Shown piece by piece: positions 1 through 39,715 of a stretch of DNA of 39,715 bases. Position 1 is the stretch's first letter; the number at the start of each line of letters is the position of its first letter. A program made the position numbers and the translations under genes. The notes below the pieces were generated by a model. That model was given only the letters and a program-made list of their open reading frames with translations. It ran no database searches and had not been told where the DNA came from. The stretch is from Alphaproteobacteria bacterium (GTDB taxonomy: Bacteria; Pseudomonadota; Alphaproteobacteria; Rhizobiales; Aestuariivirgaceae). Where the stretch lies: positions 1 through 39,715 of the forward strand of contig JAGWTZ010000029.1 in the NCBI GenBank assembly GCA_028868695.1, written 5' to 3'.

Positions 1-128
1 TCGATGCCCGCCTTGTGGCCCGCCGAACGCGGCAGGCCCCGCGCCTCGGCCCAGCGGCCATTGCCATCCATGATGATGGCAACATGGCGTGGGCAGTTGG
101 GCTGGGGATGGCCGGGCGTGTGGGTCAT
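1..128 (-). CDS. uppS: Isoprenyl transferase (undecaprenyl diphosphate synthase), N-terminal part only
   Basis: Only the first 42 codons lie in the window; the gene runs off the left edge. The N-terminus contains [20 protein letters not shown] followed by SAGHKAG, the hallmark start of cis-prenyltransferases. The Asp in MDGNGRW binds magnesium and the first Arg/His cluster contacts the diphosphate. The family condenses isopentenyl diphosphate onto farnesyl diphosphate to make the C55 lipid carrier for peptidoglycan. The ATG sits 10 bases past the frr stop codon, so uppS is probably co-transcribed with pyrH and frr, the usual order in proteobacteria. Identity is firm from the motif; the catalytic C-terminal half cannot be inspected. 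Confidence 0.93.
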
Positions 129-138
129 TGCTGCGGCA

Positions 139-705
139 TCATACCTGCATGATTTCGGCTTCTTTGTGCTTCAGCGCGGCGTCGATGTCCTTCATCGTGG
201 CATCCGTCAGCTTCTGCACTTCATCGGACTTGGTTTTCACCTCATCCTCGCCCATGGCGTGGGCCTTTTCGAGGGCCTTCAACTGGTCCATGCCGTCGCG
301 GCGCACGTTGCGCGCGGCCACGCGGGCCTTTTCGGCATAGGTGTGGGCGACTTTCACCAGCTCCTTGCGGCGCTCCTGGGTCAGGTCCGGCATGCGCAGG
401 CGGATGACATTGCCTTCGGTTTGCGGGTTGAGGCCCAGGTTGGATTGCTGGATGGCCTTTTCAACGGCGATCACAAGGCCACGGTCCCAGACGCTGATTT
501 GCAGCAGGCGAGGCTCCGGCACGGTGATTGAGCCCACCTGCACCAGCGGCGTCTTGGCACCATAGGCATCCACCACAATGGGATCGAGCAGCGAGGTGGC
601 GGCGCGGCCGGTGCGCAGGCCACCGAAATCATGCTTCAGGGCTTCCACGGCGCCAGTCATGCGGCGCTTCAGGTCAGCAGCGTTAAAGGGGGCGGGTGCG
701 GCCAT
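139..705 (-). CDS. frr: Ribosome recycling factor
   Basis: This 188-residue protein is the normal length for RRF, which splits post-termination ribosomes together with EF-G. Family hallmarks are visible: the N-terminal helix with [15 protein letters not shown] near residues 29-43, the VDAYG turn, [12 protein letters not shown] at about 58-69, and the C-terminal helix pair with [13 protein letters not shown] and a charged tail ending in EAEIMQV. It lies two bases downstream of the pyrH stop and just upstream of uppS, so it is translated as the middle gene of a tight minus-strand operon. Nothing is unusual in length or motif. Confidence 0.97.
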
Positions 706-707
706 GA

Positions 708-1427
708 TCAGTCCTTGTCTATGGTTGTAAAGAGGCCCTTGCCGGCCAGAACCTTGGCGACATTTCCGGCCTCCCGGATCGAAAACACCACTACCGGAAT
801 GTCATTGTCCCGTGCAAGGGCGATTGCGGCGGGGTCCATGATGCGCAGGTCCCTGGACAGGATTTCGCCGAAGCTCACGTGCTCGTAACGCTTGGCGGCG
901 GGGTCTTTCTTCGGGTCTGCCGAATAGACGCCGTCCACGCTGGTGCCCTTGAACAGGGCGTCACACTTCAACTCGGCGGCGCGCAGGGCAGCGCCAGTGT
1001 CGGTGGTGAAGAATGGCAGGCCCGTGCCGGCGGCGCAGAGCACCACCCTGCCCGCCTTCAGATGGTGGATGCCCTTGGCGGCGGCATAGGTTTCACACAC
1101 GGTGGGCATGGGGATGGCGGAAAGCATCCGCGCGTCCACCCCTTTCGAGGTGAGAACGCCCTGCATGGCCAGCGCATTCATCACCGTGGCCATGATGCCC
1201 ATGTGATCGGCCGAAACGCGCTCCATGCCCTTGGCAGCACCGGCAAGGCCGCGGAAGATGTTGCCGCCGCCGATGACCAGAGCCACTTCCGCCCCGGCCT
1301 TGCGCAGGCCAATGATTTCATCAGCCACGCGGCCCACGGTGGCCAGATCGATGCCGAAACCCTGGGAGCCCATGAGCACTTCGCCCGAAATCTTCAGCAG
1401 AATGCGCTTGTATTTGATATTGCTCAT
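708..1427 (-). CDS. pyrH: Uridylate kinase (UMP kinase)
   Basis: The 239-residue protein starting [20 protein letters not shown] matches bacterial UMP kinase, an amino-acid-kinase-fold enzyme that phosphorylates UMP to UDP and is feedback-regulated by UTP and GTP. Visible motifs are the Lys of LLKISGE near residue 12, the glycine-rich [10 protein letters not shown] at about 49-58, the [16 protein letters not shown] segment, and the [17 protein letters not shown] loop. The open frame extends 52 codons further upstream, but that stretch is not family-like, so MSNIK is the better start. It heads the pyrH-frr-uppS operon. The tsf and rpsB genes that often precede pyrH are absent here: a divergent small membrane protein gene lies upstream. 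Confidence 0.96.
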
Positions 1428-1636
1428 GCTTTCCCAATCCAACCGGCGTCCTGCAAGGGCCTTCGTGCTGCCCGCCCGCGCGCCAGAATCAACGCCCGCT
1501 GTTTTAGCCTGTTTGCAGCCTTCGCGCCATTTCACCCGGCAAACGGGGTAACCATCGCCTTTCAGTTGTAACGCAAATGCCAAGACTCGGCTACTTTGCC
1601 GCAGGCTGGGGGCGTTGCAGGGGAGGAAACAACATA
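1428..1636. other. Divergent intergenic region between pyrH and the small membrane protein gene
   Basis: These 209 bases separate two divergently oriented start codons and must hold both promoters. A Shine-Dalgarno-like GGGGAGG at about 1620-1626 precedes the plus-strand ATG at 1637. I could not pick a convincing sigma70 promoter by eye on either strand. Confidence 0.4.
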
Positions 1637-2017
1637 ATGCAACGACTGGACAGAACCTACATCACCATCGGCCTGTGCTGGGTTGTGGCGGGCATGATCT
1701 ATGGAACCTGGCTTGGGGCCAGCAACCATTTGAACTTCGCCAATTCCCACGCCCACATGAACCTGCTGGGCTTTGTGACATCCGTGGTTTTCGGCATGTT
1801 GCATTGGGCCTATCCGGGGCTTGGCAAATCACGCCTCGCGCAATTGCAGTTCATCATTTACGAACTGGGCGTGGTGGTTCTTGTGATCGGCAAGATCATG
1901 ATTGACGCCACTGCACAAGAGAACGTCTTCCTCATCGCCGGCTCTCTGATCACCATCATCGGCACGGCGATGATGCTCTACATGTTCAGCACTGCGCCGA
2001 GCGAAAAGGCGGCCTGA
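1637..2017 (+). CDS. Small orphan membrane protein resembling a fragment of haem-copper oxidase subunit I
   Basis: The 126-residue protein has four likely membrane helices (about 8-26, 41-58, 70-88 and 97-117) and almost no soluble part. Between the first two helices lies [11 protein letters not shown] (residues 36-46), which closely resembles the haem-ligating H-x-H-x-N-LLG signature in cbb3-type cytochrome oxidase subunit I and NnrS-like proteins. A further His sits in GMLHW (residue 56). Proteins of this size are often annotated as cytochrome-c-oxidase-like. It is far too short to be a working oxidase and no other oxidase genes are nearby. The start is chosen because GGGGAGG lies 10 bases upstream; an in-frame ATG 20 codons earlier lacks this. 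Haem binding is an inference. Confidence 0.7.
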
Positions 2018-2029
2018 GACGCAACACCC

Positions 2030-2066
2030 CGCCACGCGGCTGCCCGAGGGCCCCGCGTGGCGTTTT
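2030..2066 (+). terminator. Rho-independent terminator after the small membrane protein gene
   Basis: A perfect 10-bp stem (CGCCACGCGG at 2030-2039 with CCGCGTGGCG at 2053-2062) closes a 13-base loop and is followed by TTTTCATTT. It starts 12 bases past the plus-strand stop codon and lies in the convergent gap before the end of ilvN. The T-run is on the plus strand, so it mainly serves the plus-strand gene. Confidence 0.8.
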
Positions 2067-2070
2067 CATT

Positions 2071-2631
2071 TCAAGCCTTGAGCACGCCCGGGCCGCGGGC
2101 GATGGCGGCAACGCCGGTGCGCGAGACTTCGACAAGGCCGAGCGGCACCATCAGCGAGATGAACTGGTCAATCTTGTCGGGCTTGCCCGTCAGTTCAAAG
2201 ACGAAGCTGTCGGTTGCGGCGTCCACCACGCGGGCGCGGAAGGCATCGGCAAGGCGCAAGGCCTCAACGCGCTTGTCGCCAGCGCCCTGCACTTTCACCA
2301 TGGCCAGCTCACGGGCGAGGAAGTTGCCTTCCACCGTCAAATCCGCCACCGAATGCACAGGCACCATGCGGTCCAGCTGCGCCTTGATCTGGGCGATCAC
2401 CGAGGGCGTGCCGGTGGTGACAATGGTGAAGCGCGAGACATGCTTCTCATGCTCGGTTTCCGACACGGTGAGCGAGTCGATGTTATAGCCGCGCCCGGCG
2501 AACAGGCCGATGATGCGCGCCAGAACACCCGGCTGGTTTTCGGCAATCACCGCAAGGGTGTGGGTTTGCCGCTCCTTCTTGGTGGTGTCGATGTTGTAGG
2601 CCGAGCCCGTGGCTTGTTGATGTGCGTTCAT
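2071..2631 (-). CDS. ilvN: Acetolactate synthase small (regulatory) subunit
   Basis: The 186-residue protein is the regulatory subunit of acetohydroxyacid synthase, which binds branched-chain amino acids (mainly valine) and activates the catalytic subunit. An N-terminal ACT domain (residues about 24-95) contains HTLAVIAENQPGVLARIIGLF and RGYNIDSLTVSETE, the effector-binding loop of the IlvN/IlvH family. A second ALS_ss_C-type domain follows (about 100-175, with VVDAATDSFVFELTG and GLVEVSRTGVAAIARG). It lies 15 bases behind ilvB on the same strand and shares its attenuator. The length of 186 is closer to the long IlvH form (about 160-175) than to the short E. coli IlvN. Confidence 0.96.
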   Translation of the reverse strand: MNAHQQATGSAYNIDTTKKERQTHTLAVIAENQPGVLARIIGLFAGRGYNIDSLTVSETEHEKHVSRFTIVTTGTPSVIAQIKAQLDRMVPVHSVADLTVEGNFLARELAMVKVQGAGDKRVEALRLADAFRARVVDAATDSFVFELTGKPDKIDQFISLMVPLGLVEVSRTGVAAIARGPGVLKA

Positions 2632-2646
2632 GATGTGCCCTGCCCC

Positions 2647-4419
2647 TTAAACCAGCTGCTTGCCCTTGGCGTCGATCGCCGTGCCCACTTCCTCATCCGA
2701 GATGTCGGCGCCCAGCAGCATTTCATTATGCGCCTTGCCTGACGGGATCATCGGGAAGCAGTTGGCCAGGTTGGCCACCTCGCAATCAAAGATCACCGGG
2801 CCGGGCGTGTTGATCATCTCCATGATGGCGGCATCGAGATCAGCCACCCTGGAGCAGCGGATGCCCTTGCCGCCAAAGGCTTCGGCCAACTTCACGAAAT
2901 CGGGCAGCGAGTCGGAATAGCTTTCGCTCAGCCGGTTGCCATGCAGCAGCTGCTGCCACTGGCGCACCATGCCCATGTAGTGGTTGTTCAGGATGAAAAT
3001 CTTGATGGGCAGGCGGTATTGGATGGCGGTGGAGAATTCCTGCATGGTCATCTGCACCGAGGCGTCGCCGGCGATGTCGATGACGAGAGACTTGGGATGC
3101 GCTGCCTGCACGCCAACAGCGGCCGGAAGGCCGTAACCCATCGTGCCCAACCCGCCGGAGGTCATCCAGCGGTTCGGCTCCTCGAAGCGGTAGAACTGCG
3201 CGGCCCACATCTGGTGCTGGCCCACTTCGGTGGTGATGTAGGTGTCCCGGTCCTTGGTCAGGTCATACAGCCGCTGGATGGCATGCTGCGGCATGATCAC
3301 TTCCTTGCTGGCGCGGTATTTCAGGCAATCCACCGCGCGCCAGCTGTCGATCTGGCGCTTCCAGGCGGAGAGCGCCGTTTCATCGAGCTTTACCTTGCGC
3401 TTTTTCCATTCGGCCAGCATGGCAGCGAGCGCCTGGCCGACATCGGCCACCACGGGAATGTCCACCCGCACAGTCTTGTTGATGGAAGAAGGGTCGATGT
3501 CGATGTGGATCTTCTTCGAGCCGGGAGAGAACGCATCGAGGCGGCCGGTGATGCGGTCATCAAACCTCGCACCGACGCAGATCATCACGTCACAATCATG
3601 CATGGCCATGTTGGCTTCATACATGCCGTGCATGCCAAGCATGCCCAGCCATTCCTTGCCGGAGGCAGGGTAGGCGCCAAGGCCCATGAGGGTTGAGGTG
3701 ATCGGAATGCCCGAGAGCGCCACAAACTCGCGCAGCAACTTCGAGGCCTCCGGGCCGGAATTGATCACGCCGCCGCCCGTGTAGAGCACCGGCTTCTTGG
3801 CGGTGGCGATCAGGGCCACGGCGGCTTCGATGGCATGGGCATCCGGCGCGGTACGCGGCTGGTAGGATTTCACCGTCACGCCCTTGGGGCCGGTGTATTT
3901 GCCCTTGGCAAATTGCACATCCTTGGGGATATCGACCACCACCGGGCCGGGGCGGCCCGAGGTTGCCACATAGAAGGCCTCATGGATCGTGCGCGCGAGG
4001 TCGTTCACATCGCGCACCAGCCAGTTCTGCTTGGTGCAGGGGCGGGTGATGCCCACCGTGTCGCATTCCTGGAAAGCGTCATTGCCGATCAGGTGGGTGG
4101 GCACCTGGCCGGTGAGCAGCACCATGGGGATCGAATCGAGCATCGCATCGGTGAGGCCGGTGACGCAGTTGGTGGCGCCGGGGCCTGACGTGGCCAAGGC
4201 CACGCCGCACTTGCCTGTCGAGCGGGCATAGCCTTCGGCCATGTGGGTGGCGCCCTGTTCGTGGCGCACCAGAATGTGCTTCACCTTTTCCTGCTGGAAG
4301 AACTCGTCATAGATCGGCAGGACGGCGCCGCCGGGATAACCAAAGACGTGCTGCACGCCCTGGTCTGCCAAGGCGCGGAGCACCATTTCGGCGCCGGTCA
4401 TCATCTCTTCGTCTGCCAT
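2647..4419 (-). CDS. ilvB: Acetolactate synthase large (catalytic) subunit
   Basis: This 590-residue thiamine-diphosphate enzyme makes 2-acetolactate and 2-aceto-2-hydroxybutyrate, the first common step of valine, leucine and isoleucine synthesis. Three domains are visible. The N-terminal Pyr domain has the catalytic Glu54 in RHEQGATHMAEGYA and the FAD/substrate loop SGPGATN. The middle FAD-binding-type domain is at about 190-330, with CVGARFDDRITG. The C-terminal PP domain has the ThDP/Mg motif starting GDAS at 451 and ending with the NN pair at 478-479. The length is typical. It is the first structural gene after the ilv leader and terminator; ilvN follows 15 bases later. Confidence 0.97.
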   Translation of the reverse strand: MADEEMMTGAEMVLRALADQGVQHVFGYPGGAVLPIYDEFFQQEKVKHILVRHEQGATHMAEGYARSTGKCGVALATSGPGATNCVTGLTDAMLDSIPMVLLTGQVPTHLIGNDAFQECDTVGITRPCTKQNWLVRDVNDLARTIHEAFYVATSGRPGPVVVDIPKDVQFAKGKYTGPKGVTVKSYQPRTAPDAHAIEAAVALIATAKKPVLYTGGGVINSGPEASKLLREFVALSGIPITSTLMGLGAYPASGKEWLGMLGMHGMYEANMAMHDCDVMICVGARFDDRITGRLDAFSPGSKKIHIDIDPSSINKTVRVDIPVVADVGQALAAMLAEWKKRKVKLDETALSAWKRQIDSWRAVDCLKYRASKEVIMPQHAIQRLYDLTKDRDTYITTEVGQHQMWAAQFYRFEEPNRWMTSGGLGTMGYGLPAAVGVQAAHPKSLVIDIAGDASVQMTMQEFSTAIQYRLPIKIFILNNHYMGMVRQWQQLLHGNRLSESYSDSLPDFVKLAEAFGGKGIRCSRVADLDAAIMEMINTPGPVIFDCEVANLANCFPMIPSGKAHNEMLLGADISDEEVGTAIDAKGKQLV

Positions 4420-4464
4420 CTTATCCTCTCAAACTTCCAAAAGCTCTCTAACCGCAACTGAACC

Positions 4465-4490
4465 AATAAAAAAGGCCCCCGAGGGAGCCT
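4465..4490 (-). terminator. Attenuator terminator in the ilvBN leader
   Basis: On the minus strand, AGGCTCC and GGGGCCT pair (7 bp with one G-T) around a CTCG tetraloop at 4473-4490, followed at once by TTTTTTATT (4465-4473). It sits between the leader peptide stop (4523) and the ilvB ATG (4419), the expected place of a transcription attenuator. An alternative fold is available just upstream: CGCGTA at 4497-4502 can pair with TACGCG at 4540-4545, enclosing the perfect 16-bp palindrome GCAGGGTTAACCCTGC at 4517-4532. This gives the competing structures needed for ribosome-controlled attenuation. Confidence 0.88.
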
Positions 4491-4522
4491 GCTTTTCGCG
4501 TAACACCGTGTATCCCGCAGGG

Positions 4523-4573
4523 TTAACCCTGCGCGGCGCTACGCGATCCTACTACCAGAATGGTCTTGTTCAT
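4523..4573 (-). CDS. ilv leader peptide (attenuation), likely leaderless
   Basis: A 16-codon reading frame encodes MNKTILVVGSRSAAQG, with Ile-Leu-Val-Val as consecutive codons 5-8. These are exactly the three amino acids made by the operon that follows. In branched-chain amino-acid leaders, ribosome stalling at such codons prevents the downstream terminator from forming. The ATG lies only 7 bases after the predicted -10 hexamer, so transcription should begin at or within a base or two of the start codon and no Shine-Dalgarno can exist. That arrangement is known for the trp leader of rhizobia. It was below the size of ordinary ORF finding. The stalling mechanism is inferred; the codon content and the terminator are seen directly. 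Confidence 0.88.
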   Translation of the reverse strand: MNKTILVVGSRSAAQG

Positions 4574-4580
4574 GGCGCTA

Positions 4581-4608
4581 GTTCTATGTGCACTGCAAAA
4601 TTTGTCAA
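4581..4608 (-). promoter_or_regulatory. Promoter of the ilv leader
   Basis: On the minus strand a consensus -35 hexamer TTGACA (4603-4608) is followed after 16 bases by TAGAAC (4581-4586), four of six matches to the -10 consensus. The -35 hexamer contains the TGA stop codon of the upstream arabinofuranosidase gene (4605-4607), so the promoter begins exactly where the previous gene ends. Confidence 0.75.
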
Positions 4609-6113
4609 GGGGCGAGACGCAGGGCCGTGTAAGAAAGTGGCGGCAGGGTGAGGCTGAGCAGGCCTTCTGCCAATCGGGCGCCCTGCCCGGCCACGGGCTT
4701 CACGGCCTCGGGCTGCTGCAGGCTGTTGGCGGCCTTGATGCCGTGGCCGGCCAGTTCATGGTGTTCGGCGAGGCGAAGTGCTGCGAAACCGTCCAGCCGC
4801 ACCGAGACAGGCATTTGGCCCTCGCCGCGGTTGACCAGGAACAGGGCCACTCCGCCATCGTCATGCAAGACCCCCGCGCAATCCACCTGCGGCACCTGAT
4901 CGGCGATGTCGGCCTGATAGGCGCCACAGGAAACCTGCAAATCCAGTGCCTTGCCGCGGCCAAGCCGCGAGGCCAGGGCGAAGGGATGAAAAATGGTTTG
5001 CCGCCAGGCCGCGCCGCCAGGCTCGGTCATGATCGGGGCGATCACGTTGACGAGCTGGGCCAGGCAGGCAATCTTCACCACGTCAGCATGACGAATGAAG
5101 CTGTTGATGATCAGCGACACCAGCAGGGCATCTTCGAAATTGTAAATGTCCTCCAGCAGCCGCGGCGCAACAGGCCAGCCCTGCTCGCCACGCAGGATGG
5201 GCTTGTCAGCCTCGCGGCTGTGATACCAGACATTCCACTCATCGAAGGAAATGGTGACATCACGCTTTGAGCGCTTCTTGGCCTTCACGTAGCGGATGGT
5301 GGCGGCAATGGTTTCGATATAGCGCTCCAGCCTGATGTTCTGGGCGAGATAGTTGCCGAGGTTGCCCGCGCGGTTGTTGAAATACATGTGCAGGGAAATA
5401 TGGCTGGCCTGCTCATAAGTGTGTTCCAGCACCGTGGCTTCCCATTGCGGATAGCTGGGCATTTCAGGGTTGGATGAGCCGCAGACCACCAGCTCCAGCG
5501 AAGGGTCGAAGGCCAGCATGGCCTTTGCGGTTTCATGGGCGAGCTTGCCATATTCCTCTGCCGATTTCTGGCCGACTTGCCAGGGTCCATCCATCTCATT
5601 GCCGAGGCACCAGAGCCTGACGTTCCAAGGCTCGGCGCGGCCATTGGCGCGGCGCAGGTCACTCCAGGCGCTTCCGCCTGGGTGGTTGCAATATTCGAGG
5701 AAGGCGCGCGCCGCATCCAGCCCGCGCGAGCCGAGGTTCACGGCCAGCATCATTTCCGTGCCCACGGCCTCGCACCACTGTGCAAATTCGTGGATGCCCA
5801 CGGTGTTGGGCTCGGCCGTGTGCCAGGCGAGATCAAGCCGCCGTGGCCGCTTTTCCACCGGGCCAATGCCGTCTTCCCAATTATAGGCCGAGACGAAGTT
5901 GCCGCCGGGATATCGCACGACCGGCACGCTCAACTGCTGCACCAGTGAAATCACATCACGGCGAAAGCCATTGGCATCGGCGCTGGGGTGGCCCGGCTCA
6001 TGGATGCCGGTGTAAACCGCGCGGCCCAGATGCTCGATGAATGAGCCATAAAGGCGCGGGTCAATCGGGGCGATCACCCGGTCTTTGTCGAGCTTGATGG
6101 AAGCGTGAGTCAT
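4605..6113 (-). CDS. Alpha-L-arabinofuranosidase, glycoside hydrolase family 51
   Basis: The 502-residue protein is a retaining GH51 enzyme that removes terminal L-arabinofuranosyl groups from arabinan or arabinoxylan oligosaccharides. The catalytic (beta/alpha)8 barrel starts with DPRLYGSFIEHLGRAVYTGI and VVRYPGGNFVSAYNWEDGIGP. The acid/base Glu173 lies in WCLGNEMDGPWQ and the nucleophile Glu292 in SFDEWNVWYHS. A C-terminal beta-domain (about 390-502) ends PLSYTALRLAP. There is no signal peptide, so it is probably cytoplasmic and acts on imported oligosaccharides. No sugar transporter or other arabinose gene adjoins it, so it may be an isolated acquisition. Its start is 61 bases from a CtrA-type box and divergent from the FecR-like gene. 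Confidence 0.94.
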   Translation of the reverse strand: MTHASIKLDKDRVIAPIDPRLYGSFIEHLGRAVYTGIHEPGHPSADANGFRRDVISLVQQLSVPVVRYPGGNFVSAYNWEDGIGPVEKRPRRLDLAWHTAEPNTVGIHEFAQWCEAVGTEMMLAVNLGSRGLDAARAFLEYCNHPGGSAWSDLRRANGRAEPWNVRLWCLGNEMDGPWQVGQKSAEEYGKLAHETAKAMLAFDPSLELVVCGSSNPEMPSYPQWEATVLEHTYEQASHISLHMYFNNRAGNLGNYLAQNIRLERYIETIAATIRYVKAKKRSKRDVTISFDEWNVWYHSREADKPILRGEQGWPVAPRLLEDIYNFEDALLVSLIINSFIRHADVVKIACLAQLVNVIAPIMTEPGGAAWRQTIFHPFALASRLGRGKALDLQVSCGAYQADIADQVPQVDCAGVLHDDGGVALFLVNRGEGQMPVSVRLDGFAALRLAEHHELAGHGIKAANSLQQPEAVKPVAGQGARLAEGLLSLTLPPLSYTALRLAP

Positions 6114-6162
6114 GGCTGCTGTTTAACGCCTGCGGCCCCTTCTCCCAAGCATTTGGTGGTGC

Positions 6163-6192
6163 TTGCCAAAGGTTTTAACAAATGGTTAACAT
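6163..6192 (+). promoter_or_regulatory. Predicted promoter overlapping a CtrA-type box, upstream of the FecR-like gene
   Basis: TTGCCA (6163-6168, five of six -35 matches) and TAACAT (6187-6192, four of six -10 matches) are spaced by 18 bases. This predicts a start about 19 bases before the ATG at 6218. The CtrA-type box occupies the spacer and the start of the -10, a position more consistent with repression than activation. Confidence 0.4.
6175..6190. promoter_or_regulatory. CtrA-type binding site (TTAA-N7-TTAA)
   Basis: The sequence TTAACAAATGGTTAAC is a perfect match to the full CtrA box: TTAA, seven bases, TTAAC. CtrA is the alphaproteobacterial cell-cycle response regulator. The site lies in the divergent gap between the GH51 gene (start 6113) and the exported FecR-like gene (start 6218). 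In DNA of about 62% GC a perfect match at a promoter is unlikely to be chance, but binding is not shown. Confidence 0.65.
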
Positions 6193-6217
6193 ATCGCGAT
6201 GGTTGTGTGAGGGGAAA

Positions 6218-6946
6218 ATGGTGGCGTTGGCAAAAGTTTCCCGGTTCGTTGCATGTGTTTTGGTGGGCTGCATGGCTGTGCAGCCCGCGCTGGCCGAGAC
6301 AGCGAGCCTGCAAGGGCTTTCCGGCAAGGTGCTCATTTCACACGGCCAAGGCTTCGCGGCGGCGGAGGCTGGCGCCATTCTTGCCGGCGAGCAGATTCTC
6401 ACCGGACCGGATGGGCATGCGCTGGTGCGCTTCCCAGCTTGCACCGTGACCTTGAAAGGTGCCGCCCTCTACACCGTGCCAGCCAAAACACCCTGCACGC
6501 CGGGTCAAGATATCGCCATGGCTGGCGTGTTCGCCGTCACCCCCGCATCAGTTGGCGCAACCCAGTTCGCCCAGCTTGACCAATTGACCTACAGGGCGCG
6601 CGATCTGGAAAATGAAGCGCGGCTTGCCAATGACCAGCCGCGGCTTGATTGCCTGGCCGGGAAAGAAGCGGAGATCAAGGCGCTGCGCCATTATCTGTTG
6701 CGCAACCCGGGCGTTGAGGAGAATGAGCGCATTGCATTCATGACGCAGGACCTTGAAACCTGCCAGGCCAGCCTGCCCGCTGCGCCGGTTCCAGCGCCTG
6801 CGCCGGTGGCCACGCCGCCAGTTGTGGCCGCCGCTCCGGCTGTGGACGGCACTGGCCTGTTGATTGGTGGCGGGCTTGCCGTGGCTGGCCTTGCCGCTGG
6901 CGCCTATGCGCTGCTGGGCAACAAGGGCGGCATCAGCAAGAACTGA
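6218..6946 (+). CDS. Exported protein with a FecR-like N-terminal domain and a C-terminal membrane helix
   Basis: The 242-residue protein begins with a clear signal peptide (MVALAKVSRFVACVLVGCMAVQPALA, cleavage after ALA). Next comes a FecR-like segment (LSGKVLISHGQGFAAA...AGEQILTGPDGHALVRFPACTVTLKG), a charged region that may be helical (about residues 110-180), a Pro/Ala-rich linker (AAPVPAPAPVATPP) and a final hydrophobic glycine/alanine helix at about 212-234. Four cysteines in the mature part may pair. ATG 6218 is preferred because GAGGGG lies 4 bases before it; an in-frame ATG 12 codons earlier would put extra residues before the signal peptide. Function is unknown; FecR-like periplasmic modules often occur in envelope or polysaccharide-associated proteins. 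The CtrA box suggests cell-cycle-linked expression. Confidence 0.68.
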   Translation: MVALAKVSRFVACVLVGCMAVQPALAETASLQGLSGKVLISHGQGFAAAEAGAILAGEQILTGPDGHALVRFPACTVTLKGAALYTVPAKTPCTPGQDIAMAGVFAVTPASVGATQFAQLDQLTYRARDLENEARLANDQPRLDCLAGKEAEIKALRHYLLRNPGVEENERIAFMTQDLETCQASLPAAPVPAPAPVATPPVVAAAPAVDGTGLLIGGGLAVAGLAAGAYALLGNKGGISKN

Positions 6947-7110
6947 CGCCTGCCCACTTGCTGGCCGGCGGCACACCTGCGGCCAAAGCCAGGCACAAAT
7001 TCATGCGGCAACTTGCGGCTGCGGATTTTGCACCGCTACAAATATCAATGAGCAACTTGGTGCAGGGCGCGGCGCCTGATATGGAGTTGGCCCACCCCGG
7101 AGTCCCCCCA

Positions 7111-8013
7111 ATGCAATCTGCCAGCCTTTCCCGCGCGCATTTTCTGCTGGCGCTGGCTGTTGTCGCCATTTGGGGCAGCAACTTTGTCGTGATCAAGCAA
7201 GGCCTGACACATCTGCCGCCACTGTTTTTCGCGGCCCTTCGCTTCACGCTGGCCTTTGCGCCGGCAGCCCTGTTCGTGAAGCGGCCCAAGGTGAGCTGGG
7301 CCAATCTCATCGGCTATGGCCTGCTGCTGGGCGTTGGGCAGTTCGGCCTGCTGTTTGTGGCACTCAAGGGCCACATCACGCCGGGCCTCGCCTCGCTTGT
7401 GATCCAGATGCAAGTGTTCTTCACCATTGGCCTTGCGGTGGCGCGGGCGGGCGAAAGGCTGAAGGCCTATCAATTGGCGGCGCTGGCGCTGGCCGCCGCC
7501 GGGCTCGGGCTGATCATCGTTTACGCTGGCGGCAGCGCCACGCCGCTGGGCCTTGGCCTTGTGCTGCTGGCCGCCCTCTCATGGGCCTTCGCCAACATGC
7601 TGATGCGTGGTGCTGGCCGCATTGACATGCTGGCCTATGTCGTTTGGGCCAGCATCTTTTCCGTGCCGCCGCTGCTGGCGCTTTCATTCACATTGGAAGG
7701 CTGGCAGGCGGATTGGCAGGGCCTTCTCGCCGCAGACACGCTGACCTGGGCTGCCGTAATCTGGCAGGCGGTGGCCAACACCATGTTCGGCTTTGGCGCG
7801 TGGGGCTGGCTGCTGGCGCGCTATCCCACCGCAACGGTGACACCCATGGCCTTGCTGGTGCCCTTCTTCGGCATGGCGAGTTCGGCCCTGCTGCTGGGCG
7901 AGCCGATGCAAGGCTGGAAGCTGATCGCCTCGGCGCTGGTGATCGGCGGGCTTGCGCTCAACCTGCTGTGGCCACGCTTGGCCAATCCGCCATCTGCCCC
8001 CGCGACCAGGTGA
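7111..8013 (+). CDS. eamA: EamA-family drug/metabolite exporter
   Basis: The 300-residue protein has ten predicted membrane helices in two EamA repeats, the fold of the DMT superfamily. Segments such as VVAIWGSNFVVIKQGL, RPKVSWANLIGYGLLLG, GLASLVIQMQVFFTIG and ATVTPMALLVPFFGMASSALLLGEP line up well with E. coli EamA (YdeD), an exporter of O-acetylserine and cysteine. Substrate here is an inference. The open frame extends 51 codons upstream, but homology begins at MQSASLSRAHFLLALAVV and GGAG lies 8 bases before this ATG. The last 56 bases overlap the end of the convergent miaA gene, so the two coding 3' ends are interleaved. Confidence 0.85.
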   Translation: MQSASLSRAHFLLALAVVAIWGSNFVVIKQGLTHLPPLFFAALRFTLAFAPAALFVKRPKVSWANLIGYGLLLGVGQFGLLFVALKGHITPGLASLVIQMQVFFTIGLAVARAGERLKAYQLAALALAAAGLGLIIVYAGGSATPLGLGLVLLAALSWAFANMLMRGAGRIDMLAYVVWASIFSVPPLLALSFTLEGWQADWQGLLAADTLTWAAVIWQAVANTMFGFGAWGWLLARYPTATVTPMALLVPFFGMASSALLLGEPMQGWKLIASALVIGGLALNLLWPRLANPPSAPATR

Positions 8014-8833
8014 GCTGGCGCTTGATGTAGTTGCGGGTGGCCATCTGGGCGGCGGCGGTGGCTTCCTGCAATGTCATTTCGCCGCGCAAATGTGCGGCCA
8101 GTTCCGGCACGCCAATGGCCTTCATCAAGGGGTGGGCCGCTTCCAGCGGCGGCAGGCGGCGCACTTCATCCAGCGCGCCCTGGGCGAGCATGGCCGCAAA
8201 CCTGGCGTCTGCACGCGCGTAGAGCTGCTCACGCGGCAGGGTGATGAAATGTCTGGTGACAGCAAAGCCCGCCAAGGGCGCGCTGGCGCTGGCCCTGGCC
8301 TGCCACTCCACAAGGCTGGTGCCCGTGCTTTCCACCACTTCCAGCGCGCGGATGAGGCGCTGGCGGTCAGCCGGGTGCAGGCGGGCAGCTGAGACTGCAT
8401 CCTTGCGCGCCAGTTCGGCATGGAGATCGCCTTCAAAGCCGCGCCACTTCTTGCGAACTTCAGGTGCAATTTCAGGTACTTCCGCCAAGCCCTTGAGAAG
8501 CGCCATGAAGTAAAGCCCGGTGCCTCCAACCACGATGGGCAGGCAGCCTGCCGCCAGCGCTGCAGTGATTTCGGCCACGGCCTCGCGCTGCCAGCGGGCA
8601 ACGGAATAAGCCTCGCCCGCCGCCACATGGCCATAAAGGCGGTGAGGCGCCCTCGCCTCCTCCTCCACACTGGGCCGGGCAGTGAGCACGCGCAGCGGCG
8701 CATAGACCTGCATGGAATCGGCATTGATGATCACGCCATTTTCCGCCGCCGCCAGGCGCAGGGCGAGTGCGGACTTGCCGCTGGCCGTTGGCCCTGCAAT
8801 AAGCACGGCGCGATTTGGATTTGATGCAGGCAT
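7958..8833 (-). CDS. miaA: tRNA dimethylallyltransferase
   Basis: The 291-residue enzyme adds the dimethylallyl group to N6 of A37 in tRNAs reading UNN codons. The P-loop GPTASGKS is at residues 14-21. The catalytic Asp39 lies in INADSMQVY. VVGGTGLYFMALLKGL and the basic segment TRNYIKRQLTWSRGQM near the C-terminus are further family signatures. Length is normal. The ATG at 8831-8833 abuts the ATG of serB at 8834: together they form CATATG, leaving no intergenic base. Its promoter and ribosome-binding site must therefore lie inside the serB coding sequence. The 3' end overlaps eamA by 56 bases. Confidence 0.96.
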   Translation of the reverse strand: MPASNPNRAVLIAGPTASGKSALALRLAAAENGVIINADSMQVYAPLRVLTARPSVEEEARAPHRLYGHVAAGEAYSVARWQREAVAEITAALAAGCLPIVVGGTGLYFMALLKGLAEVPEIAPEVRKKWRGFEGDLHAELARKDAVSAARLHPADRQRLIRALEVVESTGTSLVEWQARASASAPLAGFAVTRHFITLPREQLYARADARFAAMLAQGALDEVRRLPPLEAAHPLMKAIGVPELAAHLRGEMTLQEATAAAQMATRNYIKRQLTWSRGQMADWPSVATAG

Positions 8834-9703
8834 ATGGATTCCGTTCTCGTTCTCATAGCAGCCCCCGGCTCAGGCGCAATCGGCCCGGAGCTGGTCGAGG
8901 CGCTGCGGGACCTTGGCGGCGGCGCGCCGCATTGGCTGGCCGAGGGCGAGGCCTGCGAGGTGGAGGCCTTCGCGCGCATTCCCGAGTTTTTGATCGAGTT
9001 GCGCAAGGTGCCGGTGGATGCCGCGGTGGTCTCCATCCACAACCGGCGCAAGCGGCTGCTGCTGGCGGACATGGATTCCACCATGATCCAGCAGGAATGC
9101 ATCGACGAGCTTGGCGTGGTGGCCGGCGTTGGCGATCACATCAAGGCCGTCACCGCCAAGGCAATGCGCGGCGAGCTTGATTTCGAAGGCGCGCTGCGTG
9201 AACGCGTGGCCCTGCTTAAGGACTTGCCGGCCAGCGTGGTGGAAGACGTTCTGCAGAAGCGCATCACCTATATGCCGGGCGGGCGCGTGTTGGTGCAAAC
9301 CATGCGCGCCAATGGCGCCTATGCGGCGCTGGTGTCCGGCGGCTTCACGGCTTTCACCGGGCCGGTGGCGTGGCATCTCGGTTTCGATGAGAACCGCGCC
9401 AACCTGCTTGAGGTGGCCAATGGCGCGCTCACCGGGCGTGTGGTGCCGCCCATTCTGGGGCAAGCCGCCAAGCGCAGCGCGCTGTTTGAAATCTCGGCCC
9501 GGCTGGGCCTCTCGCCGCAGGATGCCTTGTGCGTGGGTGATGGCGCCAATGACCTTGCCATGCTTTCCGAGGCTGGCATGGGCGTGGCGCTGCATGCCAA
9601 GCCCAACGTGCAGGAAAGCTCGCTCATCCGCATCAATCATGCTGACCTCACGGCACTGCTTTATCTGCAAGGCTATCGCAAGGCCCAGATCGCCACAGGC
9701 TGA
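8834..9703 (+). CDS. serB: Phosphoserine phosphatase
   Basis: The 289-residue HAD-superfamily enzyme carries out the last step of serine synthesis. The N-terminal 70 residues resemble the ACT-like regulatory domain of SerB (MDSVLVLIAAPG to VSIHNRRKRL). The HAD nucleophile motif DMDST (79-83) is followed by MIQQECIDELG. Motif II is ALVSGGFTAFTG and the Mg-binding motif is CVGDGANDLAMLSEAG. All catalytic residues are present. It is divergent from miaA with directly touching start codons, so its 5' signals lie inside miaA. The miaA/serB pairing is seen in other alphaproteobacteria. Confidence 0.96.
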   Translation: MDSVLVLIAAPGSGAIGPELVEALRDLGGGAPHWLAEGEACEVEAFARIPEFLIELRKVPVDAAVVSIHNRRKRLLLADMDSTMIQQECIDELGVVAGVGDHIKAVTAKAMRGELDFEGALRERVALLKDLPASVVEDVLQKRITYMPGGRVLVQTMRANGAYAALVSGGFTAFTGPVAWHLGFDENRANLLEVANGALTGRVVPPILGQAAKRSALFEISARLGLSPQDALCVGDGANDLAMLSEAGMGVALHAKPNVQESSLIRINHADLTALLYLQGYRKAQIATG

Positions 9704-9817
9704 CGCGCGGCTGCGCCCGCGCCTTCGCGATTGCATAATTTCAGCCTGCGGTTGCGCTGAATCCCTTTGTTGCCCCCACGCTTTTGAGACAGTCTTGGGT
9801 TCTGGGAGGGCACTATC

Positions 9818-10558
9818 ATGTCATTGAAGATCATCGGCGCCGGCTATGGGCGCACCGGAACCATGTCCACTTTCACGGCGCTGAAGGAGCTGGGTTTCCC
9901 CTGCTACCACATGGTCGAAGTGATCATGAACAAGGCCAACAAGACGCATCTCGATTTCTGGCGCAAGGTGGCCAATGACCCGCCTGGCATGCAGGAAAAT
10001 TGGGAATCTGTGTTCTCGGGCTACACCGCCGCGGTTGACAATCCGGCCTGTTGCGTGTGGCGCGAGCTGATGAGAGCCTATCCGGACGCCAAGGTGCTCT
10101 TGACGCTGCATCCGCGCGGGCCGGAAGCCTGGTATGAAAGCACGATCGACACGATCTATTTCACCGAGAACCGCTGGCAGTTCATGGTGCTCAAGATTTT
10201 CACGCCCTTCGGCCGCAAGTTCGGCGACATGTCGCGCAAGCTGATCTGGCAGCGGATGCTGAAGGGCACGATGGATGACAAGGCCCGCGCCATTGCTCAA
10301 TACAAGCAGCACATCGAAGACGTGAAAGCCGCGGTTCCGGCCGACCGCCTGCTGGTGTTCACGGTGGACCAGGGCTGGGGCCCGTTGTGCAAGTTCCTCG
10401 GCGTGCCTGCCCCCGCCACGCCGTTTCCCAACGTCAATGACCGCGCGGAGATCCAGAAGGTGATCGCCGACATGTCCAAGGGGGCCTATGTCATCCTTGC
10501 CGGGCTTGTCGTTGCGGCCCTGCTGGTGCTCTATCTTGCCATGCGGCTTCTTGGCTGA
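9818..10558 (+). CDS. Sulfotransferase-family-like protein with a C-terminal membrane anchor
   Basis: The 246-residue protein begins [28 protein letters not shown], a P-loop-like segment typical of the small family usually annotated as sulfotransferase or NAD-dependent epimerase-like. Other shared features are [28 protein letters not shown] (the region that would bind the 3'-phosphate of PAPS), [13 protein letters not shown] and [13 protein letters not shown]. The final 22 residues (about 223-244) form a hydrophobic helix followed only by a short tail, so it may be tail-anchored in the inner membrane. A paralogue without the helix lies at 24703-25326. Substrate is unknown. GGGAGG lies 8 bases upstream of the ATG. 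Confidence 0.78.
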
Positions 10559-10610
10559 CTTGATCTCGCCTGCGCTTTGCGCAAGTCTGGCCTCCGTCAT
10601 GGAGGACAAG

Positions 10611-12089
10611 ATGGCAAAGAAAGCAGCCAAGAAGAAACCCGCCAAGGCGGCAAAGAAGGCGGCCCCCAAGAAGGCCTCAAAGGCGGCCGCCCGCAAGGTG
10701 GCCAAGCCCGCAGTCAAAAAGCTGCCCGCTGGCACCTACAAGTTCCAGATGGGCGAAGAGCGCATTCCCAAGCGCTGGTACAACATTCTGGCGGACCTGC
10801 CCGTGCCGCTTCCGCCGCCCTTGCATCCCGGCACACTGCAGCCCATCGGCCCGGCTGATCTCGCACCGCTGTTCCCGATGGAGCTGATCAAGCAGGAAGT
10901 TTCGGGCGAGCGCAACATCGACATTCCACAGCCGGTGCGGGACATTTACAAGATGTGGCGGCCCACACCGCTGTACCGCGCCCATGGACTCGAGAAGGCC
11001 TTGGGCACCACGGCGAAGATTTACTACAAATATGATGGCGTTTCGCCTGCCGGCTCGCACAAGCCCAACACCGCCGTGCCACAGGCCTTCTACAACAAGC
11101 AGGAAGGTGTGAAAAAGCTGGTCACTGAAACGGGTGCTGGCCAATGGGGCTCGTCGCTGGCCATGGCCGGGGCCATGTTCCGCATGGAAGTGAAGGTGTT
11201 CCAGGTGAAAGTCTCCTTCAACCAGAAGCCTTACCGCAAGGCGATGATGGAGACCTATGGGGCAAGCTGCGTGGCCTCGCCTTCGACTGAGACCAATGCG
11301 GGGCGGCAGATCCTGGCGGCGGACCCGCATTCCAACGGCTCGCTCGGCATCGCCATTTCCGAGGCCGTGGAAGTGGCGGCGATGAATGCCGACACGAAAT
11401 ATGCGCTGGGTTCAGTTTTGAACCATGTGCTGATGCACCAGACGGTGATTGGCATTGAGGCCATTGAGCAGATGGCCATGGCGGGCGCCTATCCCGATGT
11501 GATCGTCGGCTGCACGGGCGGTGGCTCCAACTTCGCGGGCCTCACCTTCCCGTTCATCGGCGCGCAGCTGCGCGGCGGCAAGAAGGTGAAGGTGATCGCG
11601 GCTGAGCCCGCGGCCTGCCCTTCGCTGACGCGCGGCAAATATGCCTATGATTTCGGCGACACGTCGCACATGACGCCGCTGGTCAAGATGCACACGCTGG
11701 GCTCCACCTTCATGCCGCCTGGTTTCCATGCCGGCGGCTTGCGTTACCATGGCATGGCGCCGCTGGTATCGCACCTGAAGGAGCTGGGCCTGATCTCGGC
11801 CGAGGCCTACACGCAGAATGCCTGCTTTGAGGCGGGCGTACTGTTTGCGCGCTGCGAGGGCATCATTCCCGCCCCCGAGGCCACCCATGCGGTGAAGGGC
11901 GCGATTGAGCAGGCCCTGAAGGCCAAGCGGGACGGCACGTCACCCACCATCCTGTTCGGGTTGTGCGGGCATGGGCATCTCGACATGGCGGCCTATAGCG
12001 ACTTCATGGCTGGTAAGCTCGAAGACAAGTCCTATGACGAAAATGCCCTGCAGGCCGCACTGGCGGATTTGCCCAAGGTTGCGGCATAA
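10611..12089 (+). CDS. trpB2: TrpB2-type tryptophan synthase beta chain with a lysine/alanine-rich N-terminal tail
   Basis: The 492-residue PLP enzyme belongs to the TrpB2 branch, which makes tryptophan from indole and serine and usually acts without TrpA. The PLP lysine is Lys151 in [11 protein letters not shown], the catalytic Glu173 is in [12 protein letters not shown], and the phosphate-binding loop is GCTGGGSN (300-307). Residues 1-39 are a disordered, strongly basic stretch of Lys-Ala repeats ([20 protein letters not shown] onwards) like histone-H1-type bacterial proteins. This is foreign to TrpB2 enzymes, which start near [18 protein letters not shown]. The start is chosen because GGAGG lies 5 bases before ATG 10611. 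A TrpA partner is not in the window. The role of the tail is unknown. Confidence 0.92.
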
Positions 12090-12120
12090 CACAGGCCTGA
12101 AGGCCGAGCCGATTCCCGGA

Positions 12121-12149
12121 CCTGTCCCCGCCCGCGTGGCGGGGACAGG
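12121..12149 (+). terminator. Strong hairpin between trpB2 and the aldo/keto reductase gene
   Basis: A perfect 12-bp GC-rich stem (CCTGTCCCCGCC with GGCGGGGACAGG) encloses a 5-base CGCGT loop. Only ATTT follows, without a proper T-run, so it may be a weak terminator, an RNA-stabilising element, or a Rho-assisted stop. It lies 31 bases past the trpB2 stop and 38 bases before the next start codon. Confidence 0.5.
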
Positions 12150-12187
12150 CATTTGGGAAGCACCGCTGCACGAACAAGGAAGACGAG

Positions 12188-13174
12188 ATGACCAAAATGA
12201 TATTTGAAGCCAGCCGCCGCGTGAATGTGGCCAAGACTGGCTTGAGCATTCCATCCATCTGCTTTGGCGGCTCGGCGCTGGGGGACATGCCCACCACCTA
12301 TGGCTACAGCGTGGATGACACGCGGGCGCGCGCCACCATCGACGCCATTTTCGACAGCCCCTTCGGCTTCATCGACACTTCGCGCAACTATGGCATGGGG
12401 CGCAGCGAAGAGCGCATCGGCGCGGCCATCAAGGCCCGCGGCGGCCAGCCCAAAGGTTTTGTGATCTCCTCAAAGCTGGACCGGAACATGGACAGCATGG
12501 TGTTTGACGGCAGCCAGGCGCGGCGCTCACTCGAAGGCAGCCTGAAGGCGCTGGGCGTTGATCACATCCCGCTGCTGCATCTCCATGACCCCGAATATGC
12601 GGCTGACCTTTCGCAGGTCACGGGGCCGCGCGGGGCCATAGCCGAACTGATGCGCATGAAGGAGGAAGGGCTGGTCACTGCCATTGGCCTTGCCGCCGGC
12701 AAGGTGGACATCATGTTGCCGCTTCTGCGCGATTTCGATTTCGACGCGCTAATCAGCCACAACCGCTACACGCTTCTGAACCGCAACGCGCGGGCGATGT
12801 TTGAATTCGCCCATGGCCGGGGCATGGCGGTGATGAATGCCGCGCCCTATGCCAGCGGCATTCTCTCCAAGGGTGCAGCCGCCATGCCACTTTATGCCTA
12901 TCAGCCGGCGGATGCCGAGATTGTGGCGCGCGTCAAGAAGATCGAGGCGCTTTGTGCCGAACATGGCGTTCCGCTGGGAGCGGCGGCGCTGCAGTTTTCA
13001 ATGCGGGACCCGCTGGTCGCTTCCACCGTGGTGGGCGTCACCTCGCCGGAGCGCGTGAAGCAAACGCTTGAATGGGCCGCCTTGCCCATTCCGGAAGCCC
13101 TGTGGGCCGCGCTTTTGGCCCTGCCCTTCGACGCCGGCGACCCGGAAGCCAAGCGCGTGTACAATCCGGGCTAG
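12188..13174 (+). CDS. Aldo/keto reductase (aldose 1-dehydrogenase type)
   Basis: The 328-residue protein has the AKR (alpha/beta)8 barrel signature. GFIDTSRNYGMGRSEERIGAAI carries the catalytic Asp and Tyr, VISSKLDR the Lys, and LLHLHDPE the His. The NADP-binding segment near the C-terminus is VASTVVGVTSPERVKQTLEW. The PSICFGGSALGDM start and the overall pattern match the D-threo-aldose 1-dehydrogenase / L-fucose dehydrogenase subgroup. Substrate is inferred only at subgroup level. GGAAGACGAG precedes the ATG. It is downstream of trpB2, separated by a hairpin. Its TAG stop overlaps the stop of the convergent DUF486 gene by four bases (CTAG at 13171-13174). Confidence 0.88.
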   Translation: MTKMIFEASRRVNVAKTGLSIPSICFGGSALGDMPTTYGYSVDDTRARATIDAIFDSPFGFIDTSRNYGMGRSEERIGAAIKARGGQPKGFVISSKLDRNMDSMVFDGSQARRSLEGSLKALGVDHIPLLHLHDPEYAADLSQVTGPRGAIAELMRMKEEGLVTAIGLAAGKVDIMLPLLRDFDFDALISHNRYTLLNRNARAMFEFAHGRGMAVMNAAPYASGILSKGAAAMPLYAYQPADAEIVARVKKIEALCAEHGVPLGAAALQFSMRDPLVASTVVGVTSPERVKQTLEWAALPIPEALWAALLALPFDAGDPEAKRVYNPG

Positions 13175-13512
13175 GCCCGGAACACCACAGCCGCACCAAG
13201 GATGATCAGGACAAATCCGGCCACATGCTGGAAGGTGATCTGCTGGCCAAGGTAGAAGACCGAGAAAGCGATGAACACACCGAAGGTGATCACCTCCTGC
13301 ATGGTCTTGAGCTCTGCGGCATTGTAGGTCTCGATGCCCCAGCGGTTGGCGGGCACGGCAAGCCAATATTCGAAGAAGGCGATGCCCCAGGAGACCAGCA
13401 CAACGGCCCACAGGGGCTTGCCGGTGAATTTCAGGTGGCCATACCAGGCGAAGGTCATGAACACGTTGGAACAGGTGAGCAGCAGGATGGGCAGGATTTT
13501 TGCAAAGGTCAT
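13171..13512 (-). CDS. DUF486-family small membrane protein
   Basis: The 113-residue protein has four predicted membrane helices and the DUF486 pattern: LLLTCSNVFMTFAWYGHLKF near the start, WGIAFFEYWLAVPANRWG in the middle, then a short loop with MQEVIT and a final helix ending VLIILGAAVVFRA. The family is widespread, of unknown function, and resembles small multidrug-resistance-like transporters in size and topology. The start at MTFAKILP fits the family; the open frame extends 14 codons further with a polar stretch that does not. The 3' end overlaps the aldo/keto reductase gene by four bases. Confidence 0.87.
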   Translation of the reverse strand: MTFAKILPILLLTCSNVFMTFAWYGHLKFTGKPLWAVVLVSWGIAFFEYWLAVPANRWGIETYNAAELKTMQEVITFGVFIAFSVFYLGQQITFQHVAGFVLIILGAAVVFRA

Positions 13513-13552
13513 GCCGCCTTGCTGTGGCTTTGGCCGGGATTCGTCAACGCAC

Positions 13553-13584
13553 AAAAATGGGCGCGGGCATTGCGTCCCGCGCCC
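13553..13584 (-). terminator. Rho-independent terminator of the NCS1 transporter gene
   Basis: A perfect 9-bp stem (GGGCGCGGG with CCCGCGCCC; 13559-13567 and 13576-13584) encloses an 8-base loop. On the minus strand it is followed by ATTTTTG. It begins 20 bases past the stop codon of the NCS1 gene. Confidence 0.88.
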
Positions 13585-13604
13585 CTGAGTTCAAACCTAA
13601 GGTG

Positions 13605-15032
13605 TTACTTCGACATGTTGCGCAGCAGATAATAGGAGCCGCCGCCAATGCCCACGCCGAAGAACCAGCCATAGATGCCCCACCAGGCCGGCAACAGCGA
13701 GGTGAAGTTGGGCAGGATCGTCGAGAACAGGCCGCCGATCACCAAGGCGATGAAGGCGTTGGCATGCCAGCCATTGTTGAACTTGAACTCGCCATTCTCC
13801 TGATAGAGCGCGTTCACATCCACCTTGCCCTTACGCACGAGGTAGTAATCCACCATCATGATGCCGAAGATCGGGCCCATGGTGGAGCCGATGAGGCCGA
13901 CGAAATGCGCGGCCCCGCCGTTCCACGGCGCGAAGGGATAGAGCACCAGCGCGATCAGGGCCGCGATATAGCCGCCCTTCTTGAAATCGATCTGCCGGGG
14001 GAACACGTTGGAGATGTCAAAGGCGGGCGAGACAAAGTTCGCCACGACATTGATGCCCAAGGTGGCCACCGCGAAGGTCAGCGCCGCCAGCAAGGCGAGG
14101 AACCAGGAATCAAACTTCGCCGAGATGGCATCCGGGTGCAGCAGCAGCTCGCCATAGACCGTGTAGGCCGCCGTGGTGGTGATGCCGGCCACAAGGCAGA
14201 AGGCCAGCAGGTTGATGGGCAGGCCCCAGAGATTGCCCTTGCGCACCGTGGCTTCATCGGGCGCATAGCGCGAGAAGTCACAGAAGTTCAGATAGAGCGC
14301 GGCAAAATAGGTGATCCAGGTGGCGGCCACCGCCGCCAGCGAGGCAAAGGAGCCCGGTGTGCCCGGAACGCCAGCATCAGCCGTTGCGGCCAGCAGCTTG
14401 TCCTGCGGGATGTCGCTGCCGAAAGACAGGCCACCCTTGGCCACCAGCACCACGGCCAGCAGCAGCATCATCAGCCAGACGGCAGGGCCGGCCCAATCCT
14501 GGAACCGGCGCACCGTTTCCATGCCCTTCTGGATGATCAGCAGCTGCAGCGCCCAGACGATGACGAAGCAGATCACTTCCAGCGTTGAATGGCCCAGCAT
14601 GTGGCTGGATTGCTGGAAGGCATTGATGCTTTCATTGCGGCAGAGCAGCGCCACAATGGCGCCAGCGGCGGCAGAGGTTTGCGCGCCATACCAGAAGCAG
14701 GCCACAATGGCGCGGACGAGTGCTGGCACGTTGGCACCGAAGGTGCCGAAGGAGGCGCGGGCCAGAACCGGATAAGGCACGCCCGTGCGCACGCCGGCGA
14801 TGCCCACCATGTTCATCAGGAAGAAGATGACCAGTGAGCCGATGCCGATTGCGATGATGAAATTGAAAAAATTGCCGCAGAGCAGGAAAAGGCTTGCGGC
14901 AAGATAATAGCCCCAGAGGGAGTGAACGTCTGACGTCCAGACGTTGAAGATCGAGAAGGCGCCCCAGTTGCGCGTCTCGGATGGCGCCAAGTCTTCATTG
15001 TGAAGCGCTGGCGACGGATTGACCAGTTTCAT
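13605..15032 (-). CDS. NCS1-family nucleobase:cation symporter
   Basis: The 475-residue membrane protein shows about twelve hydrophobic helices and the NCS1 signatures: the N-terminal NEDLAPSETRNWGAFSIFNVWTSD, then GIAGVRTGVPYPVLARASFGTFGANVPALVRAIVACFWYG, and later NLWGLPINLLAF and ANFVSPAFDISNVFPRQID. The family takes up allantoin, hydantoin, cytosine, uracil or thiamine precursors with Na+ or H+. The NxxW and PYPVLAR patterns resemble the allantoin/hydantoin/uracil group, but the substrate cannot be set from sequence. It stands alone with its own terminator and a palindromic operator-like site about 95 bases upstream. No catabolic gene for a nucleobase adjoins it. Confidence 0.9.
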   Translation of the reverse strand: MKLVNPSPALHNEDLAPSETRNWGAFSIFNVWTSDVHSLWGYYLAASLFLLCGNFFNFIIAIGIGSLVIFFLMNMVGIAGVRTGVPYPVLARASFGTFGANVPALVRAIVACFWYGAQTSAAAGAIVALLCRNESINAFQQSSHMLGHSTLEVICFVIVWALQLLIIQKGMETVRRFQDWAGPAVWLMMLLLAVVLVAKGGLSFGSDIPQDKLLAATADAGVPGTPGSFASLAAVAATWITYFAALYLNFCDFSRYAPDEATVRKGNLWGLPINLLAFCLVAGITTTAAYTVYGELLLHPDAISAKFDSWFLALLAALTFAVATLGINVVANFVSPAFDISNVFPRQIDFKKGGYIAALIALVLYPFAPWNGGAAHFVGLIGSTMGPIFGIMMVDYYLVRKGKVDVNALYQENGEFKFNNGWHANAFIALVIGGLFSTILPNFTSLLPAWWGIYGWFFGVGIGGGSYYLLRNMSK

Positions 15033-15124
15033 TGATTACCCCTTGTTGTGTTTCCCAACTGCCCGCCCTCTTCGGTGGCGATGCAGCCCAGCGCAAGCTA
15101 TCGCAAAGCCAAGGGCACGGCAAT

Positions 15125-15142
15125 AGTAACTGTACGGTTACT
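15125..15142. promoter_or_regulatory. Operator-like palindrome upstream of the NCS1 transporter gene
   Basis: AGTAACTGTACGGTTACT is an 18-bp palindrome with one mismatched pair. It resembles sites bound by TetR-family repressors, with an ACTGTAC-type core. It lies about 93 bases before the NCS1 start codon and 67 bases past the stop codon of the acyltransferase gene. No TetR-type gene is in the window, so the regulator would be encoded elsewhere. Confidence 0.45.
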
Positions 15143-15208
15143 CACACGCGGGGGAGTTGCAGGCGGCGTGATGACAGAAGCCGCGGCACTGGCCAAATGG
15201 ATGAGAAA

Positions 15209-16387
15209 TTACGGGAGGACTTTTGCCGCACTGCTGCTTGCCTCGCTGCAGAGGGCAGCCACGAGTGTGCGCGTGAGCTTGCGTTGCACATCAAGCCTGT
15301 CGAACAGCGCGGCGCAAGCTGCTGCCAATGACAGCCCCACGGCACCCGCGGCCAGCGCTGGCGAAAGCAAACCATGGTCCGGCAATTGCCAATCAGTCCA
15401 CAGGATGCGGGTGATGGTGAGCACAGGCTCATGCAGGCAATAGACCGGGAAGGACAGCCAGCCGAGGACGTGCATCACTCTTGCCGTCATGGGGCTGGCG
15501 GGCCTTGCCATCGCACCCCAGGCCACCGCCGCAGGGGCCAGCGCAACGACTGCCACAAGGCCATACCAGCCCTTCATCGTCCAGGGCATGGCGAGGATCA
15601 GGACAAGCAAGAGGCATGGCCCAAGGCCGGTTCGCAGCGCGCGGGGAAGCACCGAGGTCACCCGCGCCTGATGGCGGCGCCAGAGATCGTGAACCAGCAT
15701 GCCCGCCGCAAAGCCGCAGGCCACACGCGGGAAGCCAACGGCAAAAGTGGCCCTGTCCCACCCGCCGAAGATGTTGATGGGATGAGCGGCGTTCGCTGTG
15801 CCGAGGATCCACGGCACAAGCAGCAGCGCCGCCAGGCTTATGGCCCAAAAGGCCACCAGCCTTCCCGGCTTCAGGCGCACAAGGGCCAGGAAGCCAGCGC
15901 TTGCCGCCAATTCAAAGGAGATGGACCACAGCGGCGAATTGCCAGGGAAAATCAAGCCATGGGCGGCGGCGCCTGATTGCTCCACAAAGCCGCCGCCGAA
16001 ATGGGGAATGAAGAACAGGTTTTGCAGTGAAGCCAACAGAGCTTCACTTTGGGTGAAATCGCTGGAGCCATGGCCCGCCATTAGCCTCAGGGCCGCAAAG
16101 CCGAGCAAGGTGCCCATGGCGGCCAAGGGAAACAGGCGCCCCACGCGGCGCGCCATGAATTCAGGCCCGGACATTCCGCCCGCGAGCTTGGCGGCATAGG
16201 CATGGCTGATGACAAAGCCCGATAGCACGAAGAACACGTCAACGGCCAAGGGCGCATTGAACAGGAAGGGATAGTGATATTGCTGGTTGAAATGCAGCAA
16301 CATCACCATCAGCGCCGCGATGCCGCGCATGCCGTCCAAGACTTCAAAACGATGCTGTTCCGCGCCCATGTTGCCGCCGCCTTTCAT
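15209..16387 (-). CDS. Acyltransferase family 3 membrane protein
   Basis: The 392-residue protein has about ten membrane helices and the acyltransferase-3 signatures: FEVLDGMRGIAALMVMLLHF with the catalytic-type His, VDVFFVLSGFVISHAYA, and ARRVGRLFPL. The middle SPLWSISFELAASAGFLAL and C-terminal WLSFPVYCLHEPVL are also typical. Such enzymes O-acylate (mostly O-acetylate) exported polysaccharides, peptidoglycan or lipids. Start could be the second Met (MGAEQHRF, six codons in). No glycan synthesis genes adjoin it, so the target is unknown. Confidence 0.9.
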   Translation of the reverse strand: MKGGGNMGAEQHRFEVLDGMRGIAALMVMLLHFNQQYHYPFLFNAPLAVDVFFVLSGFVISHAYAAKLAGGMSGPEFMARRVGRLFPLAAMGTLLGFAALRLMAGHGSSDFTQSEALLASLQNLFFIPHFGGGFVEQSGAAAHGLIFPGNSPLWSISFELAASAGFLALVRLKPGRLVAFWAISLAALLLVPWILGTANAAHPINIFGGWDRATFAVGFPRVACGFAAGMLVHDLWRRHQARVTSVLPRALRTGLGPCLLLVLILAMPWTMKGWYGLVAVVALAPAAVAWGAMARPASPMTARVMHVLGWLSFPVYCLHEPVLTITRILWTDWQLPDHGLLSPALAAGAVGLSLAAACAALFDRLDVQRKLTRTLVAALCSEASSSAAKVLP

Positions 16388-16488
16388 GGCCGCAGCTTCT
16401 AACGCCCTGCCCCAGCCAGGCGCATGGCAATGCTTGCATAAGACCGGGAACTTGCGCCTAGCCGCCTATACCAAAGGCTAGCCGCGGT

Positions 16489-17916
16489 TCATGCGCCATG
16501 GCCGATCAGCGCCTTGACCTCGAGGAAATCATGGATGCCCCAATCGGCATATTCGCGGCCGTTGCCGGATTGCTTGTAGCCGCCAAAGGGGGCGAAGGTA
16601 TCCCAGGCTGGCGAATTGATCTTCACCTGCCCTGCCCTGATCTGCCGCGCCACGCGGCGGGCGCGGTCAATGTCCTTGCCGGAGACGGCTGCGGACAACC
16701 CATAGACGGTGTCATTGGCGATGGCGATCGCCTCGGCCTCTGTCTCGTAGGGCATGATGGAAAGCACCGGGCCAAAGATCTCCTCGCGCGCGATGGTCAT
16801 GCCAGGAGTGACGTGGCCAAACACGGTCGGCTTCACATAGGCACCCCGGTTCAGTCCGTCTGGGCGGCCAAGGCCGCCAGCAACCAGTGTGGCGCCTTCC
16901 CTGATGCCGCTTTCGATGAGGGACTGGATCTTGTTGTATTGCGTGATGCTGACCACAGGGCCCAGAACGGTATCAGCCTTGCCCGGGTCTCCCACCTTGT
17001 GTTCATCGGCCACGCGCTTGGCGATTCTCACGGCGGCATCATGTTGCCGTGCCTGCACCAGCATGCGCGTGGGGGCATTGCAGGATTGGCCGGAATTCGA
17101 CATCACGGCGCGCACGCCCTTGGCCACCGCATCATCGAGATCGGCATCATCAAGAATGATGTTGGGCGATTTGCCGCCGAGCTCTTGCGAGACACGCTTC
17201 ACCGTATCCGCCGCTGCCTTGGCAACCAGAATGCCCGCGCGTGTCGATCCGGTGAAGGACATCATGTCAATGCCAGGATGAGACGCCATGGCACTTCCCA
17301 CGCCTGCGCCATCGCCGTTAATCAGGTTGAACACGCCAGCCGGCGTGCCCGCGGCTTGCATCACCTCGGCCCAGATCAGCGCATTGAAGGGCGCAAGCTC
17401 GGACGGCTTCAGGATCATCGTGCAGCCGGCGGCAATGGCGGGCGCAACCTTCGCCGCGATCTGGTTGAGCGGCCAGTTCCACGGGGTGATCAAGCCCACA
17501 ACGCCTATGCCCTCGCGGACAATGCGCGTGGTGCCGCGCTGCTCCTCGAAATGGAAAATCTCAAGCGCCTTGATGGTGGATTGCAGATGCGCCATGCCGC
17601 AATAGGCCTGTTCATCCTTGGCGAATTGCAGGGGGGCACCCATCTCGCGGGACACGGCAATCGCGAAATCGTCATAGCGTTTCATGTATTCTTCAAGGAT
17701 GCGCTGCAGCAGGGCGAGGCGCTCTTCCTTGCTGGTCTGGGAGAAAGCCACAAAAGCCCGCCGCGCCGCCGCCACGGCCAAGTCCACATCCGCAGCACTG
17801 CCCAGCGAAACCTGCGCAAAGGCCTCTTCCGTGGCGGGGTTGATGACGTCAATCTGGCGCGGGAGAGCCGGAGCAACCCATTGGCCGTTGATGAACATTT
17901 TCAGATTATGGCTCAT
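16489..17916 (-). CDS. NAD(P)-dependent aldehyde dehydrogenase
   Basis: The 475-residue protein has the full aldehyde dehydrogenase plan. The coenzyme-binding region includes GLITPWNWPLNQ and LKPSELAPF. FTGSTRAG is the Rossmann loop, general base Glu245 lies in SQELGGKSP, and nucleophile Cys279 lies in NSGQSCNAPTRML. IFGPVLSIMPYE and the C-terminal APFGGYKQSGNGREYADWG are also present. It resembles the broad-specificity bacterial group acting on short aldehydes (DhaS/betaine-aldehyde-like); the substrate is not set. A TetR-like palindrome lies about 87 bases upstream of the start. It is a single gene between the acyltransferase and the AT-richer region that follows. Confidence 0.94.
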   Translation of the reverse strand: MSHNLKMFINGQWVAPALPRQIDVINPATEEAFAQVSLGSAADVDLAVAAARRAFVAFSQTSKEERLALLQRILEEYMKRYDDFAIAVSREMGAPLQFAKDEQAYCGMAHLQSTIKALEIFHFEEQRGTTRIVREGIGVVGLITPWNWPLNQIAAKVAPAIAAGCTMILKPSELAPFNALIWAEVMQAAGTPAGVFNLINGDGAGVGSAMASHPGIDMMSFTGSTRAGILVAKAAADTVKRVSQELGGKSPNIILDDADLDDAVAKGVRAVMSNSGQSCNAPTRMLVQARQHDAAVRIAKRVADEHKVGDPGKADTVLGPVVSITQYNKIQSLIESGIREGATLVAGGLGRPDGLNRGAYVKPTVFGHVTPGMTIAREEIFGPVLSIMPYETEAEAIAIANDTVYGLSAAVSGKDIDRARRVARQIRAGQVKINSPAWDTFAPFGGYKQSGNGREYADWGIHDFLEVKALIGHGA

Positions 17917-18002
17917 TACTTCGCCCTCAGTTCAGCGTTAGCCTCGACAATACAACCGAACGGGACGAATCCCATCAAAATCAATTTGCAGACCAAAATG
18001 AG

Positions 18003-18019
18003 TTGACAGTCAGTGTCAA
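18003..18019. promoter_or_regulatory. Operator-like palindrome upstream of the aldehyde dehydrogenase gene
   Basis: TTGACAGTCAGTGTCAA consists of perfect 6-bp inverted arms (TTGACA and TGTCAA) around GTCAG. This layout is common for TetR-family repressor sites. It lies in the 126-base gap between the aldehyde dehydrogenase start (17916) and the 3' end of the double hydrolase gene. TTGACA could also serve as a -35 element on either strand. The cognate regulator is not in the window. Confidence 0.5.
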
Positions 18020-18042
18020 TGCGGGCGCTTAGAACCCGTCAA

Positions 18043-20028
18043 TCAGAGCCTAAATAGACTAAGGTATGTGAGCAAGTTGAACGCCGCGGCCATGGCAAAC
18101 TTATATGCGCCCGGTATGGAGCCATAGCTGTCATAGATCGTTTTGATAAATGAAAGTCGCGGGAAACCTTGCAGTTTCGAAAAGCCAAAGAGATCGTTCA
18201 GGTTCAAGAGATTGGAAATGAATATGTCTTCAACAAAAACAAACGTAAGAGCGATGGCGAGCGGAAACAAAAAATTAATTTGCACAAGGGCAGTGAACCA
18301 CGTGCTTCGATGGGGGGCGAATTGCTCTGTGTTGCGGCTGGCCGGCGGCACAGCGCCCTTAACAATAAAGTCTGCAAATTCTTGCCAGTTATTGTCATCA
18401 AGCGCCGCGGAATGGCCTCCGATTGCATATCCTACATTTCTTATTGCACTGTCATCACAGGAAAAGCCATCATGACCCGCTCCGCCAAGTTCCAAAGCGC
18501 CGAAAGTCAAACGGCCGATGGCCTTGGGCAGAAATGCAACAACCCAATCCGCCGTAGCTTTATAGTTCAACAATAGGCGAATCCTCTTGGCTTCAATGAT
18601 GGGTTGCCAGTCAAACTTTGACTTGACTACTGAGCCCGCAAAAATCACGCGCTCAAATTTACAGTTCAAATAATCGCGCATTGCGGTTGCCGCAAGATAT
18701 GTTCCGTTGGAATGGCCGATGAAATGCATCTCAGCCTCGGGATAGAGCGCCCTTGCGGTTGCGAAACGGTCCATCAGCCATTCCACTTTTGTCCTGCGCA
18801 CCCAGGGGAGCAGGAAAGGCAGGGCAGCGAAATAGCCATAACTCTGAGTATCAGTGCGCAGCTTTCCAACGGGCGTGTAAACATGGTCGTCCCTAATGCG
18901 CAGATGACTGGCGATTTTTTTGGCCCACGCTCCTGTGTCTCGAATGCCGTGGATGACAAAGACGAAAGACCTTATGGTACGATCTGGTTTGGCATTCACT
19001 GAATCGTCCAGATATTTTAGTGGTATTTCATGAGCTTTGAGGATTTGGCGATTTTGCATGAAAAACGGGCTGCTCCTGTCGCTTCTGCCAACACAGGCCA
19101 ATATCAATTCGCGACGTTTGGCCCTTTTTTTGTTTTCTCTCAAATTGGCTGCACCGGTACCCTTTTTATCGAACAGATCGAGAATGGTATCCTGATTGGT
19201 GTCTTGGATTTCAACAAACATCACTTCACTAGTTTGTTTGAAGGACATTTCAATGTCGATGATCTCGATTGCCGAAATCATCCGGTCGTCTGTTGGCAAC
19301 ATGTGTGTCACGTCAACACTCAGACGATTGTTTTGCAATGGCCGGGATGTGACATCTAGCCATTGCATGCGTGTGTTGAAAATGAAGGGTGCGCCGCGAC
19401 GCAATTGGTAGATGATCGGGATTGATTGACCGCCAAAGATTAGTTTTGCATCGCCAAAAGCACTAGCGAAAACACCCAATACGCCATACACAAAGGCAAC
19501 CCATCCGTAGAAATTGTAGATAAGCCAATCGGCCGGTTTCCAACGTGGGCTGGATAGCCAGCCCCGAGTGTTACCTGAAGCAAAAACAATTTCCTTAACT
19601 GCGTTGTGCCATGTGCGGTCTGAGTTATTGCTCAGCTCCACGTATTCATCTTCAAGTTCGCTATCGTAGCCATCGCAGTTGTGCTTCGTGATGATGAGTG
19701 CTTTTCTAGCGACCGGTGCGCTGAAGCCGTGTGACAAAAAAACGATTTCGTCATACTGGCGATGCAAGCAAAGCTGATCAAGCCTCTTCACCAAGCGAAT
19801 TACTGCTTCGCTAGCCAACTCGCCGGACAGTTTGCTTTGAAAGCAGCTGAAAACTGCCATATCCACGCCGGTGAAATGAACTTGCTGCAACTCTTCGCAA
19901 TAGTCTTTCAGTGCTTGGGTAATATGATCTTTGAAGCCTGAAAGACAGATCAGCAAACCCCGCGCTTCCCTTCCCTTGCTGGCCTTAAATTGCCAACCGT
20001 CGGTTTCTATTGCCCATCCATTTGACAT
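18043..20028 (-). CDS. Large protein with two alpha/beta-hydrolase halves and C-terminal membrane helices
   Basis: I do not recognise this 661-residue protein as a named family. The second half (about 350-560) is a complete lipase-like alpha/beta hydrolase: oxyanion region FVIHGIRDTGAW (357-367), nucleophile Ser440 in GHSNG, Asp494 in KATADWVV and His539 in GGHSAALD. The first half (about 20-245) has the same order in weaker form: LLICLSGFKDH, Ser103 in LSHGFSAP, Asp225 in WLDVTSRP and His242 in VTHML. The halves are joined by a charged linker (about 285-350). Hydrophobic stretches at about 580-600 and 640-660 suggest a membrane anchor. There is no signal peptide. The gene is visibly richer in A and T than its neighbours (AAA, TTT and AAT codons are common), suggesting horizontal acquisition. 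Confidence 0.72.
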   Translation of the reverse strand: MSNGWAIETDGWQFKASKGREARGLLICLSGFKDHITQALKDYCEELQQVHFTGVDMAVFSCFQSKLSGELASEAVIRLVKRLDQLCLHRQYDEIVFLSHGFSAPVARKALIITKHNCDGYDSELEDEYVELSNNSDRTWHNAVKEIVFASGNTRGWLSSPRWKPADWLIYNFYGWVAFVYGVLGVFASAFGDAKLIFGGQSIPIIYQLRRGAPFIFNTRMQWLDVTSRPLQNNRLSVDVTHMLPTDDRMISAIEIIDIEMSFKQTSEVMFVEIQDTNQDTILDLFDKKGTGAANLRENKKRAKRRELILACVGRSDRSSPFFMQNRQILKAHEIPLKYLDDSVNAKPDRTIRSFVFVIHGIRDTGAWAKKIASHLRIRDDHVYTPVGKLRTDTQSYGYFAALPFLLPWVRRTKVEWLMDRFATARALYPEAEMHFIGHSNGTYLAATAMRDYLNCKFERVIFAGSVVKSKFDWQPIIEAKRIRLLLNYKATADWVVAFLPKAIGRLTFGALELGGAGHDGFSCDDSAIRNVGYAIGGHSAALDDNNWQEFADFIVKGAVPPASRNTEQFAPHRSTWFTALVQINFLFPLAIALTFVFVEDIFISNLLNLNDLFGFSKLQGFPRLSFIKTIYDSYGSIPGAYKFAMAAAFNLLTYLSLFRL

Positions 20029-20404
20029 ATGCGTTTCCCCGAGTTTTTTGTGCCCCTTTCAACTATTGATAGCGCGTCTACCGAAAGTTGCAATATCCGT
20101 TGGCTTCAACAGAGGTGGACTGGGCCTCTGCCATTGCTTTTTCGCAGGCGCCGTTCTCTGCTGACATCGACACGCTTAATGAATTTGGCCGAAGGGTATT
20201 CGGGTCAGCTTGACACAAATCCAGCAGCGCCAATGCAAACGTGATGGCCAAATCGATTTTCGCACCTGCACCACGCGAGGCCTGTGTAAGGCCTCCTGAG
20301 TTGCCGGGATGATGTTGACAAGCGCCAATCCGAAAGCCATTGCGCCAAGCCCGCCGCTGTGGAATCCTTTTTCCGGCTGTGGGCATTATGCAAGGCGGTG
20401 CAGA
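20029..20404. other. About 375 bp without a convincing gene
   Basis: This stretch lies between two divergent starts. The longest frame (minus strand, 20078-20386, 102 codons) has a plausible middle (AKIDLAITFALALLDLC) but no ribosome-binding site, no clear start and no family resemblance. It could be the remains of a small gene, or chance. TTGACA occurs at about 20313 on the plus strand but I see no good -10 element near it. Composition shifts here from AT-rich back to the high GC of the chromosome. Confidence 0.4.
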
Positions 20405-21280
20405 ATGGATGCCAGGAAGCTTGTCCAGACCTATATTGATGCATGGAGCGCGCGCGACGCCGGGGCAATCCTGGCGAGCCTGACCGAGGACGGGACCTAT
20501 GAAGATCCGTCAACCGGCGGCCCCCTCTCCGGGGATGCGCTGCGCAAACATGTCGGAGGGTTGTTCGCCGCCTTCCCTGATCTCAATTTCGAACTCGTGA
20601 GTTTCGGGCAAACCGGCGAGACGGCGGCGGCTTTCGAGTGGATCATGCGTGGCACCAATAGCGGCAGCATGATGGGCCTGCCGCCCACAGGCAAAAGCAT
20701 TGCCCTGCGCGGCGCGGATTTCGTGACGTTCCGGGATGGCAAGATTGCAAAGGTCACCGGTTATTTCGACCGGGGAGAAACGCCGCGCCAGCTGGGGCTT
20801 GATGTCATCGTGCAGCCCAAGCAAATCGGGCCGTTCAAGTTTGGGATTTCCACCGTGGTGCAGACTGGCAAGACGCAGGAGCCTGGCGCCTTTTCCATCA
20901 CCTTTCTTGAGGCCCATGATGATGCCGCCGTGCAGCGCGTGCGCGAGGCTTCACGCGCCTCACTGGCGGACATGCTGAAAATGGATGGTTTCATTGGAGC
21001 GACAACATCCACCGTGGGTCACCGCATGGTGACGATCAGCGCCTGGGACAGCCCGGAGGCCTCGCGCGCCGTGATGCGCCAGGGCAAGCACGCGGAAGTG
21101 ATGAAGATGATGTTCGATGGCGAGACCGCAGACCACGGCTTCACCAGCGTGTGGACCAAGCACCATGTCAATCCTGTGATAGTGCGCTGTCCCGCTTGCG
21201 GCAAGACAACGCGCGGGCCAGATGCGGCGCGGATGTGTTCCTGCGGCGCGAAATTGCCCGATCCTGTTCCCTTCTGGTAG
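20405..21280 (+). CDS. Three-module protein: SnoaL-like fold, ABM-like domain and zinc ribbon
   Basis: The 291-residue protein starts MDARKLVQTYIDAWSARDAGAIL. Residues 1-130 are a SnoaL/ketosteroid-isomerase-like cone fold, with DGTYEDPSTGGPLSG, then GLPPTGKSIALRGADFVTFRDGKI and VTGYFDRGET. Residues about 145-255 look like a dimeric alpha-beta barrel of the antibiotic-biosynthesis-monooxygenase type (FSITFLEAHDDAAVQRVREA, then DMLKMDGFIGATTSTVGHRMVTISAWDSPEA). The tail has a CxxC...CxC zinc-ribbon pattern (Cys262, 265, 278, 280). SnoaL-fold proteins include polyketide cyclases and small-molecule isomerases. The three-part fusion is unusual and no function can be assigned. ATG 20405 fits the domain start; the frame extends 32 codons upstream without homology. 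Confidence 0.75.
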   Translation: MDARKLVQTYIDAWSARDAGAILASLTEDGTYEDPSTGGPLSGDALRKHVGGLFAAFPDLNFELVSFGQTGETAAAFEWIMRGTNSGSMMGLPPTGKSIALRGADFVTFRDGKIAKVTGYFDRGETPRQLGLDVIVQPKQIGPFKFGISTVVQTGKTQEPGAFSITFLEAHDDAAVQRVREASRASLADMLKMDGFIGATTSTVGHRMVTISAWDSPEASRAVMRQGKHAEVMKMMFDGETADHGFTSVWTKHHVNPVIVRCPACGKTTRGPDAARMCSCGAKLPDPVPFW

Positions 21281-21363
21281 CGGCCCTGCCGCGAAGGCGG
21301 AATGAAGGCTGCTGTCAGCAACTGTCAGGAGGCACCCTTCCCTGCTGACGGTGCTGCGCCTAT

Positions 21364-23676
21364 ATGTGGGCCATGGGACATTCACGTCAGGAAGGCGGAT
21401 TCGCGGAAGCGCCGATGCCGCCGCTCGAGGGATATGACACGCTGCCGGATTCGGCGCGCGCCGGGCTGGAGGCGCTGCGCCCCGAGGTGCAGGCGCTGCC
21501 CATGTTTGCGCCGCACCGGCCGGCCAAGCCGCCCAAATCCGAAGGCGGCAAGCGGCTGGAAGTGGTCTCGCCCTATGAGCCGAAGGGCGACCAGCCCACC
21601 GCCATCAGGGAACTGGTGGCTGGCGTGAACGCGCAGGAGCGCAACCAGGTTCTGCTCGGCGTCACCGGCTCGGGCAAGACCTACACCATGGCCAAGATCA
21701 TCGAGGCCACGCAGCGACCCGCCCTCATCATGGCGCCGAACAAGACGCTAGCCGCCCAGCTTTATGGCGAGTTCCAGAACTTCTTCCCCAACAATGCGGT
21801 GGAGTATTTCGTTTCCTATTACGACTATTACACGCCCGAAGCCTATGTGCCGCGCTCGGACACCTATATCGAGAAGGAAAGCTCGATCAACGAACAGATC
21901 GACCGCATGCGCCATTCGGCCACGCGCTCGCTGTTGGAGCGGGATGACGTGATCGTCGTCGCCTCAGTCTCCTGCATCTATGGCATCGGAGACGTGGAAA
22001 CCTATTCGGCCATGACCTTCGCGGTAAAGAAGGGCCAGACCATCAGCCAGCGGCAACTGATCGCCGACCTTGTGGCACTTCACTACAAGCGCAATGACCA
22101 GAATTTCGTGCGCGGCTCGTTCCGGGTGCGCGGCGACACGATTGAATTGTTCCCCTCGCATCTGGATGACCGCGCCTGGCGCTTCTCGCTGTTTGGCGAT
22201 GAGATTGAGGCGATCTCGGAGTTTGATCCGCTCACCGGGCAGAAACGCGCGGAGCTGGAGGCGGTGAAGGTCTATTCCAACTCGCATTATGTGACGCCCA
22301 AGCCCACGCTGGAACAGGCCGTGACGCGCATCAAGCATGACCTGCAGCTGCGCCTGCATGAGTTCAACAGCGCGGGCCGCATTCTCGAGGCGCAGCGGCT
22401 GGAACAACGCACGCTGTTTGACATTGAGATGATGATGGCCACCGGCTCTTGCGCCGGCATCGAAAACTATTCGCGTTATCTCACCGGCCGCAAGCCGGGC
22501 GAGCCGCCGCCGACGCTGTTTGAATATCTGCCGGACAACGCCATCGTGTTCACCGATGAAAGCCATGTCACCGTTCCGCAGATCGGCGGCATGTTCAAGG
22601 GCGACTTCAACCGCAAGGCCACGCTCGCGGAATATGGCTTCCGCCTGCCCTCCTGCATCGACAACCGCCCGCTGCGCTTTGAAGAGTGGGACGCGATGCG
22701 CCCGCAGTCGATCTATGTTTCGGCGACACCCGGCGGGTGGGAGCTGGAGCAGACCGGCGGCGTGTTCTCGGAACAGGTGATCCGCCCCACGGGCCTGATT
22801 GATCCACCCGTCATCATCCGCCCGGTGAAGGACCAGGTGGATGATCTGGTGGCGGAGTGCAAGGCCGTGGCGCTGGCGGGCAGCCGCGTGCTGGTCACCA
22901 CGCTCACCAAGCGCATGGCGGAAGACCTCACGGAATACATGCATGAGCAAGGCGTGCGCGTGCGCTACATGCACAGCGACATCGACACGCTGGAGCGCAT
23001 CGAGATTTTGCGTGACCTGCGGCTGGGCGCGTTTGACGTGCTGATCGGCATCAACCTGTTGCGCGAAGGCCTGGACATTCCAGAATGCGCTTTGGTGGCC
23101 ATTCTCGATGCCGACAAGGAAGGCTTCCTGCGCTCGGAAACCTCACTGGTGCAGACCATCGGCCGCGCGGCGCGCAATGTGGAAGGCCGCGTCATCATGT
23201 ATGCCGACCAGATCACCGGCTCCATGCAGCGCGCCATTGCCGAAACCGACCGCCGCCGCGCCAAGCAGCAGGCCTATAACGCCGCCAATGGCATCACGCC
23301 GCAATCGGTGAAGAAGAACATCAGCGACATCATGAAGAGCGTCTACGAGCAGGACCATGTGCAGGTGGACGCCGGCCTCAGCGAGGATGGCGCAGCTTTG
23401 GTGGGCCACAACCTCGAAAGGGTTCTCGCCGACATGGAAAAGCGCATGCGCGAAGCGGCAGCGAATTTGGAATTCGAAGAAGCCGCGCGCCTGCGTGACG
23501 AGGTGAAGCGGCTGAAGGCCGTTGAGCTAGCCGTGATGGAAGACCCGCTGGCGCGGAGTTCAAACATCCAGGACGCGGAGGCCAGCTGGCCAAAGGCAAA
23601 GACGCTGGAGCGCAAGGCGGGGAGCACGGCAGGCAAACCGGGGACGCGGGCGTATAGGGGGCCGAAGAGGAAGTGA
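21364..23676 (+). CDS. uvrB: UvrABC excinuclease subunit B
   Basis: The 770-residue DNA-repair helicase loads UvrC at damage found by UvrA. Walker A is GVTGSGKT (99-106). The beta-hairpin inserted into DNA is [26 protein letters not shown]. Helicase motifs include FTDESH and ISVSATPG-like [12 protein letters not shown], then [12 protein letters not shown] and QTIGRAARN. The C-terminal UVR domain ([28 protein letters not shown]) contacts UvrC. About 60 N-terminal and 45 C-terminal residues exceed the E. coli protein (673 residues), as in other alphaproteobacteria. The start may be ATG 21364 or the ATG nine bases on. I see no GTTC-N7-GTTC SOS box upstream. Confidence 0.97.
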
Positions 23677-23728
23677 AACCTTAAGCCATCCAAAGCAACA
23701 ATAGAACTTAGGACCAGCCTTAGTTGTT

Positions 23729-24442
23729 TCACTTCAGCATCAGGAGAAGAACTGCCGATACGCACTTCCGTGTAAATTCCTTTGCCCTCTCTGGCATAGA
23801 GGCAAATTTCCAAAGATCATTTGGATCAACGTGATGTTCTTTTGCAATTGGAAAAAAGAACAACTCCCGGAAAGCCAGATTTGCCAACATAGCCATTAAG
23901 AGCAACTTTCTTCTTTTCTCTGATAGTTCATTGAACTTCAGATACTTGTCCGCATCAACAATGGTCTCCAATTTCTCTATGTTCGGTGCCAACAGCTTTT
24001 GCAATTGCGCAAAATACTTTTGCACTGGCTCGTCAGAATATGAGATTTTGAATGCCTTATGGGCAAACTCATTCCTAATTTTCCGAAAGAGAGTCAGCGC
24101 ATCGTAAGTGCTTCTCTCCATCCAACCCAGCTGAAAGGCCAACTCAACTCGTGCGAAATGTGAACCAAGTGGACCCACTGGACCAAAAACTGAGTTCTCT
24201 TCATTTTTCGAGTCCAAGTGTTCCATTCTGAATTTGATAAGTGCCTACACGCGATCTTCAAGATAAGAACCAAAGATGAGCACTTGACCGGTCTCTCTCT
24301 CGTCGAAAAGACTCGCAAAAATATTTGGCAAATCGTCCGCCTCAAAATTCAATTTTGCAAGCTTGTCTAACGCACGACTAATCGTTGCCGCGTACATAGC
24401 CTTCGCACCGGCTTCAATCATCTTCTCATCAGGAAATGGCAT
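23729..24442 (-). pseudogene. MltR-like (mannitol repressor family) gene split by one in-frame amber codon
   Basis: Two minus-strand frames in the same phase are separated only by one TAG (24245-24247) and six sense codons (ALIKFR). Read through, they give a protein of about 237 residues. The C-terminal part (GPVGPLGSHFARVELAFQLGWMERSTYDALTLFRKIRNEFAHKAF) closely resembles the core of the MltR/MtlR family (GPLGSF-ARI-LAYALG, then IRKIRN-FAH). The N-terminal part (ISRALDKLAKLNF, ERETGQVLIFGSYLEDRV) supplies the helix that normally runs into it. So this is probably one gene with a nonsense mutation, or two short genes restarting at ATG 24226. The region is distinctly AT-rich against its neighbours, which suggests recent acquisition. 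Function here is unknown; many MltR-like proteins are not mannitol repressors. Confidence 0.6.
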
Positions 24443-24702
24443 CCAATAAGACCCCAAACTTTAGTGATCACTCCGCCTCGCAAAACCGCTGATTTCGGTG
24501 GGTTTGCCGTGACAGCACGAAACTTAAGCCGCCCGTGGCATCATGGCTTTCAGCTTGTCGCCAAGTGCGCGCTTTGGCAAGACCCCTGCTCCACCGAGGT
24601 TCGACGGGTTGGCATTGCGAACCAAATGCTGCAAAGAAGCACCTCAGATTCCGCTTGCCACTTACTGTAGCTGCGATAGCGTTATGCTTGCAGGGGATGC
24701 TA

Positions 24703-25326
24703 ATGACACTTCGGGTGATTGGAACTGGCTTTGGTCGCACGGGCACGGACTCCATGCGCGAGGCCTTGAACATTCTGGGCTTTGGGTCTTGCCATCACAT
24801 GCATGAGGTGATTGCCAATGAACACCAGAAGCAGCTTTGGCGCGCGCTGGTGCAGGGTGCAAAGCCTGATTGGGAGAAGCTGTTTGAGGGGTATCACGCC
24901 TGCGTGGATTGGCCTTCGGCGCATTATTGGCGCGAGTTGATCGTTGCCCATCCGCAAGCCAAGGTGATCCTCACGCATCGCAGCGCCGAAAGCTGGTGGG
25001 CCAGTTTTGAGAAAACCATTCTGGTGGGCCTCAACAAGAGCACCGATCCGCTGTCCCTCGGCCTGGCGCTGATCCGCGACAAGGTGTTCGGCGGCAGGAT
25101 GAATGACAAGGCCCATGCCATCGCCTGCTATGAGGCCAATGTGAAGGCCGTGCGCGAGACTGTTCCGGCAGCGCGCCTTCTGGTGCATGAGCTGGGCGAT
25201 GGCTGGGAGCCGCTCTGCGCCCATCTTGGCGTGGCCGTGCCCGATGTTGCCTATCCCTCCAGCAACAATGCCGAGGCCTTCAGCGCACGGCACCTGCAAG
25301 GCCCGCAAGCCGGCCATTTGACATAG
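24703..25326 (+). CDS. Sulfotransferase-family-like protein (paralogue of the gene at 9818)
   Basis: The 207-residue protein starts MTLRVIGTGFGRTGTDSMRE and keeps the same landmarks as the protein at 9818-10558: LGFGSCHHMHEV, WRELIVAHPQAKVILTHRSAESWW, NDKAHAIACYEANVKAVRETVP and GDGWEPLCAHLGV. It lacks the C-terminal membrane helix of that paralogue. AGGGG ends 6 bases before ATG 24703, which supports this start over the longer open frame. Members of this group are usually annotated as sulfotransferases on the basis of the P-loop-like GRTGT; substrate and even activity are not established. Confidence 0.78.
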   Translation: MTLRVIGTGFGRTGTDSMREALNILGFGSCHHMHEVIANEHQKQLWRALVQGAKPDWEKLFEGYHACVDWPSAHYWRELIVAHPQAKVILTHRSAESWWASFEKTILVGLNKSTDPLSLGLALIRDKVFGGRMNDKAHAIACYEANVKAVRETVPAARLLVHELGDGWEPLCAHLGVAVPDVAYPSSNNAEAFSARHLQGPQAGHLT

Positions 25327-25401
25327 AGCTCAAAGACCGGCGAGCGAAAGCTACCGCCCGCCAGTCAGTTCATGAACAGGGCCAGCCGGCAGTCACGAAG
25401 T

Positions 25402-25427
25402 TGCCTTCACTTGTGTCACTGAAGGCA
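25402..25427. repeat. Inverted repeat between two convergent genes
   Basis: TGCCTTCA and TGAAGGCA form a perfect 8-bp inverted repeat with a 10-base loop, in the convergent gap between the sulfotransferase-like gene and the DUF4242 gene. No T-run follows on either strand, so it is at best a weak or Rho-assisted terminator. Confidence 0.4.
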
Positions 25428-25494
25428 TCTTCACTGCCGTTATTGCGAAATTGCTACGACAGTGTGGCAGATGCCACGCCAAGGCAGCGCCCGC

Positions 25495-25767
25495 TCATTT
25501 CGCAGTTTGCGGGCCAATCACGGCGGCAACTTCGGTGACCATGTCCGCCGGAAAGCCGCCTTCCTTGGCGTGGCGGCGGATCACGTCGGCGCTTTCAGCT
25601 TCATGCACGCAGTAGATCTTGTCGCCAGCCACATAGCTGGTGTGCCACTTGTAGGGCACGCCCAGACCCGCAACCACATCACAGGACTTGGCAGAAATGC
25701 CGCGCAACTGTTCCGGGGTGAGCTTGGCAGCGTCTTTGATGTTCCGTTCAATGACAAAGAGGGGCAT
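25495..25767 (-). CDS. DUF4242 (nickel-binding-like) small protein
   Basis: The 90-residue protein MPLFVIERNIKDAAKLTPEQ... carries the DUF4242 pattern: YKWHTSYVAGDKIYCVHEAESADVIRRHAKEGGFPADMVTEVAAVIGP. The family forms small ferredoxin-like alpha/beta folds; one studied member (SCO4226) binds nickel. Function is otherwise unknown. The ATG at 25767 has GGAG 8 bases upstream. It is divergent from an AraC-type regulator gene with 155 bases between them, so that regulator may control it. Confidence 0.82.
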   Translation of the reverse strand: MPLFVIERNIKDAAKLTPEQLRGISAKSCDVVAGLGVPYKWHTSYVAGDKIYCVHEAESADVIRRHAKEGGFPADMVTEVAAVIGPQTAK

Positions 25768-25922
25768 TTCATTTCTCCATTTTTGCGCCGCAATCCTTGC
25801 TGGCACGGCAGGCACCTTGGATTGACAACCCATTGCGGCACCAAATTCCGCTATTCCCGATCACGTTTCCATGATCTAACCTCCCGAAAAGTTGATCAAA
25901 ACCACGTTAAGGCGGAAAGCGC

Positions 25923-26903
25923 ATGGCTGTTGACCTTCTTTCCAATGTCTTGGGAAGCATCCGATTGTCTGGCGCCATGTTCCTGCGCGGCGACTATTCC
26001 GCACCTTGGGCGCTGGATTCCCCGGAATCACAGGATTTGTCCAATTTGCTCGCGCCAGAAGCCGAACGGCTGATCCTGTTTCACATCATTCGCAAAGGCC
26101 GCGCCTGGGTGAGCGCCAAGACGGCGCGCGTGGAGGCGGAAGCAGGTGACTTGGTCATCCTGCCCCATGCGGACCGGCATCTGATGGGAAGCTTGCCAGA
26201 TTCCCCCAAGCCCATCCCGATTGCCGATTTGCTGCCGCCCACGCCCTGGCATGGCATCCCGGTTTGCCGCTTCGATGGCGGCGGCGAGGAAACGGGCGTT
26301 GTTTGTGGCTATCTCACTTGCGACGAGCTCATTTTCAATTCATTCCTCAAAAGCCTGCCGCCCCTCATGTGCATCAGGCCACCTTCCGGCTCTGCCGCAG
26401 AGTTGTTCAACGCCTGTGTGAACTTCGCCCTTGATGAGAACAAGGAGGCCCGCATGGGACGGGTGCCGCTTTCCTCGCGCGTGCCGGAAATGCTGTTGAT
26501 TGAAGCCTTGCGGCTTTACAGCAGCACAACGGACAGCACATCCGGCTGGCTGGCGGCCGCCAAAGATCCGGTCTTGCGGCGAGCGCTGGAAAGAGTCCAC
26601 GGTGATCCCGGCAAGGCATGGACGGTGGCAGAACTGGCCAGCGCGGCCCATGCATCCGCAACGGTACTCACCGAGCGGTTCAACTCCATTCTGGGCAAGA
26701 CGCCAACGCGCTATTTGACTGAACTGAGAATGCAATTGGCGGCAGATGCCCTTGCGCGAACTTCAAACAAGATTGCCACCATCGCGGAATCCATTGGGTA
26801 TGGTTCGGAAGAAGCCTTCTCACGCGCTTTCAAAAAGCACGTGGGACTCGCACCAGCCAGCTGGCGCACCAAAAAAATGGCGCCAGAGCATCTGCACGGC
26901 TAG
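25923..26903 (+). CDS. AraC-family transcriptional regulator with a cupin sensor domain
   Basis: The 326-residue protein has an N-terminal cupin-type domain of the cupin_6 group (RLILFHIIRKGRAWVSA, EAGDLVILPHADRHLM, VVCGYLTCDELIFNSFLKSLPPL). The C-terminal AraC DNA-binding domain (about 205-315) has two helix-turn-helix units: WTVAELASAAHASATVLTERF with GKTPTRYLTELRMQLAADAL, and IATIAESIGYGSEEAFSRAFKKHVGLAPASWR. Regulators of this type (RCS-like, cupin_6) commonly sense small reactive compounds and activate a neighbouring detoxification gene. Here the divergent DUF4242 gene is the obvious target, as an inference from orientation. Confidence 0.9.
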   Translation: MAVDLLSNVLGSIRLSGAMFLRGDYSAPWALDSPESQDLSNLLAPEAERLILFHIIRKGRAWVSAKTARVEAEAGDLVILPHADRHLMGSLPDSPKPIPIADLLPPTPWHGIPVCRFDGGGEETGVVCGYLTCDELIFNSFLKSLPPLMCIRPPSGSAAELFNACVNFALDENKEARMGRVPLSSRVPEMLLIEALRLYSSTTDSTSGWLAAAKDPVLRRALERVHGDPGKAWTVAELASAAHASATVLTERFNSILGKTPTRYLTELRMQLAADALARTSNKIATIAESIGYGSEEAFSRAFKKHVGLAPASWRTKKMAPEHLHG

Positions 26904-26916
26904 ATCCGCCAGCCTG

Positions 26917-27747
26917 CTATTGCGCAAACCCGCATTGCTTCTGCTCCATGTCGATCTGCTTGGTGATGCGGATGGCGTTTTCGGCATAGGCTTGCGTCAC
27001 CGAGCCATGGTGCACCGTCTTGTCCTTCAGCGGTGAAACCGCTTCGCACAGGTGGAACACATGCGGTTCGGAGGACTTCGCCTTGCCCTCTTCCGGCGCG
27101 ATCCAATAGACCACGTCCGTGCCGTTGGGGTTCGCGGTACTCTTTGTGGCGGCGGCGATGTCCGTGGTGTCGCGCGCGATGTCCTGCGCTTGTGCTGCCA
27201 CTTCGGGCGAGCAGGCGGTGGTGGGCAGGCCAGCCTTGATCTGCGCGGCGCAGGCGTTCATGTCCTGGGTATATTGCTCGACAGAAGCGGGCTTGAAGTT
27301 CACGCCCATGATGGCGGCAAGAACCGCAAGCACCGCGCCGATGCCGCCGGCGATCTGCTTGTTCTTGGGGTCCATGTCCTTGTCCATGAAGATCAGGACA
27401 AGCAGCGGCAGGAAGGCGATCACCGTCATGATCGCGCCCAGCTGGTTCTGCGCGAAGAAGCTGGCGGCATTGGCGCGACTGGCGGGATCATGCGTGTAGG
27501 CCGCTTTCCACATGATGCTGCCGAGGATTGCAAAAATGGCGATGCCCACCAGCAGGCCAATGAGCAGCGGCATGTTGGCCTGGCCGGTGTCGAACTTGTG
27601 GTGCAGCAGCAGATAGATCGCATAGCCCTCGCCAGCGATCGCAATCAGCCAGCAAATCCAGGCATAGAGGCGCTGGCTTGAGGCCTTGCTCTGCTGGCCT
27701 TGCGAGGCCTGCCAATCCTTGGTGACGTCCGGCTTGTTGTCTGGCAT
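26917..27747 (-). CDS. Membrane protein of unknown function
   Basis: The 276-residue protein has a polar N-terminus (MPDNKPDVTKDWQASQGQQS) and four predicted membrane helices at about 29-48, 60-77, 103-121 and 131-148. A soluble C-terminal region of about 125 residues contains four cysteines (in MNACAAQI, TTACSPEV, FHLCEAVS and KQCGFAQ) that could form disulfides if periplasmic. I do not recognise a family. ATG 27745-27747 is chosen because the upstream extension of the frame is not helical and spans the gap to the divergent gene. No obvious partner adjoins it. Confidence 0.65.
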   Translation of the reverse strand: MPDNKPDVTKDWQASQGQQSKASSQRLYAWICWLIAIAGEGYAIYLLLHHKFDTGQANMPLLIGLLVGIAIFAILGSIMWKAAYTHDPASRANAASFFAQNQLGAIMTVIAFLPLLVLIFMDKDMDPKNKQIAGGIGAVLAVLAAIMGVNFKPASVEQYTQDMNACAAQIKAGLPTTACSPEVAAQAQDIARDTTDIAAATKSTANPNGTDVVYWIAPEEGKAKSSEPHVFHLCEAVSPLKDKTVHHGSVTQAYAENAIRITKQIDMEQKQCGFAQ

Positions 27748-27843
27748 GGTTTTCCCCAATCTTGCGTGCTTGCAACCCGCGTGGAATTGCACGATGCGCG
27801 GGAGTTTGGCAGAACATTACAGCTTGTCAACATTGGAGCCATC

Positions 27844-28710
27844 ATGAGCATCAAAATCGGCCTGCAGCTTTATTCAGTGCGCCAGTCTCTCGCCAAGGCG
27901 CCGTGGGAAACGCTGGAGGGCGTGGCCAAGGCTGGCTTCACTGATCTTGAGGCAGCGAACCATCACGCCCGCACCGACCCCGGCGTGGGCTTTGGCGTGG
28001 GCGCGAAGGAATTGCGGCAGAGGCTGGCCGATCTTGGCCTTTCCATCCATGGCTGCCACATCAACCCGCTCACCCCCGATGTGCTGCCTGCCGCACTTGA
28101 TTATCAGGCGGAGCTTGGAAACAAGCAGTTCGGCTGTGACATCGAATTCTATCCGCGCGGAGACATGGATTACCTGAAGCGGCGCTGCGCGTTTTTCAAT
28201 TCGGTTGGCGAGATGGCCAAGGCGCGCGGCATGCGCTTCTACTATCACAACCACTTCCAGGAGTTCCAGAAGATCAACGGGCGGCATGTCTATGACCTTG
28301 TGTTGGAGAACACCGACCCCGCGCTCGTGTTCCTTGAGCTGGACACCTATTGGATCTATCGCGGCGGGCAGGACCCGATCGCCCTGATGCAGCGCCACGC
28401 CGGTCGCATCATCCTCCTCCACCAGAAGGATTTCCCCGCCAATGCGCCGCAGCCGCTGAACCTCTATGACGGCGTGGTCTCGCTTGATGAGAACATCGAC
28501 ATGAAGGTGTTTGACGAGCGCAAGGATGTGCGCTGCTTCACCGAGATCGGCACGGGCATCCTGCCGATCCAGGACATCATCAACGCCGCCGCCAAGCTGC
28601 CCCATCTCAGCCACATCATCCTGGAACAGGACCACACGGCCTTGCCGGAGCTTGAATCGATCCGCCGCAGCAAGGAAGCGTTCTTCTCCAAGTTCACCGG
28701 CGTGGCGTGA
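27844..28710 (+). CDS. Sugar phosphate isomerase/epimerase-like TIM-barrel protein
   Basis: The 288-residue protein begins MSIKIGLQLYSVRQSLAKAPWETLEGVAKAGFTDLEA, the usual start of the xylose-isomerase-like TIM-barrel (AP_endonuc_2) family. Likely metal-binding positions appear in RFYYHNHFQEF, VFLELDTYWIYRGG, IILLHQKDFP and CFTEIGTGILP, in the order expected. Members include inosose isomerases, hydroxypyruvate isomerase and D-psicose epimerases; substrate is open. It is a single gene between a membrane protein and two exported proteins. Confidence 0.85.
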   Translation: MSIKIGLQLYSVRQSLAKAPWETLEGVAKAGFTDLEAANHHARTDPGVGFGVGAKELRQRLADLGLSIHGCHINPLTPDVLPAALDYQAELGNKQFGCDIEFYPRGDMDYLKRRCAFFNSVGEMAKARGMRFYYHNHFQEFQKINGRHVYDLVLENTDPALVFLELDTYWIYRGGQDPIALMQRHAGRIILLHQKDFPANAPQPLNLYDGVVSLDENIDMKVFDERKDVRCFTEIGTGILPIQDIINAAAKLPHLSHIILEQDHTALPELESIRRSKEAFFSKFTGVA

Positions 28711-28792
28711 GGCGCTGGCCGGCGCGGCGTTCCGGCGAATTGACAGGGGCGGCCACGCATTCCACATTGCCGCAGCGACAAAGGAGGCTGCC

Positions 28793-29365
28793 ATGCGCCT
28801 TGCCCTCATCCTGACCGGCCTCACCTTGGCCAGCGCCGCGCGCGCCGATGATGCCGCCTTGCAGGCGCAGGTGTTCGGCCATGCGCTGGGCAAGGACGCG
28901 GGCTTTGCCTGCTTCAGCCGGGTTTATGACAAGCCGCATCTTGCTTCGCACCCCAGGCAGAATGTCACGTCCATCATGCTGCTGGTGAAGGGCGTGACGG
29001 AAGACACGGTTCACTACAATGCCAGCGTGGATTTCCGCTTCCGCAAGAGCGGCAAGCATTTCCAGGCTTACGGCGAGTGCCCCTCGGTTGCCGTGGAAGG
29101 CGGCAAGCCGGGGGAACTTCATTGCGGCATTGATTGCGATGGCGGCACCATCAATGTGAACCTGAAGGATGCGGACACGCTTCTCGTCAAGCTGCCGGAT
29201 GGCATCGCGGTGAGTGACCCAGCCGACGCCAATGACCAAGGCCCGTCCATGGGCCGCTTCGGCAGCGACGACAAGGTGTTCAAGCTGACGCGCGTTTCCG
29301 GCAGCAATTGCCTGCCGCTGGCGGCCGAGGATGCGGACAAGGCCGCCCTCAAGGCGCTGAAATGA
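28793..29365 (+). CDS. Exported protein of unknown function
   Basis: The 190-residue protein has a short signal peptide (MRLALILTGLTLASAARADD, cleavage near ARA). The mature part holds four cysteines (ACFSRVY, GECPSVAV, LHCGIDCDGG), likely paired in the periplasm, and another in SNCLPL. Segments such as DFRFRKSGKHFQAYGEC and GGTINVNLKDADTLLVKLPDGI suggest a beta-rich fold; I do not recognise the family. AAGGAGG lies 5 bases before the ATG. Its TGA stop overlaps the ATG of the next gene (ATGA at 29362-29365), so the two are translationally coupled. Confidence 0.75.
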   Translation: MRLALILTGLTLASAARADDAALQAQVFGHALGKDAGFACFSRVYDKPHLASHPRQNVTSIMLLVKGVTEDTVHYNASVDFRFRKSGKHFQAYGECPSVAVEGGKPGELHCGIDCDGGTINVNLKDADTLLVKLPDGIAVSDPADANDQGPSMGRFGSDDKVFKLTRVSGSNCLPLAAEDADKAALKALK

Positions 29366-29799
29366 AATTCCCCAGCCGCCGCAGTTTGGTGGCCGCTGCC
29401 CTGGCCGCCACTGGCGCAAGCGCAGCCAAGGCCGACGACGCACCTGCCAAGCTGCGCGTGGTCTATCATCTGGCGGATCTTGAGAAGGTGAATTTCGTTC
29501 TCTCCAACATGCAAAACCATCTCAAGGGCGGCGGCGGGCCGGAGAAGGTGACGCTGGCGCTGGTGGTGCATGGCCCTGCCCTGGCCGCCTTCAGGCGAAT
29601 GGATGGCAATGTGGCGGTGAGCGGCCCGGTGGCGGCACTTCTCGCAGCTGGCGTGGGCTTTCATGCCTGCGGCAACACGCTCAAAGGCATGAAGATCAGT
29701 GTTGGCGACTTGCTGGAAGGCTTTGCCGAAGTGCCCGAAGGCGGCGTGGTGCGCCTCGCAGCACTGCAGGGACAAGGCTGGGCCTATTTGCGGCCGTGA
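29362..29799 (+). CDS. Exported DsrE-family-like protein with a Tat-like signal
   Basis: The 145-residue protein starts MKFPSRRSLVAAALAATGAS, with twin arginines before a hydrophobic stretch and an alanine-rich cleavage region (SAAKADD), resembling a Tat signal. The mature part (LRVVYHLADLEKVNFVLSNMQNHLKGG, VTLALVVHGPALAAF, GVGFHACGNTLKGM, EVPEGGVVRLAALQGQGWAYLRP) matches periplasmic DsrE/DsrF-like proteins of sulfur-relay ancestry. The single conserved Cys lies in FHACGNTL. It overlaps the preceding gene by four bases, so the two form a coupled pair. Confidence 0.85.
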   Translation: MKFPSRRSLVAAALAATGASAAKADDAPAKLRVVYHLADLEKVNFVLSNMQNHLKGGGGPEKVTLALVVHGPALAAFRRMDGNVAVSGPVAALLAAGVGFHACGNTLKGMKISVGDLLEGFAEVPEGGVVRLAALQGQGWAYLRP

Positions 29800-29899
29800 G
29801 GCCTTTGCCGCATCTCTCCCACCAGCGGTTTGAGAAAAGCCCCCGCGCCGCGAGGCGGCGGCGCTTGGCAAGCACAGTTTCCCACGATAGTTTCGCACC

Positions 29900-30745
29900 A
29901 TGACCAGCCTCAACCCAGCCACGCGCCGTGATGCCGCTGCCCTCACCCGGGCGGATGTGGGGCTGTTTGTGCTGGCGGGGTTTGTGATTGCTTCACTGAA
30001 GGATGTTTCGGCACGTGATGGGCTGCTGGCCTTCCTCGATGGGCTGGCGCGGCAGAACCTGTTCTTCTGCTTTGCGGTTTATGTGGCGGGGTGGCGGCTG
30101 TTGCGCAGCCCGGCCCGCGCCGCCTCGGGGTTTGACATTGGGCTCCTCATCATCGCGGCGCTGCTGTTTGCGCTGGCGGCCTATCTCGGCCAGCCGCTGG
30201 CGGCGGGGCTGGTGCTCACGGTGCTGGTGCTGGCCTTCGCCACGCAGCGGCCCGAGCCTGAATTCCGCTCAGCCCTGATCGTGATGGGGGCGATGGCGGT
30301 GAATTGTTTCTGGGGGCCGCTGATGTTCCAGACCTTCACGGACCAGATCATCGGCATCGACGTGACCGCGCTGCGCATGATCAATGCCGTGCTGCGGCCC
30401 GACATCACCTCAAACGGCGCCACCTTCCGCACCGGCGAAGGCTTCTCGATCATCGTCATTGGCGCCTGTTCGGTGTTCAACAGCGCGTCAGTGGCCGTGC
30501 TGGCCGCCACGGCGATTTCGCAACGCCTCAAGACGTGGATGGGCAAGCGCGACATCGCCGCCATGGCCGCCGTGCTGCTGGTGATGCTGGCGATGAATTC
30601 AGGCCGGCTGGCCATTCTGGGCTGGAGCCGCGACAACTATCTCTTCTGGCACAATGGGCCAGGCGTTGTCTGGTTCGGCCTTGGCGAGACAGCGGTGATC
30701 GCCATTGTGGCCACGCTCTGCGCCAGATGGGCAGCCCGCGCGTGA
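29900..30745 (+). CDS. Exosortase/archaeosortase-family membrane protein
   Basis: The 281-residue protein has about seven to eight membrane helices. Its C-terminal half shows the exosortase layout: Cys190 in IGACSVFNS (family form ACSG), Arg236 in MNSGRLAI (family form N-x-x-R) and His251 in FWHNGPGVVWFG (family form H-x-x-x-G). The region before it (TALRMINAVLRPDITSNGATFRTGEGFSIIVI) matches the lead-in to the catalytic Cys. Exosortases are thought to cleave C-terminal sorting signals and pass the protein on to the envelope. Gly after CS is replaced by Val, so it sits off the main branch. Its TGA overlaps the GTG of the next gene (GTGA), giving tight coupling. Four microproteins with shared C-termini follow and are its likely substrates. 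Confidence 0.78.
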   Translation: MTSLNPATRRDAAALTRADVGLFVLAGFVIASLKDVSARDGLLAFLDGLARQNLFFCFAVYVAGWRLLRSPARAASGFDIGLLIIAALLFALAAYLGQPLAAGLVLTVLVLAFATQRPEPEFRSALIVMGAMAVNCFWGPLMFQTFTDQIIGIDVTALRMINAVLRPDITSNGATFRTGEGFSIIVIGACSVFNSASVAVLAATAISQRLKTWMGKRDIAAMAAVLLVMLAMNSGRLAILGWSRDNYLFWHNGPGVVWFGLGETAVIAIVATLCARWAARA

Positions 30746-31278
30746 CAGTTCCGCCTGCCTTGCGGCCGCGGCTGATGCTGGCCGCACTTGCTGCCGTGCT
30801 GCTGGCGCTGAAGCTGTTGGCGCCGGGCGAAATTGAGCAAATTCCCGCCGACACCCTGCTGCAGCGGCTTGGCGACCAATTGGCGGCACGCGGCACAGGG
30901 CCGGTGCAGTTCTCGCAGCGCGCGGATTTGGCAGGCTCCCACCAGCTCACCTTCCGCCTTCCGGATTGCCCATCGCCCTTGCGCGTGGTGGCCGTTTCCA
31001 CGCAGGAAGACCTTTCCTCGGCGGCAAGGATCGCAACACCAGCAGGCCTCGCCGCGCCGGAGATTGCGGTCTTTGCCCAGGGTGAGGAACATGGAATGGG
31101 CGGGCGGCTGGCGATGCGGCTGAGCGCTGTTAAAAACTATCTCGGGCTCAAGTTCGGGCTCACTGACATTGCCCCATCCGGCACCTTGCTTGCGGTCGTC
31201 CATGATGCCTCATGCGTGGGCTACAGGGCTGTGGATTGGCCTGCGTTGTGGTCAGCCATTGGCCTGCAGAGCAGTTAA
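30742..31278 (+). CDS. Membrane-anchored protein coupled to the exosortase gene
   Basis: The 178-residue protein starts at GTG 30742, which overlaps the exosortase stop codon. One N-terminal membrane helix (about 11-27) precedes a periplasmic domain with two cysteines (Cys76 in LPDCPSPL and Cys158 in HDASCVGY). Exosortase genes are commonly followed by an EpsI-like protein with one anchor and a periplasmic domain. Position and topology fit, but I cannot align it with EpsI confidently. It is most likely an accessory factor of the exosortase. The longer frame upstream lies in the exosortase gene and is a shadow. Confidence 0.6.
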   Translation: MTVPPALRPRLMLAALAAVLLALKLLAPGEIEQIPADTLLQRLGDQLAARGTGPVQFSQRADLAGSHQLTFRLPDCPSPLRVVAVSTQEDLSSAARIATPAGLAAPEIAVFAQGEEHGMGGRLAMRLSAVKNYLGLKFGLTDIAPSGTLLAVVHDASCVGYRAVDWPALWSAIGLQSS

Positions 31279-31295
31279 ATATTGCAGCTTTGTCA

Positions 31296-31304
31296 TGTTA
31301 TGCT
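31296..31304 (+). promoter_or_regulatory. Possible extended -10 promoter element for the microprotein array
   Basis: TGTTATGCT contains the extended -10 form TGnTATnnT, 39 bases before the first microprotein start. The best -35 candidate is poor. If active, it would allow the four microproteins to be expressed separately from the exosortase. Confidence 0.3.
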
Positions 31305-31343
31305 AGCCTCACCCTGTTTCGGGGATTCAATCGGGAGACTACA

Positions 31344-31532
31344 ATGAAGTTTTTGACGGCAATTTCGGGCGCCATGCTGGTTCTGGGCAGCACAACAGCG
31401 GCATGGGCCGGAACGGTGCCAACGCCGGGACCTACGCCAGGGCCGGTGCTGGGAATGGTGGCGGGGCCATGGGGCCTGGTTGCGGCCGGGGTTGGCTATT
31501 GCGCCTACCGGGCACTGAAAACTCGGCGCTGA
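31344..31532 (+). CDS. Microprotein 1 of the exosortase-linked array
   Basis: The 62-residue secreted peptide has a signal peptide (MKFLTAISGAMLVLGSTTAA, cleavage after AWA), a Pro-rich linker (VPTPGPTPGP) and a 28-residue C-terminus: VLGMVAGPWGLVAAGVGY then CAYRALKTRR. The end has the three parts of an exosortase sorting signal: Pro motif, hydrophobic helix, basic tail. The linker is longer than in the other three copies and it is the most diverged member, with Cys53 where the others have Gly. GGGAG lies 8 bases before the ATG. It is too short to be a catalytic protein. Confidence 0.75.
   Translation: MKFLTAISGAMLVLGSTTAAWAGTVPTPGPTPGPVLGMVAGPWGLVAAGVGYCAYRALKTRR
31446..31532 (+). repeat. 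C-terminal core unit 1 of four (87 bp)
   Basis: The last 28 codons and stop of microprotein 1 align without gaps to units at 31640-31726, 31841-31927 and 32041-32127. Most differences among units 2-4 are in third codon positions, whereas unit 1 has several amino-acid changes. Confidence 0.8.
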
Positions 31533-31561
31533 TTTTCATTTGCTGATGGGAGGAAACTGAC

Positions 31562-31726
31562 ATGAGATCATTTCTTGCATTTGGTTTTCTGACGCTCAGC
31601 GCCACGGCCGCGATGGCGCAAGTGGCCACGCCCGGCCCGGTGATTGGCGTGGTGGCCGGGCCTTGGGGCGTGGTGGCGATGGGCCTAGGCTATGGCGCCT
31701 ACCGCGCCTACAAGGCGTTGCGCTGA
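31562..31726 (+). CDS. Microprotein 2 of the exosortase-linked array
   Basis: The 54-residue peptide has a signal peptide (MRSFLAFGFLTLSATAAMA, cleavage after AMA), then QVATPGP and the 28-residue core VIGVVAGPWGVVAMGLGY with GAYRAYKALR. Only about seven residues separate the predicted signal cleavage site from the core. GGGAGG lies 8 bases before the ATG. It is 29 bases behind microprotein 1, on the same strand and probably in the same transcript. The basic ending RAYKALR is identical in microproteins 2, 3 and 4. Confidence 0.75.
   Translation: MRSFLAFGFLTLSATAAMAQVATPGPVIGVVAGPWGVVAMGLGYGAYRAYKALR
31640..31726 (+). repeat. C-terminal core unit 2 of four (87 bp)
   Basis: The unit aligns without gaps to the other three. 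Compared with unit 3, differences are mostly third-position or conservative (ATT/GTT, GTG/GTT, GTG/CTG, GGC/GGT, GCG/GCA), which indicates selection on the peptide. Confidence 0.8.
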
Positions 31727-31762
31727 CTTGAAATTGCCTGCGGGCAAGTTGGGGAGGACGGA

Positions 31763-31927
31763 ATGAGACTATTGCTGACACTTGCGTTCACGGTTTCGGG
31801 GGCATCGCTGGCTTTTGCGCTCGCGCCATCGCCCGCACCCGTGGTTGGCGTTGTGGCCGGGCCTTGGGGCCTGGTGGCGGCGGGCATCGGCTATGGTGCC
31901 TACCGCGCCTACAAGGCATTGCGCTGA
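31763..31927 (+). CDS. Microprotein 3 of the exosortase-linked array
   Basis: The 54-residue peptide has a signal peptide (MRLLLTLAFTVSGASLAFA, cleavage after AFA), then LAPSPAP and the core VVGVVAGPWGLVAAGIGY with GAYRAYKALR. The linker here reads PSPAP rather than PGP, so the Pro-x-Pro pattern, not the Gly, is shared by all four. GGGGAGG lies 5 bases before the ATG. It is 36 bases behind microprotein 2. Confidence 0.75.
   Translation: MRLLLTLAFTVSGASLAFALAPSPAPVVGVVAGPWGLVAAGIGYGAYRAYKALR
31841..31927 (+). repeat. C-terminal core unit 3 of four (87 bp)
   Basis: Aligns without gaps to the other units. The GPWG codons (GGG CCT TGG GGC) are identical in units 2, 3 and 4 and nearly so in unit 1. 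Confidence 0.8.
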
Positions 31928-31959
31928 ACTGAAGGTCTTCTGAGATTGGGGAGTTGGAC

Positions 31960-32127
31960 ATGAGAGCGATTATTGCACTTGCGGCCCTGGTGGCCGGAAC
32001 AACTGTTGCCTTGGCCATCCCGGCGCCCACACCGGGGCCGGTGGTTGGCGTGGTGGCCGGGCCTTGGGGCCTTGTTGCCTCTGGCCTCGCCTACGGGGCC
32101 TATCGCGCCTACAAGGCACTGCGCTGA
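31960..32127 (+). CDS. Microprotein 4 of the exosortase-linked array
   Basis: The 55-residue peptide has a signal peptide (MRAIIALAALVAGTTVALA, cleavage after ALA), then IPAPTPGP and the core VVGVVAGPWGLVASGLAY with GAYRAYKALR. GGGGAG lies 7 bases before the ATG. It is the last copy: 69 bases later the fatty-acid-hydroxylase-type gene begins on the same strand, possibly in the same transcript. I see no clear terminator between them. Confidence 0.75.
   Translation: MRAIIALAALVAGTTVALAIPAPTPGPVVGVVAGPWGLVASGLAYGAYRAYKALR
32041..32127 (+). repeat. C-terminal core unit 4 of four (87 bp)
   Basis: Aligns without gaps to units 1-3; most changes against unit 3 are synonymous (for example CTG/CTT, GTG/GTT, TAT/TAC, CTG/TTG). 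Confidence 0.8.
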
Positions 32128-32196
32128 CGCATTCCATCTCCTGCGCCACCGGGCCCTTGCCATATTTGGCCTGGCCGTGATGCTGATCGTGTGGTG

Positions 32197-33012
32197 ATGC
32201 TCGACAATTTGGCACAAGCGCTGTCGGCGCATTTCTGGGCGCTGATGGCGCTGGCAGCCATGGCTTTCGCGGCCATAGATCTGGTCAACAGGGGGGCCAC
32301 TCCGGCCACCACGCTGGCGCGCCAGTGGCTGTTGCATGGCGCCCTCTATGGCTTGGGCCTTGTGCTGGTGCTCAATCTCCCCATCAGCATGCTGGCGGGT
32401 GCTGCTGCCTCATTCAGGCTGGGCATCGGCCTGCGGGCCTGGGCCGACTTTGGCTTTGCCGGCGATTTCGCGCTGTGGGTGTTTTTCTACACTCTGACGC
32501 AATATCTTTTCCATCTTTCGTTGCACCGCGTCCGTTTCCTGTGGTCGCTGCACCGGGTGCATCATCTTGATGAGATCGTCGATTCCAGCACCACCTTGCG
32601 CCACCACCCTGGGGAATCCCTGGTGGCGCTGCTGGTGTTTTCCACCCTCGCCTTCATTCTGGCACCGCCGATGGCGGCCATTGTGCTCTGGTCCTGCCTC
32701 GAGTTTCTCACCGATTTCTGGACGCATGGCCGCACACCGCTGCCCGATGGGTTGGCGCGCAAGGTTGAAGCTGTGCTGTTCACGCCGCGCCTGCACCGCG
32801 TGCATCACTCCGCCTTTGAACCGCAGACCAACAGCAACTATGGCAATGTGTTCACGGCGTGGGACAGGCTGTTCGGCACTTTCCGCCGCGAGCTGCCGGA
32901 GCGGCTGGGCCTTGATGATGCGGAGGCCTCGGGCGATGCCTCGCGGGATTTCGACAAGCTGCTGCTGGACCCCGTGATGTATCTGCGGCGCAGGCGCGAG
33001 AACAAGGCTTAG
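32197..33012 (+). CDS. Fatty acid hydroxylase / sterol desaturase family protein
   Basis: The 271-residue membrane protein carries the histidine clusters that bind the di-iron centre: H106-x3-H110 (FHLSLH), H119-xx-HH (HRVHH), HH at 136-137 (LRHHPGE) and H200-xx-HH (HRVHH). These lie between about five hydrophobic helices. The family hydroxylates or desaturates lipids such as sterols, carotenoids, fatty acids or sphingolipid-like compounds; the substrate is unknown. Start is ATG 32197, or one of the GTG codons at 32191 and 32194. It follows the microprotein array on the same strand. Its TAG overlaps the stop of the convergent cupin gene by four bases. Confidence 0.87.
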   Translation: MLDNLAQALSAHFWALMALAAMAFAAIDLVNRGATPATTLARQWLLHGALYGLGLVLVLNLPISMLAGAAASFRLGIGLRAWADFGFAGDFALWVFFYTLTQYLFHLSLHRVRFLWSLHRVHHLDEIVDSSTTLRHHPGESLVALLVFSTLAFILAPPMAAIVLWSCLEFLTDFWTHGRTPLPDGLARKVEAVLFTPRLHRVHHSAFEPQTNSNYGNVFTAWDRLFGTFRRELPERLGLDDAEASGDASRDFDKLLLDPVMYLRRRRENKA

Positions 33013-33401
33013 TCTTCCACCGGCCATTTTCCGGGCACCACTTGCGCCTCGGCCTCGCCCGGCCAGGGTGGCATGGTGACGGCGATGGCCTGCAGCGGCT
33101 CTTCGCCCGTGCTGCGGAACTGAAAGGCAGTGCCGACCGGAATGGAAATCGAGAGGCCGGGGACAAGTTCCGTCACGCTTTCCTGCGCGCCCAGTTTGCG
33201 CCACATCTCGCCCTCGCCCGCCGTGAAGAACCAGAGTTCCTCCACCGTCTTGTGGATCACGGCCCTGGACGTCTCACCCTCGGCCAATTCAAAATGCGCC
33301 ATGGAGCCGCGCGGCCCGGCGGCGAGAAGGCGCACCTCCGAGCCATCGGGGGCAACTGCCTCCGGCTCATCGGAAATCTGTTTGGTTGCAAATCCGGTCA
33401 T
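33009..33401 (-). CDS. Cupin-domain protein
   Basis: The 130-residue protein folds as a single cupin: GSMAHFELAEGETSRAVIHKTVEELWFFTAGEGEMWRK (motif 1, with the His and Glu typical of metal binding) and LVPGLSISIPVGTAFQFRSTGEEPLQAIAVTMPPWPG (motif 2). The usual second-motif His is replaced by Ala-Phe (GTAFQF), so metal binding may be altered. Function is open; small cupins of this form occur as isomerases, dioxygenase-like enzymes or binding proteins. The stop codon overlaps the end of the hydroxylase-family gene. Confidence 0.8.
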   Translation of the reverse strand: MTGFATKQISDEPEAVAPDGSEVRLLAAGPRGSMAHFELAEGETSRAVIHKTVEELWFFTAGEGEMWRKLGAQESVTELVPGLSISIPVGTAFQFRSTGEEPLQAIAVTMPPWPGEAEAQVVPGKWPVED

Positions 33402-33566
33402 GGCGGGCAGTTAGCATGAATCGTCTGAGGCCGAAAGCCGCAAGCCGATTTCACCCTTGCCAGCGCGCCCGATTAGCGCGAGCATGACAGGTGCAGAGCC
33501 GCCTTGGAGCGGATTGCGCCTGAACAGCGGCCCTGAGATGCAACAGCTATTTCAAGGAGAGGCATC

Positions 33567-35618
33567 ATGGCAGCAGCAAATGGCAGAAGTCCCAAGGGCC
33601 CCCGGTGTGTCGCACTGGTTGGCCCCTACCAAAGTGGGAAGACAACCCTGCTCGAATCCATCCTTCACCGCTGCGGCGCGATCCCGCGACAAGGCAAGCT
33701 CTCCGACAAGAACACCATTGGCGATGCCTCCTCCGAGGCAAGGGCCCACGCGATGGGCACCGAGTTGAACGCAGCCACGGCCCAATACATGGGCGAAAGC
33801 TTCACCTTCCTCGATTGCCCCGGCTCCATCGAATTTGCCCAGGATGCGCGCGATGCCCTGCCCGGCTGTGACGCTGCCGTTGTAGTGTGCGAGGCCGACG
33901 AGAAAAAAGCCCCGGCCCTGCAGCTCATTCTCAAGCAGCTGGAGGAATTGCGCCTGCCGCACTTCATCTTCATCAACAAGGTGGACAAGTCCAACTCACG
34001 CCCGCATGAGGCGCTTTCCTGGCTGCAGTCGGCCAGCGCCATTCCGCTGGTGATGCGCGAGCTGCCCATTGTCAAAAATGGCGCGGTGGCGGGCTATGTC
34101 GATCTCGCGCTTGAGCGCGCCTTCATCTACCACGAGCATGCCCCGGCCGAGGCTGTCGACATCCCTTCCGATCTTGGCCCGCAGGAAAAGGAGGCGCATT
34201 TCGCCCTGCTGGAACGGCTGGCCGACCATGACGACAAGATGATGGAGGAACTGCTTTCCGACCATGAGCCAACGCGCGAGCATGTGATGCAGGATTTGGC
34301 GCGCGAATCCGCCGATGGGTTGATCACCCCGGTGTTCTTCGGCTCGGCCGAGCATGGAAACGGCATTGGCCGCCTGCTCAAGGCGCTGCGCCATGAAGTG
34401 CCCGGAGTTGAGCAGACAGCGGCCCGCCTTGGCGTAACGCCCGGCGGCGCGACGGCGCTGGTTCTCAAGACGGCGCATAGCGAGCGCGGCGGCAAGCTTT
34501 CGCTGACACGGGTGCTGGCGGGCGAGATTGCCGATGGCGCCGTGGTTTATGGCGGCGGGCCGGAAGCGCGCGTCGCAGGCGTCTTCGCGCTGCTTGGCCA
34601 GCAGCAGAACAAGCAGGCCAAGGCTGTGGCTGGCGACACGGTTGCGCTGGGCCGGCTTGAAGGCATTGCCACCGGGGAGACACTTTCAACGGCCAAGGGC
34701 CGCACGGCGCAGCTTACCCGGCCGGTGCGGCCTGCTGGTGTATTCGGCAAGGCGATTTCGGTTCATGACCGGAAGGATGAAGTGAAGCTCACCCAGGGCC
34801 TCGCCAAGCTGGTGGAGGAAGACCCATCGCTGCGGGTTGACCATTCCGAGGCCACGCATGAGCTGGTGCTATGGGGGCAAGGGGAAATCCACCTCAAGGT
34901 GGCGCTGGAGCGGATGAAGAGCAAGTTCGGCCTTGAGGCGGCCACCGCGCCGCGCAAGATTGCCTACAAGGAAACCATCCGCAGGCCGATGCAGATCCGC
35001 GGCCGGCACAAGAAGCAATCCGGCGGCCATGGGCAATATGGCGATGTGATCGTGGAGATCAAACCGCTTTCGCGCGGCGAGGGCTTTGCCTTTTCCGACA
35101 GCGTGGTGGGCGGCACGGTGCCGAAGCAATACATCCCGGCCGTCGAAGCGGGCATTGTTGAGTGGAAGGCGCGCGGGCCACTGGGCTTCGAGGTGGTGGA
35201 CTTCGCCGTCAACCTCTCTGACGGCTCGTATCATGATGTGGACAGCTCGGAAATGGCCTTCAAGATGGCGGCGAGGCTCGCCATGTCCGAAGCCATGCCA
35301 CAATGCCAGCCGCTGCTTCTGGAGCCGGTGGCGGCGGTGGAAATCCACGCGCCTTCGGAGCACACGGCGCGCATCAACCAGATTGTCACCGGGCACCGCG
35401 GGCAGCTTCTGGGCTTTGATGGCCGCGATGGATGGCCGGGCTGGGACACAGTGAAGGCCCACATGCCGGAAGCCGAAATCGCCTCGCTGATTGTCGAGCT
35501 GCGCTCCGCGACTTCAGGCGTGGGCACCTTCACCTTCGCGCATGACCACATGGCGGAACTGACCGGCAGGGCCGCCGAACAGGTGGTTGCCGCCGCGCAG
35601 CAGAATGGAAAGGGATGA
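33567..35618 (+). CDS. Elongation factor G-like protein (EF-G2 type)
   Basis: The 683-residue protein has all EF-G domains. The G domain has P-loop GPYQSGKT (19-26), G3 DCPGS (83-87) and G4 NKVD (137-140). Domain II follows at about 290-380 (ALVLKTAHSERGGKLSLTRVLAGEI). Domains III-V include LWGQGEIHLKVALERMK, then RGRHKKQSGGHGQYGDVIVEIKPLSRGEGFAF and QIVTGHRGQLLGFD. Compared with canonical FusA, the switch I RGITI is lost (MGTELNAA) and the switch II His that triggers GTP hydrolysis is Ser87. This marks the EF-G-like group, whose GTPase and translational roles are uncertain. The canonical fusA must be elsewhere. GGAGAGG lies 6 bases before the ATG. Confidence 0.88.
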   Translation: MAAANGRSPKGPRCVALVGPYQSGKTTLLESILHRCGAIPRQGKLSDKNTIGDASSEARAHAMGTELNAATAQYMGESFTFLDCPGSIEFAQDARDALPGCDAAVVVCEADEKKAPALQLILKQLEELRLPHFIFINKVDKSNSRPHEALSWLQSASAIPLVMRELPIVKNGAVAGYVDLALERAFIYHEHAPAEAVDIPSDLGPQEKEAHFALLERLADHDDKMMEELLSDHEPTREHVMQDLARESADGLITPVFFGSAEHGNGIGRLLKALRHEVPGVEQTAARLGVTPGGATALVLKTAHSERGGKLSLTRVLAGEIADGAVVYGGGPEARVAGVFALLGQQQNKQAKAVAGDTVALGRLEGIATGETLSTAKGRTAQLTRPVRPAGVFGKAISVHDRKDEVKLTQGLAKLVEEDPSLRVDHSEATHELVLWGQGEIHLKVALERMKSKFGLEAATAPRKIAYKETIRRPMQIRGRHKKQSGGHGQYGDVIVEIKPLSRGEGFAFSDSVVGGTVPKQYIPAVEAGIVEWKARGPLGFEVVDFAVNLSDGSYHDVDSSEMAFKMAARLAMSEAMPQCQPLLLEPVAAVEIHAPSEHTARINQIVTGHRGQLLGFDGRDGWPGWDTVKAHMPEAEIASLIVELRSATSGVGTFTFAHDHMAELTGRAAEQVVAAAQQNGKG

Positions 35619-35627
35619 AGGGGGAAG

Positions 35628-35702
35628 TGGCGCGCCCTACGGGAGTCGAACCCGTCTTTACAACGTGAAAGGCTGTCGTCCTAACCGATAGACGAAGGGC
35701 GC
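35628..35702 (-). tRNA. tRNA-Glu (anticodon UUC)
   Basis: Read on the minus strand, the 75-base gene has acceptor arms GCGCCCT and AGGGCGC, D-arm TCGTCTATCGGTTAGGACG, anticodon stem ACAGC/GTTGT around CTTTCAC (anticodon TTC), T-arm ACGGGTTCGACTCCCGT, discriminator G and an encoded CCA. All stems pair with at most one G-T. It lies 9 bases past the EF-G-like stop codon. No integrase or direct repeat of the tRNA 3' end is seen nearby. Confidence 0.96.
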
Positions 35703-35765
35703 TTGGCCCGGATCAGCTCCAGGCTGGGCGCTCTATATGCAGGTTCGCCTGATATTGCAAGAGCT

Positions 35766-37553
35766 TCAAACCAGTTCTGCCGCGTCTTCAATTTGCACCG
35801 ATGGCACCCGTTTTGCACCCCATTCATCGGCCACCAGGCGGCCGGCGATGTGCAGCGGATGCTGGCGTTCGGAAAGCAGCAATTCGCCCAGTTCGGTGCC
35901 CAGGGCGCGGAAGGCGATGGCCTTCAGCTTCGCGCCATCGCCCGCCAAAAGCGTGCAGCGCACATGGTCGGTTCCCGCACGGTCGGCATAGATCACACGG
36001 TGGGCCGGAAAGACGAACAGCGGCGGGGGATTGGCAGCACCGTAAGGGCCGGCCTGTTCGAGCAGTTCGATCAGATCAAGCGTTGCCCCGCCGGCCGAAA
36101 GCGCTCCGTCCACCAGCAAGGCAGGGCTGCGATTCTGTTCCACGCCCGCACCAAGCGCCTGTTCCATGAAATCGCGCAGGGCCGCCAGTTGAGTGAGCTC
36201 GACGGTGAGGCCCGCCGCCATGGCATGGCCGCCGCCCTTGACCAGAAGCCCCGCCTCCAAGGCCGCCCTCACCGCCTTGCCCAAATCCACGCCAGCGATG
36301 GAGCGGCCAGAACCTGTCGCCCGGCCGGTGAACTTGTTCACGGCCAGCACCAGGCTGGGCAGCTGATAACGGTCCTTCAGGCGGGAGGCGGCGAGGCCCA
36401 CAACGCCGGGGTGCCAGCTTTCGGCATTGAGCACCAGCACCGAGGCCCGCTTTTCCTGCCCCAAGGCGGCCTCGGCCTGGGCGATGGCTTCATCGACCAC
36501 GCGCAGTTCTACCGCCTGGCGGTGGCGGTTCATGTCGTTCAGGTGATTGGCCAGCACCACGGCCTCGCCCTTGTCGGGCGTGGTGAGCAGGGCCAGCGCC
36601 TCATCGGCGTGGCCGACGCGGCCCGCCGCATTGATGCGCGGCCCCAGGATGAAGCCCAGCGCATAGGCATCCGGCCTGCGTTTCAGGCCGCCCACATCGG
36701 CCAGGGCGGCAAGGCCGAGATTGTCCCTCCGCCCCATCACCTTGAGGCCCTGGGTGACATAGGCCCGGTTCAGGCCCTTCAGTGGCACCACATCAGCCAC
36801 CGTGGCCAGTGCCACGAGATCAAGCCACTGCAGCACATTGGGCTCGGCCCCTGGCGCAAAGGCGCCCTGTTCGCGCAGCAGCTTGTTGGTGGTGGCGATC
36901 AGCAGGAAGGTGACGCCCGCCGCGCAGAGATGGCCCTGGCCCGATATGTCATCCTGCCGGTTCGGATTGATCACCGCGAAGGCATGCGGCAGTTCAGCCC
37001 CGGCCTGGTGGTGGTCGACAATGATGGTGGTGAATCCAAGATCGGCCGCATGGGCCAAGGGATCATGGCTGAGCACGCCGCAATCCAGCGTGAGCAGCAG
37101 CTCCGCCCCCTGTTCCCTCAGTGCACTGACGGCTTTTTCGCTGGGGCCATAGCCTTCGGTGAGACGGTCCGGCAGATAGACCTGCGCGTCATGGCCAAGT
37201 GCCCGCAGGAAGCGCAGCAAGAGCGCGGCGGACGAGACGCCGTCGACATCATAGTCGCTGATCACGCCGATCTTCTCGCGCGCCATGATGGCCTGGGCAA
37301 GGCGGGCGGCCCCCTTCTCCAAATCCATCAGCGCCGAAGGCTTGGGCATCAGGCCGCGCAAGGTGGGGTTCAGATAGGCCTCAACCTCATCGAGGCCCAC
37401 GCCGCGCGCCGCCATGACACGGCCGAGAATTTCCGGCAGGTCATATTTCTCTGCAATCGCATGGGCCAGGCGCTGGTCCGGCAGCCGCGCCTGCCAAAGC
37501 TGGCCCTTGGCCGAGCGGGTGACGCTCAGGAAGGCGTGTTCAGAAGCGCTCAA
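35766..37553 (-). CDS. recJ: Single-stranded-DNA-specific exonuclease RecJ
   Basis: The 595-residue DHH-family 5'-3' exonuclease acts in recombination, mismatch and base-excision repair. Metal-binding motifs are visible: SDYDVDG (99-105), LTLDCG (155-159), the DHH core at 180-182 in IIVDHHQAG and the NPNRQDD region. The DHHA1 domain holds GRATGSGRSIAGVDLGKAV and KGGGHAMAAGL near residues 410-450. Length is normal. Its first four codons overlap the end of hom (14 bases), so it is translated from the same transcript. In several rhizobia a glpX gene lies between hom and recJ; here it is absent. Confidence 0.96.
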   Translation of the reverse strand: MSASEHAFLSVTRSAKGQLWQARLPDQRLAHAIAEKYDLPEILGRVMAARGVGLDEVEAYLNPTLRGLMPKPSALMDLEKGAARLAQAIMAREKIGVISDYDVDGVSSAALLLRFLRALGHDAQVYLPDRLTEGYGPSEKAVSALREQGAELLLTLDCGVLSHDPLAHAADLGFTTIIVDHHQAGAELPHAFAVINPNRQDDISGQGHLCAAGVTFLLIATTNKLLREQGAFAPGAEPNVLQWLDLVALATVADVVPLKGLNRAYVTQGLKVMGRRDNLGLAALADVGGLKRRPDAYALGFILGPRINAAGRVGHADEALALLTTPDKGEAVVLANHLNDMNRHRQAVELRVVDEAIAQAEAALGQEKRASVLVLNAESWHPGVVGLAASRLKDRYQLPSLVLAVNKFTGRATGSGRSIAGVDLGKAVRAALEAGLLVKGGGHAMAAGLTVELTQLAALRDFMEQALGAGVEQNRSPALLVDGALSAGGATLDLIELLEQAGPYGAANPPPLFVFPAHRVIYADRAGTDHVRCTLLAGDGAKLKAIAFRALGTELGELLLSERQHPLHIAGRLVADEWGAKRVPSVQIEDAAELV

Positions 37554-38850
37554 TGCGGATCACACGCGGCTTGGAGGCCACATGGCCATCCTTCTCGATC
37601 TTGGCCATGGCCTGCTTGAGAGATTCCTCAAGCGTGTCATGGGTGATCAGGATGAAGGGCGCGGTGGCACGTTCGGCTGTCGGGTCGGCCTTGCCGCGCT
37701 GAACGATGCTTTCAATCGAGATCTTGGCATCGCCCAGAATGGTGGCGATGGCCGCCACGGCGCCGGGTTTGTCGGCCAGTTCCAGCGCCACATAGAAGCC
37801 GCCCTCATGGGCGCGGGGCGAGGAGTCCTTGTATTTCTTCAAGGCGGTGGCCGGCACGCCAAAGGCCGGGCGGATGTTGCCGCGGGCAATGTCCACAATG
37901 TCCGAAAGCACGGCGGAAGCGGTGGGATGTGCGCCAGCGCCCCTGCCCTCCAGCACCAGATCGCCCACGAAGTCGCCCTTCACCACGATGGCGTTGAACA
38001 CGTCATCAGTTTCCGAAACGGGCGAGCCGCGCTGGATCAAGGTGGGGTGCACGCGCTGCTCGATGCCGGAGCCATAGTTCACCGCCACGCCCAGCAGCTT
38101 GATCTTGTAGCCCAGCTCCGCCGCATTGCGGATGTCGGCCAGCGCCACGTTCTCGATGCCTTCAATCTTGATGGCGGGAAGGTTCACCTCGGTGCCAAAG
38201 GCCAGGGAGGTGAGCACGGCCAGCTTGTGGGCGGTGTCAAAGCCGCCAACGTCGAAGGTCGGGTCAGCCTCGGCATAGCCCAGGGCCTGCGCTTCCTTCA
38301 GCACATCGGCAAAGCTGCGGCCTTCCATGCCCATCTTGGTGAGGATGTAGTTGCAGGTGCCGTTCATGATGCCGAACACCCGCTTGGGCGCGTTGCCCAC
38401 CAGACCTTCACGCAGCGCCTTGATCACGGGGATGCCACCAGCCACGGCAGCCTCGAAATTGAGTGCCAGTCCCTTGGCTTCAGCGGCGCGGGCAAGTGTG
38501 GCCCCATGATGGGCGAGCAGCGCCTTGTTGGCGGTGATGACATGCTTGCCGGAGGCGATGGCGGCTTCCACCGCGTCCTTGGCGGGGCCGGAATCCCCAC
38601 CGATCAGTTCGATGAACACATCAATGCCGGCGGACTTGGCCAGCGCCACGGGGTCGTCATGCCATTCCAGCCCAGACAGGTCGTGCTTGCCGCGCGGCTT
38701 CGACTTGTTGCGGGCGGAAACCGCGGTGACTGTCACCGGCTTTCCGGCACGGGCAGCCACCAGATCACCATGGGCGGCCAGTATGTCCAGCACCCCTGTT
38801 CCCACCGTGCCAAGCCCGGCAATGCCCAATCTCAAAGCGTTCGTCATCAT
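37540..38850 (-). CDS. hom: Homoserine dehydrogenase
   Basis: The 436-residue protein reduces aspartate semialdehyde to homoserine, the branch leading to threonine and methionine. The Rossmann motif GIAGLGTVGTGV is at the N-terminus, the catalytic domain has GGIPVIKALREGLVGN and FGIMNGTCNYILTKM, and the family signature is GYAEADPTFDVGGFDTAHKLAVL. A C-terminal ACT domain (about 350-436, GGFYVALELADKPGAVAAIATIL) is expected to sense threonine. The start is ATG 38850 (tandem ATGATG); the open frame extends 25 codons further without homology. It overlaps recJ by 14 bases and is divergent from phaC. Confidence 0.96.
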   Translation of the reverse strand: MMTNALRLGIAGLGTVGTGVLDILAAHGDLVAARAGKPVTVTAVSARNKSKPRGKHDLSGLEWHDDPVALAKSAGIDVFIELIGGDSGPAKDAVEAAIASGKHVITANKALLAHHGATLARAAEAKGLALNFEAAVAGGIPVIKALREGLVGNAPKRVFGIMNGTCNYILTKMGMEGRSFADVLKEAQALGYAEADPTFDVGGFDTAHKLAVLTSLAFGTEVNLPAIKIEGIENVALADIRNAAELGYKIKLLGVAVNYGSGIEQRVHPTLIQRGSPVSETDDVFNAIVVKGDFVGDLVLEGRGAGAHPTASAVLSDIVDIARGNIRPAFGVPATALKKYKDSSPRAHEGGFYVALELADKPGAVAAIATILGDAKISIESIVQRGKADPTAERATAPFILITHDTLEESLKQAMAKIEKDGHVASKPRVIRIERF

Positions 38851-38963
38851 TCCATCCTGAATGGGCCTGCTTATGGCGCTATCCCCCTGATTTGTCCAGA
38901 AAACCGCTTGCGCAGGGGCAGGCACTCATGAAAAGTTCAAACTTGGCTGATAGGAACCTAGCC

Positions 38964-39715
38964 ATGACCGATTCCAAACAGGTGACACCCGAGTTCAAGC
39001 TGCCGGACATGCTCAAGCTGGCGCAGAACATGACGCAGGTTTTCCAGCGGGGGGCGGAGCTGTTCAGCCAGATCGCCGCGCGGCCGGACCTGCAGCAGAA
39101 GGAAGCCGAAATCCAGATCCTGCCGATGGAACAGGTGGCCAAGACGCTGGGCGGCGTCTACGACTACTACAAGGAAAACCCGGCCAAGATGATGGCCGCG
39201 CAGATGCAGCTGTGGCAGAGCCTGACAATGCTGTGGCATTCGGCCTGGGCCAAGGCGCTGGGCACGCAAGTGGCGCCGATGATCTCGCCCGGCAAATCCG
39301 ACAAGCGCTTCAAGGACAAGGACTGGCAGGACAACAGCCTGTTTGACTTCATGAAGCAGGCCTATCTCATCTCGGCCAAATGGGCGCAGGACATGGTGGC
39401 CAATGCCGAGCTTGATGAACATGAAAAGCTCAAGGCCAAGTTCTATGTCGAGCAGGTCGTCAATGCGCTCTCGCCTTCCAACTTCCCGATCTCCAACCCG
39501 GAAGTGCTGAAGGCCACGCTCAACTCCAATGGCGAAAACCTGCTGCGCGGCATCACAAAGCTGGAGAATGATTTCAAGACGCCGGATGGGCGGCTGCGCA
39601 TCACCCAGACCGACAAGACCGCCTTCGAGCTTGGCCGCAACCTGGCGATGACGCCGGGCAAGGTGGTGTTCCGCAACGATGTGTTCGAGCTGATCCAATA
39701 TAGTCCGTCCACGGA
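38964..39715 (+). CDS. phaC: Class I poly(3-hydroxyalkanoate) synthase, N-terminal part only
   Basis: About 250 codons lie in the window before it is cut at the right edge. The sequence shows the PhaC N-terminal domain: DWQDNSLFDFMKQAYLISAKW, VVNALSPSNFPISNPEVLKATLNSNGENLLRGI and the start of the alpha/beta-hydrolase core VVFRNDVFELIQYSP. The enzyme polymerises 3-hydroxyacyl-CoA into PHA storage granules. The active-site Cys, Asp and His are beyond the window, so activity cannot be judged. The start is at ATG 38964 with GGAA upstream; it is divergent from hom. Confidence 0.95.
   Translation, partial: MTDSKQVTPEFKLPDMLKLAQNMTQVFQRGAELFSQIAARPDLQQKEAEIQILPMEQVAKTLGGVYDYYKENPAKMMAAQMQLWQSLTMLWHSAWAKALGTQVAPMISPGKSDKRFKDKDWQDNSLFDFMKQAYLISAKWAQDMVANAELDEHEKLKAKFYVEQVVNALSPSNFPISNPEVLKATLNSNGENLLRGITKLENDFKTPDGRLRITQTDKTAFELGRNLAMTPGKVVFRNDVFELIQYSPST

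Follow-up and report, generated by a model that had tools for sequence, protein, structure and literature searches.

In the PEP-CTERM/EpsH system, a polytopic enzyme with Cys, Arg and His residues is paired with substrates that carry an N-terminal signal and, at the C-terminus, a motif, a helix and a basic tail, and in Methylobacillus the small partner EpsI directly follows EpsH. Archaeosortase A/PGF-CTERM of haloarchaea belongs to the same superfamily by its catalytic residues and is linked to lipid synthesis genes, as with pssA beside artA in Methanosarcina; one account places pssA next to artA and has PssA and PssD take part in ArtA-dependent maturation (PMC7157517). In the MrtJ/JDVT-CTERM system, as described in a 2025 paper, one sorting enzyme has a single target gene next door (PMC11980579).

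The locus described here shares features with all of these. The window, that is, the whole stretch of 39,715 nucleotides that was analyzed, contains an operon with a gene for an exosortase-like polytopic membrane protein of 281 aa (29900..30745, + strand; C190/R236/H251, N233). The partner protein (30727..31278, +), whose ORF overlaps the exosortase stop codon and for which a GTG a few codons downstream is an alternative start, has one N-terminal hydrophobic span, a probable periplasmic domain and conserved C81 and C163. Behind it lie four tandem GPWG micro-proteins of 62 aa (31344..31532, +), 54 aa (31562..31726, +), 54 aa (31763..31927, +) and 55 aa (31960..32127, +). The earlier note had described all these genes within 29900-32127, and each was found where it had been placed. 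However, the note stopped at the fourth peptide, while the operon runs on to 33012 and its final gene, which had been omitted, encodes a fatty-acid-hydroxylase-superfamily membrane enzyme (32191..33012, +; PF04116).

Compared with PEP-CTERM/EpsH, the window has PxP-GPWG instead of PEP, near-zero cargo, four paralogous putative substrates beside the enzyme, a partner without any family at cut-off in NCBIfam and Pfam scans, and a hydroxylase gene in the operon. No exopolysaccharide genes were noticed among the window neighbours by reading the ORFs and scanning part of the flanking genes. The PEP motif model TIGR02595 matched in none of 8 genomes at E ≤ 0.01, with the control likewise without a match. 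Unlike Archaeosortase A/PGF-CTERM, the window system is bacterial, with micro-proteins as candidate substrates and a linked hydroxylase rather than PssA/PssD. MrtJ belongs to the CPBP (CAAX-like) proteases, and the JDVT-CTERM signal depends on an invariant Cys, whereas the window combines an exosortase with a Pro motif.

Cys190, Arg236 and His251 occur in the order and at the positions reported earlier, and none of the three varies in an alignment of 34 full-length sequences, the window enzyme among them. A crude hydropathy scan gave seven strong hydrophobic segments, against a superfamily expectation of about 7-8 or more spans, and the AlphaFold model was poor (pLDDT 40). With the general exosortase signature model TIGR04178 (cut-off 23 bits), the window exosortase scored 17.9 bits in one scan and 21.5 bits in the whole-genome search, and this sub-cut-off score counts against the reading of a dedicated exosortase module. 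Its relative in genome G441 reached 23.1 bits with its neighbours in the whole-genome search and 19.3 bits as a single protein, and the related exosortases of G051 and G798 lie above the cut-off (29.8 and 27.7 bits). The window exosortase is also the single TIGR04178 match in its own genome at E ≤ 0.01. Exosortase profile matches were present in 19 of 397 genomes of the order (E ≤ 0.001) and in 12 of 385 genomes of the class (E ≤ 1e-5). In the tree, the exosortases of the window, G016 and G441 form one clade (99/97), the G016 enzyme, which is split across two contig ends, having been entered as a C-terminal fragment. None of the named exosortase branches of NCBIfam was reached at cut-off by the scanned proteins of this branch. 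Cyanoexosortase A (TIGR03763), the top named branch for the G441 enzyme (3.3e-7), was rejected because the score of 30 bits falls far short of its cut-off of 150, and the window enzyme had no match to it.

All four window peptides show the three-part plan proposed for them, with a PxP motif, a hydrophobic GPWG helix and a basic tail behind an N-terminal signal, the signal peptides being judged from hydropathy and by eye. The last PxP sits 4-9 residues after the presumed signal peptidase site (AxA, read by eye) in the six peptides of the window and G016, so that the near absence of cargo stands and the former range of about 5-12 residues is revised. Several features suggest that the four ORFs are genuine genes: each has a purine-rich, Shine-Dalgarno-like stretch ahead of it, two homologues occupy the equivalent place in the G016 locus, and dS of the core exceeds dN in 15 of 15 pairs among these six peptides (dS saturated in four pairs), from dS 0.69 and dN 0.07 for peptides 3 and 4 down to dS 0.25 and dN 0.11 for the weakest pair, peptides 2 and 3. 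Pfam and NCBIfam gave no family at cut-off for any of the four. Likewise, no NCBIfam CTERM model reached its cut-off for the seven GPWG-type peptides, PID_CTERM and PFE_CTERM giving only 12.5-13.5 bits against cut-offs of 24-26.

Searches of 397, 150, 120 and 385 genomes, which are overlapping samples rather than all of GTDB, gave convincing GPWG-profile matches in only three genomes, namely G000, to which the window belongs, and two others, G016 and G441; two of the three are from one genus. A related exosortase adjoins the peptides at every one of these loci, and in G016 and G441 the peptide gene adjoins both the related exosortase and the partner, even though the G441 order is altered with the peptide upstream. 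In the genomes searched, GPWG peptides are thus paired exclusively with one exosortase clade, which is the co-occurrence that the earlier note had proposed to look for; GPWG peptides widespread in genomes without an exosortase, its opposite, were sought in the sampled genomes and not seen. Taken together, co-occurrence, adjacency and motif similarity support the postulated enzyme-substrate link well at the level of sequence, and the window peptides are very probably substrates of the window exosortase.

The GPWG peptides do not stand by themselves. Short secreted proteins beside related exosortases carry a wider type of tail, PxP(I/L/V)xGxGLP, and these proteins do have a cargo, which varies, in contrast to the 4-9 residues of the six window and G016 peptides. 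A scan for PxP tails gave 15 matches no more than 2 kb from an exosortase, of which one is probably false and four belong to the window and G016, and 0 in 245 kb farther off. In 17 of 35 exosortase loci no PxP-tail protein was found nearby, which counts against the preferred explanation. At locus L055, two dissimilar proteins share an identical PGPLEGVGLPF tail. These data bring to light a broader group of alphaproteobacterial exosortases, as yet without a name, that go with PxP tails and a two-Cys partner. The G441 tail aligns by eye without gaps with PAPIAGVGLP-type tails adjoining other alphaproteobacterial exosortases, and GPWG is therefore probably a derived branch of this likewise unnamed tail, with G441 as an intermediate. 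The proposed new exosortase system holds as an unannotated variant, but its GPWG signal is not a solitary one. The peptides could instead be an independent family of small membrane proteins, with a regulatory or antimicrobial function for instance, whose only tie to the exosortase is the common operon and which undergo no processing. Their intact and conserved C-terminal helix speaks for this reading. We nevertheless consider it very unlikely, given that the G441 tail PAPLAGAAGPVGLLA aligns by eye without gaps with PAPIAGVGLPYIALA of an exosortase-linked protein in G051, and that in the genomes searched the peptides were seen only beside one exosortase branch, their adjacency being kept despite the reordering in G441.

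We compared the conservation of the tail parts at equal exosortase divergence (31% identity). Between the six window and G016 peptides and the G441 peptide, identity was 0.49 in the helix and 0.52 in the tail, and the corresponding values for seven tails of the wider PxP group were 0.24 and 0.29; these parts are thus about twice as conserved in the GPWG group, while its 4-9 residues of cargo are not conserved. As a result, the helix rather than the cargo looks like the selected part, and the evidence on the choice left earlier, a tiny cargo or the core itself as the product, tips toward the latter. For the PxP..G motif itself, identity to G441 is 0.58, below the 0.69 of the wider group, which counts against the explanation preferred here. 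The helix-tail piece could itself be the product, small membrane proteins whose GPWG-YGAYRAYK helix works in the membrane and which the exosortase merely trims or releases. The conservation contrast and the unconserved cargo favour this, but strict recognition of one substrate family by an enzyme would conserve the helix equally, and the six peptides are partly paralogues, leaving few independent sequences behind the comparison; on balance we regard it as rather unlikely.

A dedicated exosortase module, one enzyme with its own micro-substrates, is the likely reading of the locus. Each micro-protein would be exported by Sec and cut after AxA by signal peptidase. The product of about 35-40 residues would then stay in the inner membrane, with 4-9 periplasmic residues, PxP, the GPWG helix and a basic cytoplasmic tail. 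Cys190, aided by the overlapping two-Cys partner, would attack near PxP; cleavage would release the conserved helix-tail piece, and the short N-terminal piece would be handed to an acceptor, for which an amine-bearing lipid is the most likely candidate. A near-cargo-free sorting signal is odd for a sorting system and counts against this explanation. The module might instead have no part in protein sorting and carry out ribosomal (lipo)peptide maturation, in which the exosortase converts 35-40 residue precursors into short Pro-rich peptides on a membrane lipid, hydroxylated by the dedicated fatty-acid-hydroxylase-family enzyme, and/or releases a functional GPWG membrane helix; this is unlikely in our view, and if true it would give an exosortase a biosynthetic role in the production of a ribosomal peptide. 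Having an exosortase, near-cargo-free micro-proteins with an unnamed tail and a lipid-hydroxylase-like neighbour, this rare cluster could represent a minimal system that makes tiny lipid-linked peptides or anchors them. It is unsettled what remains on the C-terminus that exosortase-type enzymes newly create in a substrate, and a 2025 paper describes the exact processing site and the lipid moiety as unclear even for ArtA (PMC11980579). The compact operon, with its enzyme, partner, 54-62 residue candidate substrates and lipid-modifying-type enzyme, makes reconstitution and whole mass spectrometry feasible; it is small enough for analysis as a whole, and therefore the acceptor question is directly testable.

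In the dedicated module, the adjacent hydroxylase would most likely modify the acceptor lipid, by analogy with the lipid enzymes that serve archaeosortase A in haloarchaea; we hold this role tentatively, at slightly less than an even chance. The window enzyme has all three His boxes (HLSLH, HRVHH, HRVHH), and the PF04116 scores are 92.5 bits in the window, 101.8 in G016 and 97.8 in G441 (gathering score 31). OlsE, the ornithine-lipid hydroxylase (NF052566), is of the same FA_hydroxylase superfamily and is the top NCBIfam match of all three, but was rejected as their identity at 57.6, 78.6 and 79.9 bits against the curated cut-off of 475. Among 35 exosortase loci, the gene is present at 3 of 3 GPWG loci and 0 of 32 others, as judged with a profile built from the three linked copies and with some flanks ending at contig ends. 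Its ATG overlaps the partner stop codon in G441, and the spacing ahead of it at the other two loci is 63 and 48 nt. Moreover, the three copies lie on one side of a tree branch (92/95, with a long-branch warning). These observations argue against the hydroxylase being a chance neighbour of a module made of exosortase, partner and peptides only, a reading that we find possible though doubtful. In its favour, such enzymes are common, with 160 plasmid records matching at 1e-5, and in BLAST the G441 copy is nearer to sterol desaturases carried on plasmids (145-159 bits) than to its counterparts in the window and G016 (115-118 bits), so that it may have joined its locus independently.

In the window, the exosortase-like ORF (29900-30745, plus strand) is followed on the same strand by its partner gene, which overlaps it by about 18 nt if it starts at 30727 and which ends at 31278, then by four micro-protein ORFs (31344-31532, 31562-31726, 31763-31927 and 31960-32127) and a gene of the fatty-acid-hydroxylase family (PF04116; 32191-33012). 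The intergenic gaps downstream of the partner are 29-65 nt. Each micro-protein comprises, in order, a hydrophobic N-terminal signal with an AxA end (by eye), 4-9 residues, PxP, the AGPWG helix and YGAYRAYK-like basic residues, and a purine-rich stretch lies 5' of every start. The earlier note had counted about 5-12 residues before the core; the stretch before PxP is 4-9. Over the core, dS exceeds dN in all 15 pairs formed by these four peptides and two from a genome of the same genus (G016), although only weakly for peptides 2 and 3, and in four pairs dS is saturated. The gene immediately before the exosortase (29308-29799) encodes a secreted DsrE-like protein, below the Pfam cut-off (20.1 against 22.7 bits), which is not known to belong to the module.

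The window exosortase matches TIGR04178 weakly, with 17.9 bits in one scan and 21.5 bits in the genome search (cut-off 23). Despite this score, Cys190, Arg236 and His251, the ordered residues of the earlier note, are unchanged in all 34 full-length sequences aligned, as is Asn233. Searching its own genome with TIGR04178 at E <= 0.01 gave no second match. The enzyme of G441, a genome of another family, scores 19.3 bits as a protein and reaches the cut-off with its neighbours in the genome search (23.1). In a tree of 35 sequences, the exosortases of the window, G016 (as a fragment) and G441 group together as a single clade (support 99/97). This branch, the GPWG tail and the scanned partners are unnamed in NCBIfam at cut-off (the enzymes of the window and G441 fall in no named exosortase branch, none of seven GPWG-type peptides fits a model, and the partners have no Pfam or NCBIfam family), which agrees with the placing of the signal outside the named CTERM types; an earlier mention of the tail is possible, for instance in the main survey of exosortases (Haft 2012).

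A GPWG profile was searched against 397 genomes of the order, 150 relatives, 120 relatives of G441 and 385 genomes of the class, these sets overlapping. Convincing matches were found only in the window's own genome (four peptides), G016 (two) and G441 (one; E = 6.1e-7 in the order search). About the order search, 89 of the 397 genomes had a GPWG row at E <= 0.1, and the rows outside the window's genome and G441 (0.0004 to 0.1) were taken as chance, three of these loci having been inspected. The peptides of G016 and G441 adjoin an exosortase and partner, the G016 exosortase being split between a C-terminal piece on the peptides' contig and an N-terminal piece at the end of another. The exosortase profile, for comparison, matched 19 of the 397 genomes from the order at E <= 0.001, and at E <= 1e-5 it matched 12 of the 385 from the class. 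In the samples searched, GPWG is seen only where a genome carries this exosortase, and there only close to it. This is the opposite of a wide occurrence without exosortase, which the earlier note had named as speaking against its possible new exosortase system with four tandem micro-protein substrates, and which we looked for and did not see in these samples.

We then compared 35 exosortase loci, namely those of the window, G016, G441, G051 and G106, 12 from the class search and 18 from the order search. A partner-sized frame begins near the exosortase stop in all 35, at offset -4 in 16, and the alignment columns of its two Cys carry that residue at 33 and 34 loci; at L095 the script picked a wrong frame, and L065 is without the first Cys. 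The partners at the 34 other loci (for example L056 6713-7231 and L108 5750-6211) are short proteins with a hydrophobic span near the N-terminus, and the spacing between their two Cys is 73-82 residues in most cases (range about 67-90). A secreted PxP-tail protein lies nearby in 18 loci: the three GPWG loci, L038, L039, L055 (two proteins), L056, L057, L063, L095, L099, L102, L103, L106, L108 and L110-L112. No such protein was found near the exosortase in the remaining 17, where some flanks end at contig ends. In a rule-based scan, 15 PxP-tail frames lay no more than 2 kb from an exosortase (one probably false, four from the window and G016), and none lay in 245 kb beyond. In three genomes of one genus, proteins of 215-236 aa ending in IPGPVPG(T/M)S are encoded about 1.4 kb from the exosortase (L110 2933-3580, L111 7066-7713, L112 7080-7790); the first matches the choice-of-anchor C family weakly (26.7 bits against 120). 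The tails at L056 and L099 scored above the cut-off of an LPXTG model, which we took as a false call.

Tail type partly follows exosortase branch. PLP tails with LGQ (L039, L102, L103) belong to one exosortase clade, 100/99 together with L104, a locus where no substrate was found; PxP(I/L/V)xGxGLP tails (L038, L055, L056, L095, L099) all fall within an 11-row clade (96/95), and GPWG tails go with the window clade. The exceptions are L057 (GLP tail) and L108 (a similar tail), whose exosortases lie outside the 11-row clade. At L055, two dissimilar short secreted proteins on opposite strands (4712-5017 and 6821-7210) share an identical PGPLEGVGLPF tail alongside one exosortase; the pair gives good grounds for proposing a sorting signal of the PxP-GLP type, which reaches no NCBIfam cut-off. 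GPWG is probably a derived member of the PxP class, because the G441 tail PAPLAGAAGPVGLLA and the G051 tail PAPIAGVGLPYIALA align by eye without gaps.

Between the six window and G016 peptides and the G441 peptide, identity is 0.49 in the helix and 0.52 in the tail (exosortase identity 31%). Seven wider tails, compared with one another at equal exosortase identity, give 0.24 and 0.29. In the wider tails the motif alone is conserved (0.69 and 0.88), and the PxP..G part compared with G441 stands at 0.58. Cargo is almost absent in the GPWG branch. Either what matters in these peptides is the GPWG helix, or the exosortase reads this helix strictly, having no other substrate.

A PF04116 hydroxylase is next in line at all three GPWG loci and at none of the 32 others within the stretches fetched. 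The His boxes are intact in the window copy, and in G441 the hydroxylase start overlaps the partner stop. The top NCBIfam match of all three is OlsE, an ornithine-lipid head-group hydroxylase, far below cut-off. The G441 copy may have joined independently, with no single shared history, as by BLAST it is nearer to plasmid sterol desaturases than to the window and G016 copies; in the hydroxylase tree all three copies lie to the same side of one branch (92/95), but the tree carries a long-branch warning. Even if recruitment was independent, the repeated pairing would still indicate function; if the pairing is accidental, the module is smaller. The G441 peptide gene is directly preceded, on its own strand, by a gene for an AMP-binding protein resembling acyl-CoA synthetases (by eye; L037 3041-4678), a possible lipid link or possibly chance.

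According to PMC11980579 and PMC4343526, exosortases and archaeosortases share Cys, Arg and His with sortases, and their substrates seem to be left membrane-anchored, perhaps by transpeptidation; the PEP-CTERM layout is described in PMC1569441, and a title cited in PMC11631085 reports bacterial N-acyl amino acid synthases as exosortase-linked. By analogy, the micro-proteins would be cleaved near PxP, and the cleaved piece might then be transferred to an amine lipid, which the neighbouring hydroxylase would hydroxylate. In the literature searched, no paper joins an exosortase with a fatty acid hydroxylase or sterol desaturase.

Elsewhere in the window, two proteins alike by eye, sulfotransferase-like and with a GxGRTGT P-loop, are encoded 14 kb apart (9818-10558 and 24535-25326), and Rfam matches the Rhizobiales sRNA Atu_C8 at 4457-4577 on the minus strand.
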